Source: Deltaproteobacteria bacterium (GTDB taxonomy: Bacteria > Desulfobacterota > Syntrophobacteria > Syntrophobacterales > Syntrophobacteraceae). From it: a stretch of DNA of 44,957 nt. Positions 1 to 44,957 of this stretch are shown piece by piece (the stretch's first letter is position 1; the number at the start of each line of letters is the position of its first letter). The notes beneath the pieces are model-generated. The model searched no databases and was not told where the DNA came from. It saw only the letters and a list, made by a program, of their open reading frames with translations. The stretch spans positions 1-44,957 of the forward strand of contig JAJYTC010000015.1 of NCBI GenBank assembly GCA_021793275.1. The letters run 5' to 3'. A program made the translations under genes and the position numbers.

Positions 1-348
1 TTCCTCCTGGTCGGGTCTGCAGCGGTAGGCCATCCCCGGAAAGTTCTGAAAAAATGCCGATGATACAGCTTCCCGCTCGATAGGCAATTTCCCGGCCTCT
101 TCTTTCGCGCCGGCTTTCCCAAGGGTTAGTAAATACATTATCACCGCGGATGCGCAGACAAAAAGAAGGCCGCAGAGGATCAGCCCCGCCGTTAATGCGG
201 TCCTTGAGCTGCCGAGAATATAATTCGCCGCAAGGCCGGAAAAAATGATCCACAGCCCGCCTGCGGCTGCATAAATCAGCGCGCCTTTAGTCCCTCCGAA
301 AAGGGATGATTCTTTCTGTGTGCCCGGGTTCGTTTTCAATAGCAGCAA
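1..348 (-). CDS. PAS-domain membrane sensor protein, N-terminal part (runs off window)
   Basis: Reading the minus strand from about 348 to the window edge gives an open frame of about 116 codons with no stop. It begins with a short polar stretch, then two hydrophobic segments (around WIIFSGLAANYILG and AGLILCGLLFVCASAVIMYLL), then a charged linker and FFQNFPGMAYRCRPD, which is typical of the first strand of a PAS domain. This N-terminal layout is common in PAS-containing sensor histidine kinases and diguanylate cyclases; the output domain is outside the window. No ATG is available in frame after the upstream stop, so the start is probably TTG at 348 or 339. The frame is supported by hydrophobicity and PAS-like sequence, but start and full identity are uncertain. 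Confidence 0.6.
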   Translation of the reverse strand, partial: MLLLKTNPGTQKESSLFGGTKGALIYAAAGGLWIIFSGLAANYILGSSRTALTAGLILCGLLFVCASAVIMYLLTLGKAGAKEEAGKLPIEREAVSSAFFQNFPGMAYRCRPDQEE

Positions 349-929
349 TGACCTTTCGCCTGTGCATCCCCGACCATACGTCGGGTCCTGTTAAGTTGTC
401 TTGTAAGCTTTGCGGGCGGATTTTGCAAGCTTGTCGAAAGTCCCTTCCATATTTACTCTTTCTTGAACTCAAGTAGTGCCTATCCCGTCCGCATTTGAAA
501 ATGACAAGCCTGTTAAGAAAAAAAGCGGAAAATGAGGAGCATGTGGCCGGGAGCAAAAGAACCAAACCTGAATCTTTTCCTGGTCTCAGGACGCCAGGAG
601 AAGTATTGCGGACAATTAGTCTATTCTGTAGCACAATCATTTATTACTGCCAACCTCTATGCCTGCCAACTTCAGTGTATGAGTATGGATTTTGGCGCCA
701 ACGGCGCCCGCGTTCCGATCGCGGGGCGTCTCGTGTGCGGCACAGCCGCCCAGCGATCAGGACCCCGTGGGTGTGCGGAGGGCGCGGCTCCCCGGCGCTT
801 TTGCTCCTTCGAACAATAACCACGGTAGTCGGCAGCCTCACTTTTGCGCGGAGGTTGCTCAAGATCGGATGATGAGATATATTTCCCGTAATTCGATGAA
901 TTTAGCGTCACGAGAAGAGGCCGACCGGC
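349..929. other. Intergenic region, 581 bp
   Basis: No convincing gene is seen on either strand; the short open frames here have no recognisable protein features. The region separates the minus-strand sensor from the plus-strand permease, so promoters for both should lie here. It contains a GC-rich palindromic element at 754-816 (separate entry). The stretch 679-760 is also rich in short GC palindromes, such as GGCGCC-AAC-GGCGCC at 695-709. Confidence 0.5.
754..816 (+). repeat. GC-rich palindromic element, copy A
   Basis: It contains ACCCCGTGGG, then a G-rich arm, then GGCTCCCCGGCGCTTTTGC and CGAACAA. The same ordered blocks occur at 35976-36046 (copy B). The arms can fold into hairpins. It lies about 110 bp upstream of the permease start. 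It could be a dispersed extragenic palindrome or a structured leader; the sequence alone does not decide. Confidence 0.45.
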
Positions 930-2120
930 ATGAAGAAGGCTGATCGCACCAGGCACAAGCTCGATGAAATGGTAGACGGCGTCCGCAGCCAATCCGATCT
1001 CGAACGAAAGTTGCAGAGCCGGCGAAACACTTTAGTCGAAAACCATCCTTATATCGTTGGCTACGCGTTTTTGGCCGTGCTTGCCGCGATACTGGTTCTC
1101 TGTCACCTGACGGTTTTGGTGATATCTTTCCTCTTTCTCTATTTTATTTCCGATTTAATGACCGGTGACATCCACCGCATCGTCCCTTTCCTGCCCAGGG
1201 TCGTGCTCTTCTCCTTACTGTATACGATGGTTGTTCTGGCCATTATACTGCTCTCCTATAAAGTAGTCCCGATGATGCTCAAAAATCTGCCTGAACTCTC
1301 CAATCAACTCCGGGTACAGGTCGTAAAAGATCTCAAAAACACGACGGGAAAATGGGACCTCCCGGCCTATGTAAACGTCGATGAACTGAAAGGCTCGATT
1401 GTAAAGGCTAGCACTGATATTTTGCATTTCCTGGCGACCAGTCTGACGCCTCTCTATAAGGGATTCATTCAGTTTCTCTTCGCTCTGGCAATCAACTTGT
1501 TTTTCTATTTCGAATCGGACAAAGTCGAGCAGGCATTTACACGAAACCCGAACAGCCTTATGACTTTTTTGTTCAAGTTCGCCCAGACGAGATTGAAAAT
1601 ATTCTATGTCTATTTCAGACGAGTCATGGGAGGGCAGGTGATCATTGCCCTCATAAACACCCTTATCTCGCTTGCCGTAATCTTCGGGCTCCATCTGCGT
1701 CACCCGTTTTTAATGGTTTTCGTGGTCTTCTTCTGCGGGCTTTTCCCGGTTGTTGGAAACCTGATGTCAAACAGCGTTCTGACCATCAACGCGTTCGTGG
1801 CGGGCGGAATGTGGGCAACGGTGATCTGCCTCATTATGTTGATCGCCGTTCACAAACTGGAATACTTTCTCAATTCAAAAATAATCGGGGCGATCGTGCA
1901 CCTGCCGATGGCCGTTTCCCTGGGCGCGCTGATCTTTTGCGAAGTCCTGCTGGGAATTCCCGGTCTTATCCTTGCCATGCCGCTTATGCTTTTCGTTCGA
2001 CATGAGCTGGAAAATATCCGGGCGCTTTCTCCCTCTTTTGCCGAAGGCGTCGCCCCTGTGGAATCCCTCGCCAGCGAAGAAGCCAAAAATAAAGCCGAGC
2101 CGATCCGTAAAATTATGTAG
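930..2120 (+). CDS. AI-2E/PerM family membrane permease
   Basis: A 396-residue polytopic membrane protein of the UPF0118 (AI-2E transporter-like, PerM) family. It has several hydrophobic helices: two near residues 45-80, one near 90-110, and a cluster from about 225 to 345, separated by a long soluble segment at about 110-170. The C-terminal half carries the family-typical run of helices around GLFPVVGNLMSNSVLTINAF and the Pro/Gly-rich LGIPGLILAMPLMLF. Family members include exporters of signalling molecules and Na+/H+ antiporters, so the substrate cannot be assigned. The charged tail (residues 360-396) is cytoplasmic. Its stop overlaps the end of the convergent siroheme-protein gene by 8 bp. 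Confidence 0.8.
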   Translation: MKKADRTRHKLDEMVDGVRSQSDLERKLQSRRNTLVENHPYIVGYAFLAVLAAILVLCHLTVLVISFLFLYFISDLMTGDIHRIVPFLPRVVLFSLLYTMVVLAIILLSYKVVPMMLKNLPELSNQLRVQVVKDLKNTTGKWDLPAYVNVDELKGSIVKASTDILHFLATSLTPLYKGFIQFLFALAINLFFYFESDKVEQAFTRNPNSLMTFLFKFAQTRLKIFYVYFRRVMGGQVIIALINTLISLAVIFGLHLRHPFLMVFVVFFCGLFPVVGNLMSNSVLTINAFVAGGMWATVICLIMLIAVHKLEYFLNSKIIGAIVHLPMAVSLGALIFCEVLLGIPGLILAMPLMLFVRHELENIRALSPSFAEGVAPVESLASEEAKNKAEPIRKIM

Positions 2121-2922
2121 GCTCCGGGAGTGCCGAACTTCTTACCTGATCGTATCCGATTCTGTTGAGGATTGCCCCCAGCCGCTCCCCCCCTATGTTG
2201 TGGGCGAAATAAATGTCGAGGCAGCGTTGGACTATCTCCTGCGCCTCATCTTTAGAGTAAATCCCTTCCATCTCTTTTCCCAGTTGAGGGTGGCGGCCAA
2301 GTTTGCCGCCCGCCAAAATGCGCCAGCCCTTTTCGGCCTCTTCAATCGCCCCCGAAGGGCATGTGTCGATACATTTCCCGCACATTACGCACTTGCTCGC
2401 ATCGATTATCGCAACTGCCGCTCCCGCTCCAACATGGATGGCGTCTTCGGCGCACGCTGGCAAACAAGTGGAGCATCCGGTGCAGCAGGTATCGACCACC
2501 CTCGGACGCACCGCCCCTATGATGCCTATATCGGCAATCTGAGGACGCGAACACGCATTCGGGCAGTCGGAAAAACAAATCCGCAGTTCGTGATGAATCT
2601 TTAGTTCGCCGCTTGTCCGCCCTTTTAGAAAGCCGGCGATATCACGGCTCAAGAGCATTTTTTCCAAATCTCCTGCAAGCTCTTCGCTTCCGTTGGCACG
2701 GTTTGGACAGCCGCTTGAACCAAAACAGGTCTCTATTTGGAACCCTTTGGAATCACTTTGTTTTCCGGACAAAAACTTCTGTCTGCAATCAATGACATGC
2801 TTTAGTAAAACTTGGTCGGAGCCTTGCCTCGCAGCCTCTTTTTCCACCTCGAGCCGCGCTCTTCGCCTGACGAAGAACGGCACCTTGTTAACCACTTCTT
2901 CCGCTTCCCTGGTCCAGATCAT
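2113..2922 (-). CDS. Siroheme/4Fe-4S sulfite reductase-like protein with ferredoxin domains
   Basis: A 269-residue cytoplasmic redox protein. Residues 1-35 (WTREAEEVVNKVPFFVRRRA) resemble the PCP_red/light-independent protochlorophyllide reductase C-terminal helical module. Next comes a siroheme-[4Fe-4S] half-module with CFGSSGC (C-x5-C) and CFSDCPNAC (C-x3-C), the paired motif that ligates the cluster bridged to siroheme in sulfite/nitrite reductases. Two ferredoxin motifs follow, CCTGCSTCLPAC and CVMCGKCIDTCPSGAI. The size and order resemble AsrC-like or small 4Fe-4S proteins of sulfate reducers and syntrophs, and it lacks the full two-repeat core of assimilatory sulfite reductase. No partner redox gene is adjacent, so its electron donor and substrate are unknown. 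Start ATG at 2922. Confidence 0.8.
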   Translation of the reverse strand: MIWTREAEEVVNKVPFFVRRRARLEVEKEAARQGSDQVLLKHVIDCRQKFLSGKQSDSKGFQIETCFGSSGCPNRANGSEELAGDLEKMLLSRDIAGFLKGRTSGELKIHHELRICFSDCPNACSRPQIADIGIIGAVRPRVVDTCCTGCSTCLPACAEDAIHVGAGAAVAIIDASKCVMCGKCIDTCPSGAIEEAEKGWRILAGGKLGRHPQLGKEMEGIYSKDEAQEIVQRCLDIYFAHNIGGERLGAILNRIGYDQVRSSALPEPT

Positions 2923-2943
2923 TTATGTGCCTCATTAAATCAC

Positions 2944-2974
2944 AAAAAAAAATTTCCCTGTTTCAGGAAATTTT
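2944..2974 (-). promoter_or_regulatory. AT-rich hairpin with U-run in the siroheme-protein leader
   Basis: AAAATTTCC (2949-2957) and GGAAATTTT (2966-2974) form a 9-bp stem around an 8-nt loop. Read on the minus strand, the stem runs into a block of nine T (2944-2952 on the plus strand is all A). This is terminator- or attenuator-shaped and lies about 22 bp upstream of the siroheme-protein ATG. The stem is A/T-rich and therefore weak; it could instead be an operator. Confidence 0.35.
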
Positions 2975-3128
2975 ACACTTCGCCTGTGGTTTTGACCATT
3001 GATTTGAGTCAAGATCGTAGGAAAAATAACATTATCAGGGAATTTTCCCCGCTGGTCTTTGCTGGACGGCCGTCTCCTCCATATTTCAAGCCTTGGTCTG
3101 GTTCATTTCCGCTGGAAGGGGTATTCTA

Positions 3129-4322
3129 ATGAAAAAAGCGCTCAGGGAACTTGCTGCGGCCATTAACAGGGTGGATCCGTCCGCCGCTTTTGCTTTCAAA
3201 CTGTGGGACGGAGAAGTCATAGGATACGGCTCCAGCCCGAAGACAACCTTGACCATCAAGTCGCCAACGGTTTCCGAAAAGCTGTTCGGCGAAGGATTTA
3301 TGGGTTTCGGGGAAGCATACGTCGCGGGTGATCTGGAGGTGGGCGGCGACCTTCAGGAACTCTTGAGGTTGGGATTGAGCGTAGGGTTTGATGGAAAGGC
3401 TTCGCTCCGGGAGAAAATTCGGCTCCTGCCTTTCTACCTGAAAACAACCGCAACGGTGCGACAGTCACGGAAAAACATCGCTCATCATTACGATCTGACG
3501 CCGGAATTCTACTCTCTTTTCCTCGATGAGTCTCTCACGTACTCCTGCGGTTATTTCAACAGCGAAAATGATTCCCTCGATCTGGCGCAGCGGCAAAAGT
3601 ACGATTTGATCGCTCGCAAACTTATGCTGGGGCCCGAGGATACAACCGTCGATATCGGGTGCGGCTGGGGCGCCATGCTGCTGCGAACTGCCCGGGAATA
3701 CTGCGCAAGCGGAGTCGGAATTACGCTTTCAAACAACCAATACGACTATGTGCGCCGGAAAATAGAAGAACTTGGCCTGGGGAAGCAAATCGAGGTAAAG
3801 CTGCTCGACTACAGGCAGCTTGAGGGCAAGTTCGATAAATTCGTGTCGATAGGGATGTTCGAACACGTCGGGAAAAGGTTCATTCCTGCATTCATGAGGC
3901 AGGCCGCCAGGCTTCTTAAGAAAGGAGGGACCGGTTTGCTGCACACGATCGCAAAGGAAGTCGAGTCACCGACCGACCCTTGGACCAGGCGCTATATTTT
4001 CCCCGGCGGCTACATTCCCGGTTTGCCGGAGACTCTCCGCGAAATGGGGCGGGCGGGGCTGTGCGTGCTGGACGTCGAGGGGCTGCGGCCTCACTACGGC
4101 AGGACGCTCGACTGCTGGATATCCAACTTCGAAAACAATGTCGGCAGAATACGGGAAATGTTCGGCGAGAGGTTCGTGCGCATATGGCGGCTGTATCTCA
4201 ACTCCTCGTCGGCGGGATTCAAATACGGGGGCACCCGCGTCTACCAGATACTTTTTTCCAAAGGGCTGAACAACGATTTGCCGGCGACCCGCGGGTATAT
4301 GTATGTTCCGAACGGGCTTTGA
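3129..4322 (+). CDS. cfa: Cyclopropane-fatty-acyl-phospholipid synthase
   Basis: Transfers the methylene group from S-adenosylmethionine to cis double bonds of membrane phospholipid acyl chains. The product has 397 residues. It carries the N-terminal lipid-associated region, HHYDLTPEFYSLFLDESLTY (the CFA signature), the SAM-binding loop VDIGCGWGAMLLRTA near residue 175, SIGMFEHVG, and the C-terminal HYGRTLDCWISNFENN block. The start at 3129 is chosen because GGAAGGGG lies about 8 nt upstream; a longer in-frame start at 3093 has no such site. It is transcribed alone, between the siroheme gene (divergent) and mtnA (convergent). Close relatives include unsaturated-phospholipid methyltransferases, but the overall match favours CFA synthase. 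Confidence 0.92.
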   Translation: MKKALRELAAAINRVDPSAAFAFKLWDGEVIGYGSSPKTTLTIKSPTVSEKLFGEGFMGFGEAYVAGDLEVGGDLQELLRLGLSVGFDGKASLREKIRLLPFYLKTTATVRQSRKNIAHHYDLTPEFYSLFLDESLTYSCGYFNSENDSLDLAQRQKYDLIARKLMLGPEDTTVDIGCGWGAMLLRTAREYCASGVGITLSNNQYDYVRRKIEELGLGKQIEVKLLDYRQLEGKFDKFVSIGMFEHVGKRFIPAFMRQAARLLKKGGTGLLHTIAKEVESPTDPWTRRYIFPGGYIPGLPETLREMGRAGLCVLDVEGLRPHYGRTLDCWISNFENNVGRIREMFGERFVRIWRLYLNSSSAGFKYGGTRVYQILFSKGLNNDLPATRGYMYVPNGL

Positions 4323-4347
4323 AAGGTCCTTGACTTCTCTAAATCTC

Positions 4348-5397
4348 TCAGGCCTGCAAAGCCCCTCGTATCGTTTTGGCAAACGGTTTTCTCAATACGC
4401 CCACCTCGGTGATTATGCCCGAAATATACTTGTTAGGAGTTACGTCGAACGCCGGGTTGAGAGCGCTCACGCCCTGCGGTGCTATTCTTTTTCCGTTCAG
4501 GTGTGTGACCTCGCTCGGGTCTCTTTGCTCGATCGGGATTCCTGTGCCGTCCTGGAGCCCCTGGTCAATGGTCGAACGCGGTGCGGCGATGTAGAAAGGG
4601 ATGGAGTGGGTCCACGCGAGCACCGCGACCATGTAGGTGCCGATCTTGTTTGCCGTATCTCCGTTGGCGGCGATTCTGTCCGCGCCGACTATGACAACGT
4701 CGATCATACCCCGGCTCATCAGGCTGCCTGCCGCATTGTCGGTAATCAACGTAACCGGTATTCCGGCCCGCATCAACTCGAAGACCGTGAGTCGGGCGCC
4801 CTGCAGGAAGGGCCTTGTCTCGCAGGAATACACGCTGATGGTCGGGTCGGCCTCGAAGGCCGCCCTGATAACCCCGACCGCCGTTCCATAGTCCGCGGTC
4901 GCAAGCGCTCCTGCGTTGCAATAGGTGAGAATTCTGGCGCCTTTGGGCACAACTTCCCGGCCCCACTTGCCCATCTGCAGATTTACGGCGACGTCTTCTT
5001 TCAAAATGGCGTTGGCCTCAGCCAGGATGAATTTCTGGAGTTGAGCGATCTTCGCCCCTGGATTTTCCACGACGATGGAGTAGAGTCTTTCGACCGCCCA
5101 GCCAAGATTTGCTCCCGTCGGGCGTGCGTTTTTCACCTTAGTGCACAGCCTGGAGAATTTTCGCCGGAAGTCTTTTGGATCTTCGGTTCGAATCGATCTG
5201 GCTCCCAGGGCCAGGGCAAGCGCTCCGGCCACTCCCACAGCGGGGGCGCCGCGAATGGCCATCGTCTTTATAGCGTTTATCACCTGTTCCGGCGTGGAGC
5301 AGTAAAGGAATTTCTCCCGGTGAGGCAGCACTCTCTGATCGAGTATCGCCACTGCATCACCATCCCATTTAATCGGCGGAAGCCATTGGTCCGGCAT
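4348..5397 (-). CDS. mtnA: Methylthioribose-1-phosphate isomerase
   Basis: Converts 5-methylthioribose-1-phosphate to 5-methylthioribulose-1-phosphate in methionine salvage. The product has 349 residues. It contains TMAIRGAPAVGVAGA near residue 45, SVYSCETRPFLQGAR with the expected catalytic Cys, and DVVIVGADRIAANGDTANKIGTY with the catalytic Asp. These are hallmarks of the eIF2B-alpha-like MtnA family. The ATG at 5397 is preceded by GGAG at a good distance. It lies 19 bp downstream of gatB on the same strand, so the two are probably co-transcribed. No other methionine-salvage gene is nearby. Some homologues act on ribose-1,5-bisphosphate or 5-deoxyribose-1-phosphate, but the motifs fit MtnA. 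Confidence 0.93.
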   Translation of the reverse strand: MPDQWLPPIKWDGDAVAILDQRVLPHREKFLYCSTPEQVINAIKTMAIRGAPAVGVAGALALALGARSIRTEDPKDFRRKFSRLCTKVKNARPTGANLGWAVERLYSIVVENPGAKIAQLQKFILAEANAILKEDVAVNLQMGKWGREVVPKGARILTYCNAGALATADYGTAVGVIRAAFEADPTISVYSCETRPFLQGARLTVFELMRAGIPVTLITDNAAGSLMSRGMIDVVIVGADRIAANGDTANKIGTYMVAVLAWTHSIPFYIAAPRSTIDQGLQDGTGIPIEQRDPSEVTHLNGKRIAPQGVSALNPAFDVTPNKYISGIITEVGVLRKPFAKTIRGALQA

Positions 5398-5416
5398 CGA
5401 GGTCTCCTGAAAGAAT

Positions 5417-6847
5417 CTATCGGTTGAGTTTTGCCCTGAGTATTTCATTGACGATCTGCGGGTTCGCCTTTCCCTTGGTCTTCCTCATGACCTGGCCGAC
5501 GAAAAACCCGAAGAGCTTGTCCTTGCCGGCCCGGAACTGGGAAACTTCCTTGGGGTTCTCCGAAAGCACCAGATCGACAGCAGACTCGATTTCGGCCTGG
5601 TCGCTTACCTGCAAAAGCCCCTTTTCGTCTACGATGCTTTGAGCCGATCTGCCGCTCGAAAACATCTCATCGAAAACAGCCTTTGCTATCTTGCCGCTGA
5701 TCACCCCGGAATCGAGCATGCGCACAAGCTCTGCGAGGTTTTGCGGCGATACCGGGCAATCTTCGATTTCCCGGTCGTTGCGGTTGAGTTCGCGCATAAG
5801 CTCGGACATTATCCAGTTGCTGAGCGGTTTCGGGCGGGCGAATTGTTTGGCCGCGGCTTCGAAATAAGCCGCAAGCGACTTCGATGAGGTCAATACCTGT
5901 GCGTCGTAGAGCGGCAGTTCGTATTCCCGAACAAACCGCTCCCTCTTGGCTTCCGGAAGCTCGGGCAGGCTGGAGCTGACTTCTCGGACCCACTGTTCGT
6001 CCACTTCCACAGGCACCAGGTCGGGGTCGGGAAAGTAGCGATAGTCGTTGGCTTCCTCCTTGCCGCGCATGCTGACGGTAACATTGCGCCCCGCGTCCCA
6101 AAGCCTCGTTTCCTGGACGATCGTCTCGCCGCGCTCCAGCATGACTTTTTGTCTTCTTATTTCGAACTCGAGGGCTTTCTGAACGTTTTTAAACGAATTC
6201 ATGTTCTTGAGTTCGACCTTGGTTCCAAGGCCGCTCGTTGCGGCGGGCCGAAGGGATATGTTTGCATCGCACCTCATGCTCCCTTCCTCCATGTTGCCGT
6301 CGCAGATATCGAGGTAGCGCAATACCTCGCGAAGCGCCCTTAAGTATGAGGCCGCTTCCTCAGGTGTGGCTATGTCGGGTTCGCTCACGATCTCTATCAG
6401 CGGCACGCCCGTTCTGTTGAAATCGACGTAGCTCAGAGGTTGGTATTCATCGTGGACCAGTTTGCCGGCATCTTCCTCCATGTGTATGCGGTGAATCCTG
6501 ATCCGCTTGGAACCGCCGGCCCCCTCGATTTCCATCCATCCGTCGACCGCCAGCGGAAGTTCGTATTGCGAAATCTGGTAGCCTTTGGGAAGATCGGGGT
6601 AAAAATAGTTCTTTCGAGCAAAGCGGGCGACTTTGGCGATCGTGCAGTGGGTGGCGAGAGCCATCCTCATGGCGTATTCCACCACTTTGCGGTTGAGCAC
6701 CGGGAGCACGCCGGGCATGCCAAGACAAACCGGGCAGGTATGCGTGTTGGGGCTGCCGCCGAATTTCGTCGAACACCCGCAGAAAATCTTGCTTTCCGTC
6801 TTTAGCTGGGCGTGAATTTCGAGTCCTATTACGGGTTCATATTCCAT
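5417..6847 (-). CDS. gatB: Aspartyl/glutamyl-tRNA(Asn/Gln) amidotransferase subunit B
   Basis: Subunit B of the GatCAB complex, which converts Glu-tRNA(Gln) and Asp-tRNA(Asn) to the amidated forms. The product has 476 residues. It starts with [20 protein letters not shown], followed by CGCSTKFGG and CPVCLG (zinc-site cysteines), [16 protein letters not shown], and the HMEEDAGK motif of the kinase-like cradle domain. The C-terminal YqeY-like helical domain ends in [18 protein letters not shown]. The ATG at 6847 matches the usual family start; a longer frame reaching 6982 adds a non-conserved extension. gatA and gatC are not adjacent, and it is followed by mtnA. Confidence 0.96.
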
Positions 6848-7137
6848 GAGCCGCGCGGTTCCTTTCGAGGATTTGCTGATTATTATATTCGGGCTGTTTA
6901 TAAGCCGGGATAAAGCATGTTGGCAAGCAACAATTCGGGTCGAGGGGCGGATAAACGTGTTTGACATTGTGAGAATTTGCATTTAGGAATAGCTGGTTAG
7001 CTCTTAAGATGTGTCAGGCTGAGGGCCGTTGGGTTGAAGGCCGAAGAGCTTGAGAATTTAGGCCTCCCTTTTTAGCTCAAACCCCTGGCAAGGCCGATTG
7101 CCGTTGATGAATTCGTTATGCTTTTGTGAGGAGAGAA
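6848..7137. promoter_or_regulatory. Divergent promoter region between gatB and sucC
   Basis: This 290-bp region should hold promoters for gatB (minus) and sucCD (plus). A perfect TTGACA at 6961-6966 on the plus strand is a candidate -35 box, but the -10 17 nt later (TAGGAA) is poor. I could not place a confident promoter for gatB. Confidence 0.3.
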
Positions 7138-8304
7138 ATGAAAATTCACGAATTTCAGGCTAAAGAACTGTTCCGCAAGTACGGGGTTGCGGTTCCGAGG
7201 GGAGGAGCGGCCTTCAGTGTCGAGGAAGCAGGGCGGCTCGCGGCGGAGCTGGGGACTTTCCCTGTGGTGATAAAAGCTCAGATACACGCCGGGGGAAGAG
7301 GGAAGGGCGGCGGCGTGAAGCTCGCCGCAACCGCAGAGGAAGTTAGACAATTCGCCTCCTCCATTCTGGGGATGACCCTCGTAACTCACCAGACCGGTCC
7401 CGACGGCAGGCTGGTAAAAAAACTCCTCATAGAAGAGGGCCTTCCGATCGAAAAAGAGCTCTATCTGAGCGTGCTCCCCGACAGGGGCGCCGCCAAGATC
7501 GTCTTCATGGCCAGCGAGGCCGGCGGCATGGACATCGAAGAGGTAGCAGCCAAAACGCCTGAAAAGATCATCAAAGTTTACATAGACCCGCTGATTGGCA
7601 TGAAGGGATATCATGCAAACGAACTGGCTTTCGGGTTGAACCTTGCGGGCGACCAGGCAAAGCAGTTTACGGCCATGGCCTTGAAGCTCTACAGGCTCTG
7701 CGTGGATTACGACTGTTCTCTGGTCGAGATAAATCCCCTGGTGCTGACCAAAGACGGCAACCTGATAGCCCTCGACGCCAAGATCAATTTCGACGACAAC
7801 GCTCTCTATCGTCATAAAGACATCCTGGAATACAGGGACCTTGACGAAGAAGACCCCTTCGAGGTTGAGGCATCCAAGTACGAGTTGAACTATATAAGAA
7901 TGCCGGGAGGCAATATAGGCAACATGGTGAACGGCGCCGGTCTGGCCATGGCCACGATGGACATCATTCACCAGGCGGGCGCGGAACCCGCCAACTTCCT
8001 CGACGTTGGCGGAGGCGCCAGCGCCGAACAGGTGGAACACGGGTTTCGCATCATCCTGGCGGATCCTTGCGTCAAGGGAGTGCTCATAAACATTTTCGGC
8101 GGCATCCTGCGGTGTGACAGGCTGGCCAGCGGTGTGGTCGAAGCGGCTAACAAAGTCGGGATCAAGGTGCCTGTAGTCATTCGGATGGAAGGGACCAATG
8201 TTGAAGAGGGGCGTAGAATCCTCGATGAGTCCGGTCTCAATCTTATAACGGCAAAAGATGTTTCAGACGCCGCCCAAAAGATTGCAGCGATTGTGAAGGC
8301 ATAG
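7138..8304 (+). CDS. sucC: Succinyl-CoA synthetase (ADP-forming) beta subunit
   Basis: The ATP-grasp beta subunit of succinyl-CoA synthetase, which interconverts succinyl-CoA + ADP + Pi and succinate + CoA + ATP. The product has 388 residues, the normal family length. It begins [22 protein letters not shown] and carries the ATP-grasp segment [17 protein letters not shown] near residue 50. It also has [20 protein letters not shown] and the C-terminal ligase domain with [13 protein letters not shown]. The ATG at 7138 has GAGGAGAG just upstream. sucD follows after 9 bp, giving the usual alpha2beta2 pair. In a syntroph or sulfate reducer this enzyme can serve propionate or succinate metabolism as well as the TCA cycle. 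Confidence 0.97.
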
Positions 8305-8313
8305 GAGGGAATG

Positions 8314-9210
8314 ATGAGCATTTGGGTGGATCGAAACACGAGACTTTTGGTCCAGGGAATCACCGGCCGCGAAGGCCGGTTTCATACGGTCAACTGCAAG
8401 AACTACGGCACCAATGTCGTGGCCGGGGTAACCCCCGGTAAAGGCGGTCAGGACGTCGAAGGAATCCCGGTCTTCGACACCGTGGCAGGGGCAGTAAGGG
8501 AAACGGGCGCCAATGTGGCGATGGTGTTTGTGCCGCCTGCTTTTTGCGCCGACGCCATACTCGAGTCGATTGACGCCGGATTGCCGTTGATCGTGGCAAT
8601 TACCGAAGGCATTCCGGTTATGGACATGCTGAAGGTCAAAAACTACCTCAAAAAGAGCGGCAGCAGGCTGATCGGGCCCAACTGCCCGGGCATCATAACG
8701 CCGGGCCAGTGCAAGATCGGCATTCAGCCGGGCCACATCCACTCACCGGGCCACGTCGGTATCGTATCCAGATCGGGCACTTTGACCTACGAGGCCGTTC
8801 ACCAGATCCAACGGTTTGGAATGGGGCAGAGCACCGTGGTTGGTATCGGGGGAGACCCGGTGAACGGCACGAGCTTTATCGACTGCCTGTCGGCATTTCA
8901 GGCCGACCCCGAGACCCTCGCCATCATAATGGTGGGCGAAATCGGAGGCTCGGCCGAAGAGGAAGCCGCTGAATTTGTCAGTCAGCACGTCACAAAGCCG
9001 GTAGTGGGGTTCATAGCGGGCCTGACCGCCCCTCCGGGACGGCGCATGGGCCATGCGGGCGCAATCATCAGCGGTTCGAGCGGAACGGCTGGAGGTAAAA
9101 TAGCCGCTATGCGCCAGGCCGGCATAACGGTTGTGGAAAACCTGGGTGAGATGGGCGCCATAGCAAAAGATGCTTTCGCCTCGGCGCTTTCGGGTGTTGT
9201 GGAAAAATGA
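8314..9210 (+). CDS. sucD: Succinyl-CoA synthetase (ADP-forming) alpha subunit
   Basis: The CoA-binding and phosphohistidine-bearing alpha subunit, 298 residues. The N-terminal CoA-binding Rossmann domain has [13 protein letters not shown] and [14 protein letters not shown]. The ligase domain has [43 protein letters not shown], and [13 protein letters not shown]. The His in that last motif, at about residue 247, is the phosphorylated residue. Two tandem ATG codons exist at 8311 and 8314; the second is preferred because AGGAGG at 8303-8308 is too close to the first. It is co-transcribed with sucC. Confidence 0.97.
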
Positions 9211-9235
9211 ACCGGAGCGCTCTCTAAATTATTGT

Positions 9236-9263
9236 CCATCCCCGTCCGCATGGACGGGGATGG
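9236..9263. terminator. Perfect 12-bp inverted repeat between convergent genes
   Basis: CCATCCCCGTCC at 9236-9247 and GGACGGGGATGG at 9252-9263 pair perfectly around a 4-nt loop (GCAT). It sits 25 bp after the sucD stop and 27 bp before the end of the convergent lipoprotein gene. Neither side has a clear T-run, so it may act as a bidirectional or Rho-assisted terminator, or as a transcript-stabilising hairpin. Confidence 0.6.
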
Positions 9264-9290
9264 GTTCAAACTGCAAGTCTGTCCGGCGGC

Positions 9291-9926
9291 CTATCTTGCC
9301 GGAAGAGCGTCGAGCATTCTTGCCACTTGGGCATCGATTACGCGCGGGATGGCGTAAGGCGGGACGTGGGCCATATCCACAAAGACAGTCCTGCGCGGAG
9401 TCCTCCCGGTTCGGAAACTGTGGAGCTCGAGGTCTATCCTGACAACCGGTGTGGCAGCCGGAGCGGCAAGCCCCAGGACACCGCCTCCCGCCGCGCCGGC
9501 GATTGCGCCCGTAGCCGGGGCGCCTGCAATAGCGCCCAGGAGTGCACCGGCAGCGGCCCCCAGGGCCGCTCCGCCCAACAACTGCTGGCCTCTTAAGTCA
9601 GGATTGTCACGATTTTCCTGCCACACCGCGATATTGACCGCGAAGTCGGCGTTGCGCTCCGTTCTCACCCGGTTATATCCTTTTTGTTGAAGAACGCTGT
9701 TTGCCCCGGGAAAAGCTAATTCAAAAGGTGTATTGTTTTCCACGCCCATCACGTAAAAACGGTCCGTCGGACTTACGGCCAGAAAACCGCTCGAAGGTCC
9801 CGGATGCACGGTGGGCGCGCCGGGCGCTACGGCGGGGGGGGTGAAGGGAGTTCCTGCGCAACCTCCCAGAAGGACCGCTGCAAATCCGATTGCCAGAATT
9901 TTGGGTAACCATCCCCATGCTTTCAT
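9291..9926 (-). CDS. Glycine-zipper outer-membrane lipoprotein, function unknown
   Basis: A 211-residue predicted lipoprotein. The N-terminus has a basic/hydrophobic signal with a lipobox (AVLLGGC, Cys at about 23), followed by a Pro-rich linker. A domain at about residues 45-105 resembles DUF4136-like lipoproteins (FYVMGVENNTPFELAFPGAN, then RVRTERNADFAVNIAVW). A Gly/Ala-rich glycine-zipper segment (about 115-160) is followed by VVRIDLELHSFRTGRTPRRTVFVD and a short helix. Glycine zippers are found in proteins that insert in or span membranes. The ATG at 9926 has AGGAGGA 7 nt upstream. It is monocistronic as far as can be seen. The family assignment is tentative. Confidence 0.7.
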   Translation of the reverse strand: MKAWGWLPKILAIGFAAVLLGGCAGTPFTPPAVAPGAPTVHPGPSSGFLAVSPTDRFYVMGVENNTPFELAFPGANSVLQQKGYNRVRTERNADFAVNIAVWQENRDNPDLRGQQLLGGAALGAAAGALLGAIAGAPATGAIAGAAGGGVLGLAAPAATPVVRIDLELHSFRTGRTPRRTVFVDMAHVPPYAIPRVIDAQVARMLDALPAR

Positions 9927-10005
9927 GAATTACTCCTCCTAGGAATTTAGCAAAAATCCTTGAATGCTTCATCGACGGCAGCAATAGCAGGTTGAATCGA
10001 TCTTT

Positions 10006-10098
10006 TCAATAATCATTATTACCGATGTGGTCATGCCGGGAATGAACGGTGGGGACCTGGCCAAAGAACTGCTGTCGCCGGTCCCGAAAATGAAAACC
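10006..10098 (+). pseudogene. Relic of a response-regulator receiver domain
   Basis: In the plus frame this stretch reads SIIIITDVVMPGMNGGDL and then AKELLSPVPKMKT. This matches the phosphoacceptor strand and following helix of receiver domains in hybrid sensor kinases (consensus DLIITDVVMPGMNG, L, MKxLFMSGYT). A stop codon lies in frame at 9985-9987, and the receiver similarity ends after MKT, where the frame runs into a polypyrimidine tract. It cannot encode a functional domain on its own and appears to be the remnant of a deleted signalling gene. Confidence 0.65.
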
Positions 10099-10156
10099 AG
10101 GCCGGCAGACATATCTGACTTTTCTTTCTTTTCTTTTTTTAACCTTTGCCTTCTTT

Positions 10157-11581
10157 TCAGCTGCGTCCGTATTTATCGTCAAACCGGCTGATGTCGTCTT
10201 CTCCCAGATAGCTGCCCGACTGGACTTCGATCAACTCCAGAGGTATTTTACCGGGGTTTTCCAGGCGGTGCCGGGTGCCCCATGGAATGTAGGTGCTTTG
10301 ATCTTCGTTTAGCAAAAACTCCTCATCCCCCTTGATTATGCGGGCTGTCCCCCTCACCACGATCCAATGTTCGGCCCTGTGATAATGCATTTGGAGAGAA
10401 AGGGCTGCGCCGGGATTGACCGTTATGCGCTTTACCTTGAAGCGCTCGCCGGTATCTATGGATTCGAAGGACCCCCATGGGCGATATGTCCTCGAATGTG
10501 AAAGCACCTCTTCCCTTTTTTGCTGTTTGAGCCTGTTTACAATAATTTTGACGTCCTGCGAGCGCTCGATTGAAGAAACGAGCACCGCGTCCTTGGTCTC
10601 GACGATAATCTGGTTTTCTATGCCCAGGGCTGCAATGAGCCTGTTTTCCGAATGGATATGGCAGTTGTGGACATCTTCGATCAGCACATCTCCGGTGACG
10701 CTGTTGAACCATTCGTCTTTTTCGCACACGTGGTGAAGCGAGAGCCAACTGCCTACATCACTCCAGCCTACAGCCAGCGGAATCACCACAGCATGCTCCG
10801 TTTTTTCCATTACCGCATAATCTATCGAAATATTCGGGCACGATGCGAAAGCGCTCTCTTCCAGGCGAACGAAGTCCAGGTCGCGCCTTGCTTTTTGGTA
10901 TGATTCGCGGCAGGCGTTGAGGATTTCGGGCGAAAACTTGCCCAGTACTTCGAGAAAAGCTGAAGCGCGGAAAAGGAACATGCCGCTGTTCCAGAAATAC
11001 TCTTTCGAGGCTACATAGGAGCATGCTTTTTCATAGTCGGGCTTTTCAAAAAACCGGCTTACCGCGAAGGCCTCGCTATCGTTGCGCCCCGGTATGTTTT
11101 CTCCTTTGCGGATATACCCATAGCCGGTCTCCGGCCTGTCCGGGACGATTCCGAAAGTTATAATACGTCCGGCCGATGTAAATTCGCTCCCTTTTTGGAC
11201 TGCTGTTGCAAAGAGGTGATCTTCCATGATGAGATGGTCCGCAGGGAGGACGAGAATATCCGGATCGTCGCCGTTTTTTATGGCTGCGAGCGTTCCCGCG
11301 GTGATTGCGGGGCAGGTGTTTCTCCCGACCGGCTCGAGAATAATGTCCGAATGACGCAGGCCGATCTCCTGCATTTGCGCGGCGGCCATAAAACGATGGC
11401 TTTCGTTGCAGACGATTACGGGAGGCGCCGCATCTTCAATCCCGGTAAGGCGCATAAGGGTTTTTTGAAAAAGTGAGTGATGTTCTCCCGGAAGGGGCAT
11501 CAACTGCTTTGGAAGGTGTTCTCTTGAAAGAGGCCACAATCTGGATCCCACGCCGCCTGATAGGATGACCGGCACTATCAT
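10157..11581 (-). CDS. manC: Mannose-1-phosphate guanylyltransferase / mannose-6-phosphate isomerase
   Basis: A bifunctional type II PMI/GMP enzyme that makes GDP-mannose for surface polysaccharides. The product has 474 residues. The N-terminal nucleotidyltransferase has VILSGGVGSRLWPLSREHLP with the PKQ lysine, EPVGRNTCPAITAGTLAAI and FFEKPD. The C-terminal cupin isomerase domain has RPWGSFESIDTGERFKVKRI, MHYHRAEHWIVVRGTA and a final IEVQSGSYLGEDDI block. The ATG at 11581 is chosen because AGGCGG lies 6 nt upstream and the protein then starts MIVPVILSGG, as is usual. Alternative starts at 11587 and 11626 exist. No other polysaccharide gene is adjacent. Confidence 0.95.
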   Translation of the reverse strand: MIVPVILSGGVGSRLWPLSREHLPKQLMPLPGEHHSLFQKTLMRLTGIEDAAPPVIVCNESHRFMAAAQMQEIGLRHSDIILEPVGRNTCPAITAGTLAAIKNGDDPDILVLPADHLIMEDHLFATAVQKGSEFTSAGRIITFGIVPDRPETGYGYIRKGENIPGRNDSEAFAVSRFFEKPDYEKACSYVASKEYFWNSGMFLFRASAFLEVLGKFSPEILNACRESYQKARRDLDFVRLEESAFASCPNISIDYAVMEKTEHAVVIPLAVGWSDVGSWLSLHHVCEKDEWFNSVTGDVLIEDVHNCHIHSENRLIAALGIENQIIVETKDAVLVSSIERSQDVKIIVNRLKQQKREEVLSHSRTYRPWGSFESIDTGERFKVKRITVNPGAALSLQMHYHRAEHWIVVRGTARIIKGDEEFLLNEDQSTYIPWGTRHRLENPGKIPLELIEVQSGSYLGEDDISRFDDKYGRS

Positions 11582-11860
11582 TTCCATCCGCCTGTATTGA
11601 GGGGAAGAGATAAATTTTGCGGACATGCCGCTTTCAACGGTCGAAAGAATTATTTTAATCTATCTTTTACCCTACAAGCGCTGTTTTGTAGAGTAATTTT
11701 TATGCGCCCCCGCTCATACTTGTCTTTGAGGGGCTGACAAAATCGTGTATCCTCGGTGCGGTTTTTGCCTGTTTGCCAGTCCACCGCCATAGGAAGCGTT
11801 ATGAGGTGGAAGCTTACGGACAGGTTTGCCGGGCTATTTTTTCCGAAAGAGAAGGCAGCG

Positions 11861-14122
11861 ATGATAAAGACTCTGGCGGTAATGACAAGCGGCGGAGATT
11901 CTCCGGGCATGAACGCCGCAGTGAGGGCCGTGGTGCGGCGCGCGCTGGACAGGGGAGTTCGGGTATACGGAATATACTACGGCTATGATGGGCTTTTGCG
12001 GGGCGGCGATCTGATAAAGCCTCTAAACTGGGAGGATGTTGGAAACGTTCTTCAGCGGGGAGGGACTTTCCTTGGGACGGCCCGATGCGAGCAGTTCAAG
12101 ACTGTGGAGGGCAGGCGGCGGGCGGTCGAGAACATACTGGAGCGCGGTATAGAAGCGCTGGTGGTGATCGGGGGTGACGGTTCCCTCACCGGAGGGCTTC
12201 TGCTCGCGAACGAATGGCCCGAACACCTCGAAAAGATCGCCTCCGCTCGACCGGAGCTTCAACCAATCGTCGAAAAAATTCCCACGCTTCAGATAATGGG
12301 TCTTCCCGGCTCCATAGACAATGATCTGAGCGGGACCGATATGGCCATCGGCGTCGATACCGCTTTGAATCACATTGTGCATGCCATAGACGACCTTTCC
12401 TCAACGGCAGCCTCCCACCAGCGTACATTCGTTATAGAGACGATGGGGAGAAACTGCGGCTATCTGGCGCTTGCCGGAGCGCTGGCAACCGGGGCATCCT
12501 GGATGCTCATTCCGGAATGTTCACTCGAGTTGCACTGGCATCAGCGGATGGTCGAGTGTCTGGATAAGGCCTGTAAAACCGGAAGGCGTCATCAGATGGT
12601 GGTGATCGCCGAAGGCGCCAGGCACCCGGACGGGCTGCGAATGGAATCGGGCGAGGTGCGAAAAATACTGGCTGAAAAACTTGGCATAGAAGTGCGCCTG
12701 ACCGTACTGGGACACATCCAGCGCGGAGGAGCGCCGAGCGCTTTTGACCGGATTCTCTCCGCGCGCCTCGGGGTGGCAGCCGTTGACCTGCTGGTCGACG
12801 AACCCGATGTGGTGCATCGGCATATGGTCGGCATTCAAAAAAACAGGGTGGTTTCTACGCCGCTGATCGAAGTGATCGAAAAGAGCAGGGAAATCCAGAG
12901 ACTGATAGAAAGCGGAGATTTCAGCAAGGCCCGGGAGTTGCGCGGGGAAGCCTTCCGGTCCATGCTCGAACTGGCCGAGTCCCTGACCGCAGCCTGTCCG
13001 TCGCAGAAATCTGCCGGGCAGGACAGAGTGGTCATTATGACCGGCGGGGCCGATTCGCCTGGTATGAACGCCGCTTTGAGCATCGCCGCAAGGCGCCTTC
13101 TGGACCGGGGAGTGTCCGTGCTCGGCTCCAAAGATGAATTCTATGGCCTGACACACGGCGATTTAATAGACCTCGAATGGAACGATCTTGCGGGTTGGAT
13201 GGGCCACCCCAGTTCCGATATAGGGACTGCGCGCTCCTCCCAGGTCCGGGAGGACTTTGGAAAAATTGCCGAAAACATCGCGAAATTCAACATAAAGGCA
13301 ATCATAGCCATTGGAGGTCTGGACACCTACCGGCATGTTCAGCGCTTTATCGAAATGAGGGCGCATTTTGCCGAGTTCAATATTCCCGTGGCGCTCGTGC
13401 CTGCCAGCATAGATAACAATCTACCGGGAAGCGATCTGTGCGTCGGCTCCGATACAGCCCTCAACAACATCGTCGAAGCGGTCGATAAAATTCGCGACAC
13501 TGCCGGCGCGACGAGGCGGGCGTTCATAGTGGAGACGATGGGAAAAGAATGCGGCTTCCTGGCTGCAATGAGCGCTTTGGCGGCAGGCGCGGAGAAGGCC
13601 TACCTGCCCGAAACCGGAATCAGCCTTGCCGAACTGAACAGGGACGTCTCCGAACTCAGAAGGAGCTTCGAGTCCGGAAATCGAATGGTCATATATATGC
13701 GCAATGAAGATGCCTCGCGCCACTATACGACGGATTTTCTCCGCAGGCTGCTCGAAGAGGAGAGTAAAGATGAATTCGAGGTGCGCAGCGTGGTGCTCGG
13801 GCATGTCCAGCGCGGCGGGTCTCCGACGGCTTTCGACAGGATTCTCGCCGGCAGGATAAGCGCAGGCGCCGTAGACGCGCTCCTGGAGTTGATGAAAAAC
13901 GGATCGAACGAAGTGCTTGCGTTCGGATTGAAAGACGGCGCAGTCGTATCGTGCCCGCTATCCGAAGCCCTCGATCAGCTCGACGCCACTCATGGGAGAC
14001 CCAAAGTCCAGTGGTTCATGGACCTTTTCCCCGTCATCCATTCTCTGGTCAAAAGCCGCCCGTACCGGCGCGACGGGGTGGAAATCGTGGATAAAGAAGC
14101 CGCAGACCCACAGCTTTTTTGA
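11861..14122 (+). CDS. pfkA: Tandem-duplicated 6-phosphofructokinase (eukaryote-like double length)
   Basis: A 753-residue protein made of two full PFK domains (about 1-370 and 385-735). This is twice the usual bacterial length and is organised like eukaryotic PFK. The N-half has TSGGDSPGMNAA, GGDGSLTG (catalytic-Mg Asp plus Gly typical of ATP-using enzymes), PGSIDNDL, FVIETMGRNCGY and LGHIQRGG. The C-half has TGGADSPGMNAA, but GGDGS is replaced by GGLDT and PGSIDND by PASIDNN, while LGHVQRGG is kept. The N-half is therefore the likely catalytic half. The C-half probably lost catalysis and may bind an effector. The ATG at 11861 has AGAAGG 5 nt upstream. It is monocistronic, convergent with the thioesterase gene. 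Confidence 0.93.
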   Translation: MIKTLAVMTSGGDSPGMNAAVRAVVRRALDRGVRVYGIYYGYDGLLRGGDLIKPLNWEDVGNVLQRGGTFLGTARCEQFKTVEGRRRAVENILERGIEALVVIGGDGSLTGGLLLANEWPEHLEKIASARPELQPIVEKIPTLQIMGLPGSIDNDLSGTDMAIGVDTALNHIVHAIDDLSSTAASHQRTFVIETMGRNCGYLALAGALATGASWMLIPECSLELHWHQRMVECLDKACKTGRRHQMVVIAEGARHPDGLRMESGEVRKILAEKLGIEVRLTVLGHIQRGGAPSAFDRILSARLGVAAVDLLVDEPDVVHRHMVGIQKNRVVSTPLIEVIEKSREIQRLIESGDFSKARELRGEAFRSMLELAESLTAACPSQKSAGQDRVVIMTGGADSPGMNAALSIAARRLLDRGVSVLGSKDEFYGLTHGDLIDLEWNDLAGWMGHPSSDIGTARSSQVREDFGKIAENIAKFNIKAIIAIGGLDTYRHVQRFIEMRAHFAEFNIPVALVPASIDNNLPGSDLCVGSDTALNNIVEAVDKIRDTAGATRRAFIVETMGKECGFLAAMSALAAGAEKAYLPETGISLAELNRDVSELRRSFESGNRMVIYMRNEDASRHYTTDFLRRLLEEESKDEFEVRSVVLGHVQRGGSPTAFDRILAGRISAGAVDALLELMKNGSNEVLAFGLKDGAVVSCPLSEALDQLDATHGRPKVQWFMDLFPVIHSLVKSRPYRRDGVEIVDKEAADPQLF

Positions 14123-14221
14123 GCCGGGAACTGAATCGTTGCCGGTCCCGCAGGATGCGTGAGCGCAGCAAAACCCATCGGCTTGGCGCATCTTGGAGAA
14201 ACTCCGGTCAGGCTCTCTCCA

Positions 14222-14641
14222 CTACTGATTACTCCATTGAAATCTCTCCAGCACCTTTCGAAAATCGGGTGGAATTTCTATGGATACATTTCTGTTATAA
14301 TCATAGCAAACCTGTACGGATTCTCCTTTTGCATACTGAATCGACTCATCGTCGGCATCTGCCAGTAAATAGACATATTGAAAGCTTTTCGTGCCGATGT
14401 TATTTGTTCCCATGTGCAAAACGAGATTGGTTCCGATCACAATCGGTTTGATATAGTCGCAACTGGCATGCGCCATAATAAATGATAAAGACTCTTTGTC
14501 GATAGATTTCGATATATGGTCCAGGTGAAAAGCGACTCGTCCCATTTCAAAATAAGTGAAGAACACCGCATTATTTACGTGTCCCATGAAATCGATATCC
14601 CTGAATCTTACGTGGATATGGGTTTTGTATTCATTTTTCAT
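14222..14641 (-). CDS. Hotdog-fold acyl-CoA thioesterase (4-hydroxybenzoyl-CoA thioesterase type)
   Basis: A 139-residue single hotdog domain of the YbgC/4HBT type. The catalytic motif RFRDIDFMGHVNNA has Asp17 in the expected place, followed by YFEMGR. These enzymes hydrolyse short-chain or aromatic acyl-CoAs in the cytoplasm. It lies 13 bp after the CxxCxxCC protein gene and is the last gene of the long minus-strand block, convergent with the phosphofructokinase. The substrate cannot be read from sequence. Given the CoA-ligase and CoA-transferase genes elsewhere in the window, an aryl-CoA is possible but unproven. Confidence 0.85.
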   Translation of the reverse strand: MKNEYKTHIHVRFRDIDFMGHVNNAVFFTYFEMGRVAFHLDHISKSIDKESLSFIMAHASCDYIKPIVIGTNLVLHMGTNNIGTKSFQYVYLLADADDESIQYAKGESVQVCYDYNRNVSIEIPPDFRKVLERFQWSNQ

Positions 14642-14654
14642 TTGTTTTGCCTTT

Positions 14655-15323
14655 TTACTTTTTCCTTACAAGTGGCCGGGGGCTTACCGGACGCAAATTA
14701 CGATGACTCACCAGCCATCGCCCGGTTTTGAGGATTTTTCTGCCGTCTGACAGTTCGTCGGGTTCGGCGGATTTCCAGAAAAAGTCACATTCATCGGGCC
14801 CAAACAGGCGGCATGGGTTGGATCTCAGGCAATAGATGGAGCAGAACCCTCCGCGCGAGAAGTTGTCCTCCCACAGAAAGGGGCAAAAACGGTGGCCTCT
14901 TCCGAGGCCGTTTCCGAAAAGCTCGCTCCAGCCCGCAGGCAATGCTTCAGGGAGCGGGAAATCCGGCATCCCGCTTGCCACCTCGCAGCAAAGGCCGCAT
15001 TTGTTGCAATACTCGGGCGCACTGAGATTATCTGCGGTGTTCGGGGCCGGAATTTGCGAGGTCTTCCGGTTTTGTCTCCAGTTTTTCACTTCCTTGAATA
15101 TCGCGGTCCTCTGGCCGAGCATCCTGATGGCGTGAACCCTCCTTGCGCGAAGGGAAAGTGATGCCCACCACCGTTCGCCTTTTAGCCATCCCAGGTTGCG
15201 CAACATATAATACAGCGGGAAGCCGGGCTGACACAGGAGCTTGACGGTGCAGTTGGCTGCGTCGCCCTTTCTTTTAAGAGAGCGTTTGAGGCGGTTCGAA
15301 TCAAATAATTTCCGGTTTTCCAC
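14655..15323 (-). CDS. YkgJ-type CxxCxxCC cluster-binding protein
   Basis: About 222 residues. The second half holds YCNKCGLCCEVASGMPDFP, the CxxCxxCC motif of the YkgJ/UPF0153 zinc- or iron-binding family. Further cysteines (RFCPFL, FCSIYCLRSNPCRLFG) could complete a metal site. The N-terminal ~100 residues are basic and have no clear match. The frame is open upstream to an ATG at 15389, which would overlap tsaB by 89 bp. A GTG at 15323 gives a 23-bp overlap and is preferred, without strong ribosome-site support. Position between tsaB and a thioesterase does not reveal a role. Confidence 0.7.
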   Translation of the reverse strand: MENRKLFDSNRLKRSLKRKGDAANCTVKLLCQPGFPLYYMLRNLGWLKGERWWASLSLRARRVHAIRMLGQRTAIFKEVKNWRQNRKTSQIPAPNTADNLSAPEYCNKCGLCCEVASGMPDFPLPEALPAGWSELFGNGLGRGHRFCPFLWEDNFSRGGFCSIYCLRSNPCRLFGPDECDFFWKSAEPDELSDGRKILKTGRWLVSHRNLRPVSPRPLVRKK

Positions 15324-16035
15324 TGCTTTTTTCAGCCAAATGAGGATAGTGGATCTCGGCTTCCGACGGCCTGAGATAAAAAGGCGCACTGGACTTCGGA
15401 TCGTCGGATTCCCCTCTTACAAACCTTCTTCTGGCAAGTTCGCCGATAGAGGCCGCCCGGACTATATGGAAACAGGGCGGGGGCTCGACCGCGAGCTTCC
15501 CAAGCTTTTTTTTCAAAATATTCCCGTATGCCGTCCAGCCGTCTCCACAGAAAATGATCGGTTCAGCCGGCCTTGATGCCAGGTTTGCCGCGAGTTGCGA
15601 AGGGCTTACCGCCGAATGCTCCATCTCAAGATCCAGACCGCCTTTTGCGTCCGGCCTGTAGAGGGCGCAATAGACTTCATTTTTTCGCGCATCGAGAAGA
15701 GCGCATATCGGATTTGCCGAGAAGCAGAAGGGCAGGGCAAGGGCATCGAGGGTGGAAACTGAGGCATAAGGTTTGCGAAGGGTCCAGGCAAGAACCTTCA
15801 TTGTGGTCATCCCGATTCGAAGGCCGGTAAAGCTTCCAGGGCCTCCAGCCGCAGCGAATGCGTCAATGTTTTCCAGTTCCCACCCGGCTTCTGCGAGAAG
15901 GCGGTCGATCGATTTGAGCAACCTCCTGTTATGGGTCTTCGCGGAACTCAGACTCCATTCGGCGGTTAAATGCCCGTCGTCGAGCAAAGCTATGCTGCCC
16001 GACATCGTAGAGGTATCGGCCGCCAGAATTTTCAC
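15301..16035 (-). CDS. tsaB: tRNA N6-threonylcarbamoyladenosine biosynthesis protein TsaB
   Basis: TsaB is the non-catalytic partner of TsaD in forming t6A37 on ANN-decoding tRNAs. The product has 244 residues with an ASKHA-like N-terminal domain: KILAADTSTMSGSIALLDDG, then FAAAGGPGSFTGLRIGMTT near residue 70 (the TsaB signature), and ALLDARKNEVYCALYR. The GTG at 16035 directly follows the rseP stop and gives the usual MKILAxDTS start; an upstream TTG at 16059 would overlap rseP. It is in the minus-strand housekeeping block, and its end overlaps the next gene. Confidence 0.92.
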   Translation of the reverse strand: MKILAADTSTMSGSIALLDDGHLTAEWSLSSAKTHNRRLLKSIDRLLAEAGWELENIDAFAAAGGPGSFTGLRIGMTTMKVLAWTLRKPYASVSTLDALALPFCFSANPICALLDARKNEVYCALYRPDAKGGLDLEMEHSAVSPSQLAANLASRPAEPIIFCGDGWTAYGNILKKKLGKLAVEPPPCFHIVRAASIGELARRRFVRGESDDPKSSAPFYLRPSEAEIHYPHLAEKSSGKPEII

Positions 16036-16036
16036 T

Positions 16037-17140
16037 TTATTTCGTCCATAAATTGCCAAGCCAGGAAGTGAACGATCCCAAGTCGAGCCGCATTATATCA
16101 TTGTAAAATACGACCACCATGAGGGATAGCAGGGCTATTAAACCGACTTTCTGGGCAATCTCTATTTTGGAGGCCGACAGGGGTTTGCCCATGACCGCCT
16201 CAATGAGGAAAAAGAAAATGTGACCACCGTCGAGAATGGGAATGGGCAGAAGGTTCAACACCCCCAGGTTCACGCTGATAACGGCCATGAAGTTGAGCAG
16301 ATCGACAAAGCCCTTCTTTGCCTGTTTGCCGGCCATTTGCGCGATCAGGATCGGCCCTCCGAGGGTCTTGAGCGGGATCACCCTTTCTATGATCTTCACA
16401 ACGGCCTGGAAAAAGAGCTTGGTATAGGCGTAAGTGTTAACGAGGGCATAATAGCCGGCTGCGAGCGGGTCGATATGTTTGACGATCAGATCCCCGGACG
16501 AGGTGATTCCGATCAGGGGGCGTTGTACGGTTTGACCGAACAGGTTCTTAACCTTGCTTACGGCAGGCGTTATGGTAAACGAGAGCCTGGAGTCGCCGCG
16601 TTTTACGAGAAGATTGATAGGGTGGGGGCCGTGCTTTTCAATGGACTCGGCAAGGTTATCCCACGTCCTGATCGGCTTTGCATCGATAGCGATGATTTTG
16701 TCTCCGCTCTTTAAACCCGCTTTTTGGGCGGGCGAACCGGGAGTGACCGTACCAATGACCGGCGCTAGTTCGCGTATTCCGGAAAAGGCGAATATCAAGG
16801 TGAAAACGAGTATGGCAAAGATGAAGTTGGAAAACGGCCCGGCAAATACAATAGCAAGCCGCTTTAAGACACTGGCCTCTGAAAAAGAGCCCGCCCGCTC
16901 CTCGGGCGACAATTCTTCTCCTGCATCCTCGCCGAGCATCTTTACATAGCCGCCAAGCGGGATCAGCGAAAGGCGGTATTCGGTAGTTCCCCGCGTAAAT
17001 CCGGCTATCCTGGGCCCGAAGCCGAGAGAAAACCGCAGAACGGTCACCCCCGAGCGTTTGGCCACAATGAAGTGGCCGAGTTCGTGCACAAAAATCAGCA
17101 CCCCGAGAACCAGTGCGGTGGACAGTAAAATTGTCAGCAA
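16037..17140 (-). CDS. rseP: Site-2 intramembrane zinc protease RseP
   Basis: An inner-membrane metalloprotease that cleaves transmembrane anti-sigma factors and remnant signal peptides. The product has 367 residues. It has HELGH at residues 19-23 (zinc ligands and catalytic Glu) inside the first transmembrane helix, and a PDZ domain at about 115-190 (VIGTVTPGSPAQKAGLKSGD). The third zinc ligand lies in LLPIPILDGGHIFFFLIEA, followed by a last membrane helix. A single PDZ domain is present, whereas E. coli has two. The TTG start at 17140 is supported by GGAGGC 7 nt upstream and by the conserved N-terminal helix. It follows dxr by 67 bp. Confidence 0.94.
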   Translation of the reverse strand: MLTILLSTALVLGVLIFVHELGHFIVAKRSGVTVLRFSLGFGPRIAGFTRGTTEYRLSLIPLGGYVKMLGEDAGEELSPEERAGSFSEASVLKRLAIVFAGPFSNFIFAILVFTLIFAFSGIRELAPVIGTVTPGSPAQKAGLKSGDKIIAIDAKPIRTWDNLAESIEKHGPHPINLLVKRGDSRLSFTITPAVSKVKNLFGQTVQRPLIGITSSGDLIVKHIDPLAAGYYALVNTYAYTKLFFQAVVKIIERVIPLKTLGGPILIAQMAGKQAKKGFVDLLNFMAVISVNLGVLNLLPIPILDGGHIFFFLIEAVMGKPLSASKIEIAQKVGLIALLSLMVVVFYNDIMRLDLGSFTSWLGNLWTK

Positions 17141-17207
17141 CTGCAGCGCCTCCGCTACTATTAACTATCGATTCCATCAAAGATAAGAATCGGACCGGAT
17201 TCGAGCG

Positions 17208-18389
17208 CTATTTATTTACCGTGCGCGCATCAATAATTTTCGACGCCTCTTTACGCGCCCATGCATCGGCCTGCAGGACTGCCTGCAAATCCGGCTTCGA
17301 ACAAGGGGTGTGGCAATCCATCACTTCCCGGATCACACCCGGTATATCGTAAAATGCGATGGTTTTCTTCAGGAAAGCATGCACTGCCACTTCATTTGCG
17401 GCATTTAAGACCGCAGGCATTGTCGCTCCCTTCCGGCAGGCGTCGAAAGCAAGGCCCAGACAAGGAAATCTTTCTTCATCCGGCGGGTAAAAATGGAGTT
17501 CCCGGATTCTAAAAAGGTCCAGGCTCGGATAAGACGTCTTAAGACGCTCGGGAAAAGCCATTGCGTAGGCTATCGGTATTTTCATATCAGGGATGCCCAA
17601 CTGGGCAATAATCGAACCATCGACGTATTCGACCATGGAGTGAACAACACTTTCAGGATGGATATAGACCGCGATCTGCTCGACGGGGGTCCCGAACAGC
17701 CAGTGAGCTTCGATGACCTCGAGTCCCTTATTCATCAGGGTGGCCGAGTCGATTGTTATCTTGGGGCCCATCGACCAGTTGGGGTGGCGAAGCGCAGCTT
17801 CGGGTGAAACTGTTTCGAGCTCGTGTCGGGATGCTTTAATGAAAGGGCCTCCGGAAGCCGTAAGAAGGATCCTGCTCAGAGCTTCACGGTGGTTGCCCTG
17901 CAGGGCCTGAAAAATTGCGCTGTGTTCGCTGTCCACCGGAAGGAGCGCTACCTTGGCGGCAGCAACGGCCGCGGTTACGATTTCGCCCGCGGCGACCAGT
18001 GTCTCCTTGTTGGCAAGCCCGATGTCTTTACCAGCTTCGATCGCGGCAAGCGTAGGCACGAGCCCGGCAGACCCCACCATCGCAGATACGAGCATCTGCG
18101 ATTCGGAAAAGGCGGCAACTCTGCAATATCCCTCCTGCCCGTAAAAGATTTCAGGGATGCGAACCGACTTGTCGTGGAGAAGCTTTTCGACAGCTTCTGC
18201 GGTCGAGGCGTCGATAACGGAAACTATCCGCGGGGAAAACTCCGCTATCTGCTCTGAGAGAAGCTCCGCATTGGAACCGGCGCCCAGGGCAACCACCTGG
18301 AAGCGGTCCGGAAACTGGCGCACCACTTCCAGCGTGCTCCGTCCTATCGAACCGGTACTGCCTATTATGGATATCTTTTTCCTGGTCAT
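17208..18389 (-). CDS. dxr: 1-deoxy-D-xylulose-5-phosphate reductoisomerase
   Basis: The second step of the MEP isoprenoid pathway, NADPH- and metal-dependent. The product has 393 residues. The NADPH motif is IIGSTGSIGRSTLEVVRQFP at the N-terminus. Metal and substrate motifs are LLPVDSEHSAIFQAL, LTASGGPF, HPNWSMGPKITIDSATLMNK and GLEVIEAHWLFG. The ATG at 18389 follows cdsA by 12 bp. Together with uppS and cdsA in the same operon, it links isoprenoid supply to undecaprenyl carrier and phospholipid synthesis, as in many Gram-negative bacteria. Confidence 0.97.
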   Translation of the reverse strand: MTRKKISIIGSTGSIGRSTLEVVRQFPDRFQVVALGAGSNAELLSEQIAEFSPRIVSVIDASTAEAVEKLLHDKSVRIPEIFYGQEGYCRVAAFSESQMLVSAMVGSAGLVPTLAAIEAGKDIGLANKETLVAAGEIVTAAVAAAKVALLPVDSEHSAIFQALQGNHREALSRILLTASGGPFIKASRHELETVSPEAALRHPNWSMGPKITIDSATLMNKGLEVIEAHWLFGTPVEQIAVYIHPESVVHSMVEYVDGSIIAQLGIPDMKIPIAYAMAFPERLKTSYPSLDLFRIRELHFYPPDEERFPCLGLAFDACRKGATMPAVLNAANEVAVHAFLKKTIAFYDIPGVIREVMDCHTPCSKPDLQAVLQADAWARKEASKIIDARTVNK

Positions 18390-18401
18390 AATCTCGCCGT
18401 A

Positions 18402-19247
18402 TCAAAACCAGCCATGTCCGCCCGCAGCGCTTAATTGCAACAGCACCCACAAAACCGGAAAAGCAAAAAGCAGGGAATCCAGCCTGTCGAGCACTCCTCC
18501 ATGGCCGGGGATCAATCCGCTGGAATCCTTCTTGCCCGAGTTGCGCTTGAGCATGGATTCGATCAGGTCCCCCACCTGGCCGGCAACTGCGACCGCCAGG
18601 CTGAAAATGCAAATTGACGCCAGTGGAACGGTTCTTAAAAAGATCAACCCTATGACCGGTCCTGCAACCATACTCGAACAGAGCCCGCCAATCGAGCCCT
18701 CGACGGTCTTTTTCGGGCTGACCTCCGGGTATAGCCTGCGTCTGCCCAGCTTACGGCCGGTGAAGTAAGCCCCGGAATCCCCCGCTACGATAACCGCCAG
18801 CACGAACAAAATCCAGAACCTTCCGTCAGGCTTGTCCCAGATAAGCAGCACGAAGGACAGTAAGTAAGGCACATAGAGCCAGGCAAAGCAGAGCATGGCT
18901 ATTCTGCCGATTTCATCCCGATCCAGGGGGGCGGAAATCATCATAAAGGTGAGCGCGGAAAAAAACGAGATAAAAAGAGCGCAATTAAGGCCCGTAATCC
19001 CCCATGTATAAGTCAATGAAGGCAAAAAAAGCCCCGCTGCAAACGAAATCGGTCTCCATTTCCCCGGAAGAGGGACCTCGAAAAGCAGACCGTGCAGTTC
19101 CCACAGGCCGATTGTAACGGCAAGAAGGACAAGCGCAAGCCCGCTCAAGCGGGGACCGGCCACCACACATGCCAGAACGGGCATACCGATGAGTATGCCG
19201 GTTATCACGCGCAGTTTGCTTGAATTCGATTTTGGACTGTCAGGCAT
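18402..19247 (-). CDS. cdsA: Phosphatidate cytidylyltransferase
   Basis: Makes CDP-diacylglycerol from phosphatidate and CTP at the inner membrane. The product has 281 residues with about seven hydrophobic helices. The family signature is present in order: AGDSGAYFTGRKLGRR, VSPKKTVEGSIGG, QVGDLIESMLKRNSGKKDS and LIPGHGGVLDRLDSL near the C-terminus. It sits between uppS (13 bp upstream) and dxr in the minus-strand block. Confidence 0.95.
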   Translation of the reverse strand: MPDSPKSNSSKLRVITGILIGMPVLACVVAGPRLSGLALVLLAVTIGLWELHGLLFEVPLPGKWRPISFAAGLFLPSLTYTWGITGLNCALFISFFSALTFMMISAPLDRDEIGRIAMLCFAWLYVPYLLSFVLLIWDKPDGRFWILFVLAVIVAGDSGAYFTGRKLGRRRLYPEVSPKKTVEGSIGGLCSSMVAGPVIGLIFLRTVPLASICIFSLAVAVAGQVGDLIESMLKRNSGKKDSSGLIPGHGGVLDRLDSLLFAFPVLWVLLQLSAAGGHGWF

Positions 19248-19260
19248 GGAATCCTGAAAT

Positions 19261-20058
19261 CTATCGCGATCCCGAACGCGAAAACTTAATATCTGCTGCG
19301 GGCGCGCGGGCGGGCGACGGCCGCCTGTTGTTTTTTACCTGTTCGCCGGTGCGGCCAAAGCGACGCTCTCTTTTCTGAAATTCTGCGAGCGCTTCGATGA
19401 AATCATCCCTTCCGAAATCGGGCCACAAAGTCTCCGTAAAATAAAACTCCGCGTAAGCGATCTGCCAGAGCAGAAAGTTGCTTACCCTGATTTCCCCGCC
19501 AGTCCTTATGACCAGATCGGGGTCGGGAAGCTCCGGGTCGTAGAGATAGCGTGAAAAGAGTTCGGCAGACAATTGGTCGTTCGAATACAGGCCCTTGATG
19601 ACATCGTCGGTAAAGAGTTTTGCGGCCCTCATGATCTCCTGCCTGCCCCCGTAGTTCAGGGCCAGGCTGAGAGTGAGTCCGTCAAAGTGGGCCGTCTCGA
19701 TCTCGGCTGCCAAAAGTTGCTTGAGGTTGGAAGTCGGTATGCCCTTATCGTCGCCGATATGCCTCACACGAACCCGGTTTTTGATCAGTTCGGGCAGTTC
19801 GGATTTGAGGAATTTTGCAAGCAGTCCCCAGAGCGCTCTAACCTCACTATCCGGCCGATTCCAGTTTTCCTCCGAGAAGGTATACAGCGTCAGATAGCGT
19901 ATACCCAGGTCACTGCAGCAGGTCAAAATGCCACGCACATTTTCGGCGCCCTTGCGGTGCCCGAAAATTCTGTTTTTGACCCTTTGCCTGGCCCACCGCC
20001 CGTTGCCGTCCATTATGATGGCCACATGTTGCGGAAGGCGCTCCAAATCAAGTTCCAT
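19261..20058 (-). CDS. uppS: Undecaprenyl diphosphate synthase (cis-prenyltransferase)
   Basis: Condenses isopentenyl diphosphate onto farnesyl diphosphate to build the undecaprenyl carrier for peptidoglycan and surface polymers. The product has 265 residues. Key motifs are HVAIIMDGNGRWA (catalytic Asp), LTLYTFSEENWNRP, SLALNYGGRQEI and DLVIRTGGEIRVSNFLLWQ, then the ETLWPDF motif. The C-terminal ~30 residues are a basic, Pro/Arg-rich tail beyond the conserved domain. Its ATG directly follows the frr stop (TAGATG). Confidence 0.97.
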   Translation of the reverse strand: MELDLERLPQHVAIIMDGNGRWARQRVKNRIFGHRKGAENVRGILTCCSDLGIRYLTLYTFSEENWNRPDSEVRALWGLLAKFLKSELPELIKNRVRVRHIGDDKGIPTSNLKQLLAAEIETAHFDGLTLSLALNYGGRQEIMRAAKLFTDDVIKGLYSNDQLSAELFSRYLYDPELPDPDLVIRTGGEIRVSNFLLWQIAYAEFYFTETLWPDFGRDDFIEALAEFQKRERRFGRTGEQVKNNRRPSPARAPAADIKFSRSGSR

Positions 20059-20616
20059 CTACGTTTCCAGGATTTCTTTTTCCTTGGCGCTGAACACTAC
20101 GTCTATTTTTTTGACAAAATCGTCTGTGATCTTCTGAATTTCCTCTTGTGCCCGAAACTGCTCGTCTTCGGAGACTTTTTTGTCTTTTTTAAGCTCCTTT
20201 ATCTTTTCATTTATATCACGCCTGATGTTTCTTACTGCGACCTTGGATTCCTCGGCCCTTTTCTTGACTATTTTCACAAGGTCGCGGCGCCGTTCGGTGG
20301 TAAGAGGCGGAATGTTGATTCTGATAGCCTTGCCGTCGTTCATCGGTGTCAGGCCCAGATCGGATTTCAATATCGCCTTTTCAATTTCGCCCACCGCCGA
20401 TGTGTCCCAGGGCTGAATGACTATTGTGCGCGGATCGGGTATGGTCAGCGTTGCCAGTTGATTTAGCGGGGTCGCAGTCCCGTAGTAGTCGGCCTTGATG
20501 CCGTCAACCAGCGAAATCGAAGCTCTTCCCGTTCGAAGCTTTTTATACTCGGTTTCGAGGGCCTCAACCGCCTTATTCATGCGATCGTCGAGATCGCTGT
20601 AAATCTCATCAAGCAT
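20059..20616 (-). CDS. frr: Ribosome recycling factor
   Basis: Splits post-termination ribosomes together with EF-G. The product has 185 residues, the standard length. It has the usual pattern: [20 protein letters not shown] near the start, [39 protein letters not shown], and a long C-terminal helical arm ending KEKEILET. The ATG at 20616 overlaps the end of pyrH by 8 bp, and uppS begins immediately after it. Confidence 0.98.
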
Positions 20617-21346
20617 AGCATGTTTCCTCCACTACGGTTCCGATCGGCTTGCCAAGCACCGCTTTCCTGATGTTGCCTCTAACATTGAGATTGAAGACGA
20701 TCACCCTCATTTTCTGTTCTCTGGCCAGAGAGATGGCCGTAGCATCCATAACCCTGAGGTTGCGCGCCAGGACTTCGGAAAAACTGATGCGCTCATAGCG
20801 AACCGCAAAAGGATTCTTTACCGGATCGGCTTCATAGACGCCATCGACTTTGGTTGCTTTCATCAGAACTTCCGCCCCGATTTCACTTGCCCGAAGCGCG
20901 GCCGTCGTATCGGTGGTAAAGAAAGGAAGCCCGGTACCGGCAGCGAAAATCACTATGCGTCCCTTTTCCAGATGCCTGAGTGCTCTGCGCCTGATGAAGG
21001 GTTCGGCGACCTCCTTCATGTCGATCGCCGACTGCACCCTGGTAGCTATTCCGAATCTTTCGAGAGCGTCCTGCATTGCAAGGGCATTCATCACGGTAGC
21101 AAGCATGCCCATGTAATCGGCCGTGGACCTGTCCATTCCGTCGGATGCCGCCGATACCCCTCGAAAAATGTTTCCACCCCCGATGACAAGGGCGATCTGC
21201 GTGCCCAGCTTATGCACTTCCGAAATCTGCTCGGCAATTTCACGCAGCACCACTGTGTCTATCCCGTAGGCCTCAGACCCCATCAAAGCTTCACCGCTGA
21301 GTTTGAGAAGTATTCTGCGGTAAACGGGCCTTTCCTCTTCGTTCAT
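20609..21346 (-). CDS. pyrH: UMP kinase
   Basis: Phosphorylates UMP to UDP for pyrimidine nucleotide synthesis; a homohexamer of the amino-acid-kinase fold. The product has 245 residues. Motifs are [80 protein letters not shown] and [15 protein letters not shown]. It follows tsf by 44 bp and overlaps frr. Confidence 0.98.
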
Positions 21347-21390
21347 CAGGGCTCACTCCATTTTCGTTGCGGCAAAACGCTACCCCCTAT

Positions 21391-21984
21391 CTACTCACCG
21401 AGCTGATACCTGCAAAACCGGCGAACTTCAATTTTTTCGCCCACTTTCGAGATCAACTCGTTCAAATAATCCTGCATGCTCTTGTCGGGGTCGCGAATGT
21501 ACTTTTGTTGCATCAGGGCGTTTTCTTCGTAAAATTTGCGCATTTTCCCGTCAACCATTTTTTCAAGTACATTCTGCGGCTTTCCGGATTCGGCCGCCTG
21601 GGCCATGTAAATCGCCCGCTCGCGCTCGACGATGTCTTGAGGGATATCCTCAGGAATAACCCCCATCGGATTGGCCGCCGCTATTTGAAGGGCGACATTG
21701 CGCACAAATTCACCGAAATCCTCGCTCTTGGCGGCAAAATCGGTCTCGCAGTTGACTTCGACCAGGACCCCGATTTTCCCGGCGCCGTGGATATAGGCAT
21801 GCACCAAACCGTCGGTGGCTTCCCTGCCCGCCCTTTTCATGGCCTTGGCAAGGCCCTTTTGACGCAATATATCAACGGCCTTTTCAATATCGCCCGAAGC
21901 GTCCTGGAGCGCTTTTTTGCAATCCATCATGCCAACGTTGGTTCTGTCTCTTAATTCTTTTACCATAGCAGATGTTATTTCCAA
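21391..21984 (-). CDS. tsf: Elongation factor Ts, short form
   Basis: Guanine-nucleotide exchange factor for EF-Tu. The product is about 197 residues, close to the short EF-Ts of Thermus and cyanobacteria and well below the 283 of E. coli. It has the UBA-like N-terminus (MVKELRDRTNVGMMDCKKAL), a single core with GKIGVLVEVNCETDFAAKSE, and a short C-terminal segment. A TTG at 21984 is chosen as the start because AGGAGG lies 6 nt upstream and the product then begins MEITSAMVKELRDRT, as in homologues. An ATG at 21990 directly abuts the same AGGAGG and is too close. It follows rpsB and precedes pyrH. Confidence 0.95.
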   Translation of the reverse strand: MEITSAMVKELRDRTNVGMMDCKKALQDASGDIEKAVDILRQKGLAKAMKRAGREATDGLVHAYIHGAGKIGVLVEVNCETDFAAKSEDFGEFVRNVALQIAAANPMGVIPEDIPQDIVERERAIYMAQAAESGKPQNVLEKMVDGKMRKFYEENALMQQKYIRDPDKSMQDYLNELISKVGEKIEVRRFCRYQLGE

Positions 21985-22122
21985 TTTCATCCTCCTGTGA
22001 AACAAAATCTGTCAGTTTCGATATTTGAAATTATATTCGGATTTGAGTCTGACTTTGAGGCTTCAGCAAGCCCATCAGCCGGAAAAGGGGTAGCAGGCCC
22101 GGGGCCGATATCCGACAGGACA

Positions 22123-22153
22123 GGGGCTTCGGCGCCTTCGACGCCGAAGCCCC
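22123..22153. terminator. Strong 12-bp hairpin between rpsB and tsf
   Basis: GGGGCTTCGGCG (22123-22134) pairs perfectly with CGCCGAAGCCCC (22142-22153) around a 7-nt loop. It starts 7 nt after the rpsB stop in the direction of transcription. There is no T-run on the minus strand after it, so full intrinsic termination is doubtful. It may reduce read-through into tsf or protect the rpsB transcript end. Confidence 0.55.
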
Positions 22154-22159
22154 GTTTCA

Positions 22160-22981
22160 TTATTCTTCCTCTTGCCGGTTCTGCAAAGGATTTATGATCT
22201 CAACGACCGGACCTTCCGCTTCCTGTCCGAGGATCTGGCCGGCGGGAACTTCCTCGAGTTCAATTCCTTTGTCGGCTTCGCCCTGCCTTAGCTCGGAAAA
22301 TTTCGAACGGCCCTCTATGCAGGCGTCGGCTATCTTTGAGGTGACAAGCCTTATGGCTCGAATTGCGTCGTCATTGCCGGGAATAGGGTAGTCGATCACA
22401 TCCGGATCGCAATTGGTATCCACAACCGCTACGACCGGTATGCCAAGGCGGTTGGCTTCCATGACAGCGATGTTCTCGCGTTGTGTGTCCACTACGAAGA
22501 GGGCGCCGGGGAGCCTGTTCATCTTTTTTATGCCGCCGAGGTTTTTTTCAAGTTTCTCACGCTCGCGCTGAAGCCCCAGGATCTCCTTTTTCGGAAACCG
22601 GTTGATCGCGCCGTCTTCGACCATGGCATCGAGTTCTTTCAGCCGGTCGATTCTTTGTTTGATCGTCTTGAAATTGGTGAGCATCCCTCCCAGCCATCGC
22701 TGGTTGACATAGAACATATCGCAACGCGCTGTTTCTTCCATGATGGAGTCGCGCGCCTGTTGCTTGGTGCCCACGAAAAGAACGGTGTCCCCCGCCGCAA
22801 CCGTATCGACCACGAATTGATAGGCGGTGTTGAAAAGCCTGACGGTGCGCTGCAAATCTATGATATAAATACCGTTGCGAGCGCCGAAAATGTAGGGTTT
22901 CATCTTGGGGTTCCACCGGCGGGTCTGGTGCCCGAAATGGACCCCGGCTTCCAACAACTGTTTCATTCCAACAACTGCCAT
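22160..22981 (-). CDS. rpsB: 30S ribosomal protein S2
   Basis: A small-subunit ribosomal protein. The product has 273 residues, slightly longer than E. coli S2 because of an acidic C-terminal tail ending in EEE. Motifs are [80 protein letters not shown], and [15 protein letters not shown] followed by the [11 protein letters not shown] segment. It is the first gene of the minus-strand block, so the main promoter should lie in 22982-23164, which is shared divergently with exonuclease III. Confidence 0.98.
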
Positions 22982-23164
22982 GAGTCAGCTCCTTCTGGTT
23001 TGCCTCCGCCCCTTTGCATCCGATCCGCCAATCGAAGACCGGACACCAAAAGGTCAAGGGGAGTGTGATTTTTATCAAACCAGACCTTCTAACATGTTCA
23101 TCTCGGCCGAGCAAGTTATTATTTGGTTTCCATATCGTATGCCTTGCAAAACGGAGATTCTCTG

Positions 23165-23959
23165 ATGGCATGGAAAATAGCGACTTTCAATGTGAATGGT
23201 ATTCGCTCACGGTTGCATGTTCTCCTAACCTGGATCGAGCGCAACAAGCCCGACGTCCTGTGTCTGCAGGAAATAAAATGCCGGGACGTCGAGTTTCCTT
23301 TCGACGCCATGCGGGATGCAGGCTACGAGGCGAGCGTCTTCGGGCAGAAATCGTTTCACGGGGTTGCAATCCTTAGCCTTCGAAAGCCCGAAGAGCTCAG
23401 GCGCGGGTTCGGCGGCGACGGCTCCGACGTCGAGGCGAGGCTCATCGCTGCGAAAATCGATGGCATTTGGATCTTCAATACCTACGTCCCCCAGGGCAGG
23501 AGCCCCGATAACCCCGCGTTCCAGGAAAAACTGGCTTTCTTCGCCAGGCTGAAAGAGCTTTTCAGCCGGGAACACAAACCCTCCGAGCCAATTGTCTGGA
23601 CAGGGGACATCAACGTGGCCCCCGAAGATATGGACGTCTTCGCGCCAAAAAGGATGGAAGGCAAAATCGGCTTTCATCCCGAAGAAAAGCAGGCGCTTGC
23701 CGGGGTGGTTTCCTGGGGATTTATCGACCTTTTCCGGAAGCACCACCCCGAGCTGCGGCAGTTCACTTTCTGGGATTACCGGCTGCCCAAAAGTTTTGAC
23801 AGGGACCTTGGCTGGAGGCTCGATCATATCAGGGCTACCGAATGCGTCGCCAGGGCCTCGATAGACTGCCGGGTGGACGCCGCTCCTCGCGGCGAACCCG
23901 GTCCAAGCGATCACGCACCCGTCTGGGCGGAAATCGAGCTGGGCGGGATAGGAGCATAA
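23165..23959 (+). CDS. xth: Exodeoxyribonuclease III
   Basis: An AP endonuclease and 3'-5' exonuclease of base-excision repair. The product has 264 residues. Catalytic motifs of the EEP fold are FNVNGIRSRL, CLQEIKC, YVPQGRSP, WTGDINVAPEDMDV, FTFWDYR, WRLDHI and the terminal SDHAPVWAEIEL. The ATG at 23165 is preceded by GGAG with about 8 nt spacing; a longer frame from 23123 has no support. It is divergent from rpsB and apparently monocistronic. Confidence 0.95.
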   Translation: MAWKIATFNVNGIRSRLHVLLTWIERNKPDVLCLQEIKCRDVEFPFDAMRDAGYEASVFGQKSFHGVAILSLRKPEELRRGFGGDGSDVEARLIAAKIDGIWIFNTYVPQGRSPDNPAFQEKLAFFARLKELFSREHKPSEPIVWTGDINVAPEDMDVFAPKRMEGKIGFHPEEKQALAGVVSWGFIDLFRKHHPELRQFTFWDYRLPKSFDRDLGWRLDHIRATECVARASIDCRVDAAPRGEPGPSDHAPVWAEIELGGIGA

Positions 23960-26366
<2,407 letters not shown>

Positions 26367-26374
<8 letters not shown>

Positions 26375-26693
26375 GAAAGATTCTTCTGAGAAAAGACTGT
26401 CTTCGGAAGACGAATTCTCCAGGCAAGTGGGCCGCAAAGAAGCTCGTAAGCTGAAGGCCCGGGACCGTAAAGACCATGGGGTGCGGTTCGGACTGGATAT
26501 GCTCGGAGTCATCGGCTGGTCGGTGAGCATACCCGCCCTGGCTGGATCGTTCCTGGGCGCGTGGATTGACCGCACTTGGCCAAGCCGATTTTCCTGGACC
26601 CTGATGCTTCTTTTGGGAGGAATCATTCTAGGTTCAATTAACGCTTGGTACTGGATCAGCCAGGAGCGTAAAAAAATCGAAAAAGACCGATAG
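26367..26693 (+). CDS. atpQ: N-ATPase accessory membrane protein AtpQ (AtpI/AtpZ-like)
   Basis: A 108-residue protein with a charged, lysine-rich N-terminus of about 40 residues and two transmembrane helices, around GVIGWSVSIPALAGSFLGAW and TLMLLLGGIILGSINAWYWI. This hairpin of two helices is the AtpI/AtpZ (ATPase_gene1) type, known as AtpQ in N-ATPase operons, and is thought to assist F0 or c-ring assembly or Mg2+/Ca2+ uptake. In described N-ATPase operons it is followed by atpR; here atpB follows after 11 bp, with no room for atpR. Confidence 0.85.
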
Positions 26694-26704
26694 ACGGAGT
26701 CGCT

Positions 26705-27448
26705 ATGGAACTGGGTTTGGATCATTGGGTGCTCTGCCGCTGGGGGCCGGTGCGCTTGAACGCCACTATCCTCTACACGTGGCTGGTTATGGCGGTTCTG
26801 GTACTGCTCTCCTGGCTGGCAACCCGCAGGCTTTCCACGGATGAAAGAGTTTCCCCCTGGCAAAACCTGCTTGAAGTATTGGTGGGGAGCATGAAGGAAC
26901 AGATCCGGCAGATCACCCAGCAGGACCCGGAGCCTTTCCTGCCGTTCATCGGCACCCTGTTCATTTTTATTTCGTTTTCCAGTCTTTTAACCGTCTTCCC
27001 TGGTTATCATCCGCCGACCTATTCCCTGTCCACTACATCGGCCCTGGCGGTCTGCGCCCTGGCGGCGGTCCCATTTTACGGCATTGCCCGTCAGGGACTG
27101 CGAGCCTACCTGGGGCATTACCTGGCGCCTACAGTCCTGATGTTGCCTTTTCATATCATCTCCGAACTGTCGCGAACCCTTTCTCTTTCGGTGCGGCTCT
27201 TTGGCAACGTGATGAGCGGCGCGCTGATGGGAACCATTCTCCTTGCCGTGGTGCCCTTATTTTTCCCACTGGTCATGCAATTGCTCGAGCTTCTCATCGG
27301 CCAGATCCAGGCCTTTATTTTTGCGGTGCTGGCTACCGTCTATATCGTGTCTGCGGCCCAGGCCCATGAAGAAAAAAAGAGGCCCCGAGTCAAAGGCCCG
27401 GATACAGGAAATCGAGAATCCGATGAATACGGAGGAAAAGTAATATGA
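26705..27448 (+). CDS. atpB: N-type F-ATPase, F0 subunit a
   Basis: A 247-residue integral membrane stator subunit carrying the ion half-channels. It has about five to six hydrophobic helices. The essential stator arginine lies in LSLSVRLFGNVMSGALMG near residue 165, the canonical RLFGN motif. It begins MELGLDHWVLCRWGPVRLNA, typical of the N-type a subunit. The ATG at 26705 has CGGAG upstream. It overlaps atpE by 4 bp. Confidence 0.94.
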   Translation: MELGLDHWVLCRWGPVRLNATILYTWLVMAVLVLLSWLATRRLSTDERVSPWQNLLEVLVGSMKEQIRQITQQDPEPFLPFIGTLFIFISFSSLLTVFPGYHPPTYSLSTTSALAVCALAAVPFYGIARQGLRAYLGHYLAPTVLMLPFHIISELSRTLSLSVRLFGNVMSGALMGTILLAVVPLFFPLVMQLLELLIGQIQAFIFAVLATVYIVSAAQAHEEKKRPRVKGPDTGNRESDEYGGKVI

Positions 27449-27723
27449 GCGCGCTTGAAATTATCAGTATAGTTTCCATCGTCGTCGCCGGTCTGACCAT
27501 TACACTGGGTGCCTTCTTTCCAGCTATGGCCCAGGGCCGCGCTATCTGCCAGGCGCTGGCCTCAATGGCCCAGCAGCCCGACGAAGCCGCCGCTATTTCC
27601 CGCACTCTTTTCGTCGGTCTGGCCATGATCGAATCCCTGGCCATTTATTGCCTCGTCGTGGCCATGATCCTGGTTTTTGCCAATCCCTTCTGGAACTACT
27701 TCATTGCCAGGGCTGGAGGATGA
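27445..27723 (+). CDS. atpE: N-type F-ATPase, F0 subunit c
   Basis: A 92-residue ring-forming hairpin of two helices. Helix 1 has FFPAMAQGRAICQAL (Gln30), the loop has QQPDE, and helix 2 has GLAMIESLAIYCLVV (Glu63, Ser64, Tyr68). Relative to the Ilyobacter Na+ site (Gln32, Glu65, Ser66, Thr67, Tyr70) all are kept except Thr67, which is Leu65 here. The Gln-Glu-Ser-Tyr set suggests Na+ coupling. The stop precedes the atpF GTG by 4 nt. Confidence 0.94.
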   Translation: MSALEIISIVSIVVAGLTITLGAFFPAMAQGRAICQALASMAQQPDEAAAISRTLFVGLAMIESLAIYCLVVAMILVFANPFWNYFIARAGG

Positions 27724-27727
27724 GGCA

Positions 27728-28504
27728 GTGTTGATCGACTGGTTTACCGTGGCCGCACAAATTGTCAACTTCCTGATCCTGGTGGCCCTGCTTAAACACT
27801 TTCTCTATGGTCCAATCATCGCCGCCATGACCGCCAGAGAGGTCAGAATCGAGGCTAACCTCTCGGAAGCAAGGCAAAAAAGGCTGAAGGCGGAGCAAGC
27901 GGAAGCCTCCCTGAACAACAGGATGCGGGAAATTGAACAGCAGCGCCAGGGAATGCTGATTGAGGCAGGGCGCCAGGCCGAAGCCTATAAGCGAGAGCTT
28001 TTCTCTCAAGCCAGGCAGGAAGTGGATGAAATTCGTCGAAAATGGGCGGCTTCCCTGCAGCAGGAGAGGGAGATCTTTCTCAAGGATCTCAAGCAGCGAC
28101 TCGTTCGGGAGGTTTTGGCTATCTCCGGCCAGACTCTGCGGGAAATGGGAAATGTGGAGTTGGAGAAGCAGTTGATCGAGGTCTTTCTGGATCGGCTCCG
28201 GCTGCTTGCCCCCGAGGAGCAGGAGACCATCCGGGAATCAGTTAAGGACCAGGGGGGCGGGTTGCTTATCAATACGGCTTTTGAGCTGCCTGAAGAAATT
28301 CGGAAAAAGATCGTCGCGGCGGTTCGGAGTCAGTTCGGTGTGGATCTTTCGGTCAGGTTCGTCACTTCAGAAAAGTTGCTGGCCGGCATTGAGCTGCTTA
28401 CCGGCTCCCGCAAGCTTGCCTGGAGTATGGGGAGCTTCCTGGACTCCCTCGGGGAGAGCGTCTCCGAGGCTTTTCAGGAGCTTGAAAAAAGCGAGCAGGG
28501 ATGA
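27728..28504 (+). CDS. atpF: N-type F-ATPase, fused b/delta-like stator subunit
   Basis: A 258-residue peripheral-stalk subunit. The N-terminus [20 protein letters not shown] is a single membrane helix. It is followed by a long charged coiled coil (about residues 35-150) and a C-terminal globular part (about 190-245, with [20 protein letters not shown]) resembling the end of the delta subunit. This explains the missing atpH (delta). The GTG at 27728 is chosen because GGAGG lies about 8 nt upstream and matches the usual N-ATPase b start. It overlaps atpA by 4 bp. Confidence 0.9.
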
Positions 28505-30045
28505 ACGTGGAGCTCATGGACCTCTACAGTGTTTTGGACGAGACTGCCTCAGTCCTGGAAAAGGCGTTGAACGGCTGTCGGCCCGGACTAAGGACCCTGA
28601 AAGTGGGCCGAGTCCGCTCGGTGGGAAATGGCATTGCCCTGGTGGAAGGATTGCCCGGAGTTAAAGCGGAGGAAATTATTCGCTTCCCGGAGGGCTTGGA
28701 AGGCGTGGCCCTGAACGTCGAGCCCACTGAAGTGGGCATAGTCCTCCTTGGCGAAGTGGGCGATTTAAAGGCAGGCGCCGAGGTCTTCTGCACCGGCCGT
28801 GTTTTGGACGTCCCGGTTGGGGAGGCGCTTTTGGGACGCGTGGTTGATCCTCTCGGGCGCCCCCTGGACAATCAGGGCCCTGTCCACAGCGTGGAACGCC
28901 GCCCCGTGGAACGGAAAGCACCGCCTATCATGGCTCGGGCCCCTGTAACCGTACCCCTGCAAACGGGCTTGAAAGTGGTCGATGCGCTGGTACCCATAGG
29001 ACGGGGCCAGAGGCAACTGATTCTTGGGGACCGGCAGACGGGAAAGACCGCCATCGCCCTGGATACCGTGATCAACCAAAAGGACACCGGCGTCATCTGT
29101 GTCTATTGCGGAATCGGCCAGAGGGGCACAGCTGTCGCCCAGGTGATTGCCGAATTGCGGGATAAGGGGGCGATGGACCATTGCATCGTCGTGGTGGCTC
29201 CGGGCGAGGTCCAGGCCGGGCTTCATTATGTAGCGCCCTATGCCGCAACCTCTATGGCCGAATACTTTATGGAGAAAGGACGTGATGTTTTGATCGTCTA
29301 TGACAATCTCACCAATCACGCCCGTTCCTATCGTGAGCTGTCCCTGCTGCTGCGCCGTCCTCCAGGGCGGGAGGCCTATCCGGGCGATATATTTTATATC
29401 CATGCCCGCCTGCTTGAGCGCTCCACTCACCTGAAAACCGACAAAGGCGCAGGCTCGCTCACCGCTCTTCCCATCGTGGAGACCGAAGCGCAGAATATTG
29501 CGGCCTATATTCCCACCAATCTCATTTCCATAACCGACGGGCAGATTTACCTCACTCCCGGCTTATTCCAGAAAGGGGTCTTTCCCGCGGTCGATGTTGG
29601 CAAATCGGTCTCGCGGGTAGGCGGCAGAGCTCAGGTGCCTGCCTACAGGGCGGTGGTAGGGGACTTGCGACTTGCGTATTCTCGGTTTCAGGAACTGGAG
29701 GCCTTCTCTCGCTTCGGCTCGCGACTGGATGAACGAACACGGAAAACCTTGGCTCACGGATACCGTGTCCGGGAGGTGCTCAAACAGCCCCAGTTCGATC
29801 CCATGCCCGTGGCCCACCAGGTCGCTGTCCTTTTGGCGCTGACCCACGGTTTGTTTGACGACGTCCCTTTGGAAAAAATCTCGGCAGCAGAAGAGGCAGT
29901 GCGCCGTATGCTCCACGAGCAGCTTCCGGAGGTCGGCCGGCGTATTGAGGCCCGAGAGAATCTTGGCGATGAGGAGCAAGCTCTCATCTTGAGCAAGGCG
30001 AAAGATGCCGTCCAGACGCTGGAGAAAAACGATGGAAGCCGTTGA
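28501..30045 (+). CDS. atpA: N-type F-ATPase, F1 alpha subunit
   Basis: A 514-residue non-catalytic nucleotide-binding subunit. It has the P-loop [18 protein letters not shown] near residue 178, [20 protein letters not shown], the DALSKHA-like region [20 protein letters not shown], and [14 protein letters not shown] with the arginine finger. The N-terminal ~30 residues, which normally contact delta, are short and divergent; this fits the fused b/delta arrangement. The end overlaps atpG by 14 bp. Confidence 0.95.
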
Positions 30046-30916
30046 GCCCCTTCGGAGAAGGGTCGATGTCCTGCAGGAGTTGCGGGAAGTGGTGAAAACC
30101 ATGAAGACCATCGCCGCCGTCACTATCCGGCAATATGAAAAGGCTGTGGTCTCCTTGCGCCGGTACAGCCGCACAATTGAGATGGGAATGCAGGTCGTGA
30201 TGCGCGGCCGGGAGGCAGGGCTTGAAATGCAACCGGTTTCCGGCAGGTGCTTGACAATGATTGTCTTTGGCTCGGAGTTCGGCATGTGCGGCCAGTTTAA
30301 CGAAGTACTAACATCGTTTGCACTGAGCAAATGCAAAGAACTCCAAATCCCGGAACGGGACCGGTCCGTAATTGCCGTGGGGACTCGGGCACTCTCCAGC
30401 CTGGAGGAGATTGGAGCACAAGTGGAGTCGTGGGTTGCTCTTCCCGGCTCCGTAGGCGGCATTACTTCCCGGGTCCAGGAGTTATTGTCCAAGATAGAGG
30501 ACTGGCAGTGTCGGGGGGGAACCGGAAGGATCATGCTCTTCCATAATGAACCGGTCTCGGGGCTGATTTATCGCCCCAAGGCGGTGGCGTTTCTGCCAAT
30601 CGAAATGGAGTGGCAGGGAAGCCTGGAGCAAAAGGCCTGGCCCAGCCGGGTCCTGCCCACTTTCACAATGGGACGGCTCCAACTGATTCATGCCCTGCTG
30701 AGGCAATACCTCTTCGTGATCCTGTACCGTGCTTTTGCAGAGTCCCTCGCCAGTGAAAATATGGCGCGTCTCGCCTGCATGCAGGCTGCTGAAGATAACA
30801 TCGAAGATCGCCTCCAGGAACTGCGGCTGCAATACAATCAGTTGCGACAAGCCGCCATTACTGAAGAACTTTTGGATATTGTTGCCGGATTTGAAGTATT
30901 GACCGAGAAACCTTGA
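30032..30916 (+). CDS. atpG: N-type F-ATPase, F1 gamma subunit
   Basis: A 294-residue central rotor shaft. The N-terminal helix ([25 protein letters not shown]) and the C-terminal helix ([20 protein letters not shown]) form the coiled coil that turns inside alpha3beta3, with a Rossmann-like middle domain ([15 protein letters not shown]). Sequence is divergent from housekeeping gamma, as known for N-ATPases. The ATG at 30032 has TGGAG 7 nt upstream and lies inside the end of atpA. It is the last gene of the operon. Confidence 0.92.
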
Positions 30917-31184
30917 GACGTCACGGCCTACATGTAAAGATCTGTACGCTCGATATTCCGGTTGGCAAGCAACTTTCCAATGGTGAAATCGTGTAGAAGT
31001 CGATTGCCTAATCGGCGGTCAAGCTCAGAAAACAGGTTGACAGGCCAACATTGAGAAGGCGCCCCTTTTCCCATCTTTTATACACGGGGTTTGCTATTTG
31101 GGGATAAGCGCTGCCTGACGCGAGTGGTGGCGCTCCTGCCCGTTAAGTTTACGGAACCCGGGACGCAGGCATAATCAGCACTTA

Positions 31185-32162
31185 TCACTTGGATGAACCT
31201 ACCTGCTTCTCCTGTTCGGCGGCCCGGCCGAGAAGCGCTGCGACATCGTCCAAGCTTTCTATCTTCACGGCCGCCTGTTTTAGCTTCTTCGCACCCGGTA
31301 TTTGCTGCAGATACCAGCACAGATGTTTTCGCATCTCGATGATTCCACGCCGGCCTTTGAGATCGATGGAAAGCCTTGCGTGCTCTAGCGCAGTCCTTAA
31401 GACGTCCGCGCGTTCGGGCTTCGCGATGGAGCCTCCGTTCCAGGTCTCTTGCAACTGCCTGAAGATCCACGGATTGCCCAACGCTCCCCTTGCGATGCCC
31501 ACTCCGTCGGCCCCCGTCTTTTCGATCAGTTCGACGGCCGTGGCCGAGCTTGCCGCGCCGCCGTTGGCAAGTACAATCCCCTTGAAACGGGCGCGGGCCT
31601 CGCGGGTCGTTTCTATATCGTTTGGACCGGAAAAACGCTGTGCGTAAGTCCTTCCATGGATCATCACAGCCTTTATGTCCAGGTCCCCGACATAATCGAG
31701 AAAACTGAGAAGGTCGAACCCCTGGACATTGGTCCTGGTCTTTATCGATACCGGCAAATGCGTGTTCTCGATAACGCTAAGGATCACCTCCCTTGCCAGG
31801 GGCGGATTTGTCATCAGGGCCGCTCCCGCTCCACGTTTGAACACCTTCGCCATGGGACAGCCGAAGTTGATGTCGATTCCGTCTGGCCTGATTTCTGTGG
31901 TGACAAAACGGGCGGCGATTGCGAAATGTTCGGGATTATTTCCGAAAAGCTGAACGACATAAGGCCTTTCCGAATCCTCGAACCGTACTATCTCTAAAGT
32001 CGATTGCGCTTGATAGGCAAAGGCGGTGGAACTGGCCAGCTCGCTGTAAACGACGTCGGCGCCACATCCCTTGCATATGCGCCGAAAGGCGCTGTCGGTT
32101 ATACCCGAGAGCGGCGCCAGGGCAAAAACGGGCTTTCTCAAAGATGTCCAAAAGTTATGCAT
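31185..32162 (-). CDS. tRNA-dihydrouridine synthase family protein
   Basis: A 325-residue FMN-dependent TIM-barrel enzyme that reduces uridine to dihydrouridine in tRNA. The N-terminus has APLSGITDSAFRRICKGCGA. The active-site block is GIDINFGCPMAKVFKRGAGAA with the catalytic Cys. Other motifs are VKTRTNVQG-like SIKTRTNVQGFDLL, HGRTYAQRFSG and VLANGGAASSATAVEL for FMN phosphate binding. A C-terminal helical domain follows. It belongs to the DusB-like group, but which tRNA position it modifies is not evident. It stands alone, divergent from the acyl-CoA ligase. Confidence 0.9.
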   Translation of the reverse strand: MHNFWTSLRKPVFALAPLSGITDSAFRRICKGCGADVVYSELASSTAFAYQAQSTLEIVRFEDSERPYVVQLFGNNPEHFAIAARFVTTEIRPDGIDINFGCPMAKVFKRGAGAALMTNPPLAREVILSVIENTHLPVSIKTRTNVQGFDLLSFLDYVGDLDIKAVMIHGRTYAQRFSGPNDIETTREARARFKGIVLANGGAASSATAVELIEKTGADGVGIARGALGNPWIFRQLQETWNGGSIAKPERADVLRTALEHARLSIDLKGRRGIIEMRKHLCWYLQQIPGAKKLKQAAVKIESLDDVAALLGRAAEQEKQVGSSK

Positions 32163-32469
32163 ATTGCCTGCTACTATTCCTCGTACATCCGGATCTGTTC
32201 CTGCTAATAGGAAGTTGCGTTCGGGATTTTGGTATCATCTGCTCGCACCGCAGGGGAAATGATCTTGCATAAGCGACTCCATTGGATTATTCAAGCAGAT
32301 TAACAGCGAATCTGACAGTATGCCAGCATAGCGATGTTTCACCGTTTTGGGTATTTATTGCCGGCCTTGCAGGCAGCGGATTTGGCATGCTTATTGCCCC
32401 TCTGTCCAGTTTGTTTCGATCATTGCGACGGGCCGATATTTGATTCACTTACTTAAGAAAGGAGTAAGC
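32163..32469. other. Divergent intergenic region upstream of the CoA ligase, 307 bp
   Basis: No gene is seen. It holds the control region for the dihydrouridine synthase (minus) and the acyl-CoA ligase (plus), including the sigma-54-like promoter at 32383-32397 (separate entry). I saw no obvious long palindrome for an activator site, but enhancer sites can lie further upstream. Confidence 0.5.
32383..32397 (+). promoter_or_regulatory. Sigma-54 (-24/-12) promoter for the acyl-CoA ligase
   Basis: TGGCATGCTTATTGC matches the sigma-54 consensus TGGCAC-N5-TTGC at 9 of 10 fixed positions, with the required GG-N10-GC spacing. It points toward the ligase ATG at 32470. A start about 12 nt downstream would give a leader of about 60 nt, and the gene has AAAGGAG 5 nt before its ATG. 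This is a pattern match, but a strong one in the right place. Confidence 0.65.
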
Positions 32470-34107
32470 ATGAGTAAAATACCCCAAGATTACTTGCCGG
32501 AGAAGCAAACATGGCCGCAATACCTCACCCCCGATGAATTTGCGAACACCCCCGACAAACTGAACCTGGCCGATTTTCTGCTCGATCGGCACGTGAAGGC
32601 CGGAAGGGGCGACAACATCGCGATCAAGTTTATGGATAAAGAGATAACATATGCTCAACTGCAGAAAATGGTCAACCAGTTTGGCAACGCATTGAAAGAT
32701 GCCGGAGTCGAGCCTCAGGACAGGGTGGGCATTCGCCTGGTAAACTCGCCTCCCTCACTGGTCACCATCTTCGCCATTGAAAAGATCGGAGCGATTCCCG
32801 TTCCGACCTCGCCGCTCTGGTCTCGTGAAGAGATCGGTTTCGTGGTCAACAATGCTGAAATGAAATATTTCGTTGTAAACGCGCCCCTGATGGAGCAGGT
32901 CGAGGCGGCCAAGCCCAATTTTAAGTGCGGCACCAAAGTTGTGGTAATCGGGGGTGTTGCCGAGGAAGTGAAAGGTGCGGGCAATCTGGTTTTCGAAGAA
33001 ATGCTCGCCAAAGGTTCTCCTGAGCTCGAAGCCACCATGCTCGATCCCTACGATATCGGGGTGATACTGTATACCTCGGGCACCACCGGAATGCCGAAGG
33101 GGTGCGTTCATTTCATCCGTCCCACCGTCATTGAAACCCGGATGGTCAATAAATATGTCTATCAGCTAAAAGCCGGAGACGTCCTGGGAGGGGCGGCGCC
33201 GGTGTCTTTTGCCGCCGGTTTCGGAACTTTCACGCTCATTCCCTTCGAGGGCGGCGCCACTATTTCTTTGCTTCCCAAGTTTTCTCCGCCTGACATGATG
33301 GAACTGATTCCCAAGCATAAGATAACCGTTTTGACCGGACTTCCGACTGCCTACCGCGCACTCCTTAAATTCCCGGCCTTTAAAAAATATGACGTCAGTT
33401 CCGTGCGGCTGTACACGGCGGGGGGCGACGCTCTTGGCGCCGAGACGCTTCAGGGCTGGATGGAGCTGACCGGCAAGCCCATCTGGGAGGGACTGGGGGG
33501 AACTGAAATGCTCCACCTGGTGACTTCCAACACCCTCAACGAGCAGCCGGTGCCCAACTCTATCGGAAAGGCCCTTCCAGGCGTGGATGTTCGGGTCGTC
33601 GATATCTCCGGGCAAGACTGCAAACCGGGTGAAGTGGGCAGCATGATCATCAGGGGCCCCTCGGGCACCCTCTACTGGAAGCCATACGAGAACGGCGAGA
33701 AGCTGCTCAAATCGCAGAAATCGGGTGTGGTCGACGGCTGGAATAAAATGGGCGACGCGGTTTACATGAACGAGGAATGCAATGTCTTCTTTGTCGCCCG
33801 CGAAGATGACATGATCAAGAGTTCGGGCTACCGGATCGCCCCTGCCGAAATCGAGGAAGCCATGGCGAAACATCCTGCGATAGCCGATGTGGGCATAGTA
33901 GGGGTCCCCGATCCCGAAAAAGGGCAGCTGGTAAAGGCCGTAGTAGAACTAAAGCCGGGATTCACAGGTTCCGATGAGCTGACAGAGGAGATCAAAACTT
34001 ACCTCAAAGACCACATAGCCGTCTACAAGCTTCCTCGCGTCGTCCAGTACATGGACAAACTGCCGAGGACCCCAACCGGCAAGCTTGTGCGCCGGCTGCT
34101 CAGGTAG
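32470..34107 (+). CDS. AMP-forming acyl/aryl-CoA ligase (benzoate-CoA ligase-like)
   Basis: A 545-residue adenylate-forming enzyme that activates a carboxylic acid with ATP and CoA. The P-loop-like motif VILYTSGTTGMPKGCVHF is near residue 200. Others are LYTAGGDALGAETL, WEGLGGTEMLHLV, the hinge VAREDDMIKSSGYRIAPAEI and the catalytic-lysine motif LPRTPTGKLVRRLL at the end. The overall pattern (N-terminal LNLADFLLDRHVKAG, TGLPTAYRALL) is closest to the benzoate-CoA and 2-aminobenzoate-CoA ligase group. The acid used is not known. It is monocistronic with a sigma-54-type promoter, which suggests induction by an activator. Confidence 0.9.
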   Translation: MSKIPQDYLPEKQTWPQYLTPDEFANTPDKLNLADFLLDRHVKAGRGDNIAIKFMDKEITYAQLQKMVNQFGNALKDAGVEPQDRVGIRLVNSPPSLVTIFAIEKIGAIPVPTSPLWSREEIGFVVNNAEMKYFVVNAPLMEQVEAAKPNFKCGTKVVVIGGVAEEVKGAGNLVFEEMLAKGSPELEATMLDPYDIGVILYTSGTTGMPKGCVHFIRPTVIETRMVNKYVYQLKAGDVLGGAAPVSFAAGFGTFTLIPFEGGATISLLPKFSPPDMMELIPKHKITVLTGLPTAYRALLKFPAFKKYDVSSVRLYTAGGDALGAETLQGWMELTGKPIWEGLGGTEMLHLVTSNTLNEQPVPNSIGKALPGVDVRVVDISGQDCKPGEVGSMIIRGPSGTLYWKPYENGEKLLKSQKSGVVDGWNKMGDAVYMNEECNVFFVAREDDMIKSSGYRIAPAEIEEAMAKHPAIADVGIVGVPDPEKGQLVKAVVELKPGFTGSDELTEEIKTYLKDHIAVYKLPRVVQYMDKLPRTPTGKLVRRLLR

Positions 34108-34166
34108 GCTGTCGATCTTATTTTCTGCCGTGGATGTTTGCCGGCAGAGTTTTGAACCGGTGCGCC

Positions 34167-34214
34167 GGGGCCCAGGGGCCAGGTCGCCTAAAAGCCGCCT
34201 TGCCCCTGGCCCCC
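34167..34214. terminator. GC-rich inverted repeat between convergent genes
   Basis: GGGGCCCAGGGGC (34167-34179) pairs with GCCCCTGGCCCCC (34202-34214) with one mismatch, across a 22-nt loop. It lies between the end of the CoA ligase and the end of the convergent receiver-like gene. There is no T-run, so it may be a bidirectional or Rho-assisted terminator. Confidence 0.45.
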
Positions 34215-34259
34215 GTCGCCTGTTATGAAAGATCGGAAAGGCGAGGGGCCAAATCGCTT

Positions 34260-34688
34260 CTACTCTTTGGCATCCTTTTGGCGTCGGGTTCGAGCGGCGT
34301 TCATCGTCCTGTCAACCCCGCGGCCGCTCAGAATGAGTCTCACCATGGTCAGGAGCTCCCACTCTTCATACGGCTCCAATATGCAGCCATAGGCGCCAAG
34401 CTCCATAACGCGTCCGATCAAATGGCGGTTGTCCTGGCGGCAGAGCAGAACCAGCTTGGAGTCGGGGCAGGAGGATTGCAGACTGGATATGACCGTTACT
34501 CCGTAAGTTAGCACACTCAGGCAGTCGATAAGGATTATCGAGTTGATCTCCCGTTGAGGACTGGCGCTCAAATCATCCGGAAATACACGCCTTACCTTGA
34601 AATTCTTGTGTTTTTTCAACATGCTCAAAATGCGGGTCCGAACATCGTCGTCCAGAACGATCAGAAAAAATAGAGCAGATTGAGCCAT
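34260..34688 (-). CDS. Stand-alone receiver-like (CheY-fold) protein
   Basis: A 142-residue protein with a receiver-like alternation of strands and helices: ALFFLIVLDDDVRTRILSML (strand 1 plus acidic patch), SIILIDCLSVLTYGV (candidate phosphoacceptor Asp in strand 3), DSKLVLLCRQDNRHLIGRVM, and LGAYGCILEPYEEWELLTMV. The usual strand-5 KP lysine pair appears as EPYEE, so the conserved Lys is missing and normal phosphorylation chemistry is doubtful. A basic tail ends the protein. There is no DNA-binding domain. It is divergently arranged with the amidoligase gene. The frame is open further upstream, but the ATG at 34688 with GGAG before it is the plausible start. Confidence 0.65.
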   Translation of the reverse strand: MAQSALFFLIVLDDDVRTRILSMLKKHKNFKVRRVFPDDLSASPQREINSIILIDCLSVLTYGVTVISSLQSSCPDSKLVLLCRQDNRHLIGRVMELGAYGCILEPYEEWELLTMVRLILSGRGVDRTMNAARTRRQKDAKE

Positions 34689-34955
34689 GATTGATGAACT
34701 CCGATACACAGTCGTCGAAAAAAGCTCATTAGCATTTCCAGGTTCAAGATCTGTGCCCGTCTTCGACGTCCGAAAAACTGCCCGCGGGAATCCGGTATTA
34801 AGGGCGGGATCGGTGGAAGTGTATGAAATGTGTCCCATTGAAAGCAAAAACAGGGTCCATGGTCTTGGAGGACAAGCTTGTGGCCGGAGTTCAAAACTCG
34901 ACCCCCTCCAACCTTCCGTGCGCACATTTCGAGACACTCTATAAGGAGAGCGCTT

Positions 34956-35882
34956 ATGGAAGGGTCCGCAGAGCTTGAGGCGAGGCTCAAAAAGAAGTAT
35001 CCGATGTTGCGTTGCTTCACTGACAGACCTTTTGGAGTGGAAATCGAGTTCTATGGGCTGGACTATTATATACTGCCGCCGGATAACGGCATAATCAAGC
35101 CTTACAATATCCATTCGAAAGCCACTGACGGCAGGAGCTTTCTTCAGTTGCTCGACGATTACCGGTTGCATCTTGGCGCCGACCGGAAATCCTGGCATCT
35201 CGAGGAAGATGGTTCGATCGTGCACCGGGGCGGGGTTGAACTTATAAGCCCCGTTCTGCGGGGCTGCGACGGGCTCCTGGAATTGTATCGTTACTTCCAG
35301 GTGCTGGGCCACATTTTCGGCGTACAGATAGATGCGTCATGCGGATTTCATGTCCATCATGGTGTCTACCCAAGCCAATATAACTGCATGTGCCTTAAAA
35401 TGTTGATAAAAATTGTTTATTCCATGGAAGACTATATTTATTTACTGATCGCAGGAGACAGAAGCCAAAAGGATACGTGCCGTCCTATGGATCTCGATGT
35501 GGATGCCATACTTAAACTTGGCGACTGTGAGGATATATGTAAAAATACCGGATGTAAACTTAAGGAGTTGTGGTATTCAAAAATAAATGGATATGATCAA
35601 CGTCGCGATATGTCCGACAGATATAATTTCACGCGATATCATGGTTTGAATCTTCATTCATATTGGTATCGGTCCACTATCGAATTCAGATATCACTCGG
35701 CGATATTGCACCAAATAGATGAAGCAATGCAGTGGATAATTTTTACGCAGTTGCTTGTCGAGCTTAGCGGAGGATCTATACCAAAGATTGATTATCTATC
35801 AAACTCGAACAAATGGATGAAAGCTATATACAAAATATATCTTGCGTTTGGCTATATGAATCATATTAATAATCTGAGATGA
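34956..35882 (+). CDS. Amidoligase (glutamine-synthetase-like fold, Amidoligase_2 type)
   Basis: A 308-residue protein with the conserved residues of the COOH-NH2 amidoligase superfamily: GVEIEF (Glu29, Glu31), GGVELISP (Glu95), CGFHVHHG (His132, His134) and STIEFRYH (Glu243, Arg245). The family is predicted to form amide or peptide bonds with ATP and two or more metals, on cell-wall peptides, small metabolites or protein termini. Such genes are often found next to class II glutamine amidotransferases, as here (two follow). The ATG at 34956 has AAGGAG 7 nt upstream. The second half of the gene is strikingly AT-rich relative to the first. The substrate is unknown. Confidence 0.8.
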   Translation: MEGSAELEARLKKKYPMLRCFTDRPFGVEIEFYGLDYYILPPDNGIIKPYNIHSKATDGRSFLQLLDDYRLHLGADRKSWHLEEDGSIVHRGGVELISPVLRGCDGLLELYRYFQVLGHIFGVQIDASCGFHVHHGVYPSQYNCMCLKMLIKIVYSMEDYIYLLIAGDRSQKDTCRPMDLDVDAILKLGDCEDICKNTGCKLKELWYSKINGYDQRRDMSDRYNFTRYHGLNLHSYWYRSTIEFRYHSAILHQIDEAMQWIIFTQLLVELSGGSIPKIDYLSNSNKWMKAIYKIYLAFGYMNHINNLR

Positions 35883-35975
35883 CATGTGCGTGCCTAGTGT
35901 TGCGTCGCACAAATAAGTGAATATTTTGAATTATGAATTTTCTCAGCCCCGCGAAGGCGGGTGGCCGGAGACCTT

Positions 35976-36046
35976 GATCTGTACCCCGTGGGGATGCGGG
36001 GGGAGTGAGTGGCTCCCCGCGCTTTTGCCCTCAACCTGCCGAACAA
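35976..36046 (+). repeat. GC-rich palindromic element, copy B, in the amidotransferase leader
   Basis: It contains ACCCCGTGGGG, then GGGGAG (36000-36005) pairing with CTCCCC (36013-36018), then CGCTTTTGC and CGAACAA. The block order matches copy A at 754-816. Just upstream, CCCGC-GAAG-GCGGG (35948-35961) forms another short hairpin. It occupies the 178-bp gap between the amidoligase and the first amidotransferase, and could be a dispersed palindrome or a structured 5' leader. Confidence 0.5.
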
Positions 36047-36060
36047 GGAAACCATAAGAG

Positions 36061-36804
36061 ATGTGCGACATATTTGCGCTCTGCGCCGGGAACAACTATA
36101 CGGCCCAACAGTACCTGCCCATATTCGCCGAAAAGGGCAGGCGGAACATGAACGGCTGGGGCATCGGTTTTTATCGCGACTCCCGGGCCTTTGTGGAGAA
36201 GTCATCGGAACGCGTCTATGACAGCGAGCATGTGCACGAAAGTTTTCAGAGGCTGGCAAGGGTTGTAGACAGCCGGATCATCGTCTCGCACATTAGCTGT
36301 CCCCTGAACGGTGGCCGCCACTCTGCTTACAACCATCCGTTTTCCTTGTCGTTTCTCGACCATGTATGGCTTTTTGTTCATGTCGGGCTGGTAAAGGGAA
36401 TCAACAGTTATCAAACCGCCAATGAACCCCGGATTGATGTCGATGTCTATCCCGCCAGGGTGTTTGAATATCTAAGGGACCAACTCGTCTCTTATATGCG
36501 GTTTACTCCCTATGAAAGTCTTACCCGATCGCTTACAAAAAGCATAAAGAACCTGATTGCGGATTATCCCGGCTATTACGCATTCTTTCTCGCCAACGAA
36601 TCCGTCCTTTTCGCCTTTTTCAATTTTCGGTCGTTGATGCTTCTGCGGGAATCGGGAAGCTGTGGAAACAGCCTTGTAGTGACTTCCATTGCGGAGGGGC
36701 TGAGTGATAAGGGCTGGGCCGAGGTAAAACCCGCGGATAATACCCCGGGAAAGCTGTTGGTGGTTGCCGGACCGGATGTATTGTACCTTGGAGACTTGGC
36801 ATAA
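36061..36804 (+). CDS. Class II glutamine amidotransferase-like protein with degenerate active site
   Basis: A 247-residue YafJ/GATase_4-type Ntn domain beginning Met-Cys (MCDIFALCAG), so Cys2 can become the N-terminal nucleophile. MNGWGIGFY and NHPF are conserved. Two key positions are changed relative to the paralogue that follows: the substrate-binding Arg of HVR is Ser79 (SHISCP), and the oxyanion-hole Asn of AHNG is Val108 (FVHVG). Glutaminase activity is therefore doubtful. It may be a pseudoenzyme partner, a binding protein, or an enzyme of altered chemistry. Both proteins have exactly 247 residues and align without gaps through the first 110. Confidence 0.82.
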   Translation: MCDIFALCAGNNYTAQQYLPIFAEKGRRNMNGWGIGFYRDSRAFVEKSSERVYDSEHVHESFQRLARVVDSRIIVSHISCPLNGGRHSAYNHPFSLSFLDHVWLFVHVGLVKGINSYQTANEPRIDVDVYPARVFEYLRDQLVSYMRFTPYESLTRSLTKSIKNLIADYPGYYAFFLANESVLFAFFNFRSLMLLRESGSCGNSLVVTSIAEGLSDKGWAEVKPADNTPGKLLVVAGPDVLYLGDLA

Positions 36805-36840
36805 TCCGAATTCCTTAATCTGAAAACGAGGTTTTCCGTT

Positions 36841-37584
36841 GTGTGCGACTTGTTTGCTCTATCTGCTGCCACGACTTATTCGGCTCCCCGCTCCCTTCCG
36901 ATTTTTGCGGCCAGGGCGAGCAGGAATATGGACGGCTGGGGGATAGGATTTTACAAAAAATCTCATGCTCATGTAGAAAAATCCGCCGCTCGCGCCTATG
37001 AGCAAGGAAGGCTCCATGATGGTTTTCAAAGGCTTGCACGAGTTATCGCGAGCAAGTTCATCATCGCGCATGTGCGTTTGCGCTCAAGCGGTCCGGTCGA
37101 TGAATGTCACTCCCACCCTTTTGCAGTCCGGTTCGAGGGGGAGGACTGGTTATTCGCCCACAATGGCAAAGCGCCGGCTATCGAGTCGTATCGAGGCCAA
37201 AGGATCAGGCTGGAGGACGTGGTGAGCGATTCGGCAAGGATCTTCGAGTTCCTCCTGGACGGCATCGGGGCCGTGCGCAAAACAGGGGGCGATCCTTATC
37301 CTCTTTTCGTGGCGATCGCCGGGGCTTCGACGCGGCTTATCCGAGAATATCCCGGAACGTATAACTTTTTGTTGACCAATGGTTCGGTTCTGTTCGCCTT
37401 CAGCAATCACAGGCAATTTCTGTTGCTAAAGGGCAGTGAGAACCTCGAAAAAGCCCTGCTCCTTACCACAGTCGAGCAGGGTTTGAGCGGGGAGAACTGG
37501 GTAAGGTTCGCCAAGAGCGCCGGGTCGGCCGGGCTTTTGATGGCGATTGCCGGAAGCGACATAGTGCTAAAAGAAGAATTGTGA
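36841..37584 (+). CDS. Class II glutamine amidotransferase (YafJ/GATase_4 type), intact active site
   Basis: A 247-residue Ntn-hydrolase-type glutaminase domain that releases ammonia from glutamine. The GTG start at 36841 places Cys at residue 2 (MCDLFALSAA). Other motifs are MDGWGIGFY, IIAHVRLRSSG (Arg79), SHPF and WLFAHNGK (Asn108-Gly109), all matching the catalytic set of class II amidotransferases. It follows the degenerate paralogue by 36 bp, so they are a tandem duplication, probably co-transcribed. No synthase domain is fused, so ammonia is presumably delivered to a separate enzyme; the amidoligase just upstream is the obvious candidate. Confidence 0.85.
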   Translation: MCDLFALSAATTYSAPRSLPIFAARASRNMDGWGIGFYKKSHAHVEKSAARAYEQGRLHDGFQRLARVIASKFIIAHVRLRSSGPVDECHSHPFAVRFEGEDWLFAHNGKAPAIESYRGQRIRLEDVVSDSARIFEFLLDGIGAVRKTGGDPYPLFVAIAGASTRLIREYPGTYNFLLTNGSVLFAFSNHRQFLLLKGSENLEKALLLTTVEQGLSGENWVRFAKSAGSAGLLMAIAGSDIVLKEEL

Positions 37585-37594
37585 GAGGCCCGGA

Positions 37595-37792
37595 TCAGCC
37601 GTTTTCCATTTCACTTTCCATATCGACGAGAGCCTTTTTGGCGTTTACGATCAATTCATAAAAAGCGTCCGACCTGTAAGTGTCAAGGCCGCCGCAACCC
37701 ATGTCGGACGACCTGTCGAAGACATCCTCCTTATCGACGTAAGTTATGAGGGCCTTGGACGCTTCGTAGAATTTTGTGAATTTCTCGTTCAT
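37595..37792 (-). CDS. Small helical protein, function unknown
   Basis: A 65-residue acidic, mostly helical protein (FTKFYEASKALITYVDK, then FYELIVNAKKALVDMESEM) with one Cys in a Gly-rich turn (DMGCGGLDTY). I do not recognise the family. Its ATG overlaps the stop of the metallo-beta-lactamase gene (ATGA), which indicates translational coupling and supports it as a real gene. It converges on the second amidotransferase. Confidence 0.6.
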   Translation of the reverse strand: MNEKFTKFYEASKALITYVDKEDVFDRSSDMGCGGLDTYRSDAFYELIVNAKKALVDMESEMENG

Positions 37793-39021
37793 TTCGTTTG
37801 CCCCCCGGCGAAATTTTTCCCGAACCTCCGGCTGAATTCGGATTTAAATGCTTCGATTTTCATTGCCTCATCGGTCCTGCCCAGAAAATAGAGGGCCATG
37901 CCTTTAAATACCCGGGTCTCCCTCATCGCGGGCGCCCGGGCGAGCGCCTCGTCAAAATAAGGCAGGCTCTCGGCGTACCTGCTAAGACCGAGCAAGGCTT
38001 GCCCCCTGGCCGCAAGCGTGTAGGCATTTCCGGGTTCTGCGGCCAGTATCAGGTCAAAAACTTCGATGGCCTCCTCACACCGGCCCATGTCGTTTAATGC
38101 GAGGCCCTTCAACTGCATTGCCTGCAAATTCCGAGGTCTCAGGGCCAGTTCTTTGCCGCAGCAGTAGACGACTTCGCCGAGCAGTCCCTTTTCCGCCATG
38201 CCCCTGGCTCCTTCCATCCACGTCACCTTGTCCTCGGGAGCTGTCTTTAGAACTTTCATCATCACGCCTTCATAGGATTCTTCAACGGCGCGACTGCCGG
38301 TGTAGGCCACAGGGACGCCATGGCCGGGCAGAACGTGAACGATATTCTTTTGCATTATTTGCCTGAGCCCGTAGAGATAGTGGTCCAATGAGCCCCCGGC
38401 AGACTTGTCGACCTCGGCCATGGAGTCCGGGAGCACGGTATCTCCGGAAATAAGCGTCCCCGTCGGCTGGTGGTAAAGGCATATACTGTCCATGGTGTGG
38501 CCGGGCGTATGAATCACCTCCCACTCGTAGCCGCTCAGCTCTATCGTTTCAGCTCCCGTGAGTTCCCTCGGGGGAAATCCGGCATCGCGGACAAGCCTTT
38601 TCAGCTCCTGCGGACCCGCTTCATGCATGAGGATCTCGACGTTTTTATTTTCCATTACGGCGGGAAATCGCAACAATTCGAATATACCCATACAGTGGTC
38701 GCGGTGTCCGTGGGTCAGCACCACCTTCCTTATATCGAGGGGGTCAAAGCCCAATTTTTTCAAATCGAAGAAAATAGTGTAATCATTTCCAGGATCTACG
38801 AGTGTAAGGGAATCGCCCGCAAGCAGGTACGCGTTGCTTGAATGGTGATAGCCGATAAGAAAACTGCTGTTGGCCAGGGCGGGATGGGATTCTTTCAAAA
38901 TCTCACCGATTCCGAGCCAACCCGGATGGAGCGGCTCTTCAGCCGACGGATGCTCGTCTTCTATTAGCTGCCTCAGTTCCGGCCCGGGTCCCTGCCTTTC
39001 GTCCGTCTCTTTGTTGGTCAT
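37789..39021 (-). CDS. Metallo-beta-lactamase-fold hydrolase fused to TPR repeats
   Basis: A 410-residue protein. Residues ~50-265 are a metallo-beta-lactamase domain with VVLTHGHRDHCMGI (HxHxDH), HTPGHTMDSICLY, LISGDTVLP and VLPGHGVPV, which supply the two-metal ligands. Residues ~285-400 are TPR-like helical repeats (NLQAMQLKGLALNDMGRCEE, AYTLAARGQALLGLSRYAES, MRETRVFKGMALYFLGRTDE). MBL enzymes hydrolyse thioesters, lactones or similar; the TPR part suggests protein binding. The ATG at 39021 has AAGGAG about 6 nt upstream. It lies downstream of a terminator that separates it from the CoA-transferase operon, and is coupled to the 65-residue gene. Confidence 0.85.
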   Translation of the reverse strand: MTNKETDERQGPGPELRQLIEDEHPSAEEPLHPGWLGIGEILKESHPALANSSFLIGYHHSSNAYLLAGDSLTLVDPGNDYTIFFDLKKLGFDPLDIRKVVLTHGHRDHCMGIFELLRFPAVMENKNVEILMHEAGPQELKRLVRDAGFPPRELTGAETIELSGYEWEVIHTPGHTMDSICLYHQPTGTLISGDTVLPDSMAEVDKSAGGSLDHYLYGLRQIMQKNIVHVLPGHGVPVAYTGSRAVEESYEGVMMKVLKTAPEDKVTWMEGARGMAEKGLLGEVVYCCGKELALRPRNLQAMQLKGLALNDMGRCEEAIEVFDLILAAEPGNAYTLAARGQALLGLSRYAESLPYFDEALARAPAMRETRVFKGMALYFLGRTDEAMKIEAFKSEFSRRFGKNFAGGQTK

Positions 39022-39041
39022 GACTTCTCCTTAAAAGAACG

Positions 39042-39073
39042 AAAAACCCCCTCTTGCGGCATTAAAGAGGGGG
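39042..39073 (-). terminator. Rho-independent terminator after the CoA-transferase operon
   Basis: On the minus strand CCCCCTCTT pairs with AAGAGGGGG (plus positions 39065-39073 and 39047-39055) and is followed by five T (39042-39046). It lies between the end of the 140-residue protein gene (39149) and the metallo-beta-lactamase start (39021). Because the next ATG is only about 20 bp beyond, read-through or attenuation into that gene is possible. Confidence 0.8.
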
Positions 39074-39148
39074 CCGGGAACATTTTTTCACCTTTTTCCC
39101 GGGATCGGGCAAAAGGCAGATGAATCCTGTTTGCAGCCACTGCGCGCT

Positions 39149-39571
39149 TCACCCGATGTATTCAAGGGTATAGCTCAATTTCATCCTGTCGTCCGGCCAC
39201 CACTTCTTACTCAATTTTTCCTGGCCGGGATAGACATCCTTGCCGTCAATCTTCTCGATCGACAGTTCGAGGAAATGGAACTCCGTGAGCTTGTACTTTT
39301 TGATCACCTCGCTTGGAATCAGCACCGCAAGGCCGCTCTCATGCGAGCATTCCCATTCAAACGGTTCGTCCGGGGTCGCTTCGGCCTGGCCTGTTTTGCC
39401 TGCGTAAACCTTGACCAGCTTGCCCTGGACCTTCGATTTCGGCTTCATCTGGAATTCATTATACAGCTCGTCGGAAACGTGCCACCAACAGGCTCTCGCA
39501 TTGGCGGCCGCGTATGCCTTGACGAGCATCGGATCGAAGCCGCATACAACCACACGGCATTTTTCCGGCAT
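39149..39571 (-). CDS. Conserved-looking small protein of the CoA-transferase operon (140 aa)
   Basis: A 140-residue protein I cannot assign to a family. It begins MPEKCRVVVCGFDPMLVKAYA, has a short Cys/Trp-rich patch (ACWWHVSDELYNEFQMK), and a mainly beta second half (LAVLIPSEVIKKYKLTEFHF, LELSIEKIDGKDVYPGQEKL). There is no signal peptide or membrane segment. The ATG at 39571 has GGAGG upstream. It is the last of four small genes after the CoA-transferase pair and starts 1 bp after the preceding stop. Tight packing suggests it acts with its neighbours, possibly as a subunit. Confidence 0.7.
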   Translation of the reverse strand: MPEKCRVVVCGFDPMLVKAYAAANARACWWHVSDELYNEFQMKPKSKVQGKLVKVYAGKTGQAEATPDEPFEWECSHESGLAVLIPSEVIKKYKLTEFHFLELSIEKIDGKDVYPGQEKLSKKWWPDDRMKLSYTLEYIG

Positions 39572-39572
39572 C

Positions 39573-39863
39573 TCAAGCCTCCTTCCCGGTTTCGGCGTTT
39601 TTCGCCTGTCTAAGTTGAACGCGAAGGTCCTCAACCTGGTCGAAACAATAGCGCATAAACTCATCTGCCTCGGCTTCGCTCAGGTGGTTGGCTTCAATCA
39701 GTCTCCTGACATAGGGATAGATATGAAGTTGGACCTCCTCGACGAATTCCATAAGCACATGATCGTTATCCCCATCGGGCGATGCCCAGCTAAGAAAACC
39801 TTTTTTCCAGTTTTCAAGCATCACCTTGAGAGCATCGAGTTCCTCGCGAACGTTTTGTTCCAT
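39573..39863 (-). CDS. Small helical protein of the CoA-transferase operon (96 aa)
   Basis: A 96-residue, acidic, all-helical protein (REELDALKVMLENWKKGFLS, then DHVLMEFVEEVQLHIYPYVR and EADEFMRYCFDQVEDLRVQL). No family is recognised and no membrane segment or metal motif is seen. The ATG at 39863 directly follows the preceding stop (TAGCATG), which argues for translational coupling. A role as a small subunit or chaperone of the neighbouring proteins is a guess from context. Confidence 0.65.
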   Translation of the reverse strand: MEQNVREELDALKVMLENWKKGFLSWASPDGDNDHVLMEFVEEVQLHIYPYVRRLIEANHLSEAEADEFMRYCFDQVEDLRVQLRQAKNAETGKEA

Positions 39864-39864
39864 G

Positions 39865-40101
39865 CTAGGCCTTCTTTTTGGGGTCATAGGCATAGCATTT
39901 CTTCACCACGTTGAAGTCCGCTACGCACCAGTAATGAGGCCAGTGGATCTTCTTGCACCAGCCGATGATGTCTGCAGGCGGAAACTTGGAGCCTTTGAGC
40001 ACGGGCTTCAGGTGTTTGCACTGCCAGCATATATGCTCACTCTGTTTTTCCGGGACAAGCACAGTGTCCAGGAAATCTTCAGGCGTCAACTGTTGTGACA
40101 T
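39865..40101 (-). CDS. Small cysteine-rich metal-binding-type protein (78 aa)
   Basis: A 78-residue protein with cysteines spaced ICWQCKHL, GWCKKIHWPHYWC and KKCYAYDP. This C-x2-C ... C ... C ... C pattern with nearby His fits a zinc or Fe-S site, as seen in small subunits of some anaerobic enzymes and in HiPIP-like or zinc-ribbon proteins; no family assignment is made. The ATG at 40101 has AAAGGAG about 8 nt upstream. Its stop is next to the following start, so it is part of the same operon. Confidence 0.7.
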   Translation of the reverse strand: MSQQLTPEDFLDTVLVPEKQSEHICWQCKHLKPVLKGSKFPPADIIGWCKKIHWPHYWCVADFNVVKKCYAYDPKKKA

Positions 40102-40120
40102 GCAACACTCCTTTCGCAAG

Positions 40121-40606
40121 CTACCAGTCCTTTACTTCGCCGGCCGCCAGCTTCTTCTGATATTCCTCCCACACCTCGGGTGAGAGCTTCGCAATATCCC
40201 ACTTGAAGCCGTGGCTTCCGGCCAAACCAGCGGAGGGCGGCTGCGGACGCCATCCGCGCACCGGCCGGCCCCGGATGCTGAATTTCACCATGTCGGCTAC
40301 ACCCAGCAGTTCTTTTCTCGGAGTGCACTGGAAAGGCCTGGTCCGGCCGTTCACCCCCGGCCTGTAGCTGGAGTAGCCGTCGTAGGGTTTGTCAGCGTAA
40401 ATCGGCGAAGTGTCCGGTTTTTCGCCGTCTCTTTCTTCGGGTCCCCTGTACATGAAGCCCTGAATCATATGGATGTAATAGACCGTTCCGCACTCGGCGC
40501 AGTTGATCGTCCCCTCCCAGTTCCAGAAGTAGTAAGGATCCAGGTAGTTGATCGTGTCGCATGGCTTACCGTTCACTTCCTTCTTGCACCAAATGATGTC
40601 ACACAC
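40121..40606 (-). CDS. Zinc-ribbon-like protein of the CoA-transferase operon (161 aa)
   Basis: A 161-residue protein with N-terminal cysteines MCDIIWCKKEVNGKPC and then INCAECGTVYYIHMI, a likely two-knuckle zinc (or iron) ribbon. An aromatic, Tyr/Pro-rich middle and a C-terminal segment rich in Arg and Trp follow. I do not recognise the family. Small zinc-ribbon proteins accompany several anaerobic CoA-thioester pathways, such as BbsA in toluene degradation, but this is only analogy. It follows the CoA-transferase gene by 12 bp. Confidence 0.7.
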   Translation of the reverse strand: MCDIIWCKKEVNGKPCDTINYLDPYYFWNWEGTINCAECGTVYYIHMIQGFMYRGPEERDGEKPDTSPIYADKPYDGYSSYRPGVNGRTRPFQCTPRKELLGVADMVKFSIRGRPVRGWRPQPPSAGLAGSHGFKWDIAKLSPEVWEEYQKKLAAGEVKDW

Positions 40607-40618
40607 GGGAGCCTCCTT

Positions 40619-42034
40619 TTAGATGTAGGCCTTTTTGTACCATTCTTCGATCTTGCTAAGCGGAAAACCGAGCAGATCGCGGTAGATCTTCTTGTTGTCC
40701 GCGCCAAGGGGACGCCAGTGCCAGTTTATCCTCCTGGGGGTCTTTTCCATCAACCCGGTGCTGTAACCGCCGTGGACCAGCACATCACCAAACAGTGGGT
40801 CTTCCATCCACCGGACGGTGCCTCTTTCGCGGTAGTGCGGGCTTTCATAGACCTCTCGGTCGTTTCGAACGGGTTCAGCCAGAAGACCTGCATCGGTCAG
40901 GAACTTGGCCACCTCGGACCTGCTCTTGTCCGCGGCCCATCTTTCCAGGGCGCCGTAAATCTCCACCTGCGCCTCGCCTTCGACCCGGTCCTTGTGGGCC
41001 TTGTACTTTTCGTAGAGTTCCTTTAGCCCCGTGATGTCGCACAGTTCCTTGAAGTCCCGGTCCTGGAACGCGCTCACCATGACGTACCTGGCGTCGTATT
41101 TGTCCTGCGGATTTTCCGCATCCGGGAAATCGGACTTTCCGCACAAAATAATGCCGTGCACTGCAAGCTGGGTGTCCCAGTTGCCCCATCGCTGGCGAAC
41201 GATGCCGAACTTGCCGTACATCGTCGTGGTATGGCCGAGCATCCTGGTAGGGACCTGCACCTGGGAGAATTCGATCATGGTGCCAAGCCCCGTCTTCCTG
41301 CGGTGATGGATCGCCGCCATGATGGCGCAGGATATAAGGTTGCCCGATTGCCAGTCGATGACCCAGTTGGTGCACTTCGAACAGTGCCCGCCCATGAACT
41401 CGTGCATGCCGGTAATGGAGGCGAGCCCGGCGTGGGCCTGGCCCAGGATGTCGTAGGAGCCGCCGAATATCTTCGGGCCGTAGCCGAAACCGCCGCCCCA
41501 GACGTAAATGAACCTGGGGTTGATTTCACTCAAGTACCGGTAGCTCATTTTCCATTTGTCAAGGGTCCCCGGCCGGTAGAGTTCGGTCATGCCGTCGGAT
41601 TTTTTCACCAGGCTGTAGAACACTTCCCGCATCTCGGGGATGTGGTAATCGATCGTGATAAAGTATTTGTTCGGGTTGGCGTTTGTATAGCCAAGGCCCG
41701 TGCCGGTTGTCGGACGCATATCGCTGAACGGGTAAAGATAGACCTCGTTGAATGGCGAGGTGTGCCGCATCGGTTCACCCATCCTCGGTATTTCGAGCTT
41801 TATGACTTCGGCCCCCAGTTCGGCCAGGTTGGCGACGGCGTGAGGGGTGAAGATATACATGGTACAGCTGAGCCACCGAATCCCTTTAAGAGGCCTTGGC
41901 TTCGTATGCTCTTTGCCAATATCGAAGAGTTTTTTGCAGTACTCTTCGTAAGGCATCTTGAACTCTTCCATCTCACCTTTGCTCTTGGGGCCAGGCAACT
42001 CTTCCATGCGTGTTACTCTCGGATCTTGCGCCAT
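40619..42034 (-). CDS. Family III CoA-transferase (CaiB/BaiF), subunit or paralogue 2
   Basis: A 471-residue CaiB/BaiF-type CoA-transferase. The N-terminal part has [20 protein letters not shown], the middle has [16 protein letters not shown] and [16 protein letters not shown], and the candidate catalytic Asp is in [20 protein letters not shown], the position of the Asp in the family motif before the helix. Family III enzymes move CoA between carboxylates through an aspartyl-CoA thioester. The ATG at 42034 overlaps the stop of the previous CoA-transferase gene, a sign of a heteromeric enzyme like BbsEF. The substrate is unknown; aromatic or alicyclic acids are plausible. Confidence 0.87.
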
Positions 42035-43518
42035 TAGATCACCCCCTTCTGTTTCATCGCCGTTACTGCGCTCTGGGTCATTCCAGTCCATCTCAAATAG
42101 ATCTCGTAGTTGTCATAGCCGATATCTCTGCCCATCCACTTGCACCTGAAGGGAGCGCGAAGCTGGTAGGACGCCGGGCTCGAAGCGATCAGCAGCGGGC
42201 CGTAATCGGTCTCGTGCACGTAGACCCACGGGCGGTATTTGAAATGCGGGAATTCGCAGACCTCGTCGATGTAGAGGACAGGGCCGGCAGCCACCTGGTA
42301 TTCGAGCAGCTTGGTCTCGGCCTCGACCCGGTTGGTGTCCCTCAGCCACCGCGCAGTCAGGGTGTATGTCTTTATAAGTGCGTGCAGGGCGTTTCTTGCC
42401 GCCATCTCTTTTAGAAGAGGGTCTTCGTGGATCAGCCTGCCGAACTGCGGATCGTCACGCTCCAGGCAAAATCCGATATTGTACCAGAGCTTGTCGGTCT
42501 GGCCGCCGATCATCATGTAGCCGTCTTTGCAGGGGTTCCAGGCATATTGATTGAGGCATGCGTCCCAGCCCCCCGTGCGGGATTTTATACTGCTGTTGAA
42601 ACCGTACCAGGTAATATCGAAATCGAGAATGTCGAGCAGGGCTTCGGCGCCTGAGACCTCTATCATCTGGCCCGTACCGCCCTGCTCATCTCTCCAATAG
42701 AGGGCAGCAAGGGCGTTGAGAAATCCCTGGGCGCCCGCGACATAGTCGGCAAGCCAGATTGCCGGGCGTGTGGGGTCGCCTCCTTTGCCCCGAGGCAAAA
42801 GGTCCTGGGCCAGGCCGGTGTTGTGGATCCACGAATTTGCGGCGCTCGCGAAAGGCTCCATCATCCACTGGCCGAACTTGGACTGTTTGTCTTTCCACGG
42901 GCCCCACTGGCCCATCATGCCCATCCACACATAGACCATCCTGGGGTTTAGTTCCTTTAGCTGGCGATAGCCGATCCCCAGGTCATCCATGTAGCCGGGC
43001 GGCATTCCGTCGATCAGCACATCGACGTTTGCCGCCATTTTTTTGTATATTTCCCGCCCTTCGGCAGTCTCTACATCAAGGGTCACGCAGTACGTATTGA
43101 CCGTCTCGTTTACGAATTCCATCCCGCACTTTTCACCGCTCTCCTTGTTTTGCAGAAAATACTCCTCGCGGCCGAAGGGCGTGAGCTTCCTCAAAGGATC
43201 TCCTGCGGGCGGCTCGATGCTCACGACTTCGGCTCCCGCCTCGCCGAACAAAGAGGCGCAAAACTTGTGGCCCAGTCTCCAAAGGCCGATATCCAGGACC
43301 GTTAGTCCCGTCAGGGTCTCATCTTTTTCATATCTTTTTTCGAACCTCAGGTTGTCCTCGGCCCAATCGCAAAACTCCAGCGCCTTCCTTCTCTCGTATG
43401 TCGACTTTACTTCCTCGTAGGAAGGCGGCGGGGTGACCGGGTAAGGCCTTACATCCAAATCCATCAGGCCTATGGTATCGGCCCGACTGTTTATCTCTAT
43501 ATCTCGCTTTTCCGGCAT
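42034..43518 (-). CDS. Family III CoA-transferase (CaiB/BaiF), subunit or paralogue 1
   Basis: A 494-residue CaiB/BaiF CoA-transferase and the first gene of the operon. An N-terminal extension of about 65 residues precedes the core ([20 protein letters not shown], then [20 protein letters not shown]). It has [18 protein letters not shown], and the candidate catalytic Asp in [20 protein letters not shown]. The segment equal to YDxxxQAxSG in its partner is changed ([13 protein letters not shown]), so substrate binding differs between the two. Together they probably form a heteromeric transferase. Transcription is likely from the sigma-54-type site at 43620-43634. Confidence 0.87.
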
Positions 43519-43619
43519 ATTTGACCTCCCTTGTTCGTGGCAGCCCCTGTTTTCCCAAGTCTAAAAAAATCGTGTGGTTTCCCGGGCGCCGCCACCTGGT
43601 TTAACAACCGGCCCGGCTC

Positions 43620-43634
43620 GCAAGATTGCCGCCA
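43620..43634 (-). promoter_or_regulatory. Candidate sigma-54 (-24/-12) promoter for the CoA-transferase operon
   Basis: On the minus strand TGGCGGCAATCTTGC has the GG-N10-GC spacing and matches TGGCAC-N5-TTGC at 8 of 10 fixed positions. It would start transcripts about 90 nt before the ATG at 43518. A sigma-54 activator gene lies just beyond this region, which supports the call. Confidence 0.5.
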
Positions 43635-44195
43635 GGCAATCATCCTCCCGGGAAAAGAGCCGGAACTCATAACGGGAAACTGCAGTCCTTCAACCACCTC
43701 CTTTCCAAAGTATGTCGAACGCCATCTTTGGAATCCTCGATCGATTCCGTTAAAAACTCTTATGTGAGAAGCATCAAGGCGCCGGAAAAGAAGAAAACGG
43801 CGGTCAAAAACCGCACGAACCCCGGTGCTCCTGGCTGGAACTGTCCTGCATACAAGCTGGAACGGTCAGGATGAGAAAGGAGCGGGAGCAGATTGAGGCG
43901 TTAATTTACAAGATTCATGCCCCTTGGGCCCCCGAGGATACCAAGCCGCGTTTCCGTTGGATGTTGCCGGAGGCGATACGGTGCGCGATCCCGCCGGCGG
44001 CGGGAGTGTGCTCCCGCTCCCTCTGCGGAAGGGGCCGGGTTTAGTCCCGCCCGATCTTGAACGAAACCCGCTATGAGCCGGGTCGTACACCCATTGGCGA
44101 AACGCGGTCCTTTTGCCGCTCTTTTTCATTTTCAAAAAGATTTTTTCGAACTAAAAAAATGTTTTCCCCCTCCAGCTCCGTAAGGGCGGCGGGAG

Positions 44196-44289
44196 GGCAA
44201 ATGTACGAAATGCGACCCCAAGGTTGGTGGAAAAGAATTTAAGATAGCGTATTGACGGCTTTTTTGGGAAATGTACAAATACCGACCCG
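44196..44289. repeat. Two imperfect 24-nt direct repeats
   Basis: Copies at 44196-44219 and 44266-44289 agree at 18 of 24 positions and share AAATGTAC and CGACCC. They lie just beyond the 3' end of the activator gene. Multiple short repeats of this form resemble the ends of some insertion sequences (for example IS21-like), or could be protein-binding sites. No transposase is present. Confidence 0.4.
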
Positions 44290-44290
44290 A

Positions 44291-44957
44291 CTAACGCCCC
44301 TTCCGGCTCGTAAAACCCGAACCCTCCTCGAGTCCATATCGTCTTATCTTGCTGTAGAGAGTGCTTCGGCTGATCTTGAGGCGCCGGGCCGCATCGTGCT
44401 TGTTCCAGTTGGATTTGCGAAGCGCCTTTAGAATCAATCCCCGTTCGCCCTCGGATAGAGAAGTCGGGGTGCTCTCCGAGCAAGGTTGCCACAAAAATCG
44501 TGGCAGATGCCTGCTGCGGATCAGTTCTCCGCGGGAGAGCACCACGGCATGGCTGACCGCGTTTTCGAGCTGGCGCACGTTGCCGGGCCAGTCGTGGTCG
44601 AGCAGGGCCTGCAGGGCGCCCGAGGAAAAGTCCCGGATGTTTTTGTGTTCCTTGCCGTTGTGCTTGGCAAGGAAATGATGGGCGAGAAGCGGAATGTCCT
44701 CCTTTCGGTCTTTGAGGCTCGGCAAATGAATGCCTATGACGTTTAGCCGGTAGAAGAGGTCGTCGCGGAACCGGCCCGCCAGGACCTCGCTGTTCAGATC
44801 GCGGTTGGTGGCTGCAAGCACCCTGACATCAACCGCAATCACTTTTTCGCCTCCCACCCTCTCAAAGCAATGGTCCTGGAGAAAACGCAGGAGAAATATC
44901 TGTACGGAGGGGGCTATCTCACCGATTTCATCCAGAAAGAGTGTGCCGCCGTGAGCT
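44291..44957 (-). CDS. Sigma-54-dependent transcriptional activator, C-terminal part (runs off window)
   Basis: The C-terminal ~222 residues of an NtrC-family enhancer-binding protein. The AAA+ part has HGGTLFLDEIGEIAPSVQIF (Walker B), the FRDDLFYRLNVIGIHLPSLK sensor/arginine region and DHDWPGNVRQLENAVSHAVV. The end is a Fis-type helix-turn-helix (ILKALRKSNWNKHDAARRLK, then ISRSTLYSKIRRYGL). It would hydrolyse ATP to open sigma-54 promoters. The sensory N-terminus is outside the window. Its place next to the CoA-transferase operon and a sigma-54-like promoter suggests it controls that operon. Confidence 0.92.
   Translation of the reverse strand, partial: AHGGTLFLDEIGEIAPSVQIFLLRFLQDHCFERVGGEKVIAVDVRVLAATNRDLNSEVLAGRFRDDLFYRLNVIGIHLPSLKDRKEDIPLLAHHFLAKHNGKEHKNIRDFSSGALQALLDHDWPGNVRQLENAVSHAVVLSRGELIRSRHLPRFLWQPCSESTPTSLSEGERGLILKALRKSNWNKHDAARRLKISRSTLYSKIRRYGLEEGSGFTSRKGR

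Follow-up and report, generated by a model that had tools for sequence, protein, structure and literature searches.

A stretch of 44,957 nucleotides of deltaproteobacterial DNA (the window) contains an amidoligase gene and, downstream of it in the same orientation, two genes for class II glutamine amidotransferases (GATs). This arrangement raises the question of whether the three proteins act together to form amides and, if so, what each contributes. The three open reading frames, here called AL, GATa and GATb in their order along the + strand, are full length and open: AL spans positions 34956–35882 (308 amino acids), GATa 36061–36804 (247 amino acids) and GATb 36841–37584 (247 amino acids). 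GATb starts with GTG, and its next codon encodes Cys. The flanking genes look chromosomal. There are no Rfam matches within the window, and no terminator-like site was found on the + strand between positions 34600 and 37800; the gap between the genes has a fold z of −1.95.

The amidoligase

The original prediction that AL is an amidoligase was borne out by an HMM search: Pfam family PF12224 (Amidoligase_2) matches it with an E value of 1.9e-25 and 90.6 bits, against a gathering cut-off of 22, over profile positions 2–243 of 245. No other Pfam family matches AL at E ≤ 0.1, and PF14395 was not recovered. The conserved residues of PF12224 (ExE, GxE..SP, HxH and ExR) are all present. The residues named in the prediction are likewise real: the 58 aligned sequences, that of the window among them, all carry E29, E31, E95, H132, H134 and E243, and R245 is conserved in at least 90%. 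The codons for His132-Val133-His134 (35349–35357, + strand; motif CGFHVHHG) encode part of the predicted metal/ATP site.

The structure model of AL has a pLDDT of 82.4. Its best match in the PDB is glutamine synthetase (Z 9.8), with 8fbp at Z 9.8 and an rmsd of 4.0 over 208 residues, followed by 1r8g (YbdK, Z 9.0) and 2gwc (Z 8.3); these matches are moderate, with many ties, which counts against the three-component system proposed below. The model is also close to plant glutamate–cysteine ligase. AL thus shares a predicted fold (Z 8–10) and the HxH motif with the glutamine synthetase/GCS superfamily, which includes the gamma-glutamylmethylamide and 1-naphthylamine synthetases, but identity in the structural alignments listed is only 7–14%. 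Comparison of profiles aligned AL with glutamine synthetase in the HxH stretch alone (13 columns, E 0.087, not significant by itself), and no solved structure is significantly related to AL by sequence (best E 0.11). PF04107 (GCS2), sought as a possible ligase relative, is present in one of 30 genomes, an uninformative result. The models present AL as having a glutamine-synthetase/glutamate–cysteine-ligase fold; it is probably an enzyme that joins carboxyl groups to nitrogen, and we annotate it as a predicted ATP-dependent carboxylate–amine ligase.

Two amidotransferase paralogues

Both GATs match PF13230 (GATase_4), GATa with E 8.8e-14 and GATb with E 4.4e-24, and they are 40% identical to each other. 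They derive from one old duplication: in a tree of a chosen subset of 47 sequences, the two form a joint group with support of 99/98, and GATa is a group within it (100/97). GATb has the canonical residues Cys2, Arg79, His107-Asn108-Gly109 and Asp130 in 36 of 36 sequences, the intact His-Asn-Gly motif being encoded at 37159–37167 (+ strand), and we annotate it by these intact catalytic residues as a class II glutamine amidotransferase/gamma-glutamyl amidase. GATa retains the nucleophile Cys2 in all 41 sequences and has lost the glutamine pocket: Arg79 is found in two of the 41, and the oxyanion residue Asn108 and the glutamine-binding Asp130 in none. In the window the oxyanion-hole motif is replaced by His-Val-Gly (36379–36387, + strand). 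Two residues new to GATa, Cys80 and His101, are invariant in all 41.

Judged by its sequence, then, GATa is not a glutaminase. The earlier description of two YafJ-type glutaminase domains is therefore right for the fold of both proteins, but wrong for the likely activity of GATa. The suggestion that the second amidotransferase is the nitrogen source fits the finding that GATb alone keeps the full set of residues.

The GATa model (pLDDT 89.6) has the Ntn-hydrolase fold of class II GATs, with an N-terminal Cys. The nearest fold is EgtC (Z 24.9–25.2), in a near tie with PurF (EcPPAT) and 1te5 (both 24.1), and entries for EgtC, PurF and GlmS range over Z 22–25. By sequence, the solved relatives of the GATs are 1te5, EgtC and 3mdn. 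EgtC (TIGR03442) is also the best NCBIfam match of GATa, of GATb and of the outgroup GAT at locus L132, in every case below the cut-off; the two GATs score 29.7 and 39.8 bits against an equivalog cut-off of 218.65. By both family model and fold, EgtC is thus the closest characterised relative of the GATs, an observation that speaks against the three-component system.

Median dN/dS is 0.117 for GATa, about equal to that of GATb (0.111) and AL (0.121); the values come from 72 of 119 pairs, since in each of the others one or more of the genes were saturated at synonymous sites. They are rough, many of the 72 pairs having dS above 1. All three genes are under strong purifying selection.

Distribution and gene neighborhood

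Of 59 related genomes, 24 have AL, and these same 24 have GATa; across the phylum, both genes occur in the same 10 of 395. Within the genus of the window, four of 11 genomes have the whole unit and seven lack it entirely. These co-occurrence counts share ancestry and do not represent independent events. Among the 44 named loci (AL 49–70% identical; drawn from the best 80 of 159 matches), GATa lies directly downstream of AL in 38, so that the linkage of the genes anticipated in the original prediction is found in other genomes; together with the genome-wide co-occurrence, this means that the association of AL with GATs is not due to chance. In four of the 44 loci AL has no adjoining GATs. One family of loci (f12, Desulfobacca-like) has AL alone and a GATa–GATb tandem elsewhere in the genome, another (f6) has AL and GATa together and GATb elsewhere, and one genome with AL (G440, locus L091) lacks the GATa/GATb pair. 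With rare exceptions, AL, GATa and GATb are thus inherited as a unit, even where they are separated on the chromosome. In both f12 loci looked at (L154 and L156), the GATa stop codon overlaps the GATb ATG, which suggests coupled synthesis; spacing was counted for GATs of 200 bits or more, which leaves out the outgroup. The carriers are sulfate-reducing and related bacteria, and include the cultured Desulfoferrobacter suflitae DRH4 (locus L078).

In the outgroup, a class II GAT lies directly upstream of AL in five of six loci; the sixth (L136) is truncated within AL. This GAT, the only one beside AL there, has HHG in place of HNG in all five, so that the outgroup has no need of an intact oxyanion Asn. 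In two of the three loci of a derived AL clade without GATs, an MfnA-like, amine-making decarboxylase adjoins AL, as if one amine source had been swapped for another. (The AL tree was built from rows of at least 220 amino acids, which leaves out partial sequences such as L129 and L138, and from five of the 13 f12 rows.) The meeting of AL with class II GATs elsewhere, in five of six outgroup loci and 19 of 67 viral loci, speaks for the three-component system; the outgroup HHG, the G440 genome and the four loci without adjoining GATs speak against it.

Clustering of neighboring genes found none, other than its own members, that is consistently next to the trio, the flanks varying by lineage. No small gene that might encode a precursor peptide or carrier recurs beside it across lineages, among ORFs of at least 70 amino acids. 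A convergent downstream cassette does recur beside AL in other lineages, and comprises an MBL+TPR protein, two small proteins, a zinc-ribbon protein and two type III CoA-transferases. Its marker gene (39149–39664) is present in 34 of the 59 relatives, made up of 19 of the 24 AL genomes and 15 without a trio AL. Because the marker is missing from five AL genomes (G008, G039, G046, G051 and G054) and present in those 15, we rejected the cassette as an obligate fourth component.

Comparison with known systems and proposed function

Phage and prophage sets of a PF12224 amidoligase with a GATase (PF13522), for example in OM43 phages and Phage-ZRK32 and reportedly covered by Iyer et al. in 2009, place the same amidoligase family beside a class II GAT. 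As the original prediction noted, this association is already known; it has been described in phages (PMC10580990, PMC10945688). PMC10945688, PMC11318856 and PMC11253131 report phage or prophage cassettes with a gamma-glutamyl cyclotransferase, the last including a prophage with two amidoligases and a cyclotransferase; PMC8976061 and PMC12096838 mention amidoligases but deal with other ligase families. The phage sets sometimes add a cyclotransferase or a glutathione synthase, whereas neither a cyclotransferase nor an ATP-grasp protein was noted beside the trio, among clustered neighbors of which some were scanned against Pfam. The trio also differs in being chromosomal, in its GAT subfamily (PF13230; the phage GATs of recognised family are GATase_6, not GATase_4) and in having two GATs, one of them remodelled. 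Viral amidoligases are distant from AL: 66 of 67 loci are at most 32% identical, the other being 37% identical over 59 residues, and none of 50 phage records reaches 60% (the best of the eight listed is about 29%). The 19 viral loci mentioned above were recognised with a profile expanded from two GATs of prophages, and in them a class II GAT lies within 1.5 kb of the amidoligase. No plasmid match to GATa was found. Since the viral amidoligases are distant, and the AL clade is separate from the three distant amidoligases sampled (100/100), we rejected a phage origin of the trio.

We propose, tentatively and at close to an even chance, that the trio is a chromosomal three-component amide-forming system in which AL is served by GATb as ammonia donor and GATa as a non-hydrolysing partner. 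AL would activate a carboxylate with ATP, and the N-terminal Cys of GATb would hydrolyse glutamine and pass ammonia to AL. GATa, hydrolysing no glutamine, would form a heteromer with GATb that docks on AL and shapes or gates the channel for the amine. The outcome would be a primary amide, formed either on a small molecule or on a carboxylate of a protein or peptide. Co-occurrence, its persistence where the genes are separated, the single old duplication behind the two GATs, the overlap of GATa and GATb in f12, the restriction of glutaminase residues to GATb, the likeness of the AL fold to ligases that use ammonia or amines and the apparent swap of amine source in the AL clade without GATs all point this way. 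There is a partial parallel in beta-lactam synthetase and carbapenam synthetase (Z 9–12 against GATa), where a class II GAT fold without glutaminase function sits beside an amide-forming ligase. Their GAT domain is inactive, its Cys having been lost, and is fused to an AsnB-type ligase; GATa, in contrast, keeps Cys2 and has an intact paralogue alongside.

Other readings use the same proteins differently. Ergothioneine biosynthesis combines a GCS-fold ligase (EgtA) with EgtC, which has the class II GAT fold and is a gamma-glutamyl hydrolase and not an ammonia donor; AL differs from EgtA in matching PF12224 and no GCS family. By analogy, AL could couple glutamate, through its gamma-carboxylate, to an amine, giving an adduct on which other enzymes act, after which GATb would strip the glutamyl group and GATa would bind or process a related amide, with no ammonia channelled. 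The EgtC matches of the GATs, the proximity of the AL model to YbdK, plant glutamate–cysteine ligase and glutamine synthetase, the MfnA-like decarboxylase beside paralogous AL and the phage and prophage cyclotransferase cassettes are consistent with this reading, as is a short gamma-glutamyl cyclotransferase-like protein, judged by eye, near a prophage amidoligase of the same phylum. We nevertheless consider it somewhat unlikely: the EgtC scores are far under the family cut-off, no further gene is consistently beside the trio, and the nearby CoA-transferase cassette does not track AL. We think it rather less likely still that GATa is an N-terminal-Cys enzyme or carrier whose Cys2, Cys80 and His101 hold an acyl group or an amine, or relay it between GATb and AL, with the trio leading to an undescribed metabolite, cofactor or protein mark in some anaerobic Desulfobacterota.

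A modifier of cell-wall or surface peptides that descends from exclusion genes of phages, along the lines suggested for the amidoligase and GAT of phage phiEco32, would fit the phage amidoligase/GAT pairs and the NlpC/P60 gene just upstream of AL in f12. The NlpC/P60 cluster is limited to f12 loci, however, and the distance of the viral amidoligases, the separate AL clade and the different phage GAT family make this explanation very improbable. That GATa is merely a decayed duplicate, leaving AL and GATb as the parts that matter, would explain the loss of its residues for glutamine hydrolysis, but is scarcely credible for a gene with a dN/dS as low as those of its neighbors, found in all 24 AL-bearing relatives and with Cys2, Cys80 and His101 invariant. 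The likeliest role of GATb is to supply ammonia or to cleave a gamma-glutamyl amide, with GATa serving as a remodelled partner subunit.

The pairing of an amidoligase with a class II GAT is not itself new; the form with two GATs, one of them remodelled, goes beyond it. PF12224 amidoligases are widespread, and none that had been tested biochemically was found among the matches listed in the open-licence literature. Since the trio is chromosomal, is present in a cultured isolate and has few components, which co-occurrence identifies, reconstitution of the three proteins could reveal the function of the family. The cultured host Desulfoferrobacter suflitae makes the system open to experiment, and reconstitution would show why selection preserves GATa, which has lost the glutamine pocket, as strongly as it preserves the intact GATb.

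The three-gene locus and its surroundings

The original prediction assigned the first gene to the amidoligases, and Pfam agrees: the gene (AL, 34956-35882, forward strand, an ORF of 308 aa) matches PF12224, while the NCBIfam scan gave it no name. It is followed head to tail, on the same strand, by two ORFs of 247 aa each, GATa (36061-36804) and GATb (36841-37584, with a GTG start followed by Cys), which both match PF13230 in Pfam and are 40% identical across their full length. The NCBIfam matches of GATa and GATb are all sub-threshold, with EgtC ranked first.

The genome_contigs search with AL was analyzed for the best 80 of 159 matches, which gave 79 loci, some clipped by contig ends. AL of 49–70% identity is found in 44 of these 79, and in 38 of the 44 GATa lies immediately 3′ of AL (median gap 99.5 bp, n = 38). 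GATb comes next in 30 complete cases (median gap 72.5 bp, n = 30) and one cut case (L101), and the expected linkage in related genomes is thus borne out among these best matches. In the f6 group (L083, L094 and L097) a cyclic-nucleotide-binding protein, assigned from a scan of one of the three loci, follows GATa instead of GATb; in L088, L103, L107 and L109 the contig ends no more than 627 bp beyond GATa. AL has no adjoining GATs in L091, L096, L104 and L110. The contig of L127 stops inside AL, the remainder probably being L134 from the same assembly, and L129 is a truncated second AL copy, not counted among the 38. The trio remains constant while the flanking genes vary by lineage. We conclude that the AL-GATa-GATb locus is real and conserved.

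Several of the flanking genes can be described. Convergent to the trio in the window is a reverse-strand cassette (37789-43518) whose genes encode an MBL-fold/TPR protein, a pair of small proteins that match no family, a zinc-ribbon protein and two type III CoA-transferases. This cassette, or what the contig contains of it, also comes after AL in L130–L132 and L137. Desulfobacca-like genomes likewise have an MBL-TPR-cluster gene close to AL. The marker gene of the cassette showed no genome-wide co-occurrence with AL. In family f5 (L052, L054–L056 and kin) the trio follows a 677-aa protein resembling ADP-forming acyl-CoA synthetase, and the genes that it faces are purL/purQ-like; all these names were given by eye. 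The window also carries an alternate F1F0 ATPase operon (24552-30916, forward strand), whose beta, alpha and gamma subunits score above the "alternate" NCBIfam cut-offs and whose subunit A falls slightly below its own.

Active sites of the two amidotransferases

Residues were compared in an alignment of 41 GATa, 36 GATb and five GATs from outgroup AL loci. The canonical Cys2, Arg79, His107-Asn108-Gly109 and Asp130 are all present in 36/36 GATb. GATa retains Cys2 (41/41), but Asn108 and Asp130 are absent from every sequence (0/41 each) and Arg79 occurs in only 2/41; Cys80 and His101 are invariant across the 41. In enzymes of this class such as GlmS and PurF, the Asn, Arg and Asp positions make up the oxyanion hole and glutamine pocket. 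Of the two glutaminase domains originally proposed, GATb keeps the full set of residues, whereas GATa, judged by these residues, is not a glutaminase. Purifying selection is equally strong on GATa and its neighbors, with median dN/dS over 72 pairs of 0.117 for GATa, 0.121 for AL and 0.111 for GATb.

Co-inheritance and origin of the trio

Among 59 related genomes, whose co-occurrence counts, like those that follow, share ancestry, the AL protein (P0001) found matches in 26, of which 24 are strong (E 5.5e-75 or better); the weak ones, in G015 and G024, are a distant kind of amidoligase. Strong matches to the GATa profile fell in the same 24 genomes, and outside these it gave only a partial contig-end match in G049 (a genome 80% complete) and a generic match in G002. 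GATb is present in 23 of the 24, the exception being G051, where the contig stops 242 bp past GATa. Across 395 genomes of the phylum, PF12224 occurs in 26, of which 10 are of trio type (at least 42% identity to P0001); GATa/GATb pairs are found in exactly the same 10, G283 giving a weak generic match only. A further search covered 16 genomes to which named loci led. At least three of these repeat genomes already counted, the places in G443, G445 and G453 being identical to those in G054, G051 and G341. GATa was found in 15 of the 16 and GATb in 12 (one split across contig ends). In three of the 16, GATa is close to a contig end and GATb was not found; in G440, which holds L091, neither was found. 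Within one genus the trio is patchy (4/11 genomes), which suggests more than one gain or loss of the complete unit.

The genes also occur apart. In the Desulfobacca-like f12, AL is separate and the GATa-GATb tandem is at another place in the genome; in f6, GATb is located elsewhere. The solo AL of L057–L061 and L069, which are Desulfobacca-like, lies directly behind a ribosomal protein operon, recognized by eye as rpoA/L17, and an NlpC/P60 gene, the latter assigned by Pfam on the L057 copy. In the GAT tree, GATa and GATb form one group (support 99/98), within which GATa is a clade (100/97) and support for GATb alone is weak. A single old duplication thus took place before f12 diverged from the other lineages. 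Of the six outgroup loci, labeled Aquificota, "bacterium" and Thermodesulfobacteriota, five have a lone class II GAT immediately 5′ of AL, and the sixth (L136) is cut inside AL. HHG replaces HNG in all five of these GATs, and a search of the five outgroup genomes turned up no further GAT of this type.

The AL tree separates the trio, f12 and outgroup (100/100) from three distant amidoligases, two of which sit in prophage-like regions. In the relative G024 there are two such regions (L070 and L071), and both hold a distant amidoligase together with a class II GAT; the GAT of L070 is GATase_6 by Pfam, and in L071 a short gamma-glutamyl cyclotransferase-like protein comes next.

Predicted structures and function

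The AL model (pLDDT 82.4) resembles glutamine synthetases, with Z reaching 9.8, and also a 1-naphthylamine synthetase (9.2), YbdK (9.0) and a glutamate-cysteine ligase from plants (8.3). Foldseek gave one match at E ≤ 0.001, to 1tt4, titled predicted glutathione synthase, which aligns over the same AL ranges as YbdK 1r8g. From these matches we infer that AL is an ATP-dependent carboxylate-amine ligase.

Our first choice, with about an even chance of being correct, is that GATb would supply the ammonia, since it alone among the GATs has the full glutaminase residues. GATb could instead perform EgtC-like gamma-glutamyl cleavage, and the likeness of the GATs to EgtC is a real argument for this. 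The best structural matches of the confident GATa model (pLDDT 89.6) are EgtC (Z 24.9–25.2), followed by PurF (EcPPAT) and 1te5 (both 24.1), other PurF entries (23.6 downward) and GlmS (22.1–22.8). We place cleavage second, as possible but rather unlikely, behind ammonia supply by GATb.

GATs are missing from a derived AL clade (L091, L096 and L104; 100/100). In two of its loci, L096 and L104, AL comes after an MfnA-like tyrosine decarboxylase (sub-threshold, 148–154 bits against 299), from which we cautiously suggest that AL may work with amines from different sources. These two loci (L096:2712-6936 and L104:3132-6936) carry a conserved 500-aa protein without known family and the MfnA-like PLP decarboxylase, then the GAT-less paralogous AL; in L091, AL and the relatives of the 500-aa gene and a 119-aa gene point away from each other.

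As the original prediction stated, amidoligases are known beside class II GATs, and this is described for phages: OM43 phages have a PF12224 amidoligase with a PF13522 GATase (PMC10580990), phage tf carries amidoligase and glutamine amidotransferase genes (PMC3517423), and Phage-ZRK32 has both plus a cyclotransferase and glutathione synthase (PMC10945688). A proposed role in cell-wall modification is credited to Iyer et al. 2009 in PMC10580990, PMC11318856 and PMC11253131. Among the open-licence literature matches listed, no title or abstract opening describes a chromosomal amidoligase accompanied by tandem class II GATs. The association of amidoligase and GAT is already known; what is new is the remodeled GATa and the inheritance of AL, GATa and GATb together as a three-part set.
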